DNA from: Planktothrix paucivesiculata PCC 9631
GTDB lineage: Bacteria > Cyanobacteriota > Cyanobacteriia > Cyanobacteriales > Microcoleaceae
Direction of reading: 5' to 3'
NCBI RefSeq assembly: GCF_900009265.2
Contig: NZ_LR735026.1
Coordinates: 672,499-736,498, forward strand
Length of the DNA stretch: 64,000 nucleotides
Shown: in pieces, positions 1 to 64,000 of the stretch
Layout of the letters: each line of letters starts with the position of its first letter
How positions within the stretch are numbered: the first letter of the stretch is position 1
Notes under the pieces: model-generated
What the model was told of the DNA's origin: nothing
Database searches by the model: none
Seen by the model: only the letters and a program-made list of their open reading frames with translations
Made by a program: the position numbers and the translations under genes

Positions 1-573
1 TATCCATCTGTCTTCATTGGTGATTGGTGTCGGTGAGCCAAACTTGGGTTTCAAAGGGGTTGACTTCTTGAACTTGTTTACCAATCAAGTATCCGTATCT
101 TGTGAAAATATCACCAGACTACAGCTTAGATCGCACATTCTAAGCTAGATGATCTCTCCCCCACTCACCTGAATACACTTGAATCTAGCCATTGAAATGT
201 TTTTGTTTCTTTATGGTATCAAGACAGATGCCAGACAAAGTTTTTTTTGCTACTTTCTTCCGGTGTGATTTTTAGCCCTATTAAGCTTGGATGGATTTTC
301 CAGCCGCCTTATAACAGGTGCGCCACCCGTGAATGCCATACACTGACGTTTAGTAAGTGTATAGGATTCCGGTTCAATTGGGTTGATCCTAGCGTCAGCG
401 AACCTGCAATTTTTGATTCTGAGAACCCCAGTTGAGTACCGGGGAGATTAAGTAATATTGTCGGTTTGTAGCCTAGATCTGGACGAACCCGCCCCTATGC
501 CACAAAACTTGGCTTAACGCATCCTATTATAACACTGGAGTAAATGCAAATTATTAGCTGAGATACAAGTTTT
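1..573. other. non-coding stretch at window start
   Basis: No convincing gene is present. The short open frame at 247-435 overlaps the intron-like structure and has no ribosome site or family likeness. On the minus strand, 14-106 reads as an open tail ending in a stop and could be the last codons of a decayed gene. GAACCCGCCCCTA at 484-496 matches one arm of the inverted repeat at 60876-60936. The group II intron-like segment is listed separately. Confidence 0.6.
318..445 (+). ncRNA. probable 5' fragment of a group II intron (domain I)
   Basis: The segment begins GTGCGCC, the usual first bases of a group II intron. It continues with a 7-bp hairpin (338-344 with 356-362, extended by CC/GG around one bulged A), then an AGGAT/ATCCT pairing (363-367 with 386-390) and a CCCC/GGGG pairing (426-429 with 441-444). 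This order and the text around GGTTCAA...TTGATCC resemble domain I of cyanobacterial group II introns as I remember them. No domain V and no reverse transcriptase gene follow, so it is probably a truncated remnant. The assignment rests on recall, not on a covariance-model hit. Confidence 0.4.
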
Positions 574-3252
574 TTAAGATTGGGTTAAAAGCTGCTGGCG
601 GTGAATCTGTAACAATTGGAATTCTTGGCCACTTACCTGTTCTAACATCTTGATCATCAGTTCGGGCCGTAGTTGTGTCCCATCATTCCGACAACTCCCC
701 ACATAACGCAGCCGCTGATCTTCCTCGGAAATCATTTCTAGTTCAAATAGTTGTTCTCGTAAATTGATCATGTTCTTTTTGCCTGATTTTGTGGTTTTTT
801 CCCATAAAATTTCAGATGTGGCTTTGACTGCATTAATCCAATTTAACCATTCAGGGATAGCATTTTCTTTCCCTATCCAATTTAGGGTTAAATAATATTC
901 TGCTTTTTCAACAGCATCTGTTAAAGACGTTAATTCTATCGGGACTTCTTGAATTTGATACAAAGGAATAGTATCAGGTAAACCCGTGGCTAATTTTTGG
1001 CGAAATTCTTCTATATTCATGGATTCTGTTAATTCAAAATCTACAATTTCACCGCTACTGGTTGCCCCTAAAGGTAAGGCAAAGGCAATGGAAATCCTCG
1101 GATTTGGACGATATCCCCCCGTAAACACTAAGGGAATTGAAGCCCGACGAATTGCCCGATCAAATAATCGGAATAAATCTAAATGTCCGACTAAAGCCAT
1201 ATCTCCTAATTTTCCAAACCCCACTCTTAACCTTTGAACTCGTTGGGAATTGGGAATAAATTCTCCCGCAAATTGGGGAATAGGAGGAGATTTAATCACA
1301 ATATTATGACCAAAATCCGTTCCACAAACTCCACAATGAGAACAACTTTCAAAGGAACAATCGGCAACGGTCGCAGCTTCTAAAGCCAGTTTTAAATCTT
1401 CTTTGAGCCAATTTTTATCAATCCCACTGTCAATATGATCCCAGGGTAAAGGCTGATCTAATAATATCTGATAATCCTGTGGTTCCCCGTTCCCTGTTCC
1501 CTTGTTACTGAGCGAAGTCGAAGTATTCCCTGTTCCCTCTATCAAATTCCATTCCCCACTTTCCACCCGACGATATTTCCAACTCAAACCCGCTTCTTCG
1601 ATCGCCTGTGTCCAAGCACCAAAGGCCCGCTCCAAACTTTCCCACCAGGAGTCCATTCCCGCCCCGAGTTCCCACGCTCGACGCACCACGGGCCCTAAAC
1701 GGCGATCGCCTCGACCGACAAAATCCTCCATGGCTGAGATTCTCACATCGGTAAAGTTAACTTTTACCCCTCGCATTTGGCGAAATTCTTGTTTTAATAA
1801 TTTCTGTTTGCGTTGAAATTCTGTAGTGGAAACCGAATGCCATTGAAAGGGGGTATGGGGTTTAGGTGTAAAGTTAGAAATAGTTAAATTAAAGTTTAAC
1901 TTTCTGCGATCTTTAGCAGAACATTCCCGTTGTAACCAAGCAACAGTTTCGGCAATTCCTAATATATCCGCATCGGTTTCTCCGGGTAAACCAATCATAA
2001 AATAGAGTTTAATTTTCTCCCATCCCTGCTCAAAGGCGGTTTTAACTCCTTTTAATAATTCCTCATTAGTTAACCCTTTATTAATAATATCTCGCATTCT
2101 TTGGGTTCCGGCTTCTGGGGCAAAAGTTAACCCACTTTGTCGCGCTCCCCCTAGAATATTAGCAATATTTTCATCAAAGCGATCAACCCGTTGACTGGGT
2201 AAAGATAAACTGACATTATAATCTTTCAGACGGTTCTTAATTTCCATTCCCACCGAGGGTAAGGATAAATAATCGGAACAACTCAAAGATAATAAAGAAA
2301 ACTCATTGTAACCCGTTTCTTTCATCCCTTTTTCAACAGCTTGAATCACATCTTCCGGTTCCACATCTCGCGCCGGACGGGTTAACATTCCCGGTTGACA
2401 AAACCGACATCCCCTGGTACAACCCCGTCTGACTTCAATGACTAACCGATCATGAACGGTTTGTACATAGGGAACAAATTTAATCGAATAGGCGGGCATT
2501 GGTGCAGCCACCCGTCTTAAAATTTTGGGGGGAACGTCAGGATGTTTGGGATGAATAGAACCATCTTCTGCCATCTGATAGAATTGGGGAACATAGACCC
2601 CGGGAATTTGGGCTAAATCGAGTAATACGGCTTTTCTATCTAAGTTATTTTTCTTACATTCTTCTAAAACTAATCCGATTTCGGGTAATAATTCTTCCCC
2701 ATCTCCTAAAGCGATAAAATCAAAAAAATCCGCGTAGGGTTCGGGGTTAGAGGTGGCCGTTTGTCCCCCGGCAAAGATTAGGGGATAATGGGGTTGATCA
2801 GAATTTTGATCATCACCCCAGACTGAATAATTTTGTCGGTCTTCCCAAGTTAAGGGAATACCCGCTAAATCTAACATTTCTAAGATATTAGTTGCCCCTA
2901 ATTCGTAGCTGAGGCTAAATCCTAAAATATCAAAATCGATTAAAAAATGACGGGACTCCACTGCAAAGAGAGGGGTTTTCGTCTCCCGTAATTTTTGGGA
3001 AAAGTCCGGCGCGGGCAGATAGGCGCGATCGCATAATTGCCGAGGTTGAGTATTTAAAATATTATAGAGAATCACATGGCCAAGATTGGAGACTCCCACT
3101 TCATAAACTTCAGGATAGGTTAACGACCAACGGACAACGGCGGACTCCCAAGGTTTGCGTTTCGCGCCCAACTCTTGACCCAAATAACGGGCCGGTTGAT
3201 TAATTTCTGGTGTAATTAGTTTCTCTACTGCAACATTCAAGGCGAACCTCAC
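574..3252 (-). CDS. cobalamin-binding-type radical SAM protein with C-terminal DUF2344 domain
   Basis: This 892-residue protein has the layout of the TIGR03960 family. An N-terminal region resembling cobalamin-binding domains is followed by a radical SAM core whose CxxxCxxC motif (RGCTRGCRFCQPG) lies near residue 280. The C-terminus carries a second cysteine cluster (CSHCGVCG) and a DUF2344 domain. Radical SAM enzymes cleave S-adenosylmethionine at a 4Fe-4S cluster to start radical chemistry; the substrate of this family is not known to me. Residues about 569-589 are a Thr/Ser/Gly/Asn-rich insert whose DNA (1484-1545) is made of TTCCCTG-like repeats, so an intergenic repeat seems to have entered the gene in frame. 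The gene stands alone. Confidence 0.88.
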   Translation of the reverse strand: MRFALNVAVEKLITPEINQPARYLGQELGAKRKPWESAVVRWSLTYPEVYEVGVSNLGHVILYNILNTQPRQLCDRAYLPAPDFSQKLRETKTPLFAVESRHFLIDFDILGFSLSYELGATNILEMLDLAGIPLTWEDRQNYSVWGDDQNSDQPHYPLIFAGGQTATSNPEPYADFFDFIALGDGEELLPEIGLVLEECKKNNLDRKAVLLDLAQIPGVYVPQFYQMAEDGSIHPKHPDVPPKILRRVAAPMPAYSIKFVPYVQTVHDRLVIEVRRGCTRGCRFCQPGMLTRPARDVEPEDVIQAVEKGMKETGYNEFSLLSLSCSDYLSLPSVGMEIKNRLKDYNVSLSLPSQRVDRFDENIANILGGARQSGLTFAPEAGTQRMRDIINKGLTNEELLKGVKTAFEQGWEKIKLYFMIGLPGETDADILGIAETVAWLQRECSAKDRRKLNFNLTISNFTPKPHTPFQWHSVSTTEFQRKQKLLKQEFRQMRGVKVNFTDVRISAMEDFVGRGDRRLGPVVRRAWELGAGMDSWWESLERAFGAWTQAIEEAGLSWKYRRVESGEWNLIEGTGNTSTSLSNKGTGNGEPQDYQILLDQPLPWDHIDSGIDKNWLKEDLKLALEAATVADCSFESCSHCGVCGTDFGHNIVIKSPPIPQFAGEFIPNSQRVQRLRVGFGKLGDMALVGHLDLFRLFDRAIRRASIPLVFTGGYRPNPRISIAFALPLGATSSGEIVDFELTESMNIEEFRQKLATGLPDTIPLYQIQEVPIELTSLTDAVEKAEYYLTLNWIGKENAIPEWLNWINAVKATSEILWEKTTKSGKKNMINLREQLFELEMISEEDQRLRYVGSCRNDGTQLRPELMIKMLEQVSGQEFQLLQIHRQQLLTQS

Positions 3253-3637
3253 CCCATGGATAACGACACTATTGCCAGATTATCATTAATTGTGCAACAC
3301 CATGACTTTTAGTAGTGGATGGAGAACCGAAAACCGATCTAGGTAAATAGGATCTAAAAGTTAGTTAATTCGGACTATTCTGGTTTTCCCTAGGAATTGG
3401 TGTACCACTTATTCAATCGTGAATCTGGATAAAAATAGATGAGATATATTGAGTTCAATAGTAACAATTAATACCTCTAAAAATATACCTTAAGAGGGAT
3501 GAAATTCCGACGAAATAAATGTTATTAAAGTTCCTAGATATTCAGTGATAAGGATCACTTTAAATAAAAGGATATGATCACAAGTAAAAATCACGACTTA
3601 TCAGACAATCAAAATATGCGAGTTATCCGTACCTACT
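3253..3637. other. intergenic region with one short palindrome
   Basis: No gene is seen between the divergent radical SAM gene and the small gene at 3638. The only clear structure is AGTGAT-AAGG-ATCACT at 544 to 559 of the fourth kilobase (3544-3559), about 80 bases before the small gene. It could be an operator or a short hairpin. No promoter could be assigned. Confidence 0.4.
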
Positions 3638-3832
3638 ATGTCAGCAACGAATATGATTCGTAAACTGGTTGAAAAAGCTCTCTATTTTAGATGTCTGACC
3701 CCTGAAATTGAAAATGCGATTAATACAGAATTAACCCGACTGGGTTATGTTTCCGATGTCGATTATGAAGCCTTAGAATTATTAATGGAAGAAATGGATG
3801 CTGGTAGAATTCGGTTAGTTTCTAGCCATTAA
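3638..3832 (+). CDS. conserved small cyanobacterial protein, 64 residues
   Basis: A short acidic protein of a type I recognise from many cyanobacterial genomes; its function is unknown. The conserved core runs from MIRKLVEKAL (residue 6 on) through CLTPEIENAI and ends in EEMDAGRIRLV. It is predicted to be mostly helical, with no signal peptide or membrane segment. The start could be the first ATG or the internal one at residue 6, since neither has a clear ribosome site. It faces the convergent gene ending at 3838 with only five bases between them. Confidence 0.7.
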   Translation: MSATNMIRKLVEKALYFRCLTPEIENAINTELTRLGYVSDVDYEALELLMEEMDAGRIRLVSSH

Positions 3833-3837
3833 CGGTT

Positions 3838-4269
3838 TTAATCTTTAAAATTTCCAGACTCAAAAACATGAGCATAAGCTCGCCAAACTTGACCGATAAA
3901 GTCTTGGAGTTGTTGGTGAGCAGAGCCCGCATTTACCCGTTTAACTCCTGGGGAATTGACCTCTGGAGTCTCTAGTTGGGCTAAGAAAGTAATAACTTCC
4001 GTATCCAAAGCCGCCTTAAATAAGGGCGTTGGCCAAATTAAATCCGGGCTTTGGCGTAAATCAGATAAAATAAATGTTTTTGGGGTAAACCCCAAACTCG
4101 AAAAATCGTCTTCTGGATCATCAGATAACCCTTCAATTAACATCAAAGGTCTAACCCAACAGACTTCCCGAACTTCGACCACTTGAATAACTTCTGCATA
4201 CAAACAACTGTTGTGATGATTTAATCCCACAATTTGACCGGGCTTAAAATTGCAGCTAGAGTCCATCAC
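3838..4269 (-). CDS. conserved cyanobacterial hypothetical protein
   Basis: A soluble protein of 143 residues with no recognised domain. It begins with a hydrophobic, possibly beta-rich segment (GQIVGLNHHNSCLYAEVIQV) containing two adjacent histidines and a cysteine, followed by an acidic linker and a helical C-terminus (LQDFIGQVWRAYAHVF). Proteins of this kind occur across cyanobacteria, but I know of no assigned role. It lies 33 bases downstream of the acyltransferase gene on the same strand, so the two may be cotranscribed. Confidence 0.65.
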   Translation of the reverse strand: MMDSSCNFKPGQIVGLNHHNSCLYAEVIQVVEVREVCWVRPLMLIEGLSDDPEDDFSSLGFTPKTFILSDLRQSPDLIWPTPLFKAALDTEVITFLAQLETPEVNSPGVKRVNAGSAHQQLQDFIGQVWRAYAHVFESGNFKD

Positions 4270-4302
4270 GCTTAACAGCTTATTAATTACAAGTAATTCT
4301 AA

Positions 4303-5022
4303 TTATAAGGCTTCTTGTTGATCAATTTGGTTCAGTGCTAATTGTAAATCTTGGATCAGATGTTGAGCGTCTTTTTTAGGTGAACCTTGACAATAATCCG
4401 CAACAGATAGGGGAGAACCTATTTTTATTTTAACACTAGAACCCCGACAGGGAATGATCGGATTATAGCGTACAGAAATCGGGACAATCTTAATGCCTAA
4501 ATGCTCCTGACTGGTTTCTGCTTGTATCGCTAAACGTCCCAGTCCTAATTTTAGAGGGTGAACTTGGTCATCCTGAAAAATATTTCCTTCTGGAAAAATC
4601 ACTAACATTTCTCCTTGGTGTAGCAATTCTACGCCATAACGGATGGTGGAAAGAGTAGGATGTTTTTGATTAATCGCAAACCCACCCAGATGACGAATAA
4701 ACCACCCCTGTAGTCCTTTCATTTCATCAACCGTAACCATAAACCGTAAGTCTCGCCTGGTGACATAGCGACCCGTGGCAAAGGGAATCATAATCGCATC
4801 CCAACGGGAACGATGGGTGGGTGCTAAAATCACCGGGCCCTGTAGGGGAAGATTTTCTTGGCCGATGACTTCCAGGGATTTAAAATAAAAGGGTAAAACC
4901 AGATGTTGTCCCAAGGGGTAAACAATGGACGCCAGCAAGGGTGAAATATCAGAATTAACCTGTGTTTCCTTGATAGATATGGACATTTTTGTAGAAGATT
5001 GATTAGAGTCAAGGATGAGCAT
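4303..5022 (-). CDS. plsC: lysophospholipid acyltransferase (PlsC family)
   Basis: Acyltransferases of this family move a fatty acyl chain to lysophosphatidic acid or a related lysolipid at the membrane, giving phosphatidic acid for membrane lipids. The HxxxxD catalytic motif is present as THRSRWD (His70, Asp75), and the glycerol-phosphate-binding motif appears as FPEGN further on. At 239 residues it is of normal length. An alternative start is Met13. The gene symbol denotes the family; cyanobacteria often have several paralogues with different acyl preferences. The minus-strand gene ending at 3838 follows closely. Confidence 0.8.
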   Translation of the reverse strand: MLILDSNQSSTKMSISIKETQVNSDISPLLASIVYPLGQHLVLPFYFKSLEVIGQENLPLQGPVILAPTHRSRWDAIMIPFATGRYVTRRDLRFMVTVDEMKGLQGWFIRHLGGFAINQKHPTLSTIRYGVELLHQGEMLVIFPEGNIFQDDQVHPLKLGLGRLAIQAETSQEHLGIKIVPISVRYNPIIPCRGSSVKIKIGSPLSVADYCQGSPKKDAQHLIQDLQLALNQIDQQEAL

Positions 5023-5118
5023 AACGGTTTTCGCAGGTTGAATAAACCTCTTAACTGGATCTTAAACAGTTTAAAGGGTTTTATTTATTGTGATCAGGAC
5101 AGTTTTTTCATTGTCTGT

Positions 5119-5598
5119 TTAATTGCGTTTTTGAGCAAACCAAGATTGTAATTGTTGACGACAGGGAGATTCTAATATTCCGCCTAAAACCGATAATTTA
5201 TGGTAAGAACAGGGACTATCGGGAAGGTTAGCAACGGTTCGGATAGTCCCGGTTTTAGGGTCATCAGCACCATAAACTAATAACCCTAAACGAGCTTGTA
5301 ATATAGCCCCAGTACACATAGGACAGGGTTCGAGAGTAACATATAAAGTACAGGTATTGAGATGCCAATTTTTTAATAGTTTTCCCGCTTGTCGTAGGGC
5401 TAAAATTTCAGCATGGGCGGTGGGGTCAAAATCTCTTTCTTTGCGGTTTTGAGCTTTGGCAATTAATTGATTATTCTGATTAATAATAATTGCTCCAACG
5501 GGGACTTCTCCGGCTTCTCCCGCTTGTTGCGCTAATTCTAAAGCCTGACTCATCCAATATTGATGGATTGAATAGTTGTTGATTTGTGGAATAGTCAT
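5119..5598 (-). CDS. tadA: tRNA-specific adenosine deaminase TadA
   Basis: TadA converts the wobble adenosine of tRNA-Arg(ACG) to inosine. The zinc site of the cytidine/adenosine deaminase fold is complete: AHAE (His62, catalytic Glu64) and PCPMC (Cys92, Cys95). The 159-residue length is normal. The start lies only 21 bases from the start of the divergent gene at 5620, so the two promoters must overlap or lie within the genes. Confidence 0.93.
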   Translation of the reverse strand: MTIPQINNYSIHQYWMSQALELAQQAGEAGEVPVGAIIINQNNQLIAKAQNRKERDFDPTAHAEILALRQAGKLLKNWHLNTCTLYVTLEPCPMCTGAILQARLGLLVYGADDPKTGTIRTVANLPDSPCSYHKLSVLGGILESPCRQQLQSWFAQKRN

Positions 5599-5619
5599 TT
5601 TAGATCACCATAAAAATTA

Positions 5620-6690
5620 ATGGATTTTATGAGATACCCTGAAGAAGATCATGCCCAGGATTTATATAAAGATCTTACGGAGAAGTTTGTTAATAGAACT
5701 CCTCCTATTATCTATTCCATAAAAGGTGCTGGTGTTCATTGGGGTTTTTATGTCAAATCTGGTTGTAAGATTTGTTCGATAGAATGCTTTGATAAGTTTG
5801 GAAGTCCTGAATATTTTATCTCCTTCGGGAAAAATTCTAAAAGAGTAGCGACTGGGCGCACATCCTCAAAACTTGATACAATTAACGCCGTGGATGACTG
5901 GATTAAAGGGGATGAACTTTCTATCCTCTACAAGAAGTTTTCATTCATTGATCGATCCAAGCGAGATGTAATCAAAATCTATAAGGAGTTAGTTACTACT
6001 GATTCTAGCTTATCTAAATTAGTAAAGATTGAGCGTTGTTTTTCAGACTATCAACTTTGGTTTAAAAGCGATGATCGAGCAGTATATATCGGTTATAATC
6101 ATCAAAATAAAATTCTCGATGCCTCTTGCCGTGGGGATAATGCTCTACTATTTAAGCTCAAAACTCAAGACCGAAAGAGTTTAGCAAAACTTTTAAAGCG
6201 GTGGCTATGTGATCGCGCTTTACCCTCCCAAATCCAAACAGAATTTCCCTGGGTTGAGATGGGAAATCTTGCCGATTTTTACGAGAAAGGGAATCTATTT
6301 GAAGGCGAAGTGCTTGAAAGTTGGAACTCAATTGAAAATTTTTACGAGAGCAACCGAATATGTTTAGGGAATGAGTTAACAGACCTGATGATTAAATTTA
6401 TTAAATCTATGAGACAAGAAGGTTATGATCGGTATCTTCGAGCCGGACAATCAGTATATTATTTAAACTTATCACGATCAAGAAAACATGGATATCTAGG
6501 TTCTTACATCAGTTTTTGGGGAGAATATGATAGTTTTCATGGATATAATGGGTATAAGGAAATTCAATGTTTGCGAGTTACTTATTCTGTTGAGTGTAAA
6601 ACTGTTGAAGAATTTGAAGAAGATGAGATAATTTTAACCCCAAGAATTCGCAATCTTTTGCATCAGTTAGCAAAACAGCCGATTAACTAG
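5620..6690 (+). CDS. hypothetical protein, 356 residues, unrecognised
   Basis: I do not recognise this protein. It looks soluble, with no signal peptide or membrane segment, and is rich in Lys, Tyr and Phe, with scattered cysteines near residues 47-55 (SGCKICSIEC). The C-terminus is acidic (CKTVEEFEEDEI). A second possible start is the ATG three codons in (MRYPEED). It is divergent from tadA with a 21-base gap and stands alone. The odd composition and the isolated position would fit an acquired gene, but that is inference. Confidence 0.55.
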   Translation: MDFMRYPEEDHAQDLYKDLTEKFVNRTPPIIYSIKGAGVHWGFYVKSGCKICSIECFDKFGSPEYFISFGKNSKRVATGRTSSKLDTINAVDDWIKGDELSILYKKFSFIDRSKRDVIKIYKELVTTDSSLSKLVKIERCFSDYQLWFKSDDRAVYIGYNHQNKILDASCRGDNALLFKLKTQDRKSLAKLLKRWLCDRALPSQIQTEFPWVEMGNLADFYEKGNLFEGEVLESWNSIENFYESNRICLGNELTDLMIKFIKSMRQEGYDRYLRAGQSVYYLNLSRSRKHGYLGSYISFWGEYDSFHGYNGYKEIQCLRVTYSVECKTVEEFEEDEIILTPRIRNLLHQLAKQPIN

Positions 6691-6822
6691 ATAGCTTTTG
6701 AAAAAGGCAAAGGACAAAATCTGACCTGCGAGCAATCGGAGGAAAATCTATACAATCGTCTTAAGGGCATAAATTCCAGATAGAATAAAAAATGCTGTCT
6801 GCAAAGTGCGATCGCTTAAGAA

Positions 6823-9240
6823 ATGTCTACCGAAACCCCCTGTCCCTTTTCTGCTGAAGAAATTGCCTCTGAAGGCATCAAACCCCAAGAATATGAAGAA
6901 ATTGTCCGACGCTTAGGACGACACCCCAATAAAGCAGAATTGGGGATGTTTGGTGTGATGTGGAGCGAACACTGTTGTTATAAAAATTCCCGCCCTCTGC
7001 TCAAACAATTTCCCACCACCGGAGAACGGATTTTAGTTGGCCCCGGAGAAAATGCCGGAGTCGTGGACTTCGGGGAGGGGCTGCATATTGCCTTTAAAAT
7101 CGAATCCCATAATCATCCTTCAGCTATTGAACCCTTCCAAGGCGCTGCAACGGGAGTGGGGGGAATTCTAAGGGATATCTTTACCATGGGGGCCCGTCCA
7201 ATTGCGGCGTTAAATTCTTTGCGGTTTGGTTCCTTAGAAGATTCCAGAAATAGACAAATATTTAAAGGGGTGGTTTCTGGTATTAGTCATTATGGTAATT
7301 GTTTCGGGGTTCCCACGGTTGGGGGAGAGGTTTATTTTGATCCGGCTTATAACGGAAACCCCCTAGTTAATGCGATGGCAATTGGGTTAATGGAGACCCC
7401 AGAAATTGTTAAATCTGGTGCTTCAGGCATTGGAAATCCGGTACTATATGTAGGTTCAACAACGGGACGGGATGGCATGGGGGGCGCGAGTTTCGCCAGT
7501 GCCGAATTAAGCGAAGAATCGATCCAAGATCGTCCGGCGGTACAAGTCGGAGATCCGTTTTTAGAAAAGTCTTTAGTTGAAGCCTGTTTAGAAGCCTTTA
7601 AAACTGGAGCCGTGGTTGCAGCCCAAGATATGGGAGCGGCAGGAATTACCTGCTCAACATCAGAAATGGCGGCAAAAGGTGGGGTAGGAATTGAGCTAGA
7701 TTTAGACTTAATTCCGGTACGAGAAACGGGAATGGTTGCCTATGAATATCTGTTATCGGAATCCCAAGAACGGATGTTATTTGTCGCTCAAAAAGGGCGA
7801 GAACAGGAGTTAATTGATATTTTCCATCGTTGGGGATTACAGGCCGTTGTGGCGGGAACTGTAATTGCTGAACCCATTGTCAGAATTTTATTTAAAGGGG
7901 AAATTGCCGCGGAAATTCCGGCCGATGCCTTAGCAGAAAATACGCCTTTATATCCGCGAGAAATCTTATCAGAACCCCCAGAATATGTTCAAATTGCTTG
8001 GCAATGGAAGCCGGAAAATTTACCGGAATCTACAGTTTCAGGAATTGAAATTAAGGGGGAATTTCAATCGTGGAATCAGGTATTATTAACCCTATTAGAT
8101 ACCCCTTCTATTGCTTCTAAACGCTGGGTTTATCGTCAATATGATCATCAAGTTCAAAATAACACCGTTTTAGTTCCCGGGGGTGGAGATGCCGCCGTCA
8201 TTCGCCTACGTCCCCTAGAACCCCGATTCACCAAAAATGGGCAAGCAATAGAAAATATATCCCCCCCTGCCTCCCCTGCCTCCCCTACCCCCCCTGCCTC
8301 CCCTGCTCAAACAAGGGGACTGGCCGCAACAGTAGACTGTAACTCTCGGTATGTATATCTTGACCCCTACGAAGGAGCGAAGGCAACGGTAGCAGAAGCC
8401 GCCCGGAATTTAAGTTGTGTAGGGGCCGAACCGATTGCGGTGACGGATAACCTGAATTTTGGCAGTCCTGAAAAACCGATTGGTTATTGGCAATTGGCTG
8501 AATCTTGTCGGGGGATTTCCGATGGCTGTAAGGCGTTTAATACTCCGGTGACGGGGGGAAATGTGTCTTTATATAATGAAACCCTGGATGCCCAGGGGAA
8601 CCCACAATCGATTTATCCGACCCCGGTGGTGGGTATGGTGGGGTTAATTACGGATTTAACTAAAGTTTGTGGCCAAGGTTGGCGGGGTTCGGGGGATTTA
8701 ATCTATCTTTTGGGGGATGACAAAACCCTACCCACCTTGGGCGCGTCCGAATATCTGGCGGTGTTGCATGGAACAATTGCGGGTAAGCCTCCGAGGGTGG
8801 ATTTTGACTTAGAAGAAAAGGTACAAGCTGCCTGTCGGGAAGGAATTCGTCAAGGGTGGATTAAATCGGCCCATGATTGTGCAGAAGGAGGGTTAGCGGT
8901 GGCGCTGGCTGAATCTTGTCTGAGTGGGAAAAAAGGATCAACGGTTAAGCTGGATTTAAGTTCTACTGCTGCTGTCCGTTGGGATGAAGTTCTCTTTGCG
9001 GAAGGTGGAGGACGAATTCTGGTTTCTGTGCCTCCTGAATATCAGTCGGTTTGGGAAGAATTTTTACACCAAAAGTTAGGGCAAGAAAACGATATTTGGC
9101 AAAACTTGGGTGTTGTGGGTTCGGGGTCTGAACCTTTAAGAATTTTAGCGTCTGATGATCAGGGTTTAATTGAGGTGAATCTTGAAGAAATGGGCGATCG
9201 CTATTTTAATGGGATTGAACGCCGATTGAACGCCGATTGA
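6823..9240 (+). CDS. purL: phosphoribosylformylglycinamidine synthase subunit PurL
   Basis: PurL is the ATP-dependent synthetase subunit that turns FGAR into FGAM in purine synthesis, working with PurQ and PurS. The 805-residue protein is the small, multi-subunit form. It shows the expected blocks, including [24 protein letters not shown] and the second-half GGNVSLYNE region. About residues 478-497 are a Pro/Ala/Ser run encoded by repeated CCTGCCTCCC units (about 8253-8312). This insert is not part of the family and resembles the intergenic repeat at 20961-21011. A HIP1 palindrome sits just before the ATG. purF follows, so the two probably form a purine operon. Confidence 0.95.
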
Positions 9241-9401
9241 ATAGCCAAGCGTAATTTAACCACAAAGACACCCAGACAGAAGGAAGACTTAAGAGGTGAG
9301 TTTTATTGCGATTTCAGGTAAAAGGGGATAAGATTAAGAGAATATTAACTTTTAAATCAATCCCACCATCTGACTTTGCCAATCAGGAGCAAAACCTTAA
9401 A

Positions 9402-10880
9402 ATGATTCCAAACGATTCCCTTGATACCCAGTCTGCCCAGGTTGATCCCGACCGACCTGATAAACCAGAAGAAGCCTGTGGCGTCTTTGGGGTGTATGCT
9501 CCAGGGGAGGATGTGGCCAAACTTACTTATTTTGGTCTGTACGCGCTGCAACATCGGGGCCAAGAATCCGCCGGAATCGCTACTTTTGATGGCGAAACGG
9601 TGCATTTGCACAAAGAGATGGGATTAGTTTCCCAAGTCTTTAATGAAACTATTTTAAATGGGTTGACCGGGAATCTGGCTGTCGGTCATACCCGCTATTC
9701 TACGACTGGATCGAGTCGGGTGGTGAATGCTCAACCGGCGGTGGTTTCAACCCGTCTAGGTTCCCTGGCTTTAGCACATAATGGCAATTTAGTCAATACC
9801 GGAGAATTGCGTGAGGAATTAACCCGGCGGGAATGTGATTTTCTGACCACCACGGATAGCGAAATGATTGCTTTAGCGATCGCTTCGGAAGTGAATAATG
9901 GCAAAGACTGGTTAGAAGGGGCGTTAAGTGCTTTTATCCAGTGCCAAGGAGCCTATAGTTTAGTGATTGGCACTCCTAAAGGGATGATGGGAGTCCGTGA
10001 CCCGAATGGGATACGGCCGTTAGTAATTGGAATTTTACCTACGAGTCCCCAACGGTATGTTTTAGCCTCGGAAACCTGTGGATTAGATATTATTGGGGCC
10101 GAATATCTGCGGGATGTGGAACCGGGGGAATTAGTTTGGATTACAGAAGAAGGAATGTCTTCTTTCCACTGGAGTCAGAAACCCGCCCGGAAATTATGTG
10201 TATTTGAGATGATTTATTTTGCCCGTCCTGATAGTGTGATGTGTGGCGAAAGTCTCTATAGTTATCGTTTGGAAATCGGCCGAATTTTAGCTAGAGAATC
10301 CTTTATTGATGCGGATATTGTGATCGGTGTTCCCGATTCTGGAATTCCGGCGGCGATTGGATTTTCTCAGGAATCTGGAATTGATTTTGCTGAGGGATTA
10401 ATTAAAAACCGTTATGTGGGCCGGACGTTTATTCAACCGACCCAAAGTATGCGGGAGTCGGGGATTCGGATGAAGTTAAACCCGTTAAGAGATGTCTTGG
10501 AAGGCAAACGGGTGATTATGGTGGATGATTCGATTGTCCGAGGAACGACCAGTCGCAAAATTGTCAAGGCGCTGCGGGATGCGGGTGCTAAGGAAGTTCA
10601 CATGAGAATTTCTTCTCCTCCTGTAACCCATCCTTGTTTTTATGGGATTGATACCGATAGTCAGGAACAATTGATTGCGGCAACCAAATCTGTTGAAGAA
10701 ATTCGTCAACAAATTGGGGTGGATACTTTAGCTTATTTGAGTTGGGAAGGAATGTTAATCGCCACCCGGGAAGATACTACTACTTTCTGTTCGGCGTGTT
10801 TTACTGGGAATTATCCGATTGATATTCCTGAAAAGGTAAAACGCTCTAAATTGATTCTGGAGAAATCAGTAACGGTTTAA
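9402..10880 (+). CDS. purF: amidophosphoribosyltransferase PurF
   Basis: PurF makes phosphoribosylamine from PRPP and glutamine, the first committed step of purine synthesis. I chose the ATG at 9402 because an AGGAG-like site (9385-9389) precedes it and because it gives a 25-residue propeptide before the nucleophile Cys26 (EEACGVFG). The longer open frame back to 9306 starts with TTG and encodes no family sequence. The PRPP loop is clear (VIMVDDSIVRGTTS). Conserved cysteines near CVFEM, HPCFYG and FCSACF suggest the Fe-S-cluster type of PurF, as in Bacillus. It lies 161 bases after purL. Confidence 0.95.
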   Translation: MIPNDSLDTQSAQVDPDRPDKPEEACGVFGVYAPGEDVAKLTYFGLYALQHRGQESAGIATFDGETVHLHKEMGLVSQVFNETILNGLTGNLAVGHTRYSTTGSSRVVNAQPAVVSTRLGSLALAHNGNLVNTGELREELTRRECDFLTTTDSEMIALAIASEVNNGKDWLEGALSAFIQCQGAYSLVIGTPKGMMGVRDPNGIRPLVIGILPTSPQRYVLASETCGLDIIGAEYLRDVEPGELVWITEEGMSSFHWSQKPARKLCVFEMIYFARPDSVMCGESLYSYRLEIGRILARESFIDADIVIGVPDSGIPAAIGFSQESGIDFAEGLIKNRYVGRTFIQPTQSMRESGIRMKLNPLRDVLEGKRVIMVDDSIVRGTTSRKIVKALRDAGAKEVHMRISSPPVTHPCFYGIDTDSQEQLIAATKSVEEIRQQIGVDTLAYLSWEGMLIATREDTTTFCSACFTGNYPIDIPEKVKRSKLILEKSVTV

Positions 10881-10888
10881 CTTCCCAA

Positions 10889-10935
10889 AGAAACCGGGCT
10901 TCTGAGTCAGAAATCCGGTTTCTATTTTTATTTAA
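10889..10935 (+). terminator. intrinsic terminator after purF
   Basis: AGAAACCGG (10889-10897) pairs perfectly with CCGGTTTCT (10915-10923), and a T-rich run follows (ATTTTTATTT). It starts eight bases after the purF stop. The stem sequence is the same AAACCGG core found in the interspersed repeats at 12331, 17366 and 40379, so the terminator may derive from such a repeat. Confidence 0.6.
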
Positions 10936-10978
10936 CCACAGAGACGCAAAGACACAAAGAAGTTTTAAAAACGTTCTC

Positions 10979-12301
10979 TTACTTTTTGTCAGCATGAATA
11001 TAATCTACAAAATAAAATTTAGGTTCTAAATAATATTTTAAGACTCCATAAATGCCTAGTCCAAAAATGGCGATCGCAATCAAAGGAACCCCCCATTGTA
11101 ATCGAATACGATCGGACATTAACGCTACCCCGGAAACCGTTAATATAAAATAAATTAATAAACCCAACTGTAACTTTTTAATATTGTTTAAGGCGTTGCT
11201 ACAGCTACTACAATTTTGGGTATGTTGATGGTAGATATCTAGTAATTGTTTACGGTTATCATTAAACGGAAAATAATCGGGGACTGGTATATTCAGTTGT
11301 TGCCAAGGTAATTGTCCGTCACAATAACGATCAAACCATTTGCGAAATTCAATAATTAAACGATCAGCACCCGTGGGCATTTTATAAGCCGTTTTCCAGG
11401 TTTCTTTGATTTGCTTTTCTTGTAAAAATCGTTCTTGGTGATGGAGTAAAACCATATCGCTATCAATCACTAAATTTCGCAACATAATATGTTCCCACCA
11501 TCGAGGGGTAATTTTAACTAAGGTTTTAGCAAAGTTTTGAGGAAACAAAGCAATTAATCTTGATTTTCCGGGTAATGTAGGAATACAATACACCACAATC
11601 CCAAATTTTTTCCCCGATGGAAAGACAATTTCATAGTCTATATAACAAGGGGGTTGAAATATAATTTTATGAATATGAATGGGTGTTTTTGCTTCAATTA
11701 AATTCAAGGTTGAATGGACAATTTCGAGGGGAATTGATCTCGCGTTTTCTCGTCTTCCTTGTAAACCATGATGGGCAATGGGAACATGACTCGGATCTAA
11801 AACATTTTCCACTAAAGTTTGCCAATCATATTCTAATTCTCGAGCATAGGAAGTCCAAATAAATCCTTTTTCTGAATCCAGTTGAGGGGATAAAGGTAAG
11901 GGAGTTTGGGCTGCTAATTCAGAGGATAAGGGATCAGCCCAAAACCATAATAAATCCTGTTCTTCTCGGGTAGGAAACACTTGAACACAAAATTTATCTT
12001 TAACTAATTCTGGGTTTTCTGCTTGGGGAATACGACTACAAATCCCTTGAGCATCAAATTCCCAACCGTGATAACTACACATTAAATTTCCCGTTTTTTC
12101 ATCAATTCTACCTTCACTTAAAGAGGCTAAACGATGGGGACATTGATCTAAAAATACTTGATAGTGTTGCTGTTGTTTGGGTTTCCAAATGACTAACCGA
12201 ATTCCTAATACGGTTACAGATTTTGGTCGGTTGGGGTCAATATCCGCAAGAATTGATAGGGGATACCATTGTTGAAAAAAGTTGAATTGTGTTTGTGTCA
12301 T
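10979..12301 (-). CDS. Rieske 2Fe-2S oxygenase of the pheophorbide a oxygenase (PaO/LLS1) type
   Basis: The Rieske cluster ligands are present as CPHR and CSYHGW (CxH...CxxH). A PaO-like catalytic domain follows, then a CSSC motif near residue 380 and two hydrophobic segments at the C-terminus that would anchor it in a membrane. This matches the family that includes plant pheophorbide a oxygenase, Tic55 and cyanobacterial homologues; the substrate here cannot be read from sequence. I chose the ATG at 12301 because AGAGG lies nine bases upstream; the open frame extends to 12343 but would run into the repeat at 12331. Length is 440 residues. Confidence 0.82.
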   Translation of the reverse strand: MTQTQFNFFQQWYPLSILADIDPNRPKSVTVLGIRLVIWKPKQQQHYQVFLDQCPHRLASLSEGRIDEKTGNLMCSYHGWEFDAQGICSRIPQAENPELVKDKFCVQVFPTREEQDLLWFWADPLSSELAAQTPLPLSPQLDSEKGFIWTSYARELEYDWQTLVENVLDPSHVPIAHHGLQGRRENARSIPLEIVHSTLNLIEAKTPIHIHKIIFQPPCYIDYEIVFPSGKKFGIVVYCIPTLPGKSRLIALFPQNFAKTLVKITPRWWEHIMLRNLVIDSDMVLLHHQERFLQEKQIKETWKTAYKMPTGADRLIIEFRKWFDRYCDGQLPWQQLNIPVPDYFPFNDNRKQLLDIYHQHTQNCSSCSNALNNIKKLQLGLLIYFILTVSGVALMSDRIRLQWGVPLIAIAIFGLGIYGVLKYYLEPKFYFVDYIHADKK

Positions 12302-12330
12302 GTTGTTGCCTCTAAATATTTTACTAATAC

Positions 12331-12430
12331 AGGACTTACGCACAAGACCAAAGAAACCGGGTTTCTGGCCCTGATTTTGCGGATGAAATCAAGATTTCTC
12401 GTTCAGAAACCCGGTTTCTGCGTAAGTCCT
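12331..12430. repeat. interspersed repeat (MITE-like), copy A
   Basis: A 100-bp element with inverted ends AGGACTTACGCA / TGCGTAAGTCCT. Inside is a second pairing, AGAAACCGGGTTTCT near the left and CAGAAACCCGGTTTCT near the right, so the RNA would fold into a long hairpin. It carries no gene. It is nearly identical over most of its length to the copy at 40379-40480, and related to 17366-17457. Confidence 0.75.
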
Positions 12431-12472
12431 ATAATATATAACAAAGAAAACCGAAATAGGATGAAACCTAAG

Positions 12473-13747
12473 CTACAATTCACTTAATTCGGCGAATAAT
12501 GTAGATAAAACTTGATTAGAAACTAAGAAACCATCGGGATCTGTTAATCGCATAAACCCTTGATTTAAGTCAGGTTGAAGGATTTTATCAATTGGGTGTT
12601 TGTGGATATCTAAAAATCGAACTAATCCTTGCTGATGAAAAGGAGTTAATATTGTTAATATTTGGGCGAGGGTTTCGGCTCCAAATTGTTGGGATAGATA
12701 TTCTAAATTAATTCCTTCTGCTAACCGGAATCCTAACATTAATGTTTCTAATAATTTTTCTTGAGTTGTATCAACAAATTCGGCAATATTATAGGAATAA
12801 TTACCATTAACCCAAGCATAATATTCTTGTCGTTTTCGAGGTCGAGTTAGGCGATAACCCTGAAGATAACTTGCCGCCCCCATACCAAAACCATAATAGG
12901 GTTGTTTTTTCCAATAGACTAAATTATGTTGACATTGAAATCCGGGTTTGGCATAGTTAGAAATTTCGTAATGTTCATAACCAGCTTGTGTTAAAAGTTG
13001 TTGAGCTAAACGATACATTTGGGCGGTGGCTTCTTCCGTGGGTAAGGGAAATTCCCCCGGAGTATAATATCGAGAAAAGGGGGTTTTATCTTCAACAATT
13101 AAGTCATAAATTGATATATGATTCGGGTTGATTTTTAATAGGGTTTTTAAAGAATATTCCCAATCTTCTAAGGTTTGTTCGGGCAAACCCGAAATTAAAT
13201 CTAAACTCCAGTTTTTAATCCCAGTTTTTTCAATAATATTAATAGCCGAAAAAATTTCATTAACCGTATGCGATCGCCCGGCTAATTGTAATAGTTTATC
13301 CTGAAATACTTGTACCCCTAAACTAATTCGATTTACCCCTAAATCTAAGAAACCTTGTAATTTTTCTTGATCAAACGTTCCGGGGTCTACTTCCATTGAA
13401 ATTTCTGCATCCGTGGCAATGCCTAATTTTTTATCCACTAAATGTAAAATTTCTCCTAACTGATTAACCGATAATAAGGAAGGAGTCCCCCCGCCAAAGA
13501 AAACAGTTTTCAAAGGAGAAATATTAGAAGAAACCGATTCTTGGGCAATTTCTTGACATAATATTTTTACATAGTCTTGAATCATGGTGGAATTATCCCC
13601 ATGTTTGCGATCGCCCACCACCGACACAGCAAAATCACAGTAAAAACAACGGCGACGACAAAACGGAATATGTAAATAGGCGGAGGTTGGCGATTCTAAA
13701 GAGGCAAAAGAGGATTCAGAGTTAGTAACAATCGAGGAATCATTCAT
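12473..13747 (-). CDS. hemW: radical SAM heme chaperone HemW
   Basis: This 424-residue protein is HemN-like but carries the HemW pattern: YLHIPFCRRRCFYCDF gives a CxxxCxxC cluster site near the N-terminus, followed by FFGGGTPSLL and the GLPEQTLEDWE block. HemW binds heme and is thought to pass it to respiratory proteins; older annotations call it an oxygen-independent coproporphyrinogen oxidase. It lacks the extra N-terminal residues of true HemN. It lies upstream of the PaO-like gene on the same strand, with the MITE-like repeat between them. Confidence 0.88.
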   Translation of the reverse strand: MNDSSIVTNSESSFASLESPTSAYLHIPFCRRRCFYCDFAVSVVGDRKHGDNSTMIQDYVKILCQEIAQESVSSNISPLKTVFFGGGTPSLLSVNQLGEILHLVDKKLGIATDAEISMEVDPGTFDQEKLQGFLDLGVNRISLGVQVFQDKLLQLAGRSHTVNEIFSAINIIEKTGIKNWSLDLISGLPEQTLEDWEYSLKTLLKINPNHISIYDLIVEDKTPFSRYYTPGEFPLPTEEATAQMYRLAQQLLTQAGYEHYEISNYAKPGFQCQHNLVYWKKQPYYGFGMGAASYLQGYRLTRPRKRQEYYAWVNGNYSYNIAEFVDTTQEKLLETLMLGFRLAEGINLEYLSQQFGAETLAQILTILTPFHQQGLVRFLDIHKHPIDKILQPDLNQGFMRLTDPDGFLVSNQVLSTLFAELSEL

Positions 13748-13997
13748 CTTATTTAAGATTGGTGTATAGCAAATTCTAAAGTTTTTCTGAAGGAGTGGGG
13801 GAGTTTCTTTATCTAAATTTTGCCTATAATTAACAGTCTGCGGTGGTTATAGACAATACAGGAGTCGCGTGAATAAGTGTGGTCGGTTTTCCCTAACGGT
13901 CGAATCCCAATTAGGCTTCCCACAGAAGATATAATGGTACACAAACTCACGGATATCCTTAACGGGATTTCCAAACCACTTCCATCGGCTTAAAATC

Positions 13998-15077
13998 ATG
14001 CTAGATGCAATCATTATTATTTTATTCATAATAGCTGGTGCTGGGACGGGCTTCTACGGCATTGAATTGCTGCCGAAACCCGTACTCGATCAAGTCACAA
14101 ATATCGAAGGACTGCGATCGGTTACGGGTGCATTTACCGCTTTAATCGGAGGCGTAATAGGTTTAGTGGTGCAAACCACCTATCGCCGCTTAGAAGAACA
14201 AGTGCGCCAGATGCCTCTTGATGTATTGATAACTCGTGCTATTGGTTTGGTGATTGGATTATTAGTCGCCAATTTAATGTTAGCACCGTTATTTTTACTG
14301 CCTATTCCCCGGGAATTTGGGTTTATCAAACCCCTGTTTGCGCTCTTATGTAGTGCCATGTTTGGATTTACGGGCGTTAATTTAGCAGATACCCACGGAC
14401 GGGCATTCTTGAGAATTATTAATCCCAGTAGTTTAGACTCAATGTTGTTGGCAGAAGGAACTCTAAAACCTGCCTATACCAAAGTAATTGATACCAGTTG
14501 TATTATTGATGGTCGGATTGAAAGTTTGTTAGAAACAGGGTTTATTGAAGGTCAAATTTTAGTCCCCCAGTTTATTTTACAGGAGTTACAATTAGTTGCC
14601 GATGCGGCTAACGATCAAAAGCGGGTGCGAGGGCGGCGAGGATTGGATATTTTAAATCGCCTGCGGGAAGAATATCCGGATCAGATTTCGATTCATCCTA
14701 TTGATTACGAAGAAGCGCAAACCGTGGATGCTAAATTAGTCCGATTTGCTCAAGAAATCAATGGAACCCTATTAACCAATGATTATAATTTATCTAAAGT
14801 GGCAACGGTACAACAAGTTCCAGTTTTGAATATTAATGATTTGGTGCAAGCCATTCGTCCCTCCTATTTACCTGGGGATATTATTGATTTGAAAATTCGG
14901 AAGGAAGGAAAAGAACCCTCTCAGGGGATTGGTTATTTAGATGATGGCACAATGGTGGTGGTGGAAGCCGGGAGCGAATATGTGGGAGATCAGGTGCGAG
15001 TGATTGTCACCAGTTCCCTGCAAACTTCCGCAGGTCGGATGATTTTTGCCCGTCCTGAACATTCGGTTGTGGCGTGA
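13998..15077 (+). CDS. PIN/TRAM domain membrane protein (YacL type)
   Basis: The first half has about four hydrophobic membrane segments. A PIN nuclease-like domain follows from about residue 160 (KVIDTSCIIDGRIESLL, with further acids at TNDYNLSK), and a TRAM domain ends the protein (GIGYLDDGTMVVVE). This layout is that of Bacillus YacL and its cyanobacterial homologues. PIN domains usually cleave RNA and TRAM domains bind RNA; the target is unknown. The upstream 250 bases hold no gene. The exporter gene at 15124 follows on the same strand. Confidence 0.85.
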   Translation: MLDAIIIILFIIAGAGTGFYGIELLPKPVLDQVTNIEGLRSVTGAFTALIGGVIGLVVQTTYRRLEEQVRQMPLDVLITRAIGLVIGLLVANLMLAPLFLLPIPREFGFIKPLFALLCSAMFGFTGVNLADTHGRAFLRIINPSSLDSMLLAEGTLKPAYTKVIDTSCIIDGRIESLLETGFIEGQILVPQFILQELQLVADAANDQKRVRGRRGLDILNRLREEYPDQISIHPIDYEEAQTVDAKLVRFAQEINGTLLTNDYNLSKVATVQQVPVLNINDLVQAIRPSYLPGDIIDLKIRKEGKEPSQGIGYLDDGTMVVVEAGSEYVGDQVRVIVTSSLQTSAGRMIFARPEHSVVA

Positions 15078-15123
15078 ATAGAATAGGACTTACAAACCTC
15101 CCACAAAGCCTAAAAATATTAGG

Positions 15124-15891
15124 ATGGAAAATTTACTCACGCCAATCCTTTTATTAACTCTAAGTTTGGTTTTTTTTTGTACGGGAGTAATTAGCGTTGT
15201 CACGGGTTGTACTTCCTTAATTACTGTTCCCGTGATGTTACAAATGGGGATAGAACCGGATATTGCGATCGCGACAAATATGTTGGCGTTAACCTTTTTG
15301 AGTTTGGGGGGAACTATTCCTTTTATTAGGGCTAGAAAACTCAATATTCAAGGTTTACCCAGTTTAATTCTTTTAACAATATTCGGTTCAATTTTAGGGG
15401 CTTTTTTGGTTTTTACGATTTCCAAAAATACCCTTTCTTTGTTGATTTCTGTGTTTATGGTCGCGATCGCAATTTTTGTATTTTTAAACCCTCAAACCGG
15501 AGTTAAACCCCAGACCAAACCCCCCTCAAATTTATCAAAAACTTTAGGATATTTAGTCACTTTTTTATTAGGAATTTACGGCGGTTTTTTTAGTGGGGGT
15601 TATGTGACCCTACTAACGGCGAGTTATGTGATGCTATTTCATCAAACCTTCCTAGAAGCTGTTGCTATTACCAAAGTTATTAATCTGTTTTCCTCCCTAG
15701 TGGCTAGTCTAATTTTTATCTTTTATGGACTGGTTAATTATCAATTGGGAATTATGCTCAGTTTGGCCATGTTTTTCGGGGGAATATTAGGCGCAAAAAT
15801 TGCTCTTAATCTGAGTAATATTTGGATCAAACGATTGTTTATGTTAGCGGTTTTAGGATTAGGGATTAAAACCTTTTTATCGGTTTTATAA
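15124..15891 (+). CDS. TauE/SafE family membrane transporter
   Basis: A 255-residue, very hydrophobic protein with about seven or eight predicted membrane helices in two similar halves, as in the TauE/SafE (sulfite exporter) family. Typical stretches are GVISVVTGCTSLITVPVML and a Gly-rich YGGFFSGGYVTLL near the middle. Family members export small sulfur-containing anions, but the substrate here is not evident. It is 46 bases downstream of the PIN/TRAM gene and convergent with the gene ending at 15895. Confidence 0.85.
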   Translation: MENLLTPILLLTLSLVFFCTGVISVVTGCTSLITVPVMLQMGIEPDIAIATNMLALTFLSLGGTIPFIRARKLNIQGLPSLILLTIFGSILGAFLVFTISKNTLSLLISVFMVAIAIFVFLNPQTGVKPQTKPPSNLSKTLGYLVTFLLGIYGGFFSGGYVTLLTASYVMLFHQTFLEAVAITKVINLFSSLVASLIFIFYGLVNYQLGIMLSLAMFFGGILGAKIALNLSNIWIKRLFMLAVLGLGIKTFLSVL

Positions 15892-15894
15892 AAA

Positions 15895-16290
15895 CTAATT
15901 CTGCGGGATATTTTTCCGAGCTAGAAAGTCCCGTAACTGGATTAAACTCAGGGTTTGACCTAAATTCAAAGGGAGTATAGAAATTCCTTCTAAACGAGAT
16001 TGTACCCAACCTTCTCCCCAATACCACTCATGAAACCCATCAATTCCATGACTTAATAAGAGTCTTAAACAATTAGGTTGGCTGACATCAACATAATGTT
16101 CAATTTTAACGGGGCCAAGGGAACTGGTAAAGGTTAATCCGGGTTGAAATCGTTCGGGAAGTCCGGGGTTAAACTGTTGCGGCCATAACCATTTTTGCAA
16201 CTGACTCGGACGTAATAAACTGTCTCGAATATCAGCTTCTTTGGCATTGACTTCAATACGGAGACTACTGTGTTGGAACGTACCGAGCAT
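15895..16290 (-). CDS. SRPBCC-like conserved cyanobacterial protein
   Basis: A 131-residue protein whose opening beta-strand and helix (LRIEVNAKEADIRDSLLRPSQ with following Trp-rich text) and later strand pattern fit the START/SRPBCC fold, which binds hydrophobic ligands. The ligand and role are unknown. No signal peptide is seen. It is convergent with the transporter gene, four bases away, and divergent from hslO. Confidence 0.6.
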   Translation of the reverse strand: MLGTFQHSSLRIEVNAKEADIRDSLLRPSQLQKWLWPQQFNPGLPERFQPGLTFTSSLGPVKIEHYVDVSQPNCLRLLLSHGIDGFHEWYWGEGWVQSRLEGISILPLNLGQTLSLIQLRDFLARKNIPQN

Positions 16291-16426
16291 AATAATTTTA
16301 CAGGTTTTAATAACTGTTAATTTTTTGATTATAACATTTGGGAAAGGAATTACTGATTAACTCCTAACACCCGATCCCAGAAAAAATTAAAATAGGAGCA
16401 GGTACAAATTGTTAAAAACTGTAAAC

Positions 16427-17359
16427 ATGGCAGATCAACTGATTCGGGCAACGGCGGCAGAGGGCGGTATTCGGGCTGTGGGAGTGATTACCACCCGTCT
16501 GACGGAAGAAGCCAGACAACGACACAAACTATCTTATGTGGCAACCGCAGCCCTGGGGCGCACCATGGCCGCCGGGTTGCTCTTAGCATCGAGTATGAAA
16601 CTGGCCACATCCCGGGTCAATATCCGCATCAAGGGCGATGGGCCATTGGATGGGGTCTTGGTGGATGCGGGATTAAATGGGACTGTCCGGGGTTATGTGG
16701 GCAACCCGGAGGTGGAATTGCCCCCCAATTCCCTAGGCAAATTGGATGTCGGTGGGGCAGTGGGCCAGAATGGTTATGTGCGGGTCGTGCGAGATGTCGG
16801 TTATGGCTATCCCTATACCAGTACGGTTGAATTAGTTTCCGGTGAAATTGGGGATGATATTACCCACTATTTAGCCCATTCTGAACAGACTCCTTCGGCT
16901 TTAATTTTAGGGGTATTTGTGGATAAACAAGGAGTACAGGTAGCCGGGGGTTTATTATTACAAGTTCTACCCAAAGCGGCAACGGATGAAGAATTAATTG
17001 CTAAGTTAGAATCCCGTGTAGCGAGTTTATCTGGGTTTACTCCTTTATTAAGAGCCCATAAAACCTTACCGGATATTTTACAAGAATTATTAGGAGATAT
17101 TGGGTTAGTAATTTTACCCGAATCTCAATTAGTTCGGTTTGATTGTAGTTGTTCTTTTGAACGGGTATTAGGGGCGTTAAAAATGTTCGGGACGGAAGAA
17201 CTTCAAGATATGATTGAAAAAGATAATGGGGCGGAAGCAAAATGTGAGTTTTGTGGGGAAATGTATCAGGCAAATTCCGATCATCTCCACCAACTGATTC
17301 AAGATTTACAGATTAAGCCCGAACCCCCAGAAGTCCGAAAAAATTCAATTTTATTTTAA
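16427..17359 (+). CDS. hslO: redox-regulated chaperone Hsp33
   Basis: Hsp33 is a holdase switched on by oxidation. The N-terminal block ADQLIRATAAEGGIR is typical and the C-terminal zinc-binding cysteines are all present as CSC and CEFC. The ATG at 16427 fits the family start, but a TTG at 16409 is better placed behind the AGGAG at 16394-16398, so the protein may begin six residues earlier. The 3' end is followed at once by an interspersed repeat. Confidence 0.92.
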   Translation: MADQLIRATAAEGGIRAVGVITTRLTEEARQRHKLSYVATAALGRTMAAGLLLASSMKLATSRVNIRIKGDGPLDGVLVDAGLNGTVRGYVGNPEVELPPNSLGKLDVGGAVGQNGYVRVVRDVGYGYPYTSTVELVSGEIGDDITHYLAHSEQTPSALILGVFVDKQGVQVAGGLLLQVLPKAATDEELIAKLESRVASLSGFTPLLRAHKTLPDILQELLGDIGLVILPESQLVRFDCSCSFERVLGALKMFGTEELQDMIEKDNGAEAKCEFCGEMYQANSDHLHQLIQDLQIKPEPPEVRKNSILF

Positions 17360-17365
17360 GGGGTC

Positions 17366-17457
17366 AGGACTTACAGAGGTTGACCGAGAAACCGGGTTTT
17401 TTAGATATAAGTATTTTCGTAAAAAGCCCGGTTTCTTTGGTTGGGTGCGTAAGTCCT
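17366..17457. repeat. interspersed repeat (MITE-like), copy B
   Basis: A 92-bp element with ends AGGACTTAC and GTAAGTCCT and internal pairing of AGAAACCGGGTTTTTTA with AAAAGCCCGGTTTCT. It lies in the 101-bp gap between the convergent hslO and AAA-WD40 genes and fills it nearly completely. The folded RNA could act as a two-way terminator. It is more diverged than copies A and C. Confidence 0.7.
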
Positions 17458-17460
17458 ATA

Positions 17461-20400
17461 TCATTTAATACGGCGGACTTCTGGCTGCGATTGAGTTAAA
17501 TAATCTCGAACAAAATTAGACCCATAACTTAATAGATCTAAATTCAAAACATTCTCAATATTCCATAGAATTAAATTATTATCTTCACCAACCGATGCTA
17601 CAAATTTGCCATCGGGACTATAGGCCAAACCCCTCAGTGCCGCACTATGTCCCCGTAGGGTGGTGAGTTCTTTTCCTTCTACTGTCCATAACTTCACCGT
17701 ATTGTCCACACTTCCCGATGCCAACCTATCCCCCCGAGGACTAAACGCCACCCCCCACACTGCCGCCGTGTGACCCTCTAGGGTTCTTAATAAGGTTCCG
17801 TCCCGTTTCCAAAGTTTAATTGTATTGTCGGCACTTCCCGACGCCAACATTTCACCGTCAGGACTCCAAGCCACCCGCCACACGGCCGTTTCATGACCTT
17901 TGAAAGTTCTCAGTAAAGTACCGTCTGCTGCCCAGAGTTTAACGGTTCCATCGGCACTTGCAGAAGCCAACCACCGACCATCGGGACTAAAAACCACCTG
18001 CCACACCGTCGCCTGATGTCCGGTTAGGGTTTTCCGTAAAGTCCCCTCGCGGTTCCAGACTTTAATGGTATTATCCTCCCCTCCCGAAGCAATGATCTGA
18101 GCGTTGGGACTTAACGCCACGGCCCAGACTAAAGCCGTATGACCGATTAAGGTCTTAACTAAGGTTCCGTCCCGTTTCCACAACGTCACCGTATTATGAT
18201 TACTCGCAGCCACAATCCAGTTCTGATCCTGGCTCAAATCAACAGCGACTGAACCCCGATGCTCACTTTGCAGTGTTTTCAATAACTGACCTTGACGGTT
18301 CCAGAGTTTTACCCAACCGTCCACCGTCCCCGTTACAATGGTCTGACCATCCTGACTAATATCAACACCCCAAACCCCTCCCTGATAAGGATTAATCACT
18401 GTTCGGAAGGGATTTTGACTTTGCCACAGTCGCACACTATTTTCTGCCCCCGCCGAGGCAATAAACTGACCATCGGCACTCCAATCCAAGCCCCAAATGA
18501 CGCCGAGATGTCCTTTTAGGGTATGGAGAGGTGTGCCGTCCCGACCCCATAACTTAATGGTTTTGTCCACACTCCCGGAGGCGAGGGTCTGACCATCGGG
18601 ACTCCAAGCCACACCATAAACAGCAGCACTATGACCTTCTAGGGTTCTCAGTAAAGTACCATCAAGTTTCCACAATTTAACGGTTTTGTCACCACTAGCT
18701 GATGCCAGGGTTTGACTATCGGGACTAAAGGCGACCGACACCACTAACCCGGGATGACCCCGAAAGGTTCGCGCTCCCGTCCCATCGGATTTCCACAATT
18801 TAATGGTTTTGTCAAAACTTCCGGCTGCTATCCATTGACCATCGGGACTAAAGGCCACGCCCCACACCCCTTCTCCCTGTTGCTGAAGGGTTTTGAGTAA
18901 GATGCCATCCCGCCGCCATATCTTCACAGCCCCATCCATACTGCTAGAGACAATATTCTGACCATCGGGACTAAAAGCCACACCCCAGACCCCAACCCCA
19001 TTCCCCCCAAAAGTATTCAACAGTGTGCCATCTCGTTTCCAGAGTTTAACCGTACCATCATCACCCCCGGAAGCAATGAACTGACTATCGGTGCTAAAAT
19101 TAAGGGTTCTAACAGTTCCTTGATGACCTCTGAGGGTCGCTACTTCCTGACCGTCCCGCCCCCAAAGTTTGATCGTTTTATCGACACTTCCAGAAGCAAT
19201 TAAAGAACTATCAGGACTAATATCAACGGCCATAACTGCCGCTTTATGACCTAATAAACGGTTATATTCATCGGTTTCATAAACAGCTTGTCGCAGCACA
19301 TTTTCAACTTTATCCTGAATATTTATATCGGTTTCCTGGAGATTTTTTAGACGATTTTTTGCTTTAATGGCTTCAATTAAAGCATCTAAATGACGGTTGG
19401 AAATAAACAGGCCATCGGAGGAGGAAACCAGGGCTTGAATTTCACTGAGTCGCGCTTGATATTCACTCAACAGTGAACGTCGATATTGAATATAACTGGT
19501 AATACCTAAACCACAGGCAACTAATAGGGCAAAACTGACGGCTATGAGTAAATTTTTTTGACGTTTTGCCGCTTGTTTTTCTTGAGTTAATCTGGCTTCT
19601 ACTTCTTGGGTTCTTTGGGCTTCTAAAATAAGTTGCACTTCCCGTCTATCTGCTTCTACACTAGAGGCTAAAAATTGATAATCTAAATCACTTAAACTTT
19701 TTCCCATCGCCCAAGTTTGAGCATCTTTTAAAGCCTGTCCTCGTAATAGCCGAGATTCATCGGCTTTTCCCGTCGAAATCCAAGCCTCTAAAACTTGGGA
19801 GTAGGGACGCAGTTCCTCTAATTGTTTTTCTACCCAGGATTGGTTAAAGACTTCTTGATAAATGCGATTTTTGATTTGTAAGTAGCCTTGTTTTTTAATC
19901 AATAATCCCGATAATAAAAGTTCTGTTTGTTCGGGGCTATCATTTGTTATAACTGGAATATTCTGTAAAATTTGCTGATAAATACCGAGTAATCTTCCAG
20001 CCCGTTGTTCATTTCTAAACAGGCGATCGCGGATGGTTTTTAGATGTTCCGGTTCATCCTGGGTTTCCCAATGTTCAATAATGTGCGATCGCACTAAACT
20101 TTCTATCCAAAAAGCCTCGGAACCCAAGGGCGGAATTAAATCTTGGGAAATGGCATTTTGTAGGGTAAAATCAACTAATTGACAGAGTTTTTGGGTTAAA
20201 AAAGGTTGTCCCCCTGTCCAAGCAATAATTTCTTTTAAAATTAATTGCGCTTGGGTAATTCTTCCTTGTAGTTCCTTGGCTAAAGGTAAGGCTTCTTCCA
20301 CCGTAAAACCGCATAAATCAATGCCCTGACCAATATTAAAGGGAGTTCGAGTTTTATCTAAGATTAAATCACTGGGAGTAGCGACACCAAACAACGCAAA

Positions 20401-20934
20401 AGTAATCCGTTTATACTCAGGATTAATCGCCCTTTGATTATAACAATAACGAATTAAAGCAAAAAAATCATCAATGGGAAAATCCAAGTCTAAAATACTA
20501 TCAATTTCATCAATAAAAATACAAAGATGTTGCTCGGGAAACTGCTCAAATAATAATTCCTGAATAAAATCACTCAGCTTTTGTAATAACGAAACATCTT
20601 CCCGTTCTTTCCACCAAGTTTTTAAATTAATTTTTCCTAAACAATTAAACCCTCGCCATAGGTCTCCCACAATTCCTTTATACCATTGTAATGGCGTAAT
20701 TTGTTGACTTCCAATCCGAGTCATATCTACAATCGTACAGCCATATCCATCGCTTTCGAGTCGGGATTTAGCTCGAACCATCAAGGAAGATTTCCCCATT
20801 TGTCGAGCATTAAAAACATAGCAGAAATCCCCGGCTTTGAGTGCGGTATAAAGTTGTTCATCCGCCCGACGGTGAACATAGGTGGGATTATCCTGATCTA
20901 AACTTCCCCCAACTTGATATGAACTAGAAATCAT
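17461..20934 (-). CDS. AAA-like NTPase with 14 C-terminal WD40 repeats
   Basis: This 1157-residue protein starts with an AAA-like domain (AAA_35 type): a P-loop at RQMGKSSL (44-51) and a Walker B at IFIDEID near residue 140. A linker with one hydrophobic segment (about residues 464-485) follows. The rest is fourteen WD40 units, most ending in KLW, enough for two seven-bladed propellers. The membrane segment suggests the propellers and the NTPase domain lie on either side of, or next to, a membrane. Such STAND-like proteins are common in filamentous cyanobacteria and are thought to sense or scaffold; no target is known. Downstream lies repeat copy B. Confidence 0.9.
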   Translation of the reverse strand: MISSSYQVGGSLDQDNPTYVHRRADEQLYTALKAGDFCYVFNARQMGKSSLMVRAKSRLESDGYGCTIVDMTRIGSQQITPLQWYKGIVGDLWRGFNCLGKINLKTWWKEREDVSLLQKLSDFIQELLFEQFPEQHLCIFIDEIDSILDLDFPIDDFFALIRYCYNQRAINPEYKRITFALFGVATPSDLILDKTRTPFNIGQGIDLCGFTVEEALPLAKELQGRITQAQLILKEIIAWTGGQPFLTQKLCQLVDFTLQNAISQDLIPPLGSEAFWIESLVRSHIIEHWETQDEPEHLKTIRDRLFRNEQRAGRLLGIYQQILQNIPVITNDSPEQTELLLSGLLIKKQGYLQIKNRIYQEVFNQSWVEKQLEELRPYSQVLEAWISTGKADESRLLRGQALKDAQTWAMGKSLSDLDYQFLASSVEADRREVQLILEAQRTQEVEARLTQEKQAAKRQKNLLIAVSFALLVACGLGITSYIQYRRSLLSEYQARLSEIQALVSSSDGLFISNRHLDALIEAIKAKNRLKNLQETDINIQDKVENVLRQAVYETDEYNRLLGHKAAVMAVDISPDSSLIASGSVDKTIKLWGRDGQEVATLRGHQGTVRTLNFSTDSQFIASGGDDGTVKLWKRDGTLLNTFGGNGVGVWGVAFSPDGQNIVSSSMDGAVKIWRRDGILLKTLQQQGEGVWGVAFSPDGQWIAAGSFDKTIKLWKSDGTGARTFRGHPGLVVSVAFSPDSQTLASASGDKTVKLWKLDGTLLRTLEGHSAAVYGVAWSPDGQTLASGSVDKTIKLWGRDGTPLHTLKGHLGVIWGLDWSADGQFIASAGAENSVRLWQSQNPFRTVINPYQGGVWGVDISQDGQTIVTGTVDGWVKLWNRQGQLLKTLQSEHRGSVAVDLSQDQNWIVAASNHNTVTLWKRDGTLVKTLIGHTALVWAVALSPNAQIIASGGEDNTIKVWNREGTLRKTLTGHQATVWQVVFSPDGRWLASASADGTVKLWAADGTLLRTFKGHETAVWRVAWSPDGEMLASGSADNTIKLWKRDGTLLRTLEGHTAAVWGVAFSPRGDRLASGSVDNTVKLWTVEGKELTTLRGHSAALRGLAYSPDGKFVASVGEDNNLILWNIENVLNLDLLSYGSNFVRDYLTQSQPEVRRIK

Positions 20935-20960
20935 TATGATTGAAGAAGATAACTCAGAAT

Positions 20961-21011
20961 AGGGAGCAGGGGGAGCAGGGGAGGCAGGGGAGGCAGGGGG
21001 AGCAGGGGAGG
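20961..21011. repeat. GGGGAGCA/GGGGAGGC repeat
   Basis: About 50 bases of tandem GGGGAGCAGG and GGGGAGGCAG units upstream of the AAA-WD40 gene. The complement, CCTGCCTCCC, is the same repeat as the one found inside the purL coding region. Confidence 0.75.
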
Positions 21012-21023
21012 TAAACTCTTTGT

Positions 21024-21095
21024 ATTACCCATTACCCATTTACCCATTACCCATTACCCATTACCCATTACCCATTACCCATTACCCATTACCCG
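21024..21095. repeat. ATTACCC heptamer array
   Basis: About ten tandem copies of ATTACCC, with one TTTACCC irregularity. Read on the minus strand as TAATGGG, the array begins at the stop codon of the ferredoxin gene, whose TAA is followed by CGGGTAATGGG. Confidence 0.85.
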
Positions 21096-21404
21096 TTACT
21101 TGCGCTTTTGGGGTTTAGTTTGAACACTGATCGGGCCATTAACAATAGTTTGGCAGGCTAATCGATAGGTATCTGGTTTTTTCTTCAAAATCCGTGCTTC
21201 TGCCTCCGTGCGGGGGGGGAGATTATCGATCCCTTCAACAATTTCCACAATACAAGTTCCACACTGACCATAACCCCCACAGTTCATCATTTTGCCTGTG
21301 AAGGTATATAAGTCAATCTGGTTTTCTAGGGCCTTCATTCTGAGATTTGCCCCATCCGCAGCAATAATTTCCTTATTTTCACTAACAAATCTGATATTAC
21401 CCAT
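21096..21404 (-). CDS. 2Fe-2S ferredoxin
   Basis: A 102-residue plant-type ferredoxin fold. The cluster ligands are three cysteines in [11 protein letters not shown] and a fourth in RLACQT. The pattern CxxxxxCxxC is that of the isc/adrenodoxin-like and related bacterial ferredoxins rather than photosynthetic PetF (CxxxxCxxC). It carries one electron between unidentified partners. The C-terminus is basic (KPQKRK). The stop codon merges with the heptamer array. Confidence 0.85.
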
Positions 21405-21478
21405 TTTGATGTCCTAGCTGCATTAATATAGCGTCTCTTTCAAATTATAAGACAAGCCTGGGAGCTTGAAAACTCAGT

Positions 21479-22827
21479 GTCTTCAGACCACCAGATGAAA
21501 AGCAACTCAAGGGAATTTATTCCCCGTGAATATTTCCCAATCTATATTAATATAAGGTGGGTCGAAAAAAGGAGATTTCCATGATAGTTCTGGAATACAA
21601 AATTAAAGGTAAACCCAATCAATACAAAGCGATTGATCAAGCAATTCGCACCACCCAATTCATTCGCAATAAAGCGATTCGGTATTGGATGGATAATTCA
21701 AGAGAATTAAAGATTGATAAATTTGCCTTAAACAAATATTCCACAACTCTTAGAAATCAATTCCCCTTTGTTGCCGATCTAAATTCAATGGCAGTTCAAT
21801 CCGCCGCCGAGCGAGGATGGACTGCCATTAGTCGTTTTTACGACACTTCGGCAAAGCTCAGTGACCATTGTAAGAAGAAGATCTCTGGTAAAAAAGGATA
21901 TCCCAAATTTCAAAAAGATTGCCGTTCCGTTGAATATAAAACATCGGGATGGAAATTACACTCAACTAAAAGACAGATTACCTTTACTGATAAAAATGGG
22001 ATTGGTAAAGTTAAATTGTTAGGGAAATGGGATATCCATACCTACAACGTCAAAGATATAAAACGAGTGCGTCTAATCCGTCGTGCCGATGGATTAGACG
22101 CTCAGTTTTATCTGAATATTGATGTCACCGATATTCAACCTAAAACTGGAAAGGAAATCGGACTTGATGTAGGAATTGAGTCGTTTTATACAGACTCAAA
22201 TGGCTATCAAGAGCCAAATCCTAAGTTTCTGAGAAAAGCTGAACAATCAATTAAAAAATCTCAGAGACAAATCTATAAGAAAGTTAAAGGGTCATCGGGT
22301 AGATGCAAAGCTAGAAAAGTATACGCTAAAAAACACTTAAAAGTAAGTAGACAACGGAATGAACACGCCAAGAGAATTGCGCGTAACGTATGCACATCTA
22401 ACGATGTAGTCGTCTATGAAGATTTAAGTGTTAGAAATTTAGTTAAAAACCATTGTTTAGCTAAATTAATTATTGATGCAAGTTGGTATTTGTTTCGGAA
22501 ATGGATAGAGTATTTTGCAGCTAAGTTTAATAAATTGGCAATTCCGGTTGCACCCCATTACACTTCGCAGAAATGCAGTAATTGTGGGGTAATAGTAAAA
22601 AAATCTCTATCAACCCGCACCCATATTTGTAATTGTGGATGTGAGTTACATAGAGATACAAATGCTGCAATTAATATTCTAAATCTTGGGAAACAAACTA
22701 GGGATGGGCAATCCCGAAGTAACGCTAATGGACTAGAAACCTCTACTCTACTTGGGGAAACCCTGGCGGAGCAAGTATCTAGGTTGAAGTTAGAATCGAG
22801 CCCGTCTTCAGACGGTGAGAGTGTCAA
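21479..22827 (+). mobile_element. IS200/IS605-type element carrying only tnpB
   Basis: The tnpB gene is enclosed by structured ends. Both ends contain GTCTTCAGAC: at 21479-21488 on the left, and within the hairpin CCGTC-TTCA-GACGG (802-815 of the 23rd kilobase, 22802-22815) on the right. A further hairpin, GGGAA-TTTA-TTCCC, lies left of the gene. The right boundary is placed at TCAA (22824-22827) by analogy with IS608. No tnpA transposase is present, so the element would depend on one elsewhere. Exact ends are inferred. Confidence 0.6.
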
Positions 22828-22840
22828 TACAAAAAGTTAA
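21581..22840 (+). CDS. tnpB: TnpB RNA-guided endonuclease, IS200/IS605 family
   Basis: TnpB is an RNA-guided DNA nuclease, ancestor of Cas12. The RuvC acids are all present: Asp196 (GLDVGIES), Glu280 (VYEDLS) and Asp359 (HRDTNAA). The zinc-ribbon cysteines are CSNC and CNCGC. I chose the ATG at 21581 because GGAG stands six bases before it; the frame is open back to a GTG at 21557. The 419-residue protein looks intact and may be active. The guide RNA would normally come from the 3' end of the gene and the right end of the element. Confidence 0.88.
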   Translation: MIVLEYKIKGKPNQYKAIDQAIRTTQFIRNKAIRYWMDNSRELKIDKFALNKYSTTLRNQFPFVADLNSMAVQSAAERGWTAISRFYDTSAKLSDHCKKKISGKKGYPKFQKDCRSVEYKTSGWKLHSTKRQITFTDKNGIGKVKLLGKWDIHTYNVKDIKRVRLIRRADGLDAQFYLNIDVTDIQPKTGKEIGLDVGIESFYTDSNGYQEPNPKFLRKAEQSIKKSQRQIYKKVKGSSGRCKARKVYAKKHLKVSRQRNEHAKRIARNVCTSNDVVVYEDLSVRNLVKNHCLAKLIIDASWYLFRKWIEYFAAKFNKLAIPVAPHYTSQKCSNCGVIVKKSLSTRTHICNCGCELHRDTNAAINILNLGKQTRDGQSRSNANGLETSTLLGETLAEQVSRLKLESSPSSDGESVNTKS

Positions 22841-22850
22841 CATTTCAACG

Positions 22851-25157
22851 TTACAAAGGAGAATCCGACAGAATATTGCCCGGAAGATTACTAACAGCCC
22901 GTTGCAAAGCAGACAGAGCGCGATTATAACCGATGATGGCATTGAGGAGTCGGTTTTGGGCGCGAGTTAAGTCCGTTTCCTGGTTGATCACTTCCAACTG
23001 AGTTCCCACCCCCGCTTGAAATCGTAAACGCGCTAAACGTAAGGCTTCCGTTGCTTCCTCCACCCCTAAACTAGAGGTTTGAATATTATCAAAGTTAGCT
23101 TGGAGGTCATAGTAAGCCCGTTCGGCATCCAAACGAATTTGATTGAGTAACTGATTAAAACGCTCATCCGCAATGCCAATATCTAACTCCCGTTGTCGGG
23201 CTTGAGCTTTAGCCGCACCGCCATCAAAGAAATTCCAAGACAACTGGACTTGAGCATTATAACCATCGGCCCAACCCCGAATGGCCCCGTAATCAGGGTC
23301 ACCATCGATTCTTCCCAGGACGTTATAACTAGCCCCCACCGTAACATTCGGGCGAGTTGCTGCTAGAGCCGCCCGGCGTAATTGTTGAGCGCGATCGCGT
23401 TCGGCTAACTGTTCTTCCAACTCCGCCCGATTTTGATAGGCTTGAACAATGGTTTCTTCCAAGGTTAAATCCCAAGCACCCGCCAAAGCAATTGGGTCAG
23501 CCGCCAATAAATTCGTATTTTCATCAATATTCAGAAGCGCCGCCAGTTCTCGCCGAGTTTGAAATTGACTGCGCTGGGAATTAGTTAGATCCTGTTGGTT
23601 ATTGGCAAGGGTGACACGGGCCTGCAACACTTCAAAACGGGTTCCCACCCCAGCCCGCTCCAGGGCTTCGGCATCATCTAAACTTTTTTGAGAGTTTCGC
23701 ACAGCAGCCGCTTGAATTTCCACCGCCGCATCGGCTTCTTGCAAATTGTAATAGGCACGAGCCACATTAAATCGGACTTCTTCTAATGTCGTTTCTAACC
23801 TTAATTCCAGGATGCGGAACTGTTCTTCTGAAGCCTTAATCCTAGCTCCTCTCAATCCATTGATTCCCAGGTCGTACTGCAATTGAAAGGAATTATCAAA
23901 GGTATAGATTCCATAGTAGTTCTGAAATTCAATCTGATCGGCCTCCTCGGGATTATTAAACCGAGCCACCCGCAGCCGTCGATTTTGAGCCCGAACTTGC
24001 AAGCTTTCTGTCGCAGAAACCGTACGAGAAAAACCGGAACTAAAACTTAAACTCGGATATAAAGCCGCCTGAGATTCCCTCAAGGTCGCTAAGCTTTGTT
24101 CAACTTGTAGTTGGGCAATACTCACACTTTCATTATTCCGAATCGCTAAATCAATTGCCTGTTGGAGGGTCACGGGAACCGTTTCCTCAATATTCACCTG
24201 TTCGGGTAAGGTGGGTCGATACAGGGGATCACTACTCGGCAGTAGAATTCGGGGCGGATTAGTTTGTAAGGTGCCGTTGGGAGTCGGAGGCGGAAAGGGT
24301 GTGGTTGGGGGGGTGAGGTCAGGAACCGTTAAGGCGGGTCTGCTGACTTGAGCCAGTTGGGAAGGTGGAGATTGCCGGACTCGATTCCCTGCATCGGTCA
24401 GAGGGGCAGCTTGGGCAGAGGGATTCGGTAATGCAACTTGAATCTCTTGCAGAGTATGGTTTTCTGAGGATAGGGAATTATTTCCCAGGGGATGGGGCAA
24501 GTTAAAGACGGGGTTTACCCTGGCAGTCGGTTTTGGCCCAGGGTCTGGGATGGTTGGGCTAGAAGCAGCCGGGGTACTCGTGGAGATTGATTGGGTATCA
24601 ACAACGGTAGATTCCGTCGCAGTGGGTACAGGCTGTTGAGCAGTTTTTGTAGGATTTTGTTTAAAAACTGGCGCAGGAGACCGGGTAAGGGACTCCGATG
24701 TCATCAATAGATTATCGATGATCCGATGGCCAGGAGTAGAAACTCCTAATTGAGATTTTTTAGGATTTTGCTTAAAAGTAGAATTTAGGATTTCTGGGGG
24801 TAAAGACGTTTGATTAGAAACGCTTTCCACTTTCTTTATAGGGGCTGTTTCCGGTGTAGAGTTAGAACTCTGTTGTTGTTTTCCCGCAGTAACATCTATA
24901 ACTGCCGCGCCGGAATCTTCCTTTGGCGTCGGTGTTGAATCTAGGGACGAAGATTCCAGACTAGCTTCTACCTGAGCCGGAGCCGGATATTGAGATTTTG
25001 TAGGATTTTGTTTAAACCCCTGGGGTTGAGTTTTATTCGAGTCGGGCCAATTATCCTGAGATTCAACGGGGGAAGGAACGGCTGTTCCTGGCCCCACATT
25101 GATTAAAGTAATTGCTCCACTCACTCCCACAGCCATCAAATTACGAAGAACGGACAT
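22851..25157 (-). CDS. TolC family outer membrane efflux protein with long N-terminal extension
   Basis: The C-terminal 430 or so residues form two OEP domains with the heptad-rich helices of TolC-type trimeric channels, used with type I secretion and multidrug pumps. An N-terminal hydrophobic stretch (residues 5-27) is a signal peptide. Between them is a low-complexity Pro/Thr/Ser-rich region of some 300 residues. It holds three copies of FKQNPxK (residues 48-54, 128-134, 165-171). I do not know what that motif does. The gene ends 24 bases from the TnpB element. Confidence 0.85.
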   Translation of the reverse strand: MSVLRNLMAVGVSGAITLINVGPGTAVPSPVESQDNWPDSNKTQPQGFKQNPTKSQYPAPAQVEASLESSSLDSTPTPKEDSGAAVIDVTAGKQQQSSNSTPETAPIKKVESVSNQTSLPPEILNSTFKQNPKKSQLGVSTPGHRIIDNLLMTSESLTRSPAPVFKQNPTKTAQQPVPTATESTVVDTQSISTSTPAASSPTIPDPGPKPTARVNPVFNLPHPLGNNSLSSENHTLQEIQVALPNPSAQAAPLTDAGNRVRQSPPSQLAQVSRPALTVPDLTPPTTPFPPPTPNGTLQTNPPRILLPSSDPLYRPTLPEQVNIEETVPVTLQQAIDLAIRNNESVSIAQLQVEQSLATLRESQAALYPSLSFSSGFSRTVSATESLQVRAQNRRLRVARFNNPEEADQIEFQNYYGIYTFDNSFQLQYDLGINGLRGARIKASEEQFRILELRLETTLEEVRFNVARAYYNLQEADAAVEIQAAAVRNSQKSLDDAEALERAGVGTRFEVLQARVTLANNQQDLTNSQRSQFQTRRELAALLNIDENTNLLAADPIALAGAWDLTLEETIVQAYQNRAELEEQLAERDRAQQLRRAALAATRPNVTVGASYNVLGRIDGDPDYGAIRGWADGYNAQVQLSWNFFDGGAAKAQARQRELDIGIADERFNQLLNQIRLDAERAYYDLQANFDNIQTSSLGVEEATEALRLARLRFQAGVGTQLEVINQETDLTRAQNRLLNAIIGYNRALSALQRAVSNLPGNILSDSPL

Positions 25158-25280
25158 AAGGCTTCTTTTCTTGTCTACAAGTCCAGAAACAATTTTAGAC
25201 TAAGGGAGCAATATTCCTAAGTTTTTTGATGTTTAAATGGCTGATAGGAGTACCCAAACCCAAGCGGATCAAGGATTATT

Positions 25281-25697
25281 TTAGCAAGCGATGTGTTCTG
25301 CTTCTAAATCTAAAAGGCGCAGCAAATGCAGGTCGCCCCGGGCGATCGCGGCTGCACGTCTACGGTTGAGTAAACGGCACAAATGATCCGCGTGAACTTT
25401 TGCCAGGTGATCGTCGAGGGGTTTCTCAAATGTAGCCAAATGCAGTACCGCTCCTCCCTGGGTTTGCGCCGGCTGGCTTTTCTTGGAAACCACTTCGTTG
25501 AGGGAATGTTGGGGCTCTGTACTGCTGTAGGATACACCTCGATACTTCAGGCAGTGAGAGGTTTTAGGCACGGGAACATGGCGAGGATAGTGAAATTGGA
25601 CGCTTTGACCCCGATATTTGCCTGTTAATTCGCTTTCCACTGTATCCATTGGCGAAAAAGAGGTTTCGTACTGATGACCACGATAGGTGAGTTTCAT
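25281..25697 (-). CDS. DUF4278 domain protein
   Basis: A 138-residue protein with the DUF4278 signature: repeated short strands of the form LxYRGxxY (LTYRGHQYE at the start, GKYRGQSVQF, LKYRGVSYS). The C-terminal half is helical and has paired arginines (CRLLNRRRAAAIARG). The family is widespread in cyanobacteria and of unknown function. AGGAG lies just upstream of the start on the minus strand. Confidence 0.75.
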   Translation of the reverse strand: MKLTYRGHQYETSFSPMDTVESELTGKYRGQSVQFHYPRHVPVPKTSHCLKYRGVSYSSTEPQHSLNEVVSKKSQPAQTQGGAVLHLATFEKPLDDHLAKVHADHLCRLLNRRRAAAIARGDLHLLRLLDLEAEHIAC

Positions 25698-26072
25698 ATC
25701 TGTTTCTCCTGACTCTAGTTTTAAAGGTGCTGTCTTAAAGACAAATTCTAAACGATCTTCTTATTTCTGTATTCATTGTTACATTTTTTCAGGTTAAATC
25801 GAAAAACTTAATAATTATTTAGGAATTGTCCATGTGTTAGGAGTTGAGGGTTGATTTCAGGCTGGATCTGTGTCATCCTCTAAAACACTTTAAATCTTTA
25901 CCTTGGTTGATCTTCAGCGAGGAGAGACTGCTGGTGGGCTATTTTTTGATTGAGTAGGAAAGATAAAATTACAGGGCGATCGCCAACGGCTATAAAACTT
26001 TTATTAAGAAAATTATTAAGAAATGTAAAGAGTGTTAATATTGTCTTAACTGAATTCTTAATCAAACTATCC

Positions 26073-26405
26073 ATGCTAAGTTCCAACTTGCCCGAAGAGT
26101 CAGAGCTTCTCAAATCGATCTTAGAACCGCTACTGGAGGATTTTGAATACTGGTTTGAGCGATCGCGCCATCTTTTAGAAACGGAGGAGATGTCCTTTTT
26201 GACTCAACCGCAACAATCTGACCTTCTGAACCGAATTATCCAAGCCCAACAGAAGGTGATAGCGACTAAAACGCTGTTTCACGCGACCGGGGGGCAAGTG
26301 GGAATAGAAATTACGGTATTAATGCCTTGGCATAAACTATTAACAGAATGTTGGCAGGTGGCGGCTCGGTTTCGTATGGAACAAGCTAATCAAGTCAAAA
26401 ATTAA
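26073..26405 (+). CDS. DUF2605 domain protein
   Basis: A 110-residue, mainly helical protein matching DUF2605, a cyanobacterial family of unknown function. The hallmark is LEPLLEDFEYWFERSRHLLE near the N-terminus. The frame is open back to 25950, but the family starts at about this ATG, and the extra upstream residues are basic and unlike the family. A DUF2973 gene follows at 26600, the usual pairing. Confidence 0.75.
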   Translation: MLSSNLPEESELLKSILEPLLEDFEYWFERSRHLLETEEMSFLTQPQQSDLLNRIIQAQQKVIATKTLFHATGGQVGIEITVLMPWHKLLTECWQVAARFRMEQANQVKN

Positions 26406-26599
26406 GATCACAGGGTAAACCCCGAAACAATTAATCATTTTTTAAGTCGAAAGGTTCAATTTCTTGATAGAGTATAGGAAGATCCAGGTAAATGAGCGTT
26501 TCAATCAATCTCCCGGATTAAGCTCTAAAATAAAATACCCTTTCTATTAAAAAATCGCTGTAAATTAACCGAATAAACCCTAGCATTAAGGAGATAAAA

Positions 26600-26911
26600 A
26601 TGTTACACTTAGTTTACGTCTTGGCTTTTACAATTCTGGCTTTTCTGGCTGTTCGGAATTTAATTCAGAGTCTTTTGACCGTGGGGATGGAATCCCATAA
26701 ACTTCATGATCCTCGCAACTATGGCGGGTTAAATCATTCGGGACAAAGGGGAAAAGTCCTCCATCCAGAACTACTCGATGACACCGGAAATTTAATTAAT
26801 GAACCTTTGTTAGTAATGCGCTCTTTATCCGTTCAGGATGCGCGAAATCAATTAGATAATTTATATGAATCTTCTCCGGGTTATGGGGATGATAACCGTG
26901 ACGAAGAATAA
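26600..26911 (+). CDS. DUF2973 domain protein
   Basis: A 103-residue protein beginning with one membrane helix (about residues 2-25) and a conserved block (MESHKLHDPRNYGGLNHSG), as in DUF2973. The C-terminal tail is acidic. AAGGAG lies nine bases before the ATG. It follows the DUF2605 gene, and these two families commonly occur together in cyanobacteria; the shared role is unknown. Confidence 0.78.
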   Translation: MLHLVYVLAFTILAFLAVRNLIQSLLTVGMESHKLHDPRNYGGLNHSGQRGKVLHPELLDDTGNLINEPLLVMRSLSVQDARNQLDNLYESSPGYGDDNRDEE

Positions 26912-26945
26912 AAATCATAAAAAAATTTAAGTTGAAGTGGGAAAG

Positions 26946-26977
26946 CCCACACCCGTTTCGATAGAATGGGGTGTGGG
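26946..26977 (+). terminator. hairpin after the DUF2973 gene
   Basis: CCCACACCC (26946-26954) pairs perfectly with GGGTGTGGG (26969-26977). No T-run follows, so it may be a processing or stability hairpin rather than an intrinsic terminator. Confidence 0.4.
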
Positions 26978-27130
26978 TAGGTCGCCCAGCCTATATAATA
27001 TTCTCAAGGAGTTAGCCCTAGTTCCCCACAGTTCTCCATGGTTCCATGTTCTGGTAGATTAAACCTAAATATTGATCGTTAACCTGTGATTTTCAGTTAA
27101 ATTAGGAATTATCAGCTTGCGATTCCATCT

Positions 27131-29362
27131 ATGGTGTTAAACAAAAAAGATACATCGATAGTCACCTTAACGTTATTGTTATCAATAGCGACGAGTCCGG
27201 TTGCCTGGGCGACCTCTCGGTGGAACTCCAACTCTAGCGTCACTTCTTCCGCGCTTTCAGAGTCATCCTTATGGTCTCGCGGACAGGTGAGAAATATTGA
27301 TATTAAGTCGGAGTCAGAGGACTGGAGTGTTCAAAATCCAGGGGATTTCAAGCTGAAATCCGGATCTAATTCGGCGGTTAGGTTGATTGCTAAGTCTCCT
27401 ATTGCTCTGAGCCAGATTGACCCGCGTTTATCCCCAGCTAACACCAACAATGATAGCCTAGTGGGGCAATCTTCCCAAATGCAGCCCACAACAGTTCCGG
27501 CGACGGAAGGAGAAATTCCCATTTGGTTGTGGTGGTTACTTCCTGTGATTCCATTTTTGGGTTTATGGGTCAATTTACAATTCAAAGCTCAACGTTCTAA
27601 GTCCCCAGTCAAAAAACAAGAAGACCCTATTTCTGTTCCCTCATCTACAAAACCCGATGTTACAGGGGAGCAACCTCAGAAAAATTCTAATCAAATTGAT
27701 TTTAACAGTTTGACAGAACCCCTGAAAACTCCATTTTCTCCAACTATTAATAAGCAGTTTATAGAACCCTTAAAAACTCCATTTTCTCCAACTATTACTA
27801 CTTTTTCTCTCCCTCGTACTATTATTAAGAAAGATAATCATACAGAAACGTTTGAATTAGAAGAAAATCTTCAACCCCAAGGAGCATCTATTAGTTTAAT
27901 GGAATCGGAGGCAGATAATTTAGATTCTGCGATCGCTATTCCCCATCAAGAATCAATTTTGTTAGAAGATGAAGATCAGGTTAAAACTCAATCCGAGGCA
28001 GAATTTTTGATTTCATCAGAATCTCCTGAACCGGGATTTTATCCGGTTGAAAATGGAGAAATTGAGGAAGTTTCGGAAGTCGTATTAATTAAGGAAATTG
28101 ACCCGAATGAAGCTGAAGCTGTAATTGCAGAATTTTTGACAACAAAAATATCGGTTTCAGAAATAGTAGAACCTGAACCTGATATTCAGAATGAATCTAT
28201 TATTGTGGAATTGGATAGTACGGAATTAGAATCGACGGTTGCTCCGGTTAGTGATGGGTTGACGGAACCGGAAATATCGGTTTCAGAAATAGTAGAATCT
28301 GAACCCGAGTTTCAGCATGAATCTGTTATTGTGGAATCGGATAGTACGGAATTAGAACCGACGGTTGCTCCGATTGATAATGAGTTGGCGGAACCGGAAA
28401 TATCGGTTTCAGAAATAGTAGAACCGGAACCTGAGTTTCAGCATGAATCTATTATTGTGGAATCGGATAGTACGGAATTAGAACCGACGGTTGCTCCGAT
28501 TGATAATGAGTTGGCGGAACCGGAAATATCGGTTTCAGAAATAGTAGAACCGGAACCCGAGTTTCAGCATGAATCTATTATTGTGGAATCGGATAGTACG
28601 GAATTAGAATCGACGGTTGCTCCGGTTACTCATGAGTTAACGGAACCGGAAATATCGGTTTCAGAAATAGTAGAATCTGAACCTGATTTTCAGCATGAAT
28701 CTGTTATTGTGGAATCGGATAGTACGGAATTAGAATCGACGGTTGCTCCGGTTACTCATGAGTTAACGGAACCGGAAATATCGGTTTCAGAGGTACTAAA
28801 ACCGGAAACCGAAGTAATAGAATTAGGAGTACCTCATCAAGAGATTCGTTCAGAAACAGACGTAGCAGCTACTAAATTTAATGTAGGAAAAGAAATAAAA
28901 TTTGAACCCTCCCTTGCGGATGTAGACCAGGGACTTGCACCATTACCCGAGGGATATGGTCAGAGTCAGATTTTCCTGTTACCCCGTGATCCAAATTGGG
29001 CCTATGCGTATTGGGATATTCCTAACGAACATAAAGAACATATCCGTCACCAAGGCGGGAAACACCTTCTCCTGCGGGTTTATGATGTCACTGCAATTGA
29101 TCTTGATACCCAACCGCCATTGTCGGTGCAGGAATATGAGTGTGATGAGATGGCTAGAGAATGGCATATTCCTATTGCCATGAGTGATCGAGATTATATT
29201 GCCGAATTGGGTTATTTAACGCTGGATGGACGTTGGTTAGTCTTAGTCAGATCTAATCATATTCATATCCCCCCCATTTATCCGACGGACTGGGAAAATT
29301 ACCAATTTATTAATATTCCTTGGGATGAAGACCTCAGAGGAAAAACCTTTTTCAAACTCTAA
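27131..29362 (+). CDS. DUF4912 protein with 42-residue tandem repeats
   Basis: The 743-residue protein has a hydrophobic N-terminus (residues 9-28, possible signal peptide), a membrane segment near residue 135 (IWLWWLLPVIPFLGLW), a long acidic region, and a C-terminal DUF4912 domain (FLLPRDPNWAYAYWDIP...). The acidic region contains five 42-residue repeats, each opening ISVSEIV, plus the start of a sixth. The DNA repeats with an exact 126-bp period from 28145 to 28774. DUF4912 function is not known to me. The repeats would form an extended acidic stalk. Confidence 0.82.
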   Translation: MVLNKKDTSIVTLTLLLSIATSPVAWATSRWNSNSSVTSSALSESSLWSRGQVRNIDIKSESEDWSVQNPGDFKLKSGSNSAVRLIAKSPIALSQIDPRLSPANTNNDSLVGQSSQMQPTTVPATEGEIPIWLWWLLPVIPFLGLWVNLQFKAQRSKSPVKKQEDPISVPSSTKPDVTGEQPQKNSNQIDFNSLTEPLKTPFSPTINKQFIEPLKTPFSPTITTFSLPRTIIKKDNHTETFELEENLQPQGASISLMESEADNLDSAIAIPHQESILLEDEDQVKTQSEAEFLISSESPEPGFYPVENGEIEEVSEVVLIKEIDPNEAEAVIAEFLTTKISVSEIVEPEPDIQNESIIVELDSTELESTVAPVSDGLTEPEISVSEIVESEPEFQHESVIVESDSTELEPTVAPIDNELAEPEISVSEIVEPEPEFQHESIIVESDSTELEPTVAPIDNELAEPEISVSEIVEPEPEFQHESIIVESDSTELESTVAPVTHELTEPEISVSEIVESEPDFQHESVIVESDSTELESTVAPVTHELTEPEISVSEVLKPETEVIELGVPHQEIRSETDVAATKFNVGKEIKFEPSLADVDQGLAPLPEGYGQSQIFLLPRDPNWAYAYWDIPNEHKEHIRHQGGKHLLLRVYDVTAIDLDTQPPLSVQEYECDEMAREWHIPIAMSDRDYIAELGYLTLDGRWLVLVRSNHIHIPPIYPTDWENYQFINIPWDEDLRGKTFFKL
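28145..28774 (+). repeat. 126-bp coding tandem repeat, five units
   Basis: Units start at 28145, 28271, 28397, 28523 and 28649, with a partial unit from 28775. Neighbouring units are almost identical, especially the second to fourth, which suggests recent expansion or homogenisation. Confidence 0.9.
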
Positions 29363-29394
29363 CAATTCTACAAGATTAATTTTAGATATTAAAC

Positions 29395-29420
29395 AGGCTG
29401 TTAGTGAAAACTGACAGCCT
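29395..29420 (+). terminator. hairpin terminator after the DUF4912 gene
   Basis: AGGCTGTTAGT and ACTGACAGCCT form an 11-bp stem (one G-T pair) around a GAAA tetraloop. It lies 33 bases after the stop and is followed by ATTTAAT, only weakly T-rich. Confidence 0.5.
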
Positions 29421-29543
29421 ATTTAATGACTACCCTATTCACCGGATATTAACAAGATTGAAAAATGTTGTTCTTGGTTATAGAGACAACAATACCTTTA
29501 AATCTTTGATAATTGATGGGTGAAGAAGGTTAGATCTTGAGGA

Positions 29544-31047
29544 TTAAGTTAGTTTTTCTAATCCAGCTTGAATAGCTCCGATGAGATTATCTTGCTCTGG
29601 TGGAAAGCCTTGAAGACTGATATCAAGAGGCTGATTTGTAATCCAAATAATATAGAATCCTAGTTCTTTATCAACTAATTTTAGGGAAACGGCGAGAGCT
29701 TCGGGGGTGGGTTCTTGATATATTCCTACACGATCTTGAATACAAAGAATGAGGGCTAATTTAGACTTTTGTAATTCATCTTGAATGGTGAATAGGTGTT
29801 GTTGAAGTTCGGCTGCATTACGAACTGTTGGCGGTTTTCCAGAGATATTCACTTGCGGATGTTTATAGATTTTAGTTGAAAGGAAATTTGCGATCGCTTC
29901 TTCATTAGTTTCAGTCGCTAAATTTAGGCTATTAATCACTAACGGATAAACGGTTTCTGTCGGTTTCAGTTGTTGAGCAAGGTCAGTCAATTGAGGTTTG
30001 AAGGTTGGAATAGAAATTTGACTATGCCATGCTTCCCAAAATTCTTCATATCTAAAATGTTCAGAACATTCAGCAGCAACATCATAAGCTAGTTGATAAA
30101 TTGAACTGGATTCGTCATTATTTTGATAATTGACATATCTACCCATCGTTGAAACTATTAACCTTTTTGCTTCAATTTTTGAAACTGTGTTTTCAGCCAG
30201 ATTTATATTGATGGCATACAAACTATATACAATTGCTTTGACTGTTATTTTATTTTGGGGAATTGATAATAAATCAATAAGTTGTTGAACCGTTTGTAAA
30301 TCTTGAACAGGAAAATAAGTTAAATGATAATAAGTTAAAAGATATAAAATTGCACATTTCATCTCGGAATTTACCGCTGATTTTAGCTGTTTAAGTAACA
30401 AGTTTATTATTTCCTGCTCATTGCCTACTTCTTCATAACGAATCAGCATTTTTAATCTTGCTATTGATGCGCCTTTAATAAAAGGATGATTATTGGGATT
30501 GATTAACTCTAGTAACTCACTAACATTACTTAAAGCAAATATATTATTAAGTTTGTTATTAAATAAATTCTTAAGTTTATCTACTTCGGATTTATTTTTT
30601 GTTAAAAGTTTTTCTTCTATTAACAACTCTCGATAAACCAATAGCCAAAATTCATATTTTTCTGGATATTCGGTTTTTATAAAAGATTCTATGTATTCAA
30701 AGTGCATCCAAATATTTAAGTAATAAATTAGATCTTCTTCAATTGCATCTTGTGCATGTTTAATTTTCCAGATTTCATCAGTTATTTTATCAAAAAAAAT
30801 TCCATAAATTACGAATTGTTCTTGATATTTATTCCATTCATCCCACAAACGTAATCGGTAATCATAATTATCCTCATGATCTATATGTTCATAAGTGATA
30901 TCATTAAGACTTGTGTTTCTAAAATTGAATAAAAAATCTTCTAATAATCTGTAGTGATAATGTTTATTAAAAATATTATTGCATCCATCTTTAAATTTTA
31001 TTAATGCCCATGCAAATTCTTCTTTGAGTGGATCTTCAATATGATTA
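29544..31047 (-). pseudogene. C-terminal part of a NACHT protein gene split by an IS630 element
   Basis: The reading frame is open on the minus strand from the insertion site (31047) to the stop at 29544, about 500 codons; a TTG at 30848 could restart translation but is probably not the true start. The product is mostly helical, as in the repeat region of NACHT proteins, and ends in a small alpha/beta domain (LALILCIQDRVGIY...YIIWITNQ). Removing the element and one TA joins it in frame to the NACHT part at 32231. The junction would read LLWAGSNHIEDPLKEE. Without its N-terminal half this part is unlikely to work. Confidence 0.85.
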
Positions 31048-32230
31048 AGTAGGTGGTCATAAATAGAGTTAAAATAAGAAATGAAGAAATATCAGAGGAA
31101 TAGTCATGCCACTGAGGTTAAGAATTCAACTAACAGAAGAAGAAAAACAAGAGCTACTAACTCTGTATCAGCAAGAGAAAGTTCCGAAAAGAACAAGGCA
31201 GAGAATAGATATATTAATGTTTAGTGATGGAGGATGGATGGTCTCAAAAATAGCCCAGACTTTAAGGTGTTCAGAAGCCATGGTAAGAAAAACAATAACT
31301 CGATGGATAAATCAAGAAAAAGAAGGATTATTTGATGCTCCTCGTTCGGGAAGAAAACGGAGGTGGAAAGAAGAAGATATAGAATATTTAGAAACTTGTA
31401 TAGAGTCAGATGAAAGAACTTATAATAGCCGTCAACTGTCGGAAAAACTTCTGCGAGAGAGAGCGATCGCACTAAGCGCAGAAAGAATTAGAAAAATCTT
31501 AAAAAAAAAAGACTGGCGCTGGAAAAGAACAAAAGCCAGTTTAAAGAAAAAACAGAATCCCGAAAAAACAGCGAGCAAGAAAAGAGATTTGGAGACGTTA
31601 AAGCGTTATGAAGAAGAGGGTTTGGTCAGATTAAAATATTTAGATGAGGCAGGTTTTTGTTTATGGAGTCCTGTGAGTTACACCTATGTAAAAAAGGGGA
31701 AGCAGAAACAAATAAACCAGACGAAAAAGCGAGGAAAAAGATTGAATGTAATTGGAGTATTAGAAAAAGGAAAAAGTTTTGAGTACGGTTTAAGTTTGTC
31801 AGGAATTACAAGTGAGAATTACATAAAATTTATAGATTGGCAAGCGGAAAAAGCTGAAAAGCATTTTCAAAATACTCGACAAATTACCGTACTGATTCAA
31901 GACAACTATAGCGTCCATAAAAGTCAAAAAATACAAGAAAAAGAAAGGGAGTGGCAAGACAAAAAATTAGAATTTTTTTTCCTGTCTGCTTATAGCCCTG
32001 AATTAAATGAAATCGAACCAGAATGGCATCAATTAAAAACTCATGAACTGGCGGGAAGAATGTTTGAAGATGAATATGATTTGAGCCAAGCTGTGATTCA
32101 AGCCATTGAAGATAGAAACGAAAGAAATGATTGTACCTGCGATCGCTTGCGATTTAATTCCCTGAGTAACTCTCAAGAATTATCCTAAACAATCTTTTTC
32201 TATTATTGACTTTATTTATGACCACCTACT
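31048..32230 (+). mobile_element. IS630-type insertion sequence, intact copy
   Basis: A 1183-bp element with perfect terminal inverted repeats of at least 18 bp (AGTAGGTGGTCATAAATA and its complement), flanked by TA at 31046-31047 and 32231-32232. TA target duplication and the transposase type mark it as IS630/Tc1-like. It carries one intact transposase gene. A shortened copy of the same element lies at 49751-50698. Confidence 0.93.
31106..32188 (+). CDS. IS630 family transposase
   Basis: The 360-residue protein has an N-terminal helix-turn-helix (about residues 43-70, KIAQTLRCSEAMVRKTITRW) and a DDE catalytic core with Asp180 (YLDEAGF), Asp266 ([10 protein letters not shown]) and Glu302 ([11 protein letters not shown]). 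All catalytic acids are present, so it is probably active. It is encoded in the direction opposite to the gene it interrupts. Confidence 0.93.
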   Translation: MPLRLRIQLTEEEKQELLTLYQQEKVPKRTRQRIDILMFSDGGWMVSKIAQTLRCSEAMVRKTITRWINQEKEGLFDAPRSGRKRRWKEEDIEYLETCIESDERTYNSRQLSEKLLRERAIALSAERIRKILKKKDWRWKRTKASLKKKQNPEKTASKKRDLETLKRYEEEGLVRLKYLDEAGFCLWSPVSYTYVKKGKQKQINQTKKRGKRLNVIGVLEKGKSFEYGLSLSGITSENYIKFIDWQAEKAEKHFQNTRQITVLIQDNYSVHKSQKIQEKEREWQDKKLEFFFLSAYSPELNEIEPEWHQLKTHELAGRMFEDEYDLSQAVIQAIEDRNERNDCTCDRLRFNSLSNSQELS

Positions 32231-33866
32231 TACTTCCTGCCCACAGCAAAATAACTTCTCTCCATTCATGTTCAAAAGCTCGATAACGTTTGTATTCACC
32301 CTGGCTATCTTTAACAGGTTTATCAATATGGTTAGAAGGGAGGAAAAAGTCCCGAGTTTTGATTGATAATGCTGCAAAATATTCTTGAAAAGTTGGGTGA
32401 AAGAACGCATACACAGATTCAAGCGGGTTTTCTTGTGCAACACCGATGGGAATTAGCCAGTTAAGTTTAACAGCTAAATCAAATAATAAAATTTTTTGCT
32501 CATCCTTTCCTAGAAACTGAGTTATAAATTTCTGAGATAGCCGAAACCGAGATATTTCTTGGTTAAGAGCAGTTTTAGCAAGTTCTCCTAAAAAATTATT
32601 TAGATTTTGCCGTACTATTTCATCTAGGGTGACTTGAACTTTATTTTTGTTCCATTCATAGAAAGCATCAACAAACCACTCATATAACCTGGCTTTAATT
32701 TCAGGAAGTTCTGGTTCCCCTTCTTGCCGTTGCCAACTATAACACAGTAAGGTTAAGCTAAGAGGATTTTTAACAAGATCTTGAATAACTTTCTTATTTG
32801 ATTTTGCAAGTTCTGACTTCAGTTTTTCTCCTTGCTCATAGTTATTCTTAAACCAGTTACTAATAAACTGATGTACTTCGGTTGGATAGTCAAAATCTAA
32901 GTTTTGGTAAACGTCAAATCCATCCAGTGAATTTTTTCCCATATCCCAAACATTTAACCGACAGGTCAGCACAACCCGAATATTTTGTAACCATCCTTCA
33001 TTCATTTGAGTTGCAATTTGATAGAGTGGATGAGAAACAGACATTTCATCTACCCCATCTAAAAGCAACCAAACTTTTCCAGTTTTTAACAAGTTTCCGA
33101 GTTCATCTTGATAGTGTTGGGGTGCAGTTTCTAGTTCCTGAGTTGCATTTCTCAGCCAATCATTCAGTAAATATTCATTAATAGATTTTTCTCCTATTTC
33201 AGTCAACGATATCCAAATCGGAATATCATCAGTTTTTTCTAAAATCCATTCTCCAATTTTTTGCAGTTGGGTAGTTTTTCCGGCTCCTGCTTCACCAATA
33301 ATTGCAATACGGCTTCCTTGACTTTTTGCACTTTGCTTTTCCTTCAAAACTTTTGTAAAAAAGTCGTCATAGCTAATTGGCGTAACTTTATCATCATTGT
33401 TCTTTGTAGATAATGGCAAAGTATGGTTATCAGGAGTATATTGAGGCTTGTCTGCTTTTTCGACTACACCTAATTTTATAAAAATATCATCAACTTTAAA
33501 ACGCACTCCAGTTGTTAGGGGATTTGTTGTTAACCATTTTCTTTGATTTAGTAATTCCTGACAAATTTCTCGCCAGTCAATATAAATGGCTTCTTCTAAC
33601 TGTTCTGAGTCATCAGAGTTACAGATGTCTGTTATGGAAAAACCAAAAACTTCTGAGATCAGGCGCGCATTAGATCGATAAACTGCTTTTCCTTGAAAAA
33701 AACGTTCAACGGTATCCTCAGAAATATAAGTTTTTTGTGAAATAGTGTCAGCAATTCGTTTATATGTCCACTTTTTACCTTCTGGTGTTGGGTGATGGTC
33801 TTTTGCATCTATAATTTTTTGTAAACCGTCAATACTTGCAGGAATACGGGATGGGGGAATTGTCAT
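32231..33866 (-). pseudogene. N-terminal part of a NACHT NTPase gene split by an IS630 element
   Basis: This part encodes about 545 residues of host sequence before the frame enters the element and stops (32226). The first 80 or so residues look like a helix-turn-helix module (YKRIADTISQKTYISEDTVERF). The NACHT domain has a Walker A at 191-198 (GEAGAGKT) and a Walker B at 267-274 (LLLDGVDE). NACHT proteins are STAND NTPases; many bacterial ones act in phage defence, others in signalling. The truncated protein keeps the whole nucleotide-binding site but loses its sensor/repeat half. The original protein would have had about 1045 residues. Confidence 0.87.
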
Positions 33867-34013
33867 AAATACCGAACCTTGTTGAATTAACTCAATCTTA
33901 GATAAATTTTATTGGAAAACCAAGGGCAGATAGGGGCAGATTATCTGCGGTCATCTGATCTGTATTATCATTGAGAAAATTGATAGGGTGAAATTGTCGT
34001 ATTCATAAATACT

Positions 34014-34541
34014 ATGACAGCATTTCAACTCAATCTTTTTCAACCTGACGTTTCTGCCGATCTCTCCGATAATTTACCCTTTGAGCGGGGAGAAATGGTT
34101 AATGCTTATGCTTTATCCATTGGAGAGATCTTGCGGAGAGTTTTAGGAAATGAATATTGGTACAATTTTGAGTTTCCCTTGCAGTTACTTTGCAATAAGG
34201 GGGAACATACATTTTTACCGAAAGAACTTTGGCAGTTTTGGGTCAAATCCAGACTGGATATTACGGTGATGAGTACAAAATTAGGAGAGAATTGCCGCAA
34301 GGCGTGTTTATTAGTGGAATGTCAATCACCGTTTCATGATTGGCCAGATGCACAACAGCGCGATCGCATGAAAGCTAATATTATTCGTCCTACGGGTATT
34401 CCATTAATTTATGCGCGATATGCAGATTATCCGAGAATATTAAGATTTTGGACAGATAGCGCAGAAGAAGTATTTTATAATCCGTTTACTGGAGACGGTT
34501 GGGAAGCATTAACGAGATTGATCAAGAATCAGTGTCTCTAA
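34014..34541 (+). CDS. hypothetical protein, possible PD-(D/E)XK nuclease fold
   Basis: A 175-residue protein with no close family that I can name. The middle and end (LLVECQSPFHDWPDAQQRDRMK) resemble DUF2726-like and other restriction-endonuclease-fold proteins, in which an acid, a Glu-x-x motif and a following R..D..K block form the active site. It begins with FQLNLFQPD. It lies 147 bases from the divergent NACHT gene start and may belong to the same accessory cassette. The nuclease idea is a weak inference. Confidence 0.55.
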   Translation: MTAFQLNLFQPDVSADLSDNLPFERGEMVNAYALSIGEILRRVLGNEYWYNFEFPLQLLCNKGEHTFLPKELWQFWVKSRLDITVMSTKLGENCRKACLLVECQSPFHDWPDAQQRDRMKANIIRPTGIPLIYARYADYPRILRFWTDSAEEVFYNPFTGDGWEALTRLIKNQCL

Positions 34542-34559
34542 CTTATTTGATATTAGTTG

Positions 34560-34586
34560 GGGTGTCAGCATTATGTTTGCACACCC
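34560..34586 (+). terminator. possible terminator hairpin
   Basis: GGGTGT (34560-34565) pairs with ACACCC (34581-34586), followed by TTTAGCTGTTTTT. It lies about 20 bases after the stop of the preceding gene. Confidence 0.4.
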
Positions 34587-34640
34587 TTTAGCTGTTTTTA
34601 CACCTAATAGGGAACTATGGCAACAGAATGATGAATTAGC

Positions 34641-34733
34641 AATAATAATTCTAATGCTCAAATAACAGGAACCCTGCCAATTACAGGGAATTATCGTGTT
34701 ATAGTTAATTCTATTGCTATAATTTATATCAAA
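34641..34733 (+). pseudogene. possible remnant of a pre-peptidase C-terminal (PPC) domain
   Basis: In one frame this stretch reads NAQITGTLPITGNYRVIVNS, which looks like the end of a bacterial pre-peptidase C-terminal domain of secreted proteins. No larger gene surrounds it. It runs in frame into the antitoxin gene at 34770, which is probably chance. Confidence 0.3.
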
Positions 34734-34769
34734 AGTTTAAACCCATCTAAATTTAAAGGACAATTTAAC

Positions 34770-35048
34770 ATGATCTCACCACAATTATTAGAAATAGAAA
34801 AATCCATCAATAATTTATCCTTAGTCGAAAAACTATGGTTATTAGAAAATATTGCTCGAAAAATACGAGAAGGAGATTCCGAGATTAATCAAAAAGAATC
34901 TATTCAAGAAATTACCCTAGAGGATAAACTAAATCAGATGAAAGAATTTTTAGCTACTCCTTGGGAGGGAAAAGAAGATTTTTTAGAAATTATGACAGAA
35001 GTTGATCAAGAACGTCATTGTTATTTAGGTCGGAAAATTGAATTATAA
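34770..35048 (+). CDS. antitoxin-like protein of a VapC pair
   Basis: A 92-residue acidic protein with the pattern INNLSLVEKLWLLENIARKI, typical of small cyanobacterial antitoxins located directly before PIN toxins. AGGA precedes the ATG. The C-terminus is the likely toxin-binding part. The toxin gene starts 21 bases later. The assignment rests on context as much as on sequence. Confidence 0.7.
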   Translation: MISPQLLEIEKSINNLSLVEKLWLLENIARKIREGDSEINQKESIQEITLEDKLNQMKEFLATPWEGKEDFLEIMTEVDQERHCYLGRKIEL

Positions 35049-35069
35049 TCACTATAGGATTGTGTTATT

Positions 35070-35465
35070 ATGTATTTACTAGATACCAATATTTGTATAG
35101 CAATTAATAATCTTAATTCTAAAGTTTTAACAATATTTTATCAGAAGTATTCTCAATGCTATGTTCCTACTATTGTAATTGCAGAACTCTATAAAGGTGC
35201 TTATTGTTCTCAACAAATAGAACAAAATCTTACCAGAATCAACCATTTTTTAAATTTGATTCCAATGATTATTGACTTTGATCAACAAGCAGCAGTTGAA
35301 TTTGGGAAAATTCAAGGAGAACTCAGAAAACAAGGAAAACCTACGGGAGAAATTGACGCTATAATTGCAGCGATCGCTCGTTCACGAGGAGATATTATTG
35401 TTACAAACAATACTCGTCATTTTATTGAAATCTCAAAGTTACAGATCGAAAATTGGCTAGGTTAA
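35070..35465 (+). CDS. vapC: VapC-type PIN domain ribonuclease toxin
   Basis: VapC toxins are PIN nucleases that cut tRNA or rRNA until the antitoxin binds them. The acids are Asp5 (LLDTNICI), Glu39 (IAELYKG) and Asp96 (EIDAIIAA). The fourth position is Asn-rich (VTNNTRHF, residues 112-118), as in many VapC/FitB proteins. The 131-residue length is normal. AGGA lies before the ATG, and the antitoxin gene is immediately upstream, so they form one operon. Confidence 0.88.
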   Translation: MYLLDTNICIAINNLNSKVLTIFYQKYSQCYVPTIVIAELYKGAYCSQQIEQNLTRINHFLNLIPMIIDFDQQAAVEFGKIQGELRKQGKPTGEIDAIIAAIARSRGDIIVTNNTRHFIEISKLQIENWLG

Positions 35466-35708
35466 TAATTCTTATTTTGAGTTACAAGTACAAGTTGCGC
35501 CGCAATAATCAGCAGTTTTAAAAATTATTATACTGGCTCGACAAGTAATTGTCTCTGGTGGCATATTTAGGGCGAAATTCCTAAAGAATCCCATATCATT
35601 CAGACGTGGGAGTGTCAAAGCTCCATTATAATTGATCTCAAAAGTTAAATACTATCCAATCTTTAATGGAGTTGAGTTATATTTGACTATAAAAATACCC
35701 AAGTGTCT

Positions 35709-38168
35709 ATGCCTAGCAATCCCTCACCTCAATTATCCTCTGAACCAGCAAAATATCTTCAGGAAAAACTAACGGGTTCCATCTGGATGCAACAGAAGAA
35801 ATACCCTTATTTATTTGAACTCAATGGCACTTGTGAGATATTAAACCATAGTCGTTCGGGTCATTACACCATCTCACCGGATGCTCGCTCCGTTTTCCTG
35901 ACTTGGACAAACCCGGCTTTTACTGAAGAATTGTATGTCCTAGCGGATGGGAATTTTTTCTTAGGTGGGAATGTGTTAGTTCCCAGTCGTAAATCAGGCA
36001 ATCATCGCTTTCCCTGCTATCCTCTACCTCAGCCCGATCTAAATAACTATCAGTTTGAGATCGATACGGGTAAAATGCCTAATTATGGAAATATAACCCG
36101 AGAGGGTCGCCAGGTCAGATTTATTCATACGGGTTATGGTGCAAATGTCTTGTCTGACGAACTGCGGGAGTTTGATTCCGAAGAAGCAGCCGAAGACTAC
36201 TACCATTCCACCATTCGCTATTATGACCCTTACTACGCACCCGGTCATATCAACGAACCCATTTACCTAGAATTCTCCGATAACAAGTCCCACAAATTCT
36301 ATGAAGTCACGGTGAGTGGATTAACGGTCACGTTTGGCTATGGGCGCATTGGTGCGTCTGGAAAAACCGACCACAGCACCTATAACAGTCCTAAAAAAGC
36401 CCTAGCTGCGGCCCAGAAAAAAATCAATGAAAAGTTGAAAAAAGGCTATGTGCTATTCCCAAAAGGCAAGCCCAGCCCATCCAAATCTTCTGGAGCACCC
36501 CCAGTAGTAAAAGAACCTCCCAACCAAGAATCCATTCCCTACTGGCTACCGGAGGATTTTCGCGTTTTTATCAGTGATCGGGGTATCGTGGGCACTGATG
36601 CTGGTGGGACAAATAGAATTGAGGAGCAAATTTTGCCGACCGTCAATCAGTACACCGGTGCGGATGGTGGATATGTGGCGTTTTACTCACGAAATCCGGC
36701 CAAGGCTGTATATTCAGTGGGGGGCGGGATCTATGTGGTAGGACAGATTCGGCTTAAGGGTAGATATATTGGCAGAATTTTTCATCCGGCGGGTTACGAA
36801 AATCAAGATATTAGTGTTGTCCCAGAATTCAAAGCCTTATGTCGTGAAACCTTTGGTGTGGAAGGATGGGCCGGAGGCGATACCGGAGGCTGGTTTGCCA
36901 TGAGCAATCACCGTCCCGAAGCGATAGTTGAGGAAAGAACTCCCCCGACAACCCCGGGAATTCTTCTAACTGTTAAACCCGGGGAAGATGTTTACTGGAA
37001 TATTGTCAATTTCCGACCCGGCTCCACTGTGGAAATTGTTGCGATCTCCCCTAATTCTTGGTTCTCTTTTAACCTGATGGCGGGGGAAATTTTCGCCTAT
37101 CACTTCAATGCGCGTCCGAGTGAAGGACAAATCGTCCAAAATACTAAGGTTGAGAATTGGGGGCCGGAGGAAAGACTACTTTTCCCCCCAGAGATGGCTG
37201 TGGGTAAAACCTTTACGGTGAAGATTGTCGTGAAGGAAACCCAATTGGCTGTTTATTTGAATGATAGCTTCCTCTGTAATTACCGACATCGCATCCCACC
37301 GGATGCCATTGATCGTCTGCGATTAATTTGCTCCCATGGGAGTCTGCCCATTTTATCCGTCAATATATCTGAACCCGTGGCTAACTCTAATCTCGATATT
37401 ACCCAATTTGTTCGTCCCGCCTGGAAACCTATTGTGAGTGAAGGGGATGGCGATCGCCTCGCTTCCAAGTTTTCCGGTCGTCCCTGGCTGGCAATAGATG
37501 AAACCTGGCCCGCTTGTCCCTGTTGCGCCGAGCCGATGCAACTGTTTGTTCAACTGAATTTGAGTCAATTGCCAGAACCTGTCCGTGAGGAGTTTGGTAC
37601 AGGTCTGTTGCAAATGTTCCACTGTGTGTCTGATCAGTGTGGGTTTGAGGTAGAAGAAGGAACAATTTATTATGGTAGAGTTCCATTCCTAATTAAAAAC
37701 GTCAGAATTCGTCTGGTACAACCCGTGGGTCTGGGCTCAACTCCATCCCTACCCCGAATCGATGGAGAAGATTATGGAACTTCTTTACCCCCTAAGACCA
37801 TCACCGAATGGCTAGAAATTAAAGACTATCCCGACCCTGATGAACTGGTGGCACTGGTCTATGGTTGGGAGCGGTTGAAGGAATATGACTTGTGGGATGC
37901 CGTGGTGGAGCGTTTCGGTCTGGATGATTCGGATGACTACGATCAGCTATACCCCACCGATGAAAGTGATAAGCTGGGCGGCTACCCGCGCTGGGTTCAG
38001 GGTGTGGAGTGTCCAGGCTGTCCCGTTTGTCAGGCTCCGATGCGGCAAGTGTTTCAACTGGCTTCGTACGAAAACCTTAACTATGGGTTTGGTGATTTGG
38101 GAATTGCCCATATTCTGCAATGTAAAACCCATAAAGATCAGTTTGCCTTTGTTTGGGCCTGTGGCTAA
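35709..38168 (+). CDS. WGR domain protein with C-terminal DUF1963
   Basis: A large protein of about 820 residues. A WGR domain lies near residues 180-250 (KFYEVTVSGLTVTFGYGRIG...KKALAAAQKKINEKLKKGY); WGR domains occur in PARP enzymes and bind nucleic acid or protein. The C-terminal third matches DUF1963 (CPCCAEPMQLFVQLNLSQLPE) and ends in a second Cys pair (CPGCPVCQAP), suggesting metal binding. The middle part is not recognised. A GTG six bases upstream is an alternative start. The gene overlaps the next by 16 bases, so the two are probably translated together. The cellular role is unknown. Confidence 0.7.
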   Translation: MPSNPSPQLSSEPAKYLQEKLTGSIWMQQKKYPYLFELNGTCEILNHSRSGHYTISPDARSVFLTWTNPAFTEELYVLADGNFFLGGNVLVPSRKSGNHRFPCYPLPQPDLNNYQFEIDTGKMPNYGNITREGRQVRFIHTGYGANVLSDELREFDSEEAAEDYYHSTIRYYDPYYAPGHINEPIYLEFSDNKSHKFYEVTVSGLTVTFGYGRIGASGKTDHSTYNSPKKALAAAQKKINEKLKKGYVLFPKGKPSPSKSSGAPPVVKEPPNQESIPYWLPEDFRVFISDRGIVGTDAGGTNRIEEQILPTVNQYTGADGGYVAFYSRNPAKAVYSVGGGIYVVGQIRLKGRYIGRIFHPAGYENQDISVVPEFKALCRETFGVEGWAGGDTGGWFAMSNHRPEAIVEERTPPTTPGILLTVKPGEDVYWNIVNFRPGSTVEIVAISPNSWFSFNLMAGEIFAYHFNARPSEGQIVQNTKVENWGPEERLLFPPEMAVGKTFTVKIVVKETQLAVYLNDSFLCNYRHRIPPDAIDRLRLICSHGSLPILSVNISEPVANSNLDITQFVRPAWKPIVSEGDGDRLASKFSGRPWLAIDETWPACPCCAEPMQLFVQLNLSQLPEPVREEFGTGLLQMFHCVSDQCGFEVEEGTIYYGRVPFLIKNVRIRLVQPVGLGSTPSLPRIDGEDYGTSLPPKTITEWLEIKDYPDPDELVALVYGWERLKEYDLWDAVVERFGLDDSDDYDQLYPTDESDKLGGYPRWVQGVECPGCPVCQAPMRQVFQLASYENLNYGFGDLGIAHILQCKTHKDQFAFVWACG

Positions 38169-38515
38169 ATCTCTTGAGAAAACGCACTTTGATTCAATTT
38201 TTGTTGCCTTTGGTCGTGCTGGTTAGTCCAACCCTATTCATTCTATGGGGTGCTTTTGCGCGGGTGGGGCTGTCCAGTCGTCTGCTTTTAATTCCGGTGG
38301 GTGGGATAGTTGGGTTTCTACTGATGGCTATAGCTGGGGCCTCTTTCTATGGGTTTATTATCTGGCTGGATGATCGTAAAACGGGCCCACCCGAAGCCGG
38401 GGCCATTGGAGCGGCAACGGGTCGGGCGATCATGACGTTTATTTGGATGGTATTACTGGGCTGGATGGGTTCAGGATTTGGGGCTTGGTGGGTGACGATT
38501 TATTGGGTAGATTAG
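38153..38515 (+). CDS. small membrane protein, unrecognised
   Basis: A 120-residue protein with about three to four membrane helices (near residues 12-32, 41-66 and 90-115). I recognise no family. It overlaps the WGR/DUF1963 gene by 16 bases, which suggests translational coupling and perhaps a shared function. Confidence 0.6.
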   Translation: MGLWLNLLRKRTLIQFLLPLVVLVSPTLFILWGAFARVGLSSRLLLIPVGGIVGFLLMAIAGASFYGFIIWLDDRKTGPPEAGAIGAATGRAIMTFIWMVLLGWMGSGFGAWWVTIYWVD

Positions 38516-38598
38516 GGCTATTTTTTCTGCTATAATAAACAGAATCTATGGAACCGTAAAATTTTGCGTTTCTCCTCAATAAACGATTAAAAATACCA

Positions 38599-39204
38599 AT
38601 GCCTTTTAATTTTACGCCACCAAAATCTAATCAAGTTTTGATCACATTTGTTTCTGTTCTCGGTTTAGGTTTAAATTTAGTCAGTAGCCCTTTAGCTATG
38701 GCTGAATTAGTTAATCCCAATTTGATTTCGGTGTCAACTCAAGGAGCAACTGTAACCGGAAAAGAGGGTCAATATATTGCTAAAATTGTGGTAAATAGTT
38801 CTGCGGATACAGCTTGGAAAGTTTTAATTGACTATAATAATTTTGATCAATTTTTGCCCAATGTGATTAGTAGTAAAGTCTTAAAAACCGAAGGCAATCA
38901 TAAGGTATTTGAACAGGTCTATCAAATTCAAGCGTTTATTTTTAATCAAAAAACTAGAGTTAAAATTGCTACGACAGAAACCTATCCTAAACAAATTGAT
39001 TTTAAACTGGTTGATGGGGATTTAAAAGCCTTACAAGGAACTTGGAAAATTGAACCGATTTCTGCCAAACAAGTTTTAATTGAGCATCAAGTGACAGTTG
39101 ATCCGGGTTCTACTCCCAGCCGAACTTTATTTTATAATATCTATCAAAATAGCTTGAAACAAACCCTAGAGGCGATTAAAAAAGAAACAGAAAGTCGAAA
39201 TTAG
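38599..39204 (+). CDS. SRPBCC family protein, exported
   Basis: The 201-residue protein has a hydrophobic N-terminal segment (about residues 10-34) ending near ALA-type residues, probably a signal peptide. The remainder fits the polyketide cyclase/dehydrase-like SRPBCC fold (IVVNSSADTAWKVLIDYNNF), which binds lipids or other hydrophobic molecules. Related proteins are common in cyanobacteria; ligand unknown. Confidence 0.7.
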   Translation: MPFNFTPPKSNQVLITFVSVLGLGLNLVSSPLAMAELVNPNLISVSTQGATVTGKEGQYIAKIVVNSSADTAWKVLIDYNNFDQFLPNVISSKVLKTEGNHKVFEQVYQIQAFIFNQKTRVKIATTETYPKQIDFKLVDGDLKALQGTWKIEPISAKQVLIEHQVTVDPGSTPSRTLFYNIYQNSLKQTLEAIKKETESRN

Positions 39205-39262
39205 TGATCAGATTAGATTGATTTGGGGGGAGAAATGGGGTTTCTCCCTAATTTGGATTGAA

Positions 39263-40111
39263 TTAAGACAAAATGCGTTCAACAGTGGCGCGATAGGAAT
39301 TACTATCTAACCCATAACCGGAGTTAAGCATACTCGGATCTAAAAGTCGTTGCATGGCAGAAATGCGATCGCCGGTCGCGGGGTGAGTGCTAATAATGGT
39401 TGGGGGAGAGCCACTTTTTAACAGTTTAGCCATAAAATCAACGGCGCCTCGGGGAGCATAACCGGCACGAATTAAAGTTCCTAAACCCATGCGATCGGCT
39501 TCATATTCAGCTTCACGGCTTTTAGGGCGGTTTAAGGCTAGTTCTACCCCAATTTGAACTAATTTGTTTTGATCCGCACCGACGGCCGTAGCCACTCCCG
39601 CAGCAATGGCCGCTTGACGCATTTGTTTGATCGCATGACGTCCGGCAATATGTCCGATTTCATGGGCCATCACACTGGCTAATTCCGCTTCATTATCGGC
39701 CGCCGCAATTAAACCCGTATGAATATAAACAAACCCGCCCATGGTGGCAAACGCATTAACATTGCGATCATCAATTACTTGAAAAGTATAGGGAATATTA
39801 GGCCGATCACTGGCTTGAGCTAGACGTTGACCAATTTGGTTAATATAGTTTTGAGCGTCTTGATTACGAAATAATTTAACTTGTTTGGAGAGTAATTCTT
39901 GATTAATTTGTTCTCCGATCGCCATTTCCTGTCGTGCAGATAAATTCGATAATTGAATAACTTGAACTCCTCTAAAGATTAACTCGGGTAAAGGAATTGC
40001 CAAGGTGGCGATCGTTGAACTTAATACAATACTCAGGGTAAGAGTTATTGAAATCACAGGATATAACCAACGATGACGTAAAGATCGGGTAATTGAAAAG
40101 CGGTTTAACAT
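39263..40111 (-). CDS. M48 family metalloprotease
   Basis: The zinc motif HEIGH (in MAHEIGHIAGRHA) and the downstream glutamate ligand (EAEYEADRMG) identify an M48 peptidase, of the BepA/Oma1-like type acting on envelope proteins. The chosen ATG at 40111 gives a basic start and a signal peptide or anchor (LYPVISITLTLSIVLSS). The frame stays open to 40246, but that part lies in the 40153-40263 direct repeat and encodes nothing family-like. Length is 282 residues. Confidence 0.87.
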   Translation of the reverse strand: MLNRFSITRSLRHRWLYPVISITLTLSIVLSSTIATLAIPLPELIFRGVQVIQLSNLSARQEMAIGEQINQELLSKQVKLFRNQDAQNYINQIGQRLAQASDRPNIPYTFQVIDDRNVNAFATMGGFVYIHTGLIAAADNEAELASVMAHEIGHIAGRHAIKQMRQAAIAAGVATAVGADQNKLVQIGVELALNRPKSREAEYEADRMGLGTLIRAGYAPRGAVDFMAKLLKSGSPPTIISTHPATGDRISAMQRLLDPSMLNSGYGLDSNSYRATVERILS

Positions 40112-40152
40112 AATGAGTACAGGTGAGAATTTACAGGTTATAGTCAAAAACC

Positions 40153-40263
40153 CGTTGTTGCGCTTATAGGGCTTCATCAGGGGGCTATCAGTCCAACAAC
40201 AAATCCATATCGTTGTTGCGCTTATAGCGCTTCCTAATGAGGCCATCAGTCCAACAACAAATC
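40153..40263. repeat. direct repeat pair of hairpin-forming units
   Basis: Two units (40153-40206 and 40211-40263, period 58) each open with CGTTGTTGCGCTTATAG and close with ATCAGTCCAACAAC, so each can fold on GTTGTTG/CAACAAC. They lie upstream of the M48 gene. Confidence 0.8.
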
Positions 40264-40378
40264 TATCAAGGAGATCTCAAAACCAGATTTAGGATTAGAG
40301 GTAGAAAAACCGCATCACAGGGCATTTAAACTGATCGACGCAGATCCCAGAAACTAGGTTTCTCAATCTAAAATAACC

Positions 40379-40480
40379 AGGACTTACGTACAAGACCAAA
40401 GAAACCGGGTTTCTAGCCCTGATTTTGCGGATGAAATCGGTGATTTCTCGTTCAGAAACCCGGTTTGGTGCGTCAGTCCT
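40379..40480. repeat. interspersed repeat (MITE-like), copy C
   Basis: A 102-bp element almost identical to copy A at 12331-12430, differing at a handful of positions, for example GTACAAG for GCACAAG and GCGTCAG for GCGTAAG. It carries no gene and lies between the M48 and RTX genes. Confidence 0.75.
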
Positions 40481-40518
40481 AATAACGATAAGAAACCCAA
40501 TTACTGATCGCTGATTTC

Positions 40519-43215
40519 CTAAACCGACCAAGTGGCTAAATAAGCATCATTTCCTCCTAATGGGTTAGGATTAATCGCGTTAGTCGTTGTCGCAACCGAG
40601 GGTTGGCTTACTGTCCCCAAAATCACGGCTTGACCCTTTGCTACTGCAAAACCATTCACACTTCCTTTCGCCCCATCAGCATCAGCCGTTTGAGTTAAAG
40701 GAGTCCAGAATTTTCTGATAGTATAATCAGCCGATAATCCTAATACTGCCATTTCTCCCAAGGTATAAGCTCCAACGGGTTGATTATTAATGGTTTTAGC
40801 CGGACGATTTTGCAATTGAAAAGCCGAAGATCCTCCTATATATACATTACCAAATTCGTCAGCCGTGATGGAATTGGGAGTAAAACTATTGCCTCCGGTG
40901 CTAGTTCGAGTAACAATAAATTGACCCCGATCAACTGTTCCATTATTAGGATTAATTTTTGCGTGAAAAGTGAAAGTTCCCGCCCCAGCACCGGAGAAAT
41001 TATTAAAGGAATCAAGATCAACTTTTGTGGCTAAATTTTCAGTAATGGTTTGACCATCCCGTTGAAAAACATTATTGCCACCATCGGTTCTTCCTAAGAA
41101 ATAAAGTCCCCCATCTTTACCTATTGTAATTCGTTCTCCTCTTGTATCTGCTCCTAAATTTTGTCCGGTGACTTCTGTTGCACTAAAATCCCAGGTTTTC
41201 CATAGAGAATTCAAGGAAGAATCAAACCCGCGTAAGAAAGGAGTTTGTAAAATACTGGTGACTTGATTATACCCGGTAACAAAGACTTGTTTAGTAGTAG
41301 GATCAATCGTAATATCCGCCGGATTAACATTGGTTCCCGTTAAGGTTGTGCTAGTTAATTGAGTTCCCGTGGGATTCCATAAGGTAATCGTATCCGTACT
41401 ATTATTTAAAGTGGCAACTGTACCATCATTTGCGATCGCAACTCGATTAAAAGTTCCCGGTTGTGACCATAAAACCGTATCAGCTGTAGGGTCATAAACC
41501 TTAATGCCAAAATCCCCAACGGCTACTATTTCTCCGGTATCTCGATCCACATCTAAATCATTGACAAGACCGCCTAATGGTGTATTAGATAAAGCGGCTG
41601 TATTGCCATTTTGTAACCGTTGAATTTGCCCCACACCGTTGAAATTACTCGCAATAATAATATTATTATCAATGGGCGAAATTTCCACCGATGCACCACT
41701 ATCATTTCCAGTTGTTCCTAAATAGGTTGCACTATTTAACTGGAGATTTTCACTCGGATCATTATCAACAATTTGTAGAATTGCCGTATTTTGAGTTCCG
41801 ATTGTTGCAGTTCCAGCAGTTAAAGTTAATGCTAAATTAACGGTTTCCATCGGTTCAAATACTGTATCATCAATGACTGGAATTGTAATGGTTTTCGGGG
41901 TAATATCTCCATCAGCAAATGTTACCGTTAGGGGCGCACTATTATAGTCTGAATTAGCCGTTGCAGTTCCATCCGTTGGCGTAATGGTTGCTGTGACTAA
42001 ACCGCTACTTTCTTGGGTTCTATTAATCGTAATTGTGTTAATAGGTATGCCATTTTCATTCACACTAAAATTAGCTGAACTAAACTCTAAAACGCTTACA
42101 GGTACGGGAGTTGGCGTTGGTACGGGTGTTGGTATAGGTGTTGGTATGGGAGTTGGTACGGGAGTTGGTACAGGAGTTGGTATTGGTGTTGGTATGGGAG
42201 TTGGTACAGGAGTTGGTACAGGTGTTGGTATTGGTGTTGGTATGGGTGTCGGTATGGGTGTCGGTACGGGAGTTGGTTCTACTGTAGGTATGGGTGTCGG
42301 TGCTAATGTTGGTACGGGAGTTGGTTCAACCGTTGGTATGGGTGTCGGTGCTAATGTTGGTACGGGAGTTGGATCTGGGATCGGGTCTGAACCTTCAAAA
42401 ATAAAATTATCAGAATTGAGACTATTACTATTTACATTTTTGAGAATTGCTAAATATTCATTAGAATTTTTATCTTGAATAATCGTATCATTAACATATT
42501 CCCCAGTTCCTTGAGTAATATTTAACGCAGAGAATGTCAGATTTCCCAATAATCCAATATCATCTTGATTTAAAGTAAAATCCGTGATAATATCAGCATC
42601 CGTAATCGCAAATCCTCCCATAGTTTTGCCAATATAAAAGAGATCATTTCCCTCTCCACCTACTATTGTATCAGCACCTAAGTCTCCATAAAGAATATCA
42701 TTGCCAAAATCACCGAATAATTGATCATCTCCTTCTCCTCCGGCGACTAAATCATCTTCTTTTCCCCCATAAATAGTATCATTATTCTGATTACCAAATA
42801 ATGTATCTGCACCGCGATCGCCTAAAATAAAATCATTTCCCACATCCCCAAAAATTAGGTCATTATCTTGACCGCCAGCTAAAGTATCGTCATCGTGACC
42901 GCCATAAATACTATCATTTCCTTGATTACCAAAAATATAATCAGCTTGTTCATTTCCGCCTAAAATATCATTGCTTTCTAAACCATAAATTGTATCATTT
43001 CCTCCCAAACCAAAAATATTATCCTGAAATTCAGTACCAATAATTAAATCAAAATTATTGGTAGGGATAAAATTAGTTTCAGTCGGAGTAATAGCTGTAA
43101 AACTTCTTCCCATGGGAAGATTAACCCCCAAACCAAAAGATAATATTTGAGGTTCAGGAATAATCGGGGTCGAACTTAAAAACAAATTTGCAGGATCAAA
43201 AGTATCGAGACTCAT
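40519..43215 (-). CDS. secreted RTX/Calx-beta protein with C-terminal beta-propeller-like region
   Basis: About 898 residues. Residues 60-200 hold hemolysin-type calcium-binding repeats (GNDTIYG and similar). A Pro-Thr linker follows, encoded by 12-18-bp repeats at about 42100-42372, then a Calx-beta domain (FSVNENG...[16 protein letters not shown]). The last 400 residues have repeated strand patterns such as [16 protein letters not shown], like a beta-propeller. RTX repeats usually mark type I secretion substrates that fold on meeting calcium outside the cell. I chose the ATG at 43215, which has GAGG ten bases upstream, rather than the TTG at 43221. Confidence 0.85.
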
Positions 43216-43221
43216 AATCAA

Positions 43222-43635
43222 TTGTCCTCGTAAAGACTCGCAATAGCTATACTATTTTTCTGGATATCTTGAATTAATCAGGAAAATATTAAATTCAATC
43301 TGACTAACGATTGTGTAGATGTAAAAGCTAGTTAAACCCTGATTCTGAAGGTAATGCACTAAATAGTAAAGACGATTTATTTAGGGAAAAAGTTTCTCAG
43401 ATTCGACTGTTTTTTAACTTGAATAATTTATTTTAAAAAGTAATTTAATATACATTGGATTTTAAAAAATACCGTATTTTTAAGGGTGCTCTGTTATTAA
43501 TTACGTCCTGTAGTCATTAAAAATACTGAGTAAATGAATAGCTTTTTTCAAAATTACTCGATCTTTGATCCGTAGATCGACTTAGACCCATAGAATTTGA
43601 TAAATTGACCCATGATCGATTAAAATAAGATCTTA
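43222..43635. other. intergenic region, nothing specific seen
   Basis: About 414 bases between divergent genes. It is AT-rich and must hold promoters for both sides, but I could not pick out convincing elements, repeats or RNA structures. Confidence 0.5.
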
Positions 43636-43656
43636 GTGAAAACCAGTCGTCGAAAA

Positions 43657-44097
43657 ATGATTAAACCTGATAGCACTCAACCCGGTTTAGGACAGCAAAG
43701 TTGGCAAAGTCAGTTAGATCGGTTTGTGAAGGATAACCGTCAGGAATTAGCCGCCTTAACCTGGGGTTTACACCTACAATGGGGAGAAGAACCCAATACC
43801 CTAGGAATTGATCTCAAACCTACTCCCCACTTTGTCGCTTGTCCGAAATCAACCCTTGAACAACTTAATCAAAATGTTGAAAATCGGCTAAAAGAAATTG
43901 TCGGAATTGTAGACGGGTATCAACCGAAACAAGAAGTATTAATTATTGGAATTGGTTTTGATCATGTCAGCTTAATTTATTTTGAATCTAATCCTACTCC
44001 TCCAGACTGTTTTCAACAAGTGGGAAAAGATGTGGATACTTTATTAACACAGTTAGAAGATTCGATGAATCAAGTGATCATTCTTTCCCATTCCTAG
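43657..44097 (+). CDS. conserved cyanobacterial protein (CcmS-like?)
   Basis: A soluble protein of about 146 residues with the conserved pattern TWGLHLQWGEE...LGIDLKPTPHFVACPK and a helical end (VGKDVDTLLTQLE). It is widely kept in cyanobacteria. It may belong to the family recently named CcmS, a carboxysome assembly chaperone, but this is recalled and uncertain. A GTG at 43636 is an alternative start. Confidence 0.65.
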   Translation: MIKPDSTQPGLGQQSWQSQLDRFVKDNRQELAALTWGLHLQWGEEPNTLGIDLKPTPHFVACPKSTLEQLNQNVENRLKEIVGIVDGYQPKQEVLIIGIGFDHVSLIYFESNPTPPDCFQQVGKDVDTLLTQLEDSMNQVIILSHS

Positions 44098-44344
44098 GGA
44101 CGGGTTGCAAAACAATCTTTAATCATCGTAAAAAATCTCCACAAACTCGCCCAAATCAAAGCAATATCTAATTAATTATTGATTTCTCAATTGAAAGAAA
44201 GGGCGGGTTTATTGAATTGTTTTTTGGGTATTCAATATTATTGTCAAAGCTTCCCTACAGAGGAAAATAAAGTTTTTTAATTACGGATATTCAAAGAGAC
44301 AAACTCGGGTTATCCGATATTGAATGAGTAAAGATAATAAAATA

Positions 44345-44416
44345 TGGGCGGTACAAGATTCGAACTTGTGGCCTCTTCCTTGTAAGGGAAGCACTCTACC
44401 GCTGAGTTAACCGCCC
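44345..44416 (-). tRNA. tRNA-Val (anticodon UAC)
   Basis: Read on the minus strand, the acceptor stem GGGCGGT pairs with ACCGCCC (seven pairs) and the discriminator base is A. The anticodon stem CTTCC/GGAAG encloses the loop CTTACAA, giving anticodon TAC. The T-arm reads ACAAGTTCGAATCTTGT. Length is 72 and the CCA end is not encoded. Confidence 0.95.
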
Positions 44417-44492
44417 GATTAACACATTCGACTATTATAACATAAACTTTTAGAATCACAACCCTATTTTCCAGGATTAATCATTTTACCCC

Positions 44493-45164
44493 ATGCCATC
44501 AGGTCAAACCCACGACCGGATAACCCTTTGGAGCTTGCCGTTTATTGCGGGCTTAACCTTTAGCCAAACCCGCAGCAGTCACTTAACCTTTCTGGTGACG
44601 GGGAGTTTCCTGTTTAGCGGCTTAATGTTTGGCCCGGATTTAGATATTGACTCCCGACAGTTTCAACGGTGGGGGATGTTGCGTTGTTTTTGGGTTCCCT
44701 ACCAAAACAGTTTACGCCATCGCTCCTTTTTATCCCATGGGCCATTTATTGGGACGGCGTTAAGGATTCTTTATTTAGCAGGAGGTTTGGGAATTGTGGG
44801 ATTTTTGGGGTTAATCGTGGCACAATATTTAGGATTACTAACCCGGGAACCCTTAGAAATATTTCAGCATAGTTTGCGATCGCTCTCCCATTATCCCAGG
44901 GAATCTATCGCCGTTTATTTAGGATTAGAAATGGGAGCCATGAGTCATTCCTTTAGTGACTGGTCTAACTCTTTATATAAAGAATTTAGAAAATGGCTAA
45001 AAACGGGAAAAACTTATGAAGATATTCCAGAAACTCCTAAACCAAAAAAAACAAAACGTCAGGTTTCTGAGTCTTCCCAAATTGAACTTCCCGCGATTAA
45101 ACCTAAACGTCAGAAATCCAATTCCACAACGGCAAAAAAATCCACCCGTCGTCCTAAAAAGTAA
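44493..45164 (+). CDS. DUF2227 putative metal-binding membrane protein
   Basis: A 223-residue protein starting MPSGQTHDRITL, with conserved histidines and acids (THD, FGPDLDIDSRQFQRWG, LRHRSFLSHGP, SHSFSDW) and about three membrane segments, as in the DUF2227 family. The spacing of His and Asp resembles membrane-bound metal-dependent hydrolases, but no substrate is known. The basic tail (KPKKTKRQ, then KSTRRPKK) is not membrane-embedded. mazG follows 33 bases later, so the two are likely cotranscribed. Confidence 0.78.
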   Translation: MPSGQTHDRITLWSLPFIAGLTFSQTRSSHLTFLVTGSFLFSGLMFGPDLDIDSRQFQRWGMLRCFWVPYQNSLRHRSFLSHGPFIGTALRILYLAGGLGIVGFLGLIVAQYLGLLTREPLEIFQHSLRSLSHYPRESIAVYLGLEMGAMSHSFSDWSNSLYKEFRKWLKTGKTYEDIPETPKPKKTKRQVSESSQIELPAIKPKRQKSNSTTAKKSTRRPKK

Positions 45165-45197
45165 ACCGTTGTTAACCCTAAAATCCTAATATTTAAA

Positions 45198-46022
45198 ATG
45201 AGCAACACCGAAAATATTACCCTAAATCCCACATTAATTGCCCTACAAAACTTAATTGATGTTGTGGCAAAATTGCGATCGCCAGAAGGGGGATGTCCTT
45301 GGGATTTGGAACAAACACCAGAAACCTTAGTTCCCTATATTATTGAAGAAGCCTATGAAGTGGTAGACGCCATTCGGAGCGGGGATAAAAATGCGATCGC
45401 CGATGAATTAGGGGATTTACTATTACAAGTCATTTTACAAGCCCAAATTGCTGGAGAATCAAATCAATTTTCTTTAGAAGAAATTGCTAATAATATTACA
45501 GAAAAATTAATTCGTCGCCATCCCCATGTCTTTGGGGAAGTGGAAGTGAATAGTGTCGAAGAAGTTAGGCAAAATTGGGAAGAAATCAAATCAGATGAAC
45601 GGGGAGAAACATCAGAAACTAAAAGTTTTAGTTCTAAATTAAGCCGTTATGCTCGACAATTACCTCCCTTAATTGCGGGGATGAAAATTTCTAAAAAAGC
45701 TGCCGATATTGGATTTGAATGGGATAATATTGAGGGAGTTTGGGATAAATTTGATGAAGAAGTTGCCGAATTTAAAGAAGCAATTCAAGGTACTGATAAA
45801 GAGCATCAACAAGCGGAATTAGGGGATATTTTATTTGTCTTAATTAATTTAGCCCGTTGGTACAATTTAGATCCCCATATTGGGTTACAAGAAACCAATC
45901 ATCGTTTTATTAACAGGTTATCCAAGGTTGAGGAATATTGCGATCGCCCCTTATCAGAATACAGTTTAGAGGAATTAGACGCCCTCTGGCAACAAGCAAA
46001 AGCTATTCTAGCCCAGAAATAA
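45198..46022 (+). CDS. mazG: nucleoside triphosphate pyrophosphohydrolase MazG
   Basis: MazG splits nucleoside triphosphates to monophosphate and pyrophosphate and helps clear damaged nucleotides. The 274 residues contain two MazG domains. The metal-binding pattern EEAYEVVDAI followed by DELGDLLLQV is present in the first; the second has KFDEEVAEFKEAI and ELGDILFVLINLARW. The last 100 or so bases of this gene and its 3' flank occur again as fragments at 55125-55272 and 56011-56064. Confidence 0.9.
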   Translation: MSNTENITLNPTLIALQNLIDVVAKLRSPEGGCPWDLEQTPETLVPYIIEEAYEVVDAIRSGDKNAIADELGDLLLQVILQAQIAGESNQFSLEEIANNITEKLIRRHPHVFGEVEVNSVEEVRQNWEEIKSDERGETSETKSFSSKLSRYARQLPPLIAGMKISKKAADIGFEWDNIEGVWDKFDEEVAEFKEAIQGTDKEHQQAELGDILFVLINLARWYNLDPHIGLQETNHRFINRLSKVEEYCDRPLSEYSLEELDALWQQAKAILAQK

Positions 46023-46075
46023 AGCCTAATCATGTTAAAATAGAGAAGGTTTATCAATAGTTTTGGTAAGTTACT

Positions 46076-46163
46076 ATGCCCTCTTTAGAAGTTCGTGAAT
46101 TTGCCGAAAAAAATTAACCAATTATCTTTTGAGGATAAACAATGGTTATTACAACAATACTAA
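46076..46163 (+). pseudogene. antitoxin gene remnant with frameshift
   Basis: The start reads MPSLEVREFAEK. After an A-run a frameshift is needed to continue as INQLSFEDKQWLLQQY before a stop. The joined sequence resembles the small antitoxins found before cyanobacterial PIN toxins (compare NNLSLVEKLWLLEN in the gene at 34770). No toxin follows. Confidence 0.5.
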
Positions 46164-46175
46164 GAGAAAAATTCA

Positions 46176-46928
46176 ATGATTCTCAGTCTATCTCACTCTA
46201 AACTCTGGAAAAAACGTTCCCTCTTGATCGCTTTATTAATTTCAGGACTCTGTTTGGGGGTGAAATTCTCCCAAGCTCAACCCTTATCGATACCAGATAA
46301 CTTAGTTAATTTTAATTCCTCTGAAGGGGAAAAACTCTTTTCTGAAAGTAATGCTAAACAAGATTATTTTCCGTTGAGTATTTATTTTGTAACGCAAGAT
46401 AATTTAGCATATTGTGGGGTTGCGAGTTTAGTAATGGCGTTAAATGCGATGCAAATTCCTCGACCAGAAACCCCGGAATATAGAAATTATCGGATTTTTA
46501 CTCAGGAAAATGTATTTAATAATTCCTCAACTCAACGGGTGCTGACGGCGGAAACTGTAACCCGTCGAGGAATGACCTTAGAGCAGTTGGGAAAACTGTT
46601 AGACAGTTATTCCTTAAAGGTTCAAGTTTATCATGCGTCAGAGACAACTTTAGAAGAATTTCGGAAGTTAGTAATTGCTAATTTAAAAGCAGAAAATAAT
46701 TTTGTTTTAGTCAATTATTTGCGTCCAGAAATGGGTCAGGAAGGAGGCGGACATATTTCACCGATTGCGGCTTATCATCAAAAGAGCGATCGCTTTTTAA
46801 TCTTAGATGTAGCCCGCTATAAATATCCGCCTGTTTGGGTAAAAGCTGAGGATCTTTGGCGAGGAATGACAAGGATTGATCCGGCTTCCCAAAAAACACG
46901 AGGATTTGTTATCCTGAGTTCTAACTAA
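46176..46928 (+). CDS. phytochelatin synthase-like gamma-Glu-Cys peptidase
   Basis: A 250-residue protein of the phytochelatin synthase family, papain-like. The catalytic triad is visible as Cys80 (AYCGVASLVMALN), His193 (GGHISPIAAY) and Asp211 (ILDVARYKYPPVW). Cyanobacterial single-domain members such as that of Nostoc mainly remove the glycine of glutathione. An N-terminal hydrophobic segment (residues 15-33) suggests export or membrane attachment. Metal stress control is possible, but no operator is seen. Confidence 0.87.
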   Translation: MILSLSHSKLWKKRSLLIALLISGLCLGVKFSQAQPLSIPDNLVNFNSSEGEKLFSESNAKQDYFPLSIYFVTQDNLAYCGVASLVMALNAMQIPRPETPEYRNYRIFTQENVFNNSSTQRVLTAETVTRRGMTLEQLGKLLDSYSLKVQVYHASETTLEEFRKLVIANLKAENNFVLVNYLRPEMGQEGGGHISPIAAYHQKSDRFLILDVARYKYPPVWVKAEDLWRGMTRIDPASQKTRGFVILSSN

Positions 46929-46931
46929 TGA

Positions 46932-47024
46932 TTATTGAACATATTGCCATTTTTCGGAAGCATGACAATATTCACACAAATATTTTGCTCGTTTACGAAC
47001 TTCTTTAGGAGTATTTTTATCCAT
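46932..47024 (-). pseudogene. truncated HNH endonuclease remnant
   Basis: The minus strand encodes only 30 residues, MDKNTPKEVRKRAKYLCEYC and then HASEKWQYVQ, before a stop. This is the opening Cys-x-x-Cys zinc knuckle of cyanobacterial HNH nucleases (RCEYC type); the catalytic HNH part is missing. It lies 22 bases downstream of the antitoxin-like gene, the normal place for an HNH partner. Confidence 0.5.
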
Positions 47025-47046
47025 AAATTTAAAATAATATTTTTCG

Positions 47047-47313
47047 TTAAATCTGAGTTAAATAAAGATTGCGAATCGTCCGATTTACCAAACTCAAATA
47101 ATCATCTAATTCTTCATAAGCATCTAATTCTTTTTCTTCTTCGATAGTTAATACTGCTTGCTTTTGTTTCTCAAGTAAAGTTTCAATTCTACTTTGAATC
47201 TTTTCAGAAGCACGAAAGATAGTAATTCCTTCTATTAAGGTAATGCTAATTATCCCTTCTAAGGAAAAATTTTCAGGTAAAGTTTCAAGTTTGGGTAAAG
47301 TTAAATTTTGCAT
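47047..47313 (-). CDS. antitoxin-like small protein
   Basis: An 88-residue acidic, helical protein. Its body (ITIFRASEKIQSRIETLLEK and then ELDAYEELDDYLSLVNR) belongs to a small family common in cyanobacteria, often encoded directly before HNH or PIN genes and therefore thought to be an antitoxin or partner. I chose the ATG at 47313; the frame is open to 47346. The HNH gene downstream is truncated, so this may be an orphan. Confidence 0.65.
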   Translation of the reverse strand: MQNLTLPKLETLPENFSLEGIISITLIEGITIFRASEKIQSRIETLLEKQKQAVLTIEEEKELDAYEELDDYLSLVNRTIRNLYLTQI

Positions 47314-47386
47314 GATTAAAGCGGTTATTGCTGAAGAAGATTTCAAGGATTATATGTGAGAAAATAGACAATAGGCAATAGGTAAT

Positions 47387-49750
47387 TTATTTTGTTAATT
47401 CCATAATTAAATCCATGTTAAAATCCCTAACTAAATCTTTCAGAGTATTGGCGATCGCCTCTTGGGAAACAGGGATTTGTTCAATTAATTCCAGCAAGAA
47501 ATCCTCATCACAATAATAAGCTGCATCATACATTTGCTGTAACCATTCAGGGGGCATGATTGCTAAATCTTCCTTCGATAATTCAACTGTCAACCGAGGA
47601 GAAGGGTCTTCAGAGATAATGGTCGGAATACCCTCTCGTTTATCGTTATCGGAGGATAGGATCTCTTGTAATATTTGCAATAATTGTTTGATCGTGTAAG
47701 GCTTTGCTAAAAATGTCTGAACATCAGTCTCTAAAGCCAGTTGACTATTAGTAATAAGTCCGCTAGTCCCAATAATCTTAACCAGAGGATTCATGCTTTT
47801 CAAAATATGAATTGCAGCCATACCATCTAAATTTGGCATCATCATATCCATTAACACAACGCTGATTTCCTGTTGATATTTGCCATAAAGATCGATGGCT
47901 TCAATCCCATCACTAGCGAGTATTACTCTGTAATTATAGTTTTCTAAATAAGTTTTGTTAATCTCTCGAATATAAACTTCATCATCAACAATTAAAATCA
48001 ATTCGCCCTTCCCTCTAGGCAGTTCTTCTTCTTCGGTTGTGACGTTGACTTCTCCCTCGATCGCCGGGAAAAAAACCTTGAATTCCGTACCCTTTCCTAA
48101 CTGGCTATAAACCTTGATAAAACCGCCATGATTTTTGACAATTCCTATTACGGTTGATAATCCTAATCCTGTTCCTTTGTTAACTTCCTTCGTCGTAAAA
48201 AAGGGATCAAAAATTCGCTCTAATAAATCTGGAGGAATACCGATTCCGGTATCAGCAACCGTCACCATCACATAAGCACCTACTTTTGCTTCTAAATTCA
48301 TCTGGGTATAATATTGATCTATTTGGCAATTTTCGGCAGTGATGGTTAAAGTTCCGCCCTCTGACATGGCATCCCTAGCGTTAACCAATAAATTCATAAA
48401 TACTTGGTGTATTTGGGTAGCATCTGCCGCAATAGTCCATAATTCACTGGTGGGAATTTTAGCTGAAATCGTGATTGATTTAGGAAATGTCTGTTGAGTA
48501 ATACCGATTAATTCTAGGAGTAAGTAACTTAGTTGTAAGACTACAGATTGACCTTCTGTATCTCGACTAAAAAGCAGAATTTGTTTAACTAAATCCGCCC
48601 CACGTTTAGCACTGTCAGACAAGAGGGTCAATAATTTTTTTGTCTGATCATCAAGATTAGGAAATTTGAGGATAAGTAGTTGACTCGTGGCTAAAATCGG
48701 GGTTAGAATATTATTAAAATCATGGGAAATGCCACTGGCTAAGGTTCCTAAACTTTCTAATCGTTGGATATGGTAAAATTGTTTTTCGAGTTGTTTTTTC
48801 TTGGTAATATCACTGTTAACGACGAGGATTGATTGGTGTTGGGAAAATTGATTTTCTATCAGTGTCCTGCGACTCTCTACGATGATTTTTGCGCCTTCTT
48901 TGGTGATTTGCTCTAATTCCCCTTGGTAACTGCCCTGCTCTATAATAGTTTGTAGAGCTTCAGTAATTTCATTCACTTGATTAAATAAAGTTGGCGTTTT
49001 TTGCCCTAAAACTTCGGCTTCTGTCCAACCATATAAACGTTCTGCTCCTTTACTCCAGAATAAAATCTGATTATCTAAATCTTGGACAAAAATAGCATCG
49101 GCAGTAATATCAATTAAGGTAGCTTGTTCAATAATTTTCTGTTGTGCTTGTTTACGATCGTTAATATCTTCAGCAAACATCAAAATACCGCCCACTTCCC
49201 CTGTATCCAGTCGCCAAGGCAAGTTTTCCCATTTTAACCATTGCAGTGAGCCATCAAACCGGATGTAAGAGTCTTCATCGGATTTTCTGGTCGCACCTGC
49301 TAAACATTCTTGATGTACCTGTTTCGAACGCTCAGGAAGATCGGGGAACAGTTCATAGTGCGATCGCCCAATTATCGCTTCCCAAGAACCGAGTTGATTC
49401 ATCTCTATCCAACGTTGACTGGCGGCAAGATAACACATCTGGCGATCAAACATGGCAACACAAACAGGAGCATATTTGATAAATAATCTTAATTTTTCTT
49501 GTTCTTCTCTTCGGGCAATTTCTGCTTGTTTGCGATCGGTAATATCAACAATCGTCCCGATCATCCGTATCGCTTGTCCTGCTTGGTCATAAAGCGATCG
49601 CCCTTTGGCTAAAACCCAATGAATCGTGCTATCGGGGTGAATAACCCGATATTCGACTGCGTAATCGCTGTGGGTTACCTGTGCTTGCTGGATTTTCTGT
49701 TCTACTTCGATTAGGTCATCGGGGTGAACGCGATCGCGCCAGGATTGATA
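47387..49750 (-). pseudogene. C-terminal part of hybrid histidine kinase gene broken by an IS630 element
   Basis: The frame is open from the element edge at 49750 to the stop at 47387, about 787 codons; a restart at the ATG at 49564 would give 725 residues. Domains in order: PAS (YQSWRDRVHPDDL...), two more PAS domains each followed by DITDRKQ or ITKKKQ-type linkers, HisKA with the phospho-acceptor His in GISHDFNNILTP, HATPase (GTGLGLSTVIG), a receiver (LIVDDE...VVLMDMMMPNLDG...AKPYT) and a short C-terminal helical region. All catalytic parts are present, so a shortened kinase could still be made if a start is available. Confidence 0.82.
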
Positions 49751-50698
49751 AGTAGGTGGTCATAAATAGAGTTAAAATAAGAAATGAAGAAATATCAGAG
49801 GAATAGTCATGCCACTGAGGTTAAGAATTCAACTAACAGAAGAAGAAAAACAAGAGCTACTAACTCTGTATCAGCAAGAGAAAGTTCCGAAAAGAACAAG
49901 GCAGAGAATAGATATATTAATGTTTAGTGATGGAGCGCACTAAGCGCAGAAAGAATTAGAAAAATCTTAAAAAAAAAAGACTGGCGCTGGAAAAGAACAA
50001 AAGCCAGTTTAAAGAAAAAACAGAATCCCGAAAAAACAGCGAGCAAGAAAAGAGATTTGGAGACGTTAAAGCGTTATGAAGAAGAGGGTTTGGTCAGATT
50101 AAAATATTTAGATGAGGCAGGTTTTTGTTTATGGAGTCCTGTGAGTTACACCTATGTAAAAAAGGGGAAGCAGAAACAAATAAACCAGACGAAAAAGCGA
50201 GGAAAAAGATTGAATGTAATTGGAGTATTAGAAAAAGGAAAAAGTTTTGAGTACGGTTTAAGTTTGTCAGGAATTACAAGTGAGAATTACATAAAATTTA
50301 TAGATTGGCAAGCGGAAAAAGCTGAAAAGCATTTTCAAAATACTCGACAAATTACCGTACTGATTCAAGATAACTACAGTGTCCATAAAAGTCAAAAAAT
50401 ACAAGAAAAAGAAAGGGAGTGGCAAGACAAAAAATTAGAATTTTTCTTCCTGTCTGCTTATAGCCCTGAATTGAATGAAATCGAACCAGAATGGCATCAA
50501 TTAAAAACTCATGAACTGGCGGGAAGAATGTTTGAAGATGAATATGATTTGAGCCAAGCTGTGATTCAAGCCATTGAAGATAGAAACGAAAGAAATGATT
50601 GTACCTGCGATCGCTTGCGATTTAATTCCCTGAGTAACTCTCAAGAATTATCCTAAACAATCTTTTTCTATTATTGACTTTATTTATGACCACCTACT
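49751..50698 (+). mobile_element. IS630-type insertion sequence with internal 235-bp deletion
   Basis: It has the same inverted ends as the copy at 31048-32230 and is flanked by TA (49749-49750 and 50699-50700). Compared with that copy it lacks the bases equivalent to 31233-31467 and has a few substitutions. The element could only move with a transposase supplied by the intact copy. Confidence 0.9.
49809..50656 (+). pseudogene. IS630 transposase pseudogene
   Basis: The first 42 codons match the intact transposase, then the 235-bp deletion removes the helix-turn-helix and shifts the frame. The part from 50057 on is open for 199 codons and keeps all three catalytic acids, but it lacks the DNA-binding half. 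Confidence 0.88.
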
Positions 50699-51560
50699 TA
50701 CCAGTTTCATCCCATTGAAAGAACCGGGAAGATGAAATCCAGTGAACAGTACCATTTTTGTGACGATAGCGATACTCAATATAGCCAGTTTTGTTCAGCT
50801 TATAGTCTTTAAAGGTTTGAGAAATAACAGTTTCCAAATCTTCAGGAAATATCCGACTTGTAAACAAATTTTGATCAGCAATGAGTTCGGCTGCGGTATA
50901 GCCAAAGAGTTGTTCGCATCCCTGTGACCAATAATCAAAGATCCAAGTGTGATCAGGGAAGGCGCGATAACTGATAATTGCCGCGATCGCGCGATCGAGA
51001 ATATTATTAAGTTTAGCAGCTTCAACTTTCAATTCCGTAAGATCAGTAATAATAACACTATTGACTAAAACCTCATTCACCCTAAATTGTTTCAGCGATA
51101 ATTTAACAGCTATTTCCTGATTTTTAGTTGCCGGGATCAAAGATAATTCTTGGCTCAGAGTTTTCTGTTCTTGAAGCTGTTGTAATAGCAGTAGAAATGC
51201 TTTTTTGTCATGGGGAGAAACAAAGGTTTCTAACCTAGAGCCAATCAGATTTTTTAAAGGACAATTTAAGAGTTCTGAGAGTTGCTGATTAGCGTACAAA
51301 ATCAAGCCATCAGCAGAAATCGTTGCGGCTCCTTCGCCCATTTGTTCGACTAAACACTGATAAACATAATCGACTCCCTCAAGGAGGAAAACTCGCTTCC
51401 CTTGCTGTGTAGAAACAACAAGAGCGTCTATTTCCCCAGAACCAATAGCCTGCAATGTTTCTTCCGTCTCATTGAGATGTTTCTGCATTTCTGCCAATTT
51501 TCCCTTTAGGGTTTCGACTTCTTGACGCAATGTTTTAAGAGTGTCTGGGGAATCATTCAT
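50699..51560 (-). pseudogene. N-terminal PAS part of the broken histidine kinase gene
   Basis: About 287 residues before the frame enters the element. A coiled coil (residues 5-40) is followed by a PAS domain (AATISADGLILYANQQLSEL) and a second PAS domain ending YRYRHKNGTVHWISSSRFFQ and WDETG. The frame does not match the downstream part (one base off), and the text jumps from the end of one PAS domain into the middle of another, so DNA has been lost around the insertion. Confidence 0.82.
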
Positions 51561-51637
51561 TGTTCCTGTATCTAGTTATATTTTTAGTGGGACTTAAACA
51601 AAAATAAGGAGGGAAATAGATGATAATAATTATAGAC

Positions 51638-51690
51638 AGGACTTACGCAAGCAGGCTGTATATAGCGTGTCAAAAGTAGGCGATCAGATA
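51638..51690. repeat. solo end of the AGGACTTACGCA repeat
   Basis: AGGACTTACGCAAGCAGG matches the end of the MITE-like family at 12331, but no second end or AAACCGGG core is found nearby. A similar lone end (TGCGTAAGTCCT) lies at 53286-53297. Confidence 0.4.
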
Positions 51691-51899
51691 CCAATGATTA
51701 TAGCAATCGCCCTAAAAAGTCCTAATTATTTATTTTCCCCCCAATGTTCGGGGCTAGGGGGCTAGATGGCTTGAAATGTATAGTGTTTAGAATGCTAAGG
51801 TTATGAAGGATTGATCAGCAGTTTTAGAGACTATTTCTCAAGTAGCAATATTTGCCCCCTAAATCCCCCAAAATTGGGGGACTTTAAGAGGTTGTCCTG

Positions 51900-52156
51900 T
51901 TCAAGCGATCTCGTTTGAGTTAGGAGCACGATGGCAGTACCGCCGCCTTTGGATTTTGGTATTTTGTGCCTATACTTTTATTCTCTGGCATAGTTTAACC
52001 GGAGGATTAAGACATCGATGGGCGAACAAACCCTTAAACACATTTGTTGATGCCCTTGAAGCCTTTCGTACAGCGATTTCTTTTCGATTTGCGGAGTGGC
52101 TCCAACATAATAGGGATATATTTGCAGCCTACAAAGCAAGTTTAGGCTTGATTTGA
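51900..52156 (+). pseudogene. 3' remnant of an IS701-type transposase
   Basis: Some 80 codons are open up to the stop at 52154-52156. They read RWQYRRLWILVFCAYTFILW, then WANKPLNTFVDALEAFRTA and FAAYKASLGLI, which is the C-terminal end of the cyanobacterial IS701-like transposase. The catalytic part is absent. It lies between the kinase gene and the kaiB-like genes. Confidence 0.65.
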
Positions 52157-52169
52157 GCTTGATTTTTGT

Positions 52170-52520
52170 TTAAGTCCCATTAGGCAAAAGATTAAGACCA
52201 ATTAAGACTTTTTCTGTATTCGATAAGTTGCCAATAATTTTTTGTAAGGGCAGAGGTAACTCTTTAATTAATGTAGGAATAGCCACAATATTCTCAATAA
52301 TAACGGCTTCTGTCTGTTGAAAAACATCAATAACTTCTAGTTCATAATGTCCTTGAAGATTTTCCTCACAAATCTTTTTGATATTTTGCAACGCCGTCAA
52401 TGATTGGAGCGTTGTCCCGGCAATATAAAGACGAAGGATATAATGCTGTTCCTTGGATTCGGACAGGGACTGTTCAAATAGTTCTGTAGTTGTTAGTTTA
52501 AAATCTTCTGGGTTAACCAT
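52170..52520 (-). CDS. KaiB-like protein, second copy
   Basis: A 116-residue thioredoxin-like protein with the KaiB pattern: LRLYIAGTTLQSLTALQNIK at the N-terminal half and AIPTLIKELPLPLQKIIGNL at the end. KaiB binds KaiC and, in the clock, switches fold to do so. It is the second of two tandem kaiB-like genes and lies 43 bases after the first. The N-terminus is about 20 residues longer than classical KaiB. Confidence 0.85.
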   Translation of the reverse strand: MVNPEDFKLTTTELFEQSLSESKEQHYILRLYIAGTTLQSLTALQNIKKICEENLQGHYELEVIDVFQQTEAVIIENIVAIPTLIKELPLPLQKIIGNLSNTEKVLIGLNLLPNGT

Positions 52521-52563
52521 TATTAGTATCTAATCTTAATAAATTAATATTGAGTGATTGGAG

Positions 52564-52893
52564 TTATTCTTGATTTCTAAGAGGAATAATTTCCAGCCTC
52601 ACCAACACTTTTTCCCGATTCGATAAATCACCAATAATCTTTTTAATAGGTAGGGGCAATTTTCTGACGAGGGTTGGTAGAGCAATGATATTATATTCTA
52701 TGGCTAGATCGGGCTGTTTGCTCAGGTCAATAATTTCAATGCTATATTGACCATGCAGATGTTCCTCACAAATATTCTTTAAATTGGCAAAAGCCACCTG
52801 AGATTTAGGGGTTTGTCCGGCTACATATAACCTGAGTTGCCAAAGTTCTGATTCTTTGGTGTTAGCGAAATTTGATAAATCATCTTCTGTCAT
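52564..52893 (-). CDS. KaiB-like protein, first copy
   Basis: A 109-residue KaiB-fold protein: [20 protein letters not shown] followed by [20 protein letters not shown]. It is closely related to the neighbouring copy at 52170, so the pair arose by duplication. Since a kaiC-like gene lies 415 bases upstream on the same strand, both are likely to act on that KaiC homologue rather than on the core clock. No kaiA is present. Confidence 0.87.
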
Positions 52894-52942
52894 GTTTTTT
52901 AGGATAATAGAGCATAGGAAAACTTATAGGACAATTTTAAGT

Positions 52943-53191
52943 TTATTCATCTTCATTTAAAATCTCCTCTAATATTTCAGGAGTTAAACCTCTAGCTATC
53001 GCTTTTCTACTAATATCATCCATTAATTGCCCTAGTGTATCAACTTTGTCTGTTTGAATGGCGTTGATTTTTAGTTTCATTAATGTGGAAAATTTTAATT
53101 CAATTTGTTGCTTTTCTAGGTCACTGGATTCCCGATAAGCTTGAGCAATTTCTTCTGGGACTTTAATCGTAATTTCTTGTAATTTGTTCAT
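52943..53191 (-). CDS. antitoxin-like small protein between kaiC- and kaiB-like genes
   Basis: An 82-residue protein: an N-terminal strand (ITIKVPEEIAQAYRESSDLE) and a helical C-terminus (KAIARGLTPEILEEILNEDE), a layout common in orphan cyanobacterial antitoxins. No toxin gene is adjacent. It lies in the gap of the kaiC/kaiB cluster and may be cotranscribed with them. Confidence 0.65.
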   Translation of the reverse strand: MNKLQEITIKVPEEIAQAYRESSDLEKQQIELKFSTLMKLKINAIQTDKVDTLGQLMDDISRKAIARGLTPEILEEILNEDE

Positions 53192-53307
53192 GATTTTCTA
53201 AACCTCATCATTTAATTAGGAGTAATTTTTGCTATTTACCTCTTTCTTACCAATTACCGATCACGGATTTTAATCTGTGTTAATCTGCGTAAGTCCTGTC
53301 CCGATTA

Positions 53308-54999
53308 TTAATCACCTTTTACTTCTTGCCTCTTGTCTTTTTCCTCTTGCCTATCATTTTGATATTCTGCTTCTTCCTCCATGATCAAAGTTAATTCTTG
53401 ATCTCGATTCGCTAATTGCATTTGCAGAGCTTCAATCTGAGCTTGGAGGAGATGTTTTTCTCGCTCAAATTCTCGTTTTTTGAGTTCAAAACTCTGTCTC
53501 CGTTTTTTAGCGGCAGATTGTTCTCGTAATTCTTGATTAATTCTTTCCGTTCCTGTTAATACCTTGCCCTCTCCCAAGTAAACCTCCACCAAGTTTACCC
53601 CTTGACTGGTTAGGATAAATTCTCGTACTTGATTTGAGTGCATCATACCACGAGATTTGAGGACATAGAGAATGCGATTATTTTCCCCATGAGTCTTGAG
53701 TGTTTGCAGTTCTAACCAAGTATCCATCAAAGAGGAAACACCCACTGCTGTTTTTGTTTCGTCAATGTCGGTATTACTAGAGATTAAGTTGGTCAAAAGC
53801 ACGGTGATTTGTTGACTCTTTAAATAGTCAATCAAGCGAGTAAAAAAATTCTTTGTTTGCATCATACTCGCAGCAGAAATAAGATTACTCATCGGATCGA
53901 TAATGATCACCCTGGGTTGAAATTCTTCGATCCAGCGACGGATTTTAAACAATCGCATTTCTAAATTATAATTAGTGGGACGTACTGCATCAAATTGCAA
54001 TAATCCCTGCTCTACATAAGGAGCTAAATCCAGACCAATCGAGTTTAAATTACGCAGAATTTGTTGAGGCGATTCTTCCGTAGCCAGATATAAACAGCGT
54101 TCGCCCCTCAAACAAGTTGCTTGGGCAAAATAAGCCGCAACACTCGTTTTTCCTGTTCCTGTTCTACCTGTGACCAGAATACTGCTCCCTCGATAGTAAC
54201 CCTGTCCACCAAACATATCATCGAGTTGTGGGATTCCTGTGGAAATCTGCTCATTAGAAACCGCATGATCTAAAGTTAAGGAAGTAATGGGTAAGACAGA
54301 AATGCCATTATCTTCGATTAAAAAAGGATACTCGTTATTACTATGACGAGAGCCACGATATTTGATAATTTGGATACTTCTGGTGGTGATTTCTTCAACG
54401 GTTTTTTGATCTAATTTGATCACACAATCGGAAACATATTCTTCTAAACCTTTACGGGTTAAGGTCTGTTCTCCTCGCTCCCCTGTGATTATGGTGGTTA
54501 CACCTTGTTCTTTTAACCACCGAAATAAACGGCGTAATTCGGCTCGGATAATGTTGACATTAGCTAAACCGGCAAACAAGACTTCAACGGTGTCTAAAAC
54601 TACTCGTTTCGCCCCTATTTTTTTAATAGCATAGCCTAGACGGAGAAATAGGCCTTCGAGGTCATATTCTCCGGTTTCTTCAGTTTCGCTGCCTTCGAGA
54701 TAAACATGATCAATGAATATTTTGTCTTCAGCGATCAAATCAGTTAAATTCCATCCTAACGAGGTGACATTCTTGGTGATTTCCGCCGCCGTTTCTTCAA
54801 AGGTAATTAAAACCCCTGGTTCCCCGTAAAGGGTTGCTCCACGCACCAGAAATTCCACCCCAAATAATGTTTTGCCGCAACCGGTAGAGCCACAAATTAA
54901 GGTTGCTCTGCCTTGGGGTAAGCCTCCATCGGTGATTTCATCGAGTCCCTGAATACCCGTTAGGCATTTGGATAATTGTAGACTTTGATTATCTTCCAT
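53308..54999 (-). CDS. KaiC-like ATPase/autokinase with C-terminal coiled coil
   Basis: The 563 residues form two RecA-like domains. P-loops are at 37-44 (GSTGCGKT) and 278-285 (GRTGTGKT), each followed by the catalytic Glu pair (68-69 and 308-309). At the place of the KaiC phosphosites it has Ser422-Ser423 (VSSLMDTW), so autophosphorylation is possible. Residues 486-560 are a charged coiled coil not found in clock KaiC. It is of the KaiC2/KaiC3-like kind rather than the core clock protein. Two kaiB-like genes and a PAS-kinase gene follow on the same strand. Confidence 0.9.
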   Translation of the reverse strand: MEDNQSLQLSKCLTGIQGLDEITDGGLPQGRATLICGSTGCGKTLFGVEFLVRGATLYGEPGVLITFEETAAEITKNVTSLGWNLTDLIAEDKIFIDHVYLEGSETEETGEYDLEGLFLRLGYAIKKIGAKRVVLDTVEVLFAGLANVNIIRAELRRLFRWLKEQGVTTIITGERGEQTLTRKGLEEYVSDCVIKLDQKTVEEITTRSIQIIKYRGSRHSNNEYPFLIEDNGISVLPITSLTLDHAVSNEQISTGIPQLDDMFGGQGYYRGSSILVTGRTGTGKTSVAAYFAQATCLRGERCLYLATEESPQQILRNLNSIGLDLAPYVEQGLLQFDAVRPTNYNLEMRLFKIRRWIEEFQPRVIIIDPMSNLISAASMMQTKNFFTRLIDYLKSQQITVLLTNLISSNTDIDETKTAVGVSSLMDTWLELQTLKTHGENNRILYVLKSRGMMHSNQVREFILTSQGVNLVEVYLGEGKVLTGTERINQELREQSAAKKRRQSFELKKREFEREKHLLQAQIEALQMQLANRDQELTLIMEEEAEYQNDRQEEKDKRQEVKGD

Positions 55000-55124
55000 T
55001 GGGTTGTAAAAATTTATTGTTAATATTTAGGATAAGTATACTGAATATTATAGCAATTCTGAAGGTATTTTTAACTAAAAAAGGGGTTTGGGTAATATTT
55101 TTTATTCCCTATTCCCTTTATTAA

Positions 55125-55272
55125 ACGGTTATCCAAGGTTGAGGAATATTGCGATCGCCCCTTATCAGACCAGTTTAGAGGAATTAGACGCCCTCTGGCA
55201 ACAAGCAAAAGCCATCCTAGCCCATAAATAAAGCCTAATCGTGCTAAAATAGAAGAAATTGATCAATATTGT
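55125..55272 (+). pseudogene. duplicated fragment of the mazG 3' end
   Basis: This stretch matches mazG from about 45924 through its stop and into the 3' flank (AAAGCCTAATCATGTTAAAA region), with substitutions and a two-base loss near CAGACCAG that breaks the frame. It is not a working gene. Confidence 0.85.
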
Positions 55273-55323
55273 TGTTTTAATTAGGAAAATTTATTAAGAT
55301 TTTTGATCAGGAAAATTGTAAAT

Positions 55324-55638
55324 ATGAAAGCAGTCATCTCAGAACACATTGAAATTACTCCCGGGATATGTGGTGGAAAACCTCGTATTTCTGGACATCG
55401 AATTAAAGTTCAAGATATCGTAATTTGGCATGAAAGAATGGGAATGTCACCCGATGAAATTATTTATCACCATCCTAGTATTACCTTAGCCGATGTTTAT
55501 GCAGCTTTAACTTATTACCATGACCATCGAGAAGAAATTAGACAACAAATTGAAGCAGGAGAAGATTATGCTAAAAAATTGCAAGGAAATCAACCCTCTT
55601 TAATTCAAAAAATATTAAAGGGTGAAAATGTCAAATAA
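55324..55638 (+). CDS. DUF433 antitoxin-like protein
   Basis: A 104-residue protein with the DUF433 pattern: ITPGICGGKPRISGHRIKV and ITLADVYAALTYYHDHREEI. DUF433 proteins have a winged helix and act as antitoxins (VapB45 type) of the DUF5615 toxins. I chose the ATG at 55324 because the family starts there; AGGA lies about ten bases upstream. The toxin gene overlaps its end. Confidence 0.85.
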   Translation: MKAVISEHIEITPGICGGKPRISGHRIKVQDIVIWHERMGMSPDEIIYHHPSITLADVYAALTYYHDHREEIRQQIEAGEDYAKKLQGNQPSLIQKILKGENVK

Positions 55639-55963
55639 GATTAAATTTCATCTTGATGAGAATGTGAGTAATGCGATCGCTAATAGCTTGAGAATGCGAG
55701 GAATTGATGTCACAACTTCCCCAGAACAAGGATTAATTGGTGCATCTGATCAACAACAATTAGCTTATGCTTTATCTCAACAACGAGTTATTTTCACCTT
55801 TGATGATGATTTTCTAAGTTTAGCTTCTACAGGTATTGAACATGGTGGTATTATTTATACTCACCAAAAACGTCAGTCAATTGGAAAAATTATCAGTGAT
55901 TTAGTTTTGATTTGGGAATGTTTAGAACCTAAATATATGTACAACAATATTGAATTTTTGTAG
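55628..55963 (+). CDS. DUF5615 PIN-like toxin
   Basis: A 111-residue protein with the DUF5615 (Mut7-C-like) signature: FHLDENVSNAIANSLRMRG near the start and IFTFDDDFLSLA in the middle, giving the acidic residues of a PIN-like nuclease (VapC45 type). The ATG at 55628 lies inside the end of the antitoxin gene (11-base overlap), so the two are translated together. A GTG at 55622 is an alternative start. Confidence 0.85.
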   Translation: MSNKIKFHLDENVSNAIANSLRMRGIDVTTSPEQGLIGASDQQQLAYALSQQRVIFTFDDDFLSLASTGIEHGGIIYTHQKRQSIGKIISDLVLIWECLEPKYMYNNIEFL

Positions 55964-56010
55964 GGAATGCTACAAATAAAAATAAACCTTATTATAATTC
56001 CTGATCAAGA

Positions 56011-56064
56011 CGAATTGGACGTCCTCTAGCAACAAGCAAAAGCCATCCTAGCTAAGAAATAATC
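56011..56064 (+). pseudogene. second duplicated fragment of the mazG 3' end
   Basis: CGAATTGGACGTCCTCTAGC and the following AACAAGCAAAAGCCATCCTAG match the last 50 or so bases of mazG. It carries an in-frame stop (CTCTAG for CTCTGG). Together with 55125-55272 it brackets the toxin-antitoxin pair. Confidence 0.75.
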
Positions 56065-56080
56065 TGAAATAATTAAATAT

Positions 56081-56602
56081 TTAATGATAGTTTTCCTCTG
56101 AATCTTCATCTTCCACATCAAAATTAGTGTCCGAATACAGTTCTAAACGTTGCAGATTTCGCTCTCGTAACTGATGAGAACTTCGGCCCTGTCCCGGCAG
56201 ACGATTCACGGGTCGGCGCGACAATTCCGGGGAAGAAGTTTTGCGAGTAAAGGTTTTCCAAGCCACTCGAATTCCGGTAAAAATTCCCCCCGTGGTCGAT
56301 TGGAATTTTCTGGCTTGTAGTCGGGCACTATCTAACCCTTGGTCAACCTGTTTAACCACTTGACTGGCACTTTGTACCCCCTCGCTCACATCCTCCGTCA
56401 GTTCCGTAATTTCCAACCCGGTTAACCGAATTGATTCCAAAGTGGGCGGAAATTCCCGCGCCAGAGTATCGGCCAATTTTTCCACACTCCGAGCAGCCCG
56501 GGCAATGGCTTGCAAAGCAGGTAAAGCCGCAATCACAACAGCAGTAAGACTGACTGCAACAAAAAACAGTGACAGTCCAAGCCAAAATAAAGGTTCAGTC
56601 AC
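56081..56602 (-). CDS. DUF948-like membrane-anchored protein
   Basis: A 173-residue protein with one N-terminal membrane helix (residues 6-30) and a long amphipathic helix (RSVEKLADTLAREFPPTLES, SEGVQSASQVVKQVDQGLD) typical of DUF948. The C-terminus is acidic. It is the last of three minus-strand genes (57384 to 56081) that probably form an operon of envelope or stress-related proteins. Confidence 0.75.
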   Translation of the reverse strand: MTEPLFWLGLSLFFVAVSLTAVVIAALPALQAIARAARSVEKLADTLAREFPPTLESIRLTGLEITELTEDVSEGVQSASQVVKQVDQGLDSARLQARKFQSTTGGIFTGIRVAWKTFTRKTSSPELSRRPVNRLPGQGRSSHQLRERNLQRLELYSDTNFDVEDEDSEENYH

Positions 56603-56677
56603 TGGATTTCCATTAACATCAAAATATTTTTCTTTCTCCCAATCAGTATAGCGATTTTCCCAAAAAATCCCCGATAA

Positions 56678-57025
56678 TTAGCGTTCTCCTGTGGTTTTTG
56701 CCGACTCCGGGAGATGTTTTTCAGCCTCGGCTTTATAGAGGGTTTGTTGTTGCTGACTAGCCTCTAATCCGGCCGAAATCGCTTCTTTGAGACGAATCAG
56801 AGTTTCATCCCAATTGCGTAATGCAGATTCCGAAAGTCGATTGGCCTGTAACTGAACATTGGTAGATAAATCTTCTGCCAATTCCGGTAAGGTCTCGGCT
56901 GATTTTTTGAGCAACTGTCGGGTTTCTTTCCCAGAACGAGGAGCTACCAATAAACCGACCACCGTACCGACTACCGACCCCAAGACCAAACCCCCCAAAA
57001 ACCGTCCTAACCGTTGATTTGACAT
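56678..57025 (-). CDS. YtxH domain protein
   Basis: A 115-residue protein. The Gly-rich membrane helix (RFLGGLVLGSVVGTVVGLL) followed by APRSGKETRQ is the YtxH signature, a family often named after gas vesicle protein GvpP-like genes and general stress. The rest is a long helix. I chose the ATG at 57025; the frame extends to 57049. It is the middle gene of the three-gene minus-strand group. Confidence 0.8.
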   Translation of the reverse strand: MSNQRLGRFLGGLVLGSVVGTVVGLLVAPRSGKETRQLLKKSAETLPELAEDLSTNVQLQANRLSESALRNWDETLIRLKEAISAGLEASQQQQTLYKAEAEKHLPESAKTTGER

Positions 57026-57069
57026 ATTGAATCGCAGTACCAATTCCATCTATTTTAACTATTTTGTTC

Positions 57070-57384
57070 CTAGAGATTTGATTTTCTTGGTTTTCTTCCG
57101 TGGGGCCAGACCTTAACGGCGAAGGAAATTAAACCCAGAGCTTGTTCAAGTTGTTGTCGTTTCAACTGAAGTTGACGATAGTTTTGCCGGAGTTTCGCAC
57201 TTCCCCGTTGTCCCGAATCAATAAAATTGGGGGTTTGCTGCAAAACCAAACGGGTGCGCTGTTCCATCACGATTAACTTTTTTTCCAAACGATTCATCGT
57301 TAATGTCAACATCCAGATTTTTCTCGCTAGGAATAAACACAGCAGAGAAATGAAAATATTAATGATAATAACGATAATTACCAT
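57070..57384 (-). CDS. small membrane-anchored coiled-coil protein
   Basis: A 104-residue protein with one N-terminal membrane helix (VIIVIIINIFISLLCLFLA) followed by a helical, basic, coiled-coil-like tail. I recognise no named family. It is the first gene of the probable operon with the YtxH and DUF948-like genes, 44 bases before the YtxH gene. Confidence 0.65.
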   Translation of the reverse strand: MVIIVIIINIFISLLCLFLARKIWMLTLTMNRLEKKLIVMEQRTRLVLQQTPNFIDSGQRGSAKLRQNYRQLQLKRQQLEQALGLISFAVKVWPHGRKPRKSNL

Positions 57385-57402
57385 GTTTCTAGGGATATGG
57401 AT

Positions 57403-57924
57403 TTAATACCCATCGGGGCAAATTGTCGTTTGGTCACAGTTTGCGTCCGATAAATTTGCCATTTTAGATCGAAATAAATTACATCCAGCCAATTGAGCAT
57501 TTGTTAACTTAGCATTTTCTAAATTTGCATTACTCAAATCCGTATGTCTGAGGTCAGCTTCGGTCAGATTAGCACTATATAAATCTGCCCCTTGTAAATT
57601 ACAATGGCTTAAATTAGCTCCTCTTAAATCAGCATGGCGGAGGTTACATCGAGACAGGGTACTGCCTTGTAAATTGGATTCCGATAAATCCACTTGATAA
57701 AGTTGGGTATCCCCGAGTTGAGCCTCCTGAAGTTGGGTTTTATGTAAGTTAGCATAGCTCAAATTGGAATAGGGCATATAAATCTGGTTTAAATTGCTAC
57801 CCGCTAAGTTAATCTCCTCTAAGTTCGCTTCAAATACATCTGACTGACTTAAATCAATAGCCCCAAAGTCCCGTTTACCCTCACTGTATAAAGCGAGTAA
57901 TTCCTGTGAACTAATTTTCTGCAT
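57403..57924 (-). CDS. pentapeptide repeat protein
   Basis: A 173-residue protein made almost wholly of A(D/N)LxX pentapeptides (ANLEEINLAGSNL, ADLRGANLSHCNLQGADL), which fold into a right-handed quadrilateral beta helix. Functions vary; none can be assigned. No signal peptide or membrane helix is seen, so it is probably cytoplasmic. It lies 18 bases upstream of the three-gene membrane group. Confidence 0.88.
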   Translation of the reverse strand: MQKISSQELLALYSEGKRDFGAIDLSQSDVFEANLEEINLAGSNLNQIYMPYSNLSYANLHKTQLQEAQLGDTQLYQVDLSESNLQGSTLSRCNLRHADLRGANLSHCNLQGADLYSANLTEADLRHTDLSNANLENAKLTNAQLAGCNLFRSKMANLSDANCDQTTICPDGY

Positions 57925-58267
57925 TGTTTATCTATAAAGCCACGAAACCAAAATCACTGAAAAAATTCAGGCCCTGGGAAAATATTTTTGCCTAACCTCT
58001 GTTTACTTTAAAACCTTGTTAAGAAAGATCGAGGATGTGTTAACAATTTTTTTTATTTCTAGTGGAGATGGCAGAGGTCATGGAGTAATAGATTAAGCGA
58101 TGGGGGGGAAGGGGGGTAAAATTGAACCAGGGGAACACCATGCCTGAAAAATCGTACACTATGAGGATTGTGTAATGAAGCGATTTGATAACAAACGTTA
58201 TTATATGGCATGGTTATATATTCCTGGCTATTTCTATACCCGTTAGTGTGTTGATATTAATATTGCT
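57925..58267. other. intergenic region with a possible 23-codon frame
   Basis: No established gene is present. A short open frame at 58175-58246 (MKRFDNKRYYMAWLYIPGYF and three more residues) has GAGG eight to twelve bases before its ATG and could be a small peptide or leader before the DUF3038 operon. It is otherwise unsupported. G-rich and T-rich runs occur near 58020-58120. Confidence 0.4.
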
Positions 58268-58276
58268 GTGAGTGTA

Positions 58277-58882
58277 ATGCAGTTAGAACAGTCTCAAAGT
58301 CAGTCCATCCCAATAATATTGGACAGTTTACCCGATCTACCGTTTGGTGAAAAAGGATGTCCACGTCGCGCCCGATTAGAAATTGATTTAATGTTACTGG
58401 CGATTGAAGCCTTGTATCTGGGGGGGGCAGAATATATGCTGGTCGTGATCTCAGAACTAGAGTTACAAACGGTCATCCCCAATCGGGTCGAATTGTGGCG
58501 AATCCGCAGTACCAATCCCTTACGCCGATTTAGTCAACGTCGGGCGCTGAGTTTGTTAGAAGCCAAAGCCTTAGTCGTGATTATCTCTAACCTGGGAAGA
58601 CGCTTAACGGCCAGAATTCGGCAGTTACTCATGGATTATGAGGCGCTGACCCAAAAACAAATTCCCATTGAACGACATTTACAATTGTCTAACTACTTAA
58701 CCCAGTTTCGGGCGCATTTCCGCAGTCGGATGAATCCCCGGCGGGCCTTGGTGATGACCTATAATTCCGATGAAAAGTTAAACGAGTTAGGGATACGTTT
58801 GTTAGAAAAACTGCTCTTTTGTACAGGGACGGCTGGAATGCAGCGATTTTGGATTAGTTTGTTTGATGGAGAAGTCTCATGA
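58277..58882 (+). CDS. DUF3038 domain protein
   Basis: About 201 residues, matching cyanobacterial DUF3038 (PRRARLEIDLMLLAIEALYL and LSLLEAKALVVIISNLGRRL). It is soluble, helical and of unknown function. A GTG at 58268 is an alternative start. The stop overlaps the next start by four bases (ATGA), the standard coupling with DUF4335. Confidence 0.82.
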   Translation: MQLEQSQSQSIPIILDSLPDLPFGEKGCPRRARLEIDLMLLAIEALYLGGAEYMLVVISELELQTVIPNRVELWRIRSTNPLRRFSQRRALSLLEAKALVVIISNLGRRLTARIRQLLMDYEALTQKQIPIERHLQLSNYLTQFRAHFRSRMNPRRALVMTYNSDEKLNELGIRLLEKLLFCTGTAGMQRFWISLFDGEVS

Positions 58883-59964
58883 CGATTGAACGTCAATATA
58901 GTTTACCGAACTGCAAACTGATTTTGCAGGGTTTACCCCAAGGAAGCGACGGCAAATCCGATGGACGAGCCAGTTTAAATATTCTGATGAATGCAGAATG
59001 TCATTTTGTCGGTCATCCCCAAACCCTGAGCGGGGGACGGGAGTTTTTTGAAAGTTTAGTTCGACAGGTCAGTCGCTATGCTCAAGGGTTCCTGAGTGGA
59101 CTCAGAACCCCGGACTCTTTCCATCGCGGACAGGAGTTAGTTGAGTTACATCCAATTGCGGGAGAATTACATCAATTAACCGTTCATGAACCTACGGAGG
59201 AAAAGCCCTCAGATGAATCCTCCACCCCCTCTGTACCCCCGATTCAGCTTAATTTAACCACGGTACAATTATTTGATTTAGTGGAAGCAGTCGATCAATT
59301 TTTGGCCGATAGCCAGACCTTGCCAGAACTGTCCCTTCAGTTACAACCCCTATCTAAACGTTATCTCAAACCCGAACAACCCATTACTCAACGGGCGATT
59401 CCATCGGCCATTGGCATATCGAGTCTAGCACTAACGGCCTTGGCTTTATTGGCCTTGCCCATTCCCGAGATTAAACGACCCGAAGACCCCAAACTACAAC
59501 CCCAAGCCCAAAGCTCAACGGTTCCCACACCAACAGCCAATCCCCCCCAAGGGTCTTCCCCGCAAACAACCGTACCGCAACCTTTACCTGCTAGTCTTTC
59601 CAGTTCGCCACCGATTACCAATCCCCAAGAACTTCAGGATTTAAAAGCTCAATTAAGTGAAAAGCTAACCCAAGCCTGGATACCGACACCATCGGTGAAA
59701 ACCCCCTTAATTTATCGGGTGAGTGTCGCCAAAGATGGGGCAATTGTGGGTTACAAGTCTTTGAACCCGGAACTAGAAACCGAAACGAAACAAACACCCC
59801 TGCCGGATTTATTGTATAAACCTGTGGGAAGTCGTCAAACCAATGAACCTTTGGCCGATTTTCAGGTGACGTTTAATCCTGATGGGAATTTAGAGGTAAG
59901 TAATTTAGCGAGTAACACCGAGGCTGTTCCCCAGACCTCTCCCGAAACACCCGCCTCCAATTAA
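58879..59964 (+). CDS. DUF4335 domain protein
   Basis: A 361-residue protein. The first 180 residues carry the DUF4335 pattern (YSLPNCKLILQGLPQGSD, LVRQVSRYAQGFLSG). A hydrophobic segment (about residues 178-196) is followed by a long Pro/Gln/Ser-rich region and a second folded part (LIYRVSVAKDGAIVGYKSLNP). The segment suggests a membrane anchor with an outer C-terminal domain. It is translationally coupled to the DUF3038 gene, and the OmpA gene follows 12 bases later. Confidence 0.82.
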   Translation: MTIERQYSLPNCKLILQGLPQGSDGKSDGRASLNILMNAECHFVGHPQTLSGGREFFESLVRQVSRYAQGFLSGLRTPDSFHRGQELVELHPIAGELHQLTVHEPTEEKPSDESSTPSVPPIQLNLTTVQLFDLVEAVDQFLADSQTLPELSLQLQPLSKRYLKPEQPITQRAIPSAIGISSLALTALALLALPIPEIKRPEDPKLQPQAQSSTVPTPTANPPQGSSPQTTVPQPLPASLSSSPPITNPQELQDLKAQLSEKLTQAWIPTPSVKTPLIYRVSVAKDGAIVGYKSLNPELETETKQTPLPDLLYKPVGSRQTNEPLADFQVTFNPDGNLEVSNLASNTEAVPQTSPETPASN

Positions 59965-59976
59965 GGAGACTGACTG

Positions 59977-60861
59977 ATGACTAAATCTGCAAAACCCCGC
60001 CCTGCTCCTTCGCCCCCCCCTAGACGATTTCGAGGCTTCTTATTCTTTGGGGTGATAGTGTTTAACCTCCTACTGTTGGGGGTGGGTTCGTCTATTGCTT
60101 GGTTGGTAGGGATAGCCGTGGCTCAGGTCTATCCTAATTCCAGTTCTGAGGTTCCGTTAACACAGCAATTACTCAATCAAACCCAGAGGGGGGGTTCCCA
60201 GGGAATAGTCCCGGTGGTTACTCCTAGTCCGGCTCCTCAACCCATAGACGAACCCAGTCAACGGTTAACTAACCCCCAACGTCAACAACTGCGGGTACAG
60301 TTACAGCAGTTACAGGGACAGTTAAATACTTTGATTGGACGGACGGCGGCCGTAGAAAGTCAATTGGGGGCCAGTCGTCCCACCGAACCCCTGGAGAAAC
60401 GTTTACAAATTCTGGAACAGCAATTAGCCTCTGCACCTCCGATTTCGGGTTCAGGTAGCAATAAACCAACACCTCCGGCTATTTCAGCTACGCCCGAACG
60501 CCGTCAAAGTTCTAATACCCTAGTGGTGACTTTTCCCAGTGATGTGTTGTTTGATGTGGGTAGTACCATTTTGCGTCCCGGGGCTAACGTGATTTTAGAT
60601 ACGATTATTGCCGATATTAAAACCTATAAGGGTTCTGCTGTTAGGGTTATGGGTCATACCGATAATCAAGGCAGTCCTCAACAAAATTTAGATTTATCCT
60701 TTAGTCGCGCAGAAGCAGTGATGAAATATTTATCCGAGGTGATTGGTACAGATTACCACTGGGCAGCCATTGGATACGGCGCAAATCGTCCCGTAGTTAA
60801 TAATAATTCTGAAAATAATCGACAACTGAACCGTCGAATTGAAGTCGCAATTACGCCGTAA
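59977..60861 (+). CDS. OmpA family protein
   Basis: A 294-residue protein with a membrane helix near residues 18-50, a Gln-rich helical linker and a C-terminal OmpA/MotB domain (DVLFDVGSTILRPGA...MGHTDNQGS...RRIEVAI) that binds peptidoglycan. Anchored in a membrane and reaching the cell wall, it may work with the DUF3038/DUF4335 proteins encoded directly upstream. GGAG lies seven bases before the ATG. Confidence 0.87.
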   Translation: MTKSAKPRPAPSPPPRRFRGFLFFGVIVFNLLLLGVGSSIAWLVGIAVAQVYPNSSSEVPLTQQLLNQTQRGGSQGIVPVVTPSPAPQPIDEPSQRLTNPQRQQLRVQLQQLQGQLNTLIGRTAAVESQLGASRPTEPLEKRLQILEQQLASAPPISGSGSNKPTPPAISATPERRQSSNTLVVTFPSDVLFDVGSTILRPGANVILDTIIADIKTYKGSAVRVMGHTDNQGSPQQNLDLSFSRAEAVMKYLSEVIGTDYHWAAIGYGANRPVVNNNSENNRQLNRRIEVAITP

Positions 60862-60875
60862 ATCAGTCATCAGTT

Positions 60876-60936
60876 GTAGGGGCGGGTTCTTTTCAATTTT
60901 TGTTAATCACCTAAATCTTGATGAACCCGCCCCTAC
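60876..60936. repeat. long inverted repeat, possible terminator
   Basis: GTAGGGGCGGGTTC (60876-60889) pairs perfectly with GAACCCGCCCCTAC (60923-60936), with a 33-base loop. One arm is also found at 484-496, so it is an interspersed element. It may end the OmpA transcript. Confidence 0.7.
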
Positions 60937-60991
60937 CAGTTGTTAGTTATTAGTTATCAGTGTAAAAGTTAATTAATTGACTAATAAATCC

Positions 60992-61189
60992 CCATTACCT
61001 ATTACCTATTACCCATTACCCATTACCTGTTCCCTATTCCCTGTTCCCTATTACCTATTACCTATTACCTATTACCCATTACCCATTACCTATTACCCAT
61101 TACCTATTCCCTATTCCCTATTCCCTATTCCCTATTCCCTATTCCCTGTTCCCTGTTCCCTATTCCCTATTCCCTATTCCCTATTCCCT
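60992..61189. repeat. heptamer array before fmt
   Basis: About 200 bases of ATTACCC, ATTACCT, TTCCCTA and TTCCCTG heptamers run up to a few bases from the fmt start codon. Translated in the fmt frame this gives a repetitive [13 protein letters not shown] stretch, which is not part of the protein. Confidence 0.88.
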
Positions 61190-61192
61190 GAA

Positions 61193-62188
61193 ATGAAAAT
61201 CATTTTCTTTGGTACGCCTGAATTTGCAGTTCCGAGTTTAGAAAGATTATTAGCTGACCCAAAATTTGAAGTTTTGGCGGTGGTGACTCAACCGGATAAA
61301 CGCCGAGGTCGGGGCAGTCAATTAACCCCTTCTCCGGTGAAAATGTTGGCTCAAACCCATGAATTATCGGTGTGGCAACCCAAGCGGGTGAAAAAAGATA
61401 AAAACACCTTAAAACTGTTGCGAGAGGCTCAGGCGGATGTTTTTGTGGTGGTAGCTTATGGACAAATTTTATCCCCGGAAATTCTGGAGATGCCTCGGTT
61501 GGGATGTGTGAATGGTCATGGTTCCATCCTGCCCAAATATCGCGGTGCCGCCCCAATTCAATGGTGTTTATATCACGGGGAACCCGAAACGGGGATAACT
61601 TCAATGTTGATGGATGCGGGGATGGACACTGGGCCGATGTTATTAAAGGTAGTGACACCGATTGGACTATTAGAAAATGCCACGGATTTAGGGCAACGGT
61701 TAGCCCAATTGGGGGCGGATTTATTGGTAGAAACTTTAAGCAAATTAGACGCAGGAGAAATTCGGGCTATTCCTCAAGATAATGCCCTGGCGACCTATGC
61801 CCCGTTAATTAAAGATGACAATTATGATTTAGACTGGAGTAAATCTGCGATCGCTTTACATAACCAAATTCGAGGTTTTCACCCCAACTGTATCACCTTG
61901 TTTCGGGAAAAACCCTTAAAAGTTTGTGCTACGCTTCCCTTATCGCCAGAATATCACGCTCAATTTCCCCCGGAATACCAAAATTTGTCGCAACAATGGC
62001 CTAATTTATCCCAATTTTCAGGACAACCTGGAGAGGTAGTCAGCCTAATTAAGCGTTTTGGGCCAGTAATCCAAACAGGTGAGGGATTATTATTACTCAC
62101 CCAAGTCCAATTGGCGGGTAAACGAATACAGTCAGCTTGGGATTTTGTGAATGGAACCCGTCTGGCGGTGGGGGAAATTTTAGGGTAG
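61193..62188 (+). CDS. fmt: methionyl-tRNA formyltransferase
   Basis: Fmt puts the formyl group on initiator Met-tRNA. The protein starts [16 protein letters not shown], the exact family start, and has the folate-site block [18 protein letters not shown] and the C-terminal RNA-binding domain. The frame is open to 60977, but that part is the heptamer repeat. Length is 331 residues. The repeat array leaves no ribosome-binding site before the ATG. Confidence 0.93.
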
Positions 62189-62352
62189 AATTAATTTTGA
62201 GATTATAATAATAAAGATTTGGGGTGCTATTATCATCAGGGCAAAGGGGTTAGTCCAATAATTTTTGGTGCGCGTAACTAAGGCCCTTTCTCGTTTTTCT
62301 CTCAATCAATTAAAACAGACTAACAAAATTCACAACAACTACTCAGCAAACT

Positions 62353-63357
62353 ATGGAGATGGTTGGTCAAGTTCCAGAAGAAAAATTTCAAATTATCCTA
62401 GCAGGAGATATTGTCTCTGTTTGCTTACCTGAACGTCTGAGTGTCTTAGAAGCAGTTTCTTTTAAAACCACTTGTCAGAATGTTATTTCTTTTAATCCGC
62501 CGCCCAAAAAAATTATTTTTGATTTTAGCCAGACTATATTTATTGATAGTAGTGGTATTGGCGCACTGATTAGTAACCTGAAAACCACAAAAGCCAAAGG
62601 AATTGACTTAGTTTTAAAATCCGTTGGTTCTCAGGTAATGGCGGTTTTTTCCCTAACTTCTCTTGACCAAGTATTAACTATTGAACCTCCGAGTTCGGAC
62701 GAGAAAATCAAGGAAAAAACTAGAGGGGAAAATCGTCTTCCTGTGACCCATCCTTCTGTGCGGTCTTGGGTAAAGCGGTTAATTGATATAACGGGTGCTA
62801 TTGTCGGTTTAAGTATTTCATCGGTATTAGCCATTCCGATTATTATTGCAATTCGTTTAGATAGTCCAGGGCCGATTTTCTTTGGTCAGGTGCGGTGTGG
62901 TTGGATGGGAAAACGATTCCGTATTTGGAAGTTTCGGTCTATGTGTACTGATGCGGAAGCCTTAAAAGATAAAATTCCAAATCAAGCCCAAGGAGCTATT
63001 TTTAAGAATGATAATGACCCTCGAGTTACCAAAGTCGGTCGGTTTTTACGGCGAACCAGTTTAGATGAATTACCGCAATTTTGGAATGTTTTAACTGGAG
63101 AAATGAGTCTGGTGGGAACTCGTCCACCCACACCCGATGAGGTAGAACGTTATGAAGTTCCTCAATGGCAACGCTTAGATGTTAAACCCGGAATGACGGG
63201 AGAATGGCAGGTTAACGGTCGTTCTCAAGTTAAAAATTTCGAGGATATTATCCGTTTAGATTTGAAGTATCAGGAACATTGGAGTCTGATGTATGACATG
63301 AAGTTAATTGTCAAAACTATCATGGTTGTCTTCAATAGAAATAGCGGTGCTATGTAA
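62353..63357 (+). CDS. STAS domain fused to a bacterial sugar transferase
   Basis: The first 110 residues are a STAS (anti-sigma-factor antagonist) domain, with the phospho-acceptor loop IDSSGIGAL. The rest is a bacterial sugar transferase (WcaJ/PglC type): one membrane hairpin (ISSVLAIPIIIAIRLDSPGP) and the blocks FRIWKFRSM, RRTSLDELPQFWNVL and VKPGMTGEWQVNGRS. Such enzymes put the first sugar phosphate on undecaprenyl phosphate for exopolysaccharide. The fusion would let a partner-switch signal control the enzyme. The anti-sigma-type kinase gene follows eight bases later. Confidence 0.87.
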   Translation: MEMVGQVPEEKFQIILAGDIVSVCLPERLSVLEAVSFKTTCQNVISFNPPPKKIIFDFSQTIFIDSSGIGALISNLKTTKAKGIDLVLKSVGSQVMAVFSLTSLDQVLTIEPPSSDEKIKEKTRGENRLPVTHPSVRSWVKRLIDITGAIVGLSISSVLAIPIIIAIRLDSPGPIFFGQVRCGWMGKRFRIWKFRSMCTDAEALKDKIPNQAQGAIFKNDNDPRVTKVGRFLRRTSLDELPQFWNVLTGEMSLVGTRPPTPDEVERYEVPQWQRLDVKPGMTGEWQVNGRSQVKNFEDIIRLDLKYQEHWSLMYDMKLIVKTIMVVFNRNSGAM

Positions 63358-63364
63358 AGAATTG

Positions 63365-63799
63365 ATGAGTAATGCAGCACTACTAGCACAATCACATCTT
63401 CAGGTAAAAACAACTTTAAGCTCCTTAGAGGAGGTGTTGTTTTGGTTTGAAAAAACTGCCTTGGATTTTCTACCTACGGATGTTTTTCATCAGTCTCAAA
63501 TTGCTTTAACGGAGGGATTTACTAACGTTGTCCGTCATGCTCACCACAGCTTACCGGAAACAACACCTATTGAGTTAGAAGTGAGGATATTTTCCCCCTG
63601 GATTGAAATGAAAATTTGGGACATGGGGGAACCCTTTAACTTAGAAAAAGCCTTAGAGTCTGTATGTCAAATGCACGCTGACCCGTTGGAACATGAAGGA
63701 GGCAGAGGACTGATTTTTATGTCTAAATTAATGGATGAATTACATTGTATCCGGTTAGAGGATAATCGGAATTGTTTGGTGATGAGGAAACAGATTTAA
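63365..63799 (+). CDS. anti-sigma factor (RsbW-type) serine kinase
   Basis: A 144-residue HATPase of the RsbW/SpoIIAB family. The N-box reads ALTEGFTNVVRHAHH, followed by WDMGEPF and GGRGLIFMSKLMDE, the ATP-lid motifs. Such kinases phosphorylate STAS-domain proteins, so its likely substrate is the STAS domain encoded just before it. I chose the ATG at 63365, after the stop of the fusion gene; an open frame reaches back to 63308 inside that gene. The TAA stop begins a TAATGGG array. Confidence 0.85.
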   Translation: MSNAALLAQSHLQVKTTLSSLEEVLFWFEKTALDFLPTDVFHQSQIALTEGFTNVVRHAHHSLPETTPIELEVRIFSPWIEMKIWDMGEPFNLEKALESVCQMHADPLEHEGGRGLIFMSKLMDELHCIRLEDNRNCLVMRKQI

Positions 63800-63824
63800 T
63801 GGGTAATGGGTAATGGGTAATGGG
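63797..63824. repeat. TAATGGG heptamer array
   Basis: Four tandem TAATGGG copies; the first TAA is the stop codon of the preceding gene. Confidence 0.85.
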
Positions 63825-63840
63825 ATAAGATTTATTTGGG

Positions 63841-64000
63841 TTAATTATGATGCCCATATCCTCCACCGCCGGGGGTTTCAATCACAAAAATATCGTTGAT
63901 ATTCATTTCGACGCTGGCGGTACTGGTTAATTGTTCTATTGTTCCATGATTACGAATAATATAATTTTTACCTACTAACCCAGGTTGTCCGCCATTTAAT
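63841..64000 (-). CDS. hydantoinase B/5-oxoprolinase, C-terminal fragment (cut by window edge)
   Basis: The last 52 codons are in view and run off the window at 64000. They end with NGGQPGLVGKNYIIRNHG and ETPGGGGYGHHN, the conserved C-terminal block of the HyuB/5-oxoprolinase family, which hydrolyses 5-oxoproline or hydantoins with ATP. The rest of the gene lies outside. Confidence 0.75.
   Translation of the reverse strand, partial: LNGGQPGLVGKNYIIRNHGTIEQLTSTASVEMNINDIFVIETPGGGGYGHHN

Follow-up and report, generated by a model that had tools for sequence, protein, structure and literature searches.

How should two open frames on the same strand be read when an insertion sequence lies between them: as neighbouring genes that flank a mobile element, or as the halves of a single gene that the element has cut? 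This is the question raised by a locus in the genome of Planktothrix paucivesiculata PCC 9631 (6.15 Mb in 184 contigs), of which we analysed one stretch of 64,000 nucleotides, lying at 672499-736498 of its contig and referred to below as the window. A preliminary description had seen two minus-strand open frames on either side of an intact IS630-type element, had predicted that they would join in frame once the element and one TA were removed, and had suggested that the insertion was recent. We give a probability of about 0.93 to the reading that the two frames are one STAND-type NACHT gene with an NCAB1 end, cut by IS630 at a TA, the product being a probable anti-phage sensor and the split copy nonworking.

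Both frames were confirmed. The N part of the split gene occupies 32226..33866 on the minus strand and appears in the ORF list with 546 codons (546 aa), its stop and part of its last codon being supplied by the IS630 element; the C part, at 29544..31046 on the same strand, is an open frame of 500 codons whose first listed start, at 30848, lies 66 codons in. Rejoined by coordinate arithmetic, the N part down to 32231 (1636 nt) and the stretch 31045-29544 (1502 nt) amount to 3138 nt, or 1046 codons, which is 1045 residues and a stop. The N part carries a NACHT NTPase domain (Pfam PF05729, residues 186-341, 32844..33311, minus strand; E 3.3e-9) that scores 37.2 bits against a Pfam cut-off of 26.7, and the C part carries at its residues 356-497 an NCAB1 domain (PF22724, 29556..29981, minus strand; E 1.4e-14) that scores 54.8 bits against 27, the Pfam name standing for NACHT C-terminal Alpha/Beta 1. 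The domain list drawn up earlier therefore holds by Pfam for NACHT and the C-terminal alpha/beta domain and in part for its two other members. At the N end, a region that may be a Cro/XRE-like helix-turn-helix (33576..33866, minus strand) stays under the cut-off in the window gene (HTH_26, E 0.039; HTH_32, E 0.013) and passes in the homologue L087 (HTH_3, 25.1 against 23 bits), and the middle of the gene probably consists of helical repeats, as judged by eye. By Pfam neither half has a nuclease domain, and a sequence search of the PDB gave no match for the N half or for the transposase.

The case for one gene comes from homologues that cross the junction. Among the fetched loci, 17 ORFs had a match to the N half with an E value of 1e-3 or lower; the C half was matched within the same ORF in 11 of these and not in the other six. 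NACHT and NCAB1 lie on the same ORF in uncut relatives such as L081 and L086, and three loci (L091, L092 and L095) have the NCAB1 part on a separate ORF, with the break elsewhere than at the window junction. When 15 of the 17 ORFs were aligned with MAFFT, the two window halves being entered as separate rows, one unbroken conserved block (VILLWLGRED...KEEFI..LV.F.DGC, with variations) spanned the junction in all 15, and none of them had the two parts as separate genes meeting there. In this alignment, the window N half terminates in LLWAGS and the C half starts with NHIEDPLKEEFAWALIKFKDGC, the first four residues of which MAFFT misplaced.

A natural counterpart of the rejoined gene was found by searching genome contigs with the NACHT alignment (best 80 matches); the same kind of search with the C half alone returned no relative. 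The contig, DMHA01000241.1 (3.4 kb; L115), is labelled Flavobacterium sp. UBA8409 and is almost surely a cyanobacterial contig placed in the wrong bin. It matches the window from 34587 to 32230 at 93% DNA identity and then runs straight on into the C side, reading across the junction as VILLWAGSNHIKDKQKEEF, so that GSNHIKD stands where GSNHIED had been predicted, a difference of one residue. NACHT is over the cut-off in this contig, which stops short of NCAB1. To judge by its sequence, L115 is a natural uninterrupted allele, that is, an empty site; no strain-level empty site was seen among the compared loci. Because 15 homologous ORFs and this uncut allele read through the junction, we favour one gene rather than two, and both are better evidence than the retained frame, which chance alone would give one time in three.

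It is unlikely, in our estimate, that the N half is still functional as a 546-residue NACHT protein with an element-supplied end, acting as a truncated or constitutive regulator. Its frame is open, its NACHT domain scores over the cut-off and its DNA keeps the 93% identity to L115 given above, but it would have to work without the middle and NCAB1 parts that its homologues carry. Under the reading of a gene cut by IS630, the split copy would no longer work.

The comparison with L115 also exposes a border. At the protein level, L115 and the window gene are 87% identical over the N half and 46% identical over the C half's first 202 residues, and DNA identity beyond the junction runs in successive 50-bp steps through 84, 74, 80, 70, 72 and 42%. 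The IS630 element sits at this border between the conserved part and a changing middle, and the fall from 93% on the N side is what would be expected if the element marked a recombination border, the C half having been swapped with another NACHT gene and the element having arrived before or with the exchange. A similar fall after the conserved block is, however, found in relatives that are uncut at this point. L091 and L092, which lie at a common chromosomal site beside an HflX-type GTPase gene, share 89% DNA identity through the N part, have an unmatched middle and return to 94% over about the last 330 bp. When 60 NACHT ORFs of at least 700 residues were compared in all 1770 pairs, NACHT identity reached 0.80 or more in 68, of which 41 had a middle below 0.5; 13 of these 41 nevertheless kept an identity of at least 0.7 over their last 140 residues. 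The border after the conserved block thus belongs to the gene family and does not result from the element, which is not needed to explain it, and we consider an exchange at the junction improbable.

The element itself (31048..32230, plus strand) is 1183 bp long with ends AGTAGG...CCTACT, and its ORF, repeats and TA sites all lie where they had been described. Its 360-aa transposase (31106..32188, plus strand) scores 174.6 bits against a cut-off of 100 for NCBIfam NF033545 and matches Pfam DDE_3, the terminal inverted repeats lie at 31046-31081 and 32197-32232, and the duplicated TA target is found at 31046..31047 on the left and 32231..32232 on the right. The genome carries 21 full-length copies, that of the window included, with 100% identical transposases. 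The ends of the element are fixed by the finding that all 21 are flanked by TA on both sides. At the DNA level, 17 copies are identical and three others are variants of 1182 bp. The window copy matches none of these: it departs from the 17 at 5 of 1183 bases, which fall roughly between element positions 855 and 957. Three shorter copies of 947-948 bp, not all identical, have an internal deletion and TA on both sides.

A search of the nine other genomes of the genus, one of which is 73% complete, gave no close full-length copy, only remnants of up to 89% identity over short stretches together with more distant elements, and the only plasmid matches are to two Planktothrix agardhii plasmids, at 92% over 48% of the element. 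The pattern of copies indicates that the element has multiplied within this lineage. Since 17 sister copies are identical and the nine congeners yielded no close full-length copy, the window insertion is probably young, as had been suggested, a view slightly weakened by the five-base difference, which makes the window copy something other than a plain copy of the main burst. A reversible split, with exact excision of the element giving cut and uncut cells in one population, is very unlikely: the TA duplication and the intact frames on both sides would permit it, but no mixed allele came to light and exact excision restoring a gene is not an expected outcome for the IS630 family.

What, then, would the gene have done before it was cut? 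NACHT proteins are STAND NTPases, and some of them, including bNACHT25, are described as protecting E. coli against phage (PMC12169576). By analogy with other bacterial NACHT proteins, the whole window protein may have been a ligand-triggered anti-phage sensor, this role being our best guess from the family. The gene has a possible helix-turn-helix, a NACHT NTPase switch, a fast-changing middle and NCAB1 at the C end; in the model, the middle would sense, NACHT would oligomerise and the end domains would signal. IS630 landed at a TA within the conserved VILLW.G...KEEF block, duplicating the TA, and translation now ends after 546 codons. In PADLOC, the C half has no match and the N half a weak one only (mad8, E 0.00057), and the window protein scores far below the NCBIfam cut-offs for named NACHT families with an anti-phage role (HyoA, EruA).

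The surroundings of the gene vary among congeners, for which the adjacent DUF4912 gene (27131-29362) served as the reference point. Divergent from the NACHT gene lies a 175-aa ORF (34014..34541, plus strand) that is weakly nuclease-like (DUF2726, E 0.009, under cut-off), followed in the same variable block by an ORF that is antitoxin-like by position and a VapC-type PIN toxin (34770..35465, plus strand). One congener (L104, genome G004) lacks the window from about 29517 to 35647, and with it the VapBC-like pair as well as the NACHT gene and the 34014 ORF; two others (L101 and L103, genomes G001 and G009) lack 29428-34717 and the vapC gene and keep the antitoxin-like ORF; in a fourth (L102, genome G007) 29378 is joined to 37361. 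In the remaining four loci compared (L105-L108), matches to the window are confined to the DUF4912 gene and the stretch just beyond it. The NACHT gene, the weakly nuclease-like ORF and the VapBC-like pair lie together in a block that is absent in part or whole from congeners. The suspicion that the 34014 orphan belongs to the same locus as the NACHT gene is partly supported, as the ORF adjoins the uncut allele in L115, where it is open, and is missing together with the NACHT gene from the four congeners that keep the site (L101-L104). The window would hold a probable defence gene soon after its loss, with an uncut allele known, and so a clean example of defence turnover.

It is the relatives in other cyanobacteria that hold the surprising part, an array less ordinary than the split in the window. 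There, the 3'-terminal 70-430 bp of NCAB1-type NACHT genes, in one case about 600 bp, are repeated, mostly downstream, and these downstream NCAB1 pieces are direct DNA copies of the same gene's own 3' end. A 95-bp tail taken from L084 matches at least 32 of 148 genomes of the order and at least 15 of 80 genera (E 0.001, with at most six candidates scored per genome). In 30 loci picked for holding tails, read on one strand each (the NACHT strand in the 20 where a NACHT ORF was found), there are 112 tail copies at E 0.1 or better, or 104 without L183 and L193, which repeat other loci of the set; with these two excluded, 63 of 76 tail spacings measure 700-1350 bp. L200 has one copy placed upstream of its NACHT gene, and in L195 an IS605-type TnpB gene is found some 2 kb past the last tail. 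The window gene stands outside any such array: its tail DNA is unmatched by the L084 tail, and a convergent gene comes next.

The segments between tails behave as modules. Of 68 such segments, each of 250-1600 bp (median 799 bp) and drawn from 26 loci in 22 genomes, 58 fall into 14 clusters, each represented in at least two genomes and 12 of them in at least two families; among control segments from the same loci (800 bp, at least 1.5 kb beyond the last tail), 4 of 95 are shared. Identity between full-length modules from different families reaches 97.8% (L204.1 against L209.1), and the order of modules is shuffled, as in 9-7-0-3 (L198), 9-0-3 (L086), 9-5-3 (L205) and 3-0 (L209) or, in longer arrays, 12-1-5-8-7-2 (L085) and 1-u-7-2-8-5 (L196). 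Among Planktothrix-like genomes, L092 has one extra module of about 1 kb at the gene's tail relative to L091 and L094, with collinear flanks. A search for module 1 in the 148 genomes, with at most three candidates scored in each, gave at least 13 matches of 86% identity or more, nine of which abut a listed tail, two lie within 2 kb of one and two have none, and at least 12 weaker matches (up to 74%) with no listed tail. Among 19 chosen module proteins, 13 belong to type II toxin families in Pfam (10 PIN-type and one each of YafQ, MazF/PemK and ParE), one is a C39-like peptidase and five have no Pfam match.

We lean towards the view that the NACHT 3' end anchors a cassette system, in which mobile modules measuring about 0.8 kb, frequently type II toxin-antitoxin pairs, come with their own copy of the tail, recombine within it and cross between cyanobacterial families. 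Each module would have acquired its stretch of NACHT tail a single time and moved from then on by recombination within the tail, modules being gained, lost and reordered behind the defence gene. As the engine we think homologous recombination within the tail most likely, since the joint between module and tail is fixed for each module and differs between modules, and since most of the array genomes tested lack an integron integrase. The left joints of 67 copies span -69 to -609 before the stop, many of them near -98 to -108, which rejects a fixed site-specific left border. A DNA-level constraint on the tail was likewise rejected: between families, tail identity is 0.87 (48 pairs) against 0.86 for the NACHT region (38 pairs), and the share of identical codons among identical residues is 0.78 against 0.81. 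The tail DNA is kept no better than the NACHT part, and the transfer of whole genes therefore explains the identity of tails between families. No tails were matched in the plasmid or phage collection, and a plasmid search with two cassettes gave two records at 68% for one and none for the other.

Integron cassettes are small gene modules, many of them toxin-antitoxin, each followed by a repeat and shuffled in order. The arrays resemble them in all of this, with a repeat of at least about 100 bp after each module. They differ in that the 3' end of a NACHT gene serves as the repeat, without folding beyond that of shuffles (eight repeats, both strands, 100 shuffles each; z -0.79 to 2.14), that the module-repeat joint falls at a different point in each module, and that an integron integrase over the cut-off is lacking from 14 of the 16 array genomes. 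TIGR02249 passes in G018 and G108 only, more than 2 Mb from the arrays, and is partial or broken in G060, G117 and G155, the other 11 having none; on these grounds the integron reading was rejected, though in G018 and G108 an integrase could act on the arrays from a distance. Among the matches listed in the literature searched, we found no description of NACHT-tail arrays. If the proposal is true, defence genes that anchor shuffled toxin-antitoxin arrays by their own 3' end would amount to defence islands built without an integrase, a lead that matters more than the split in the window and merits separate study.

In kind, the window case is ordinary: an insertion sequence has broken a STAND-type gene. 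Its element has the DDE transposase, inverted repeats and TA target duplication of the IS630 family and nothing unusual besides. Like the bNACHT anti-phage proteins, the window protein has a NACHT STAND NTPase at its centre and a NACHT-associated domain at its C end, which is NCAB1 here and SNaCT or NCH1 where named for bNACHT (PMC12169576); unlike them, the window gene is interrupted and has no nuclease domain by Pfam. A further likeness is to the Thiohalocapsa targets of diversity-generating retroelements (DGRs), which have a NACHT or STAND core with a diversified C-terminal sensor, in multicellular bacteria (PMC10907252). Both combine a NACHT/STAND core with a changing sensor region, which in those targets is the C end (PMC10907252) and in the family of the window gene is the middle, between conserved ends.

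The source genome holds a second split NACHT gene carrying the C-terminal domain NCAB1, at 9795-14749 of L214 (G000:C160), which is interrupted near codon 340, in the numbering of the window's NACHT gene, by the gene of a HigB-type toxin together with a small partner ORF on the opposite strand. A further NACHT gene, the third in this genome, lies at 667-4480 of L215 (G000:C6), and its NCAB1 part forms a separate ORF. Four NCAB1-NACHT genes were observed in the genome, of which only G000:C112:377952-381731 is a single ORF.

At loci of cyanobacterial relatives, outside the window (L084, L085, L086, L091, L092, L094 and L195-L213), the 3' end of the NACHT gene is present as direct copies that alternate with modules. 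These modules, of approximately 0.8 kb each and often toxin-antitoxin pairs, occur in shuffled order in the relatives' loci and are common to different cyanobacterial families, with identities of up to 97.8%. The contig L115 (DMHA01000241.1), which carries the uncut allele, is filed as Flavobacterium sp. UBA8409; as it is 93% identical to the window's cyanobacterial locus, it has almost surely been mis-binned.

The window also contains an internally deleted copy of its IS630 element (approximately 49809-50653; 948 bp, with TA on both sides). Two further deletion copies, closely similar, occur at other genomic sites, so the shortened form may also have moved.

Within the DUF4912 gene, which is convergent with the NACHT gene, lie in-frame repeats with a period of 126 bp (window positions approximately 28146-28791). 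The length of this ORF varies among congeners, differences that are perhaps due to repeat number.
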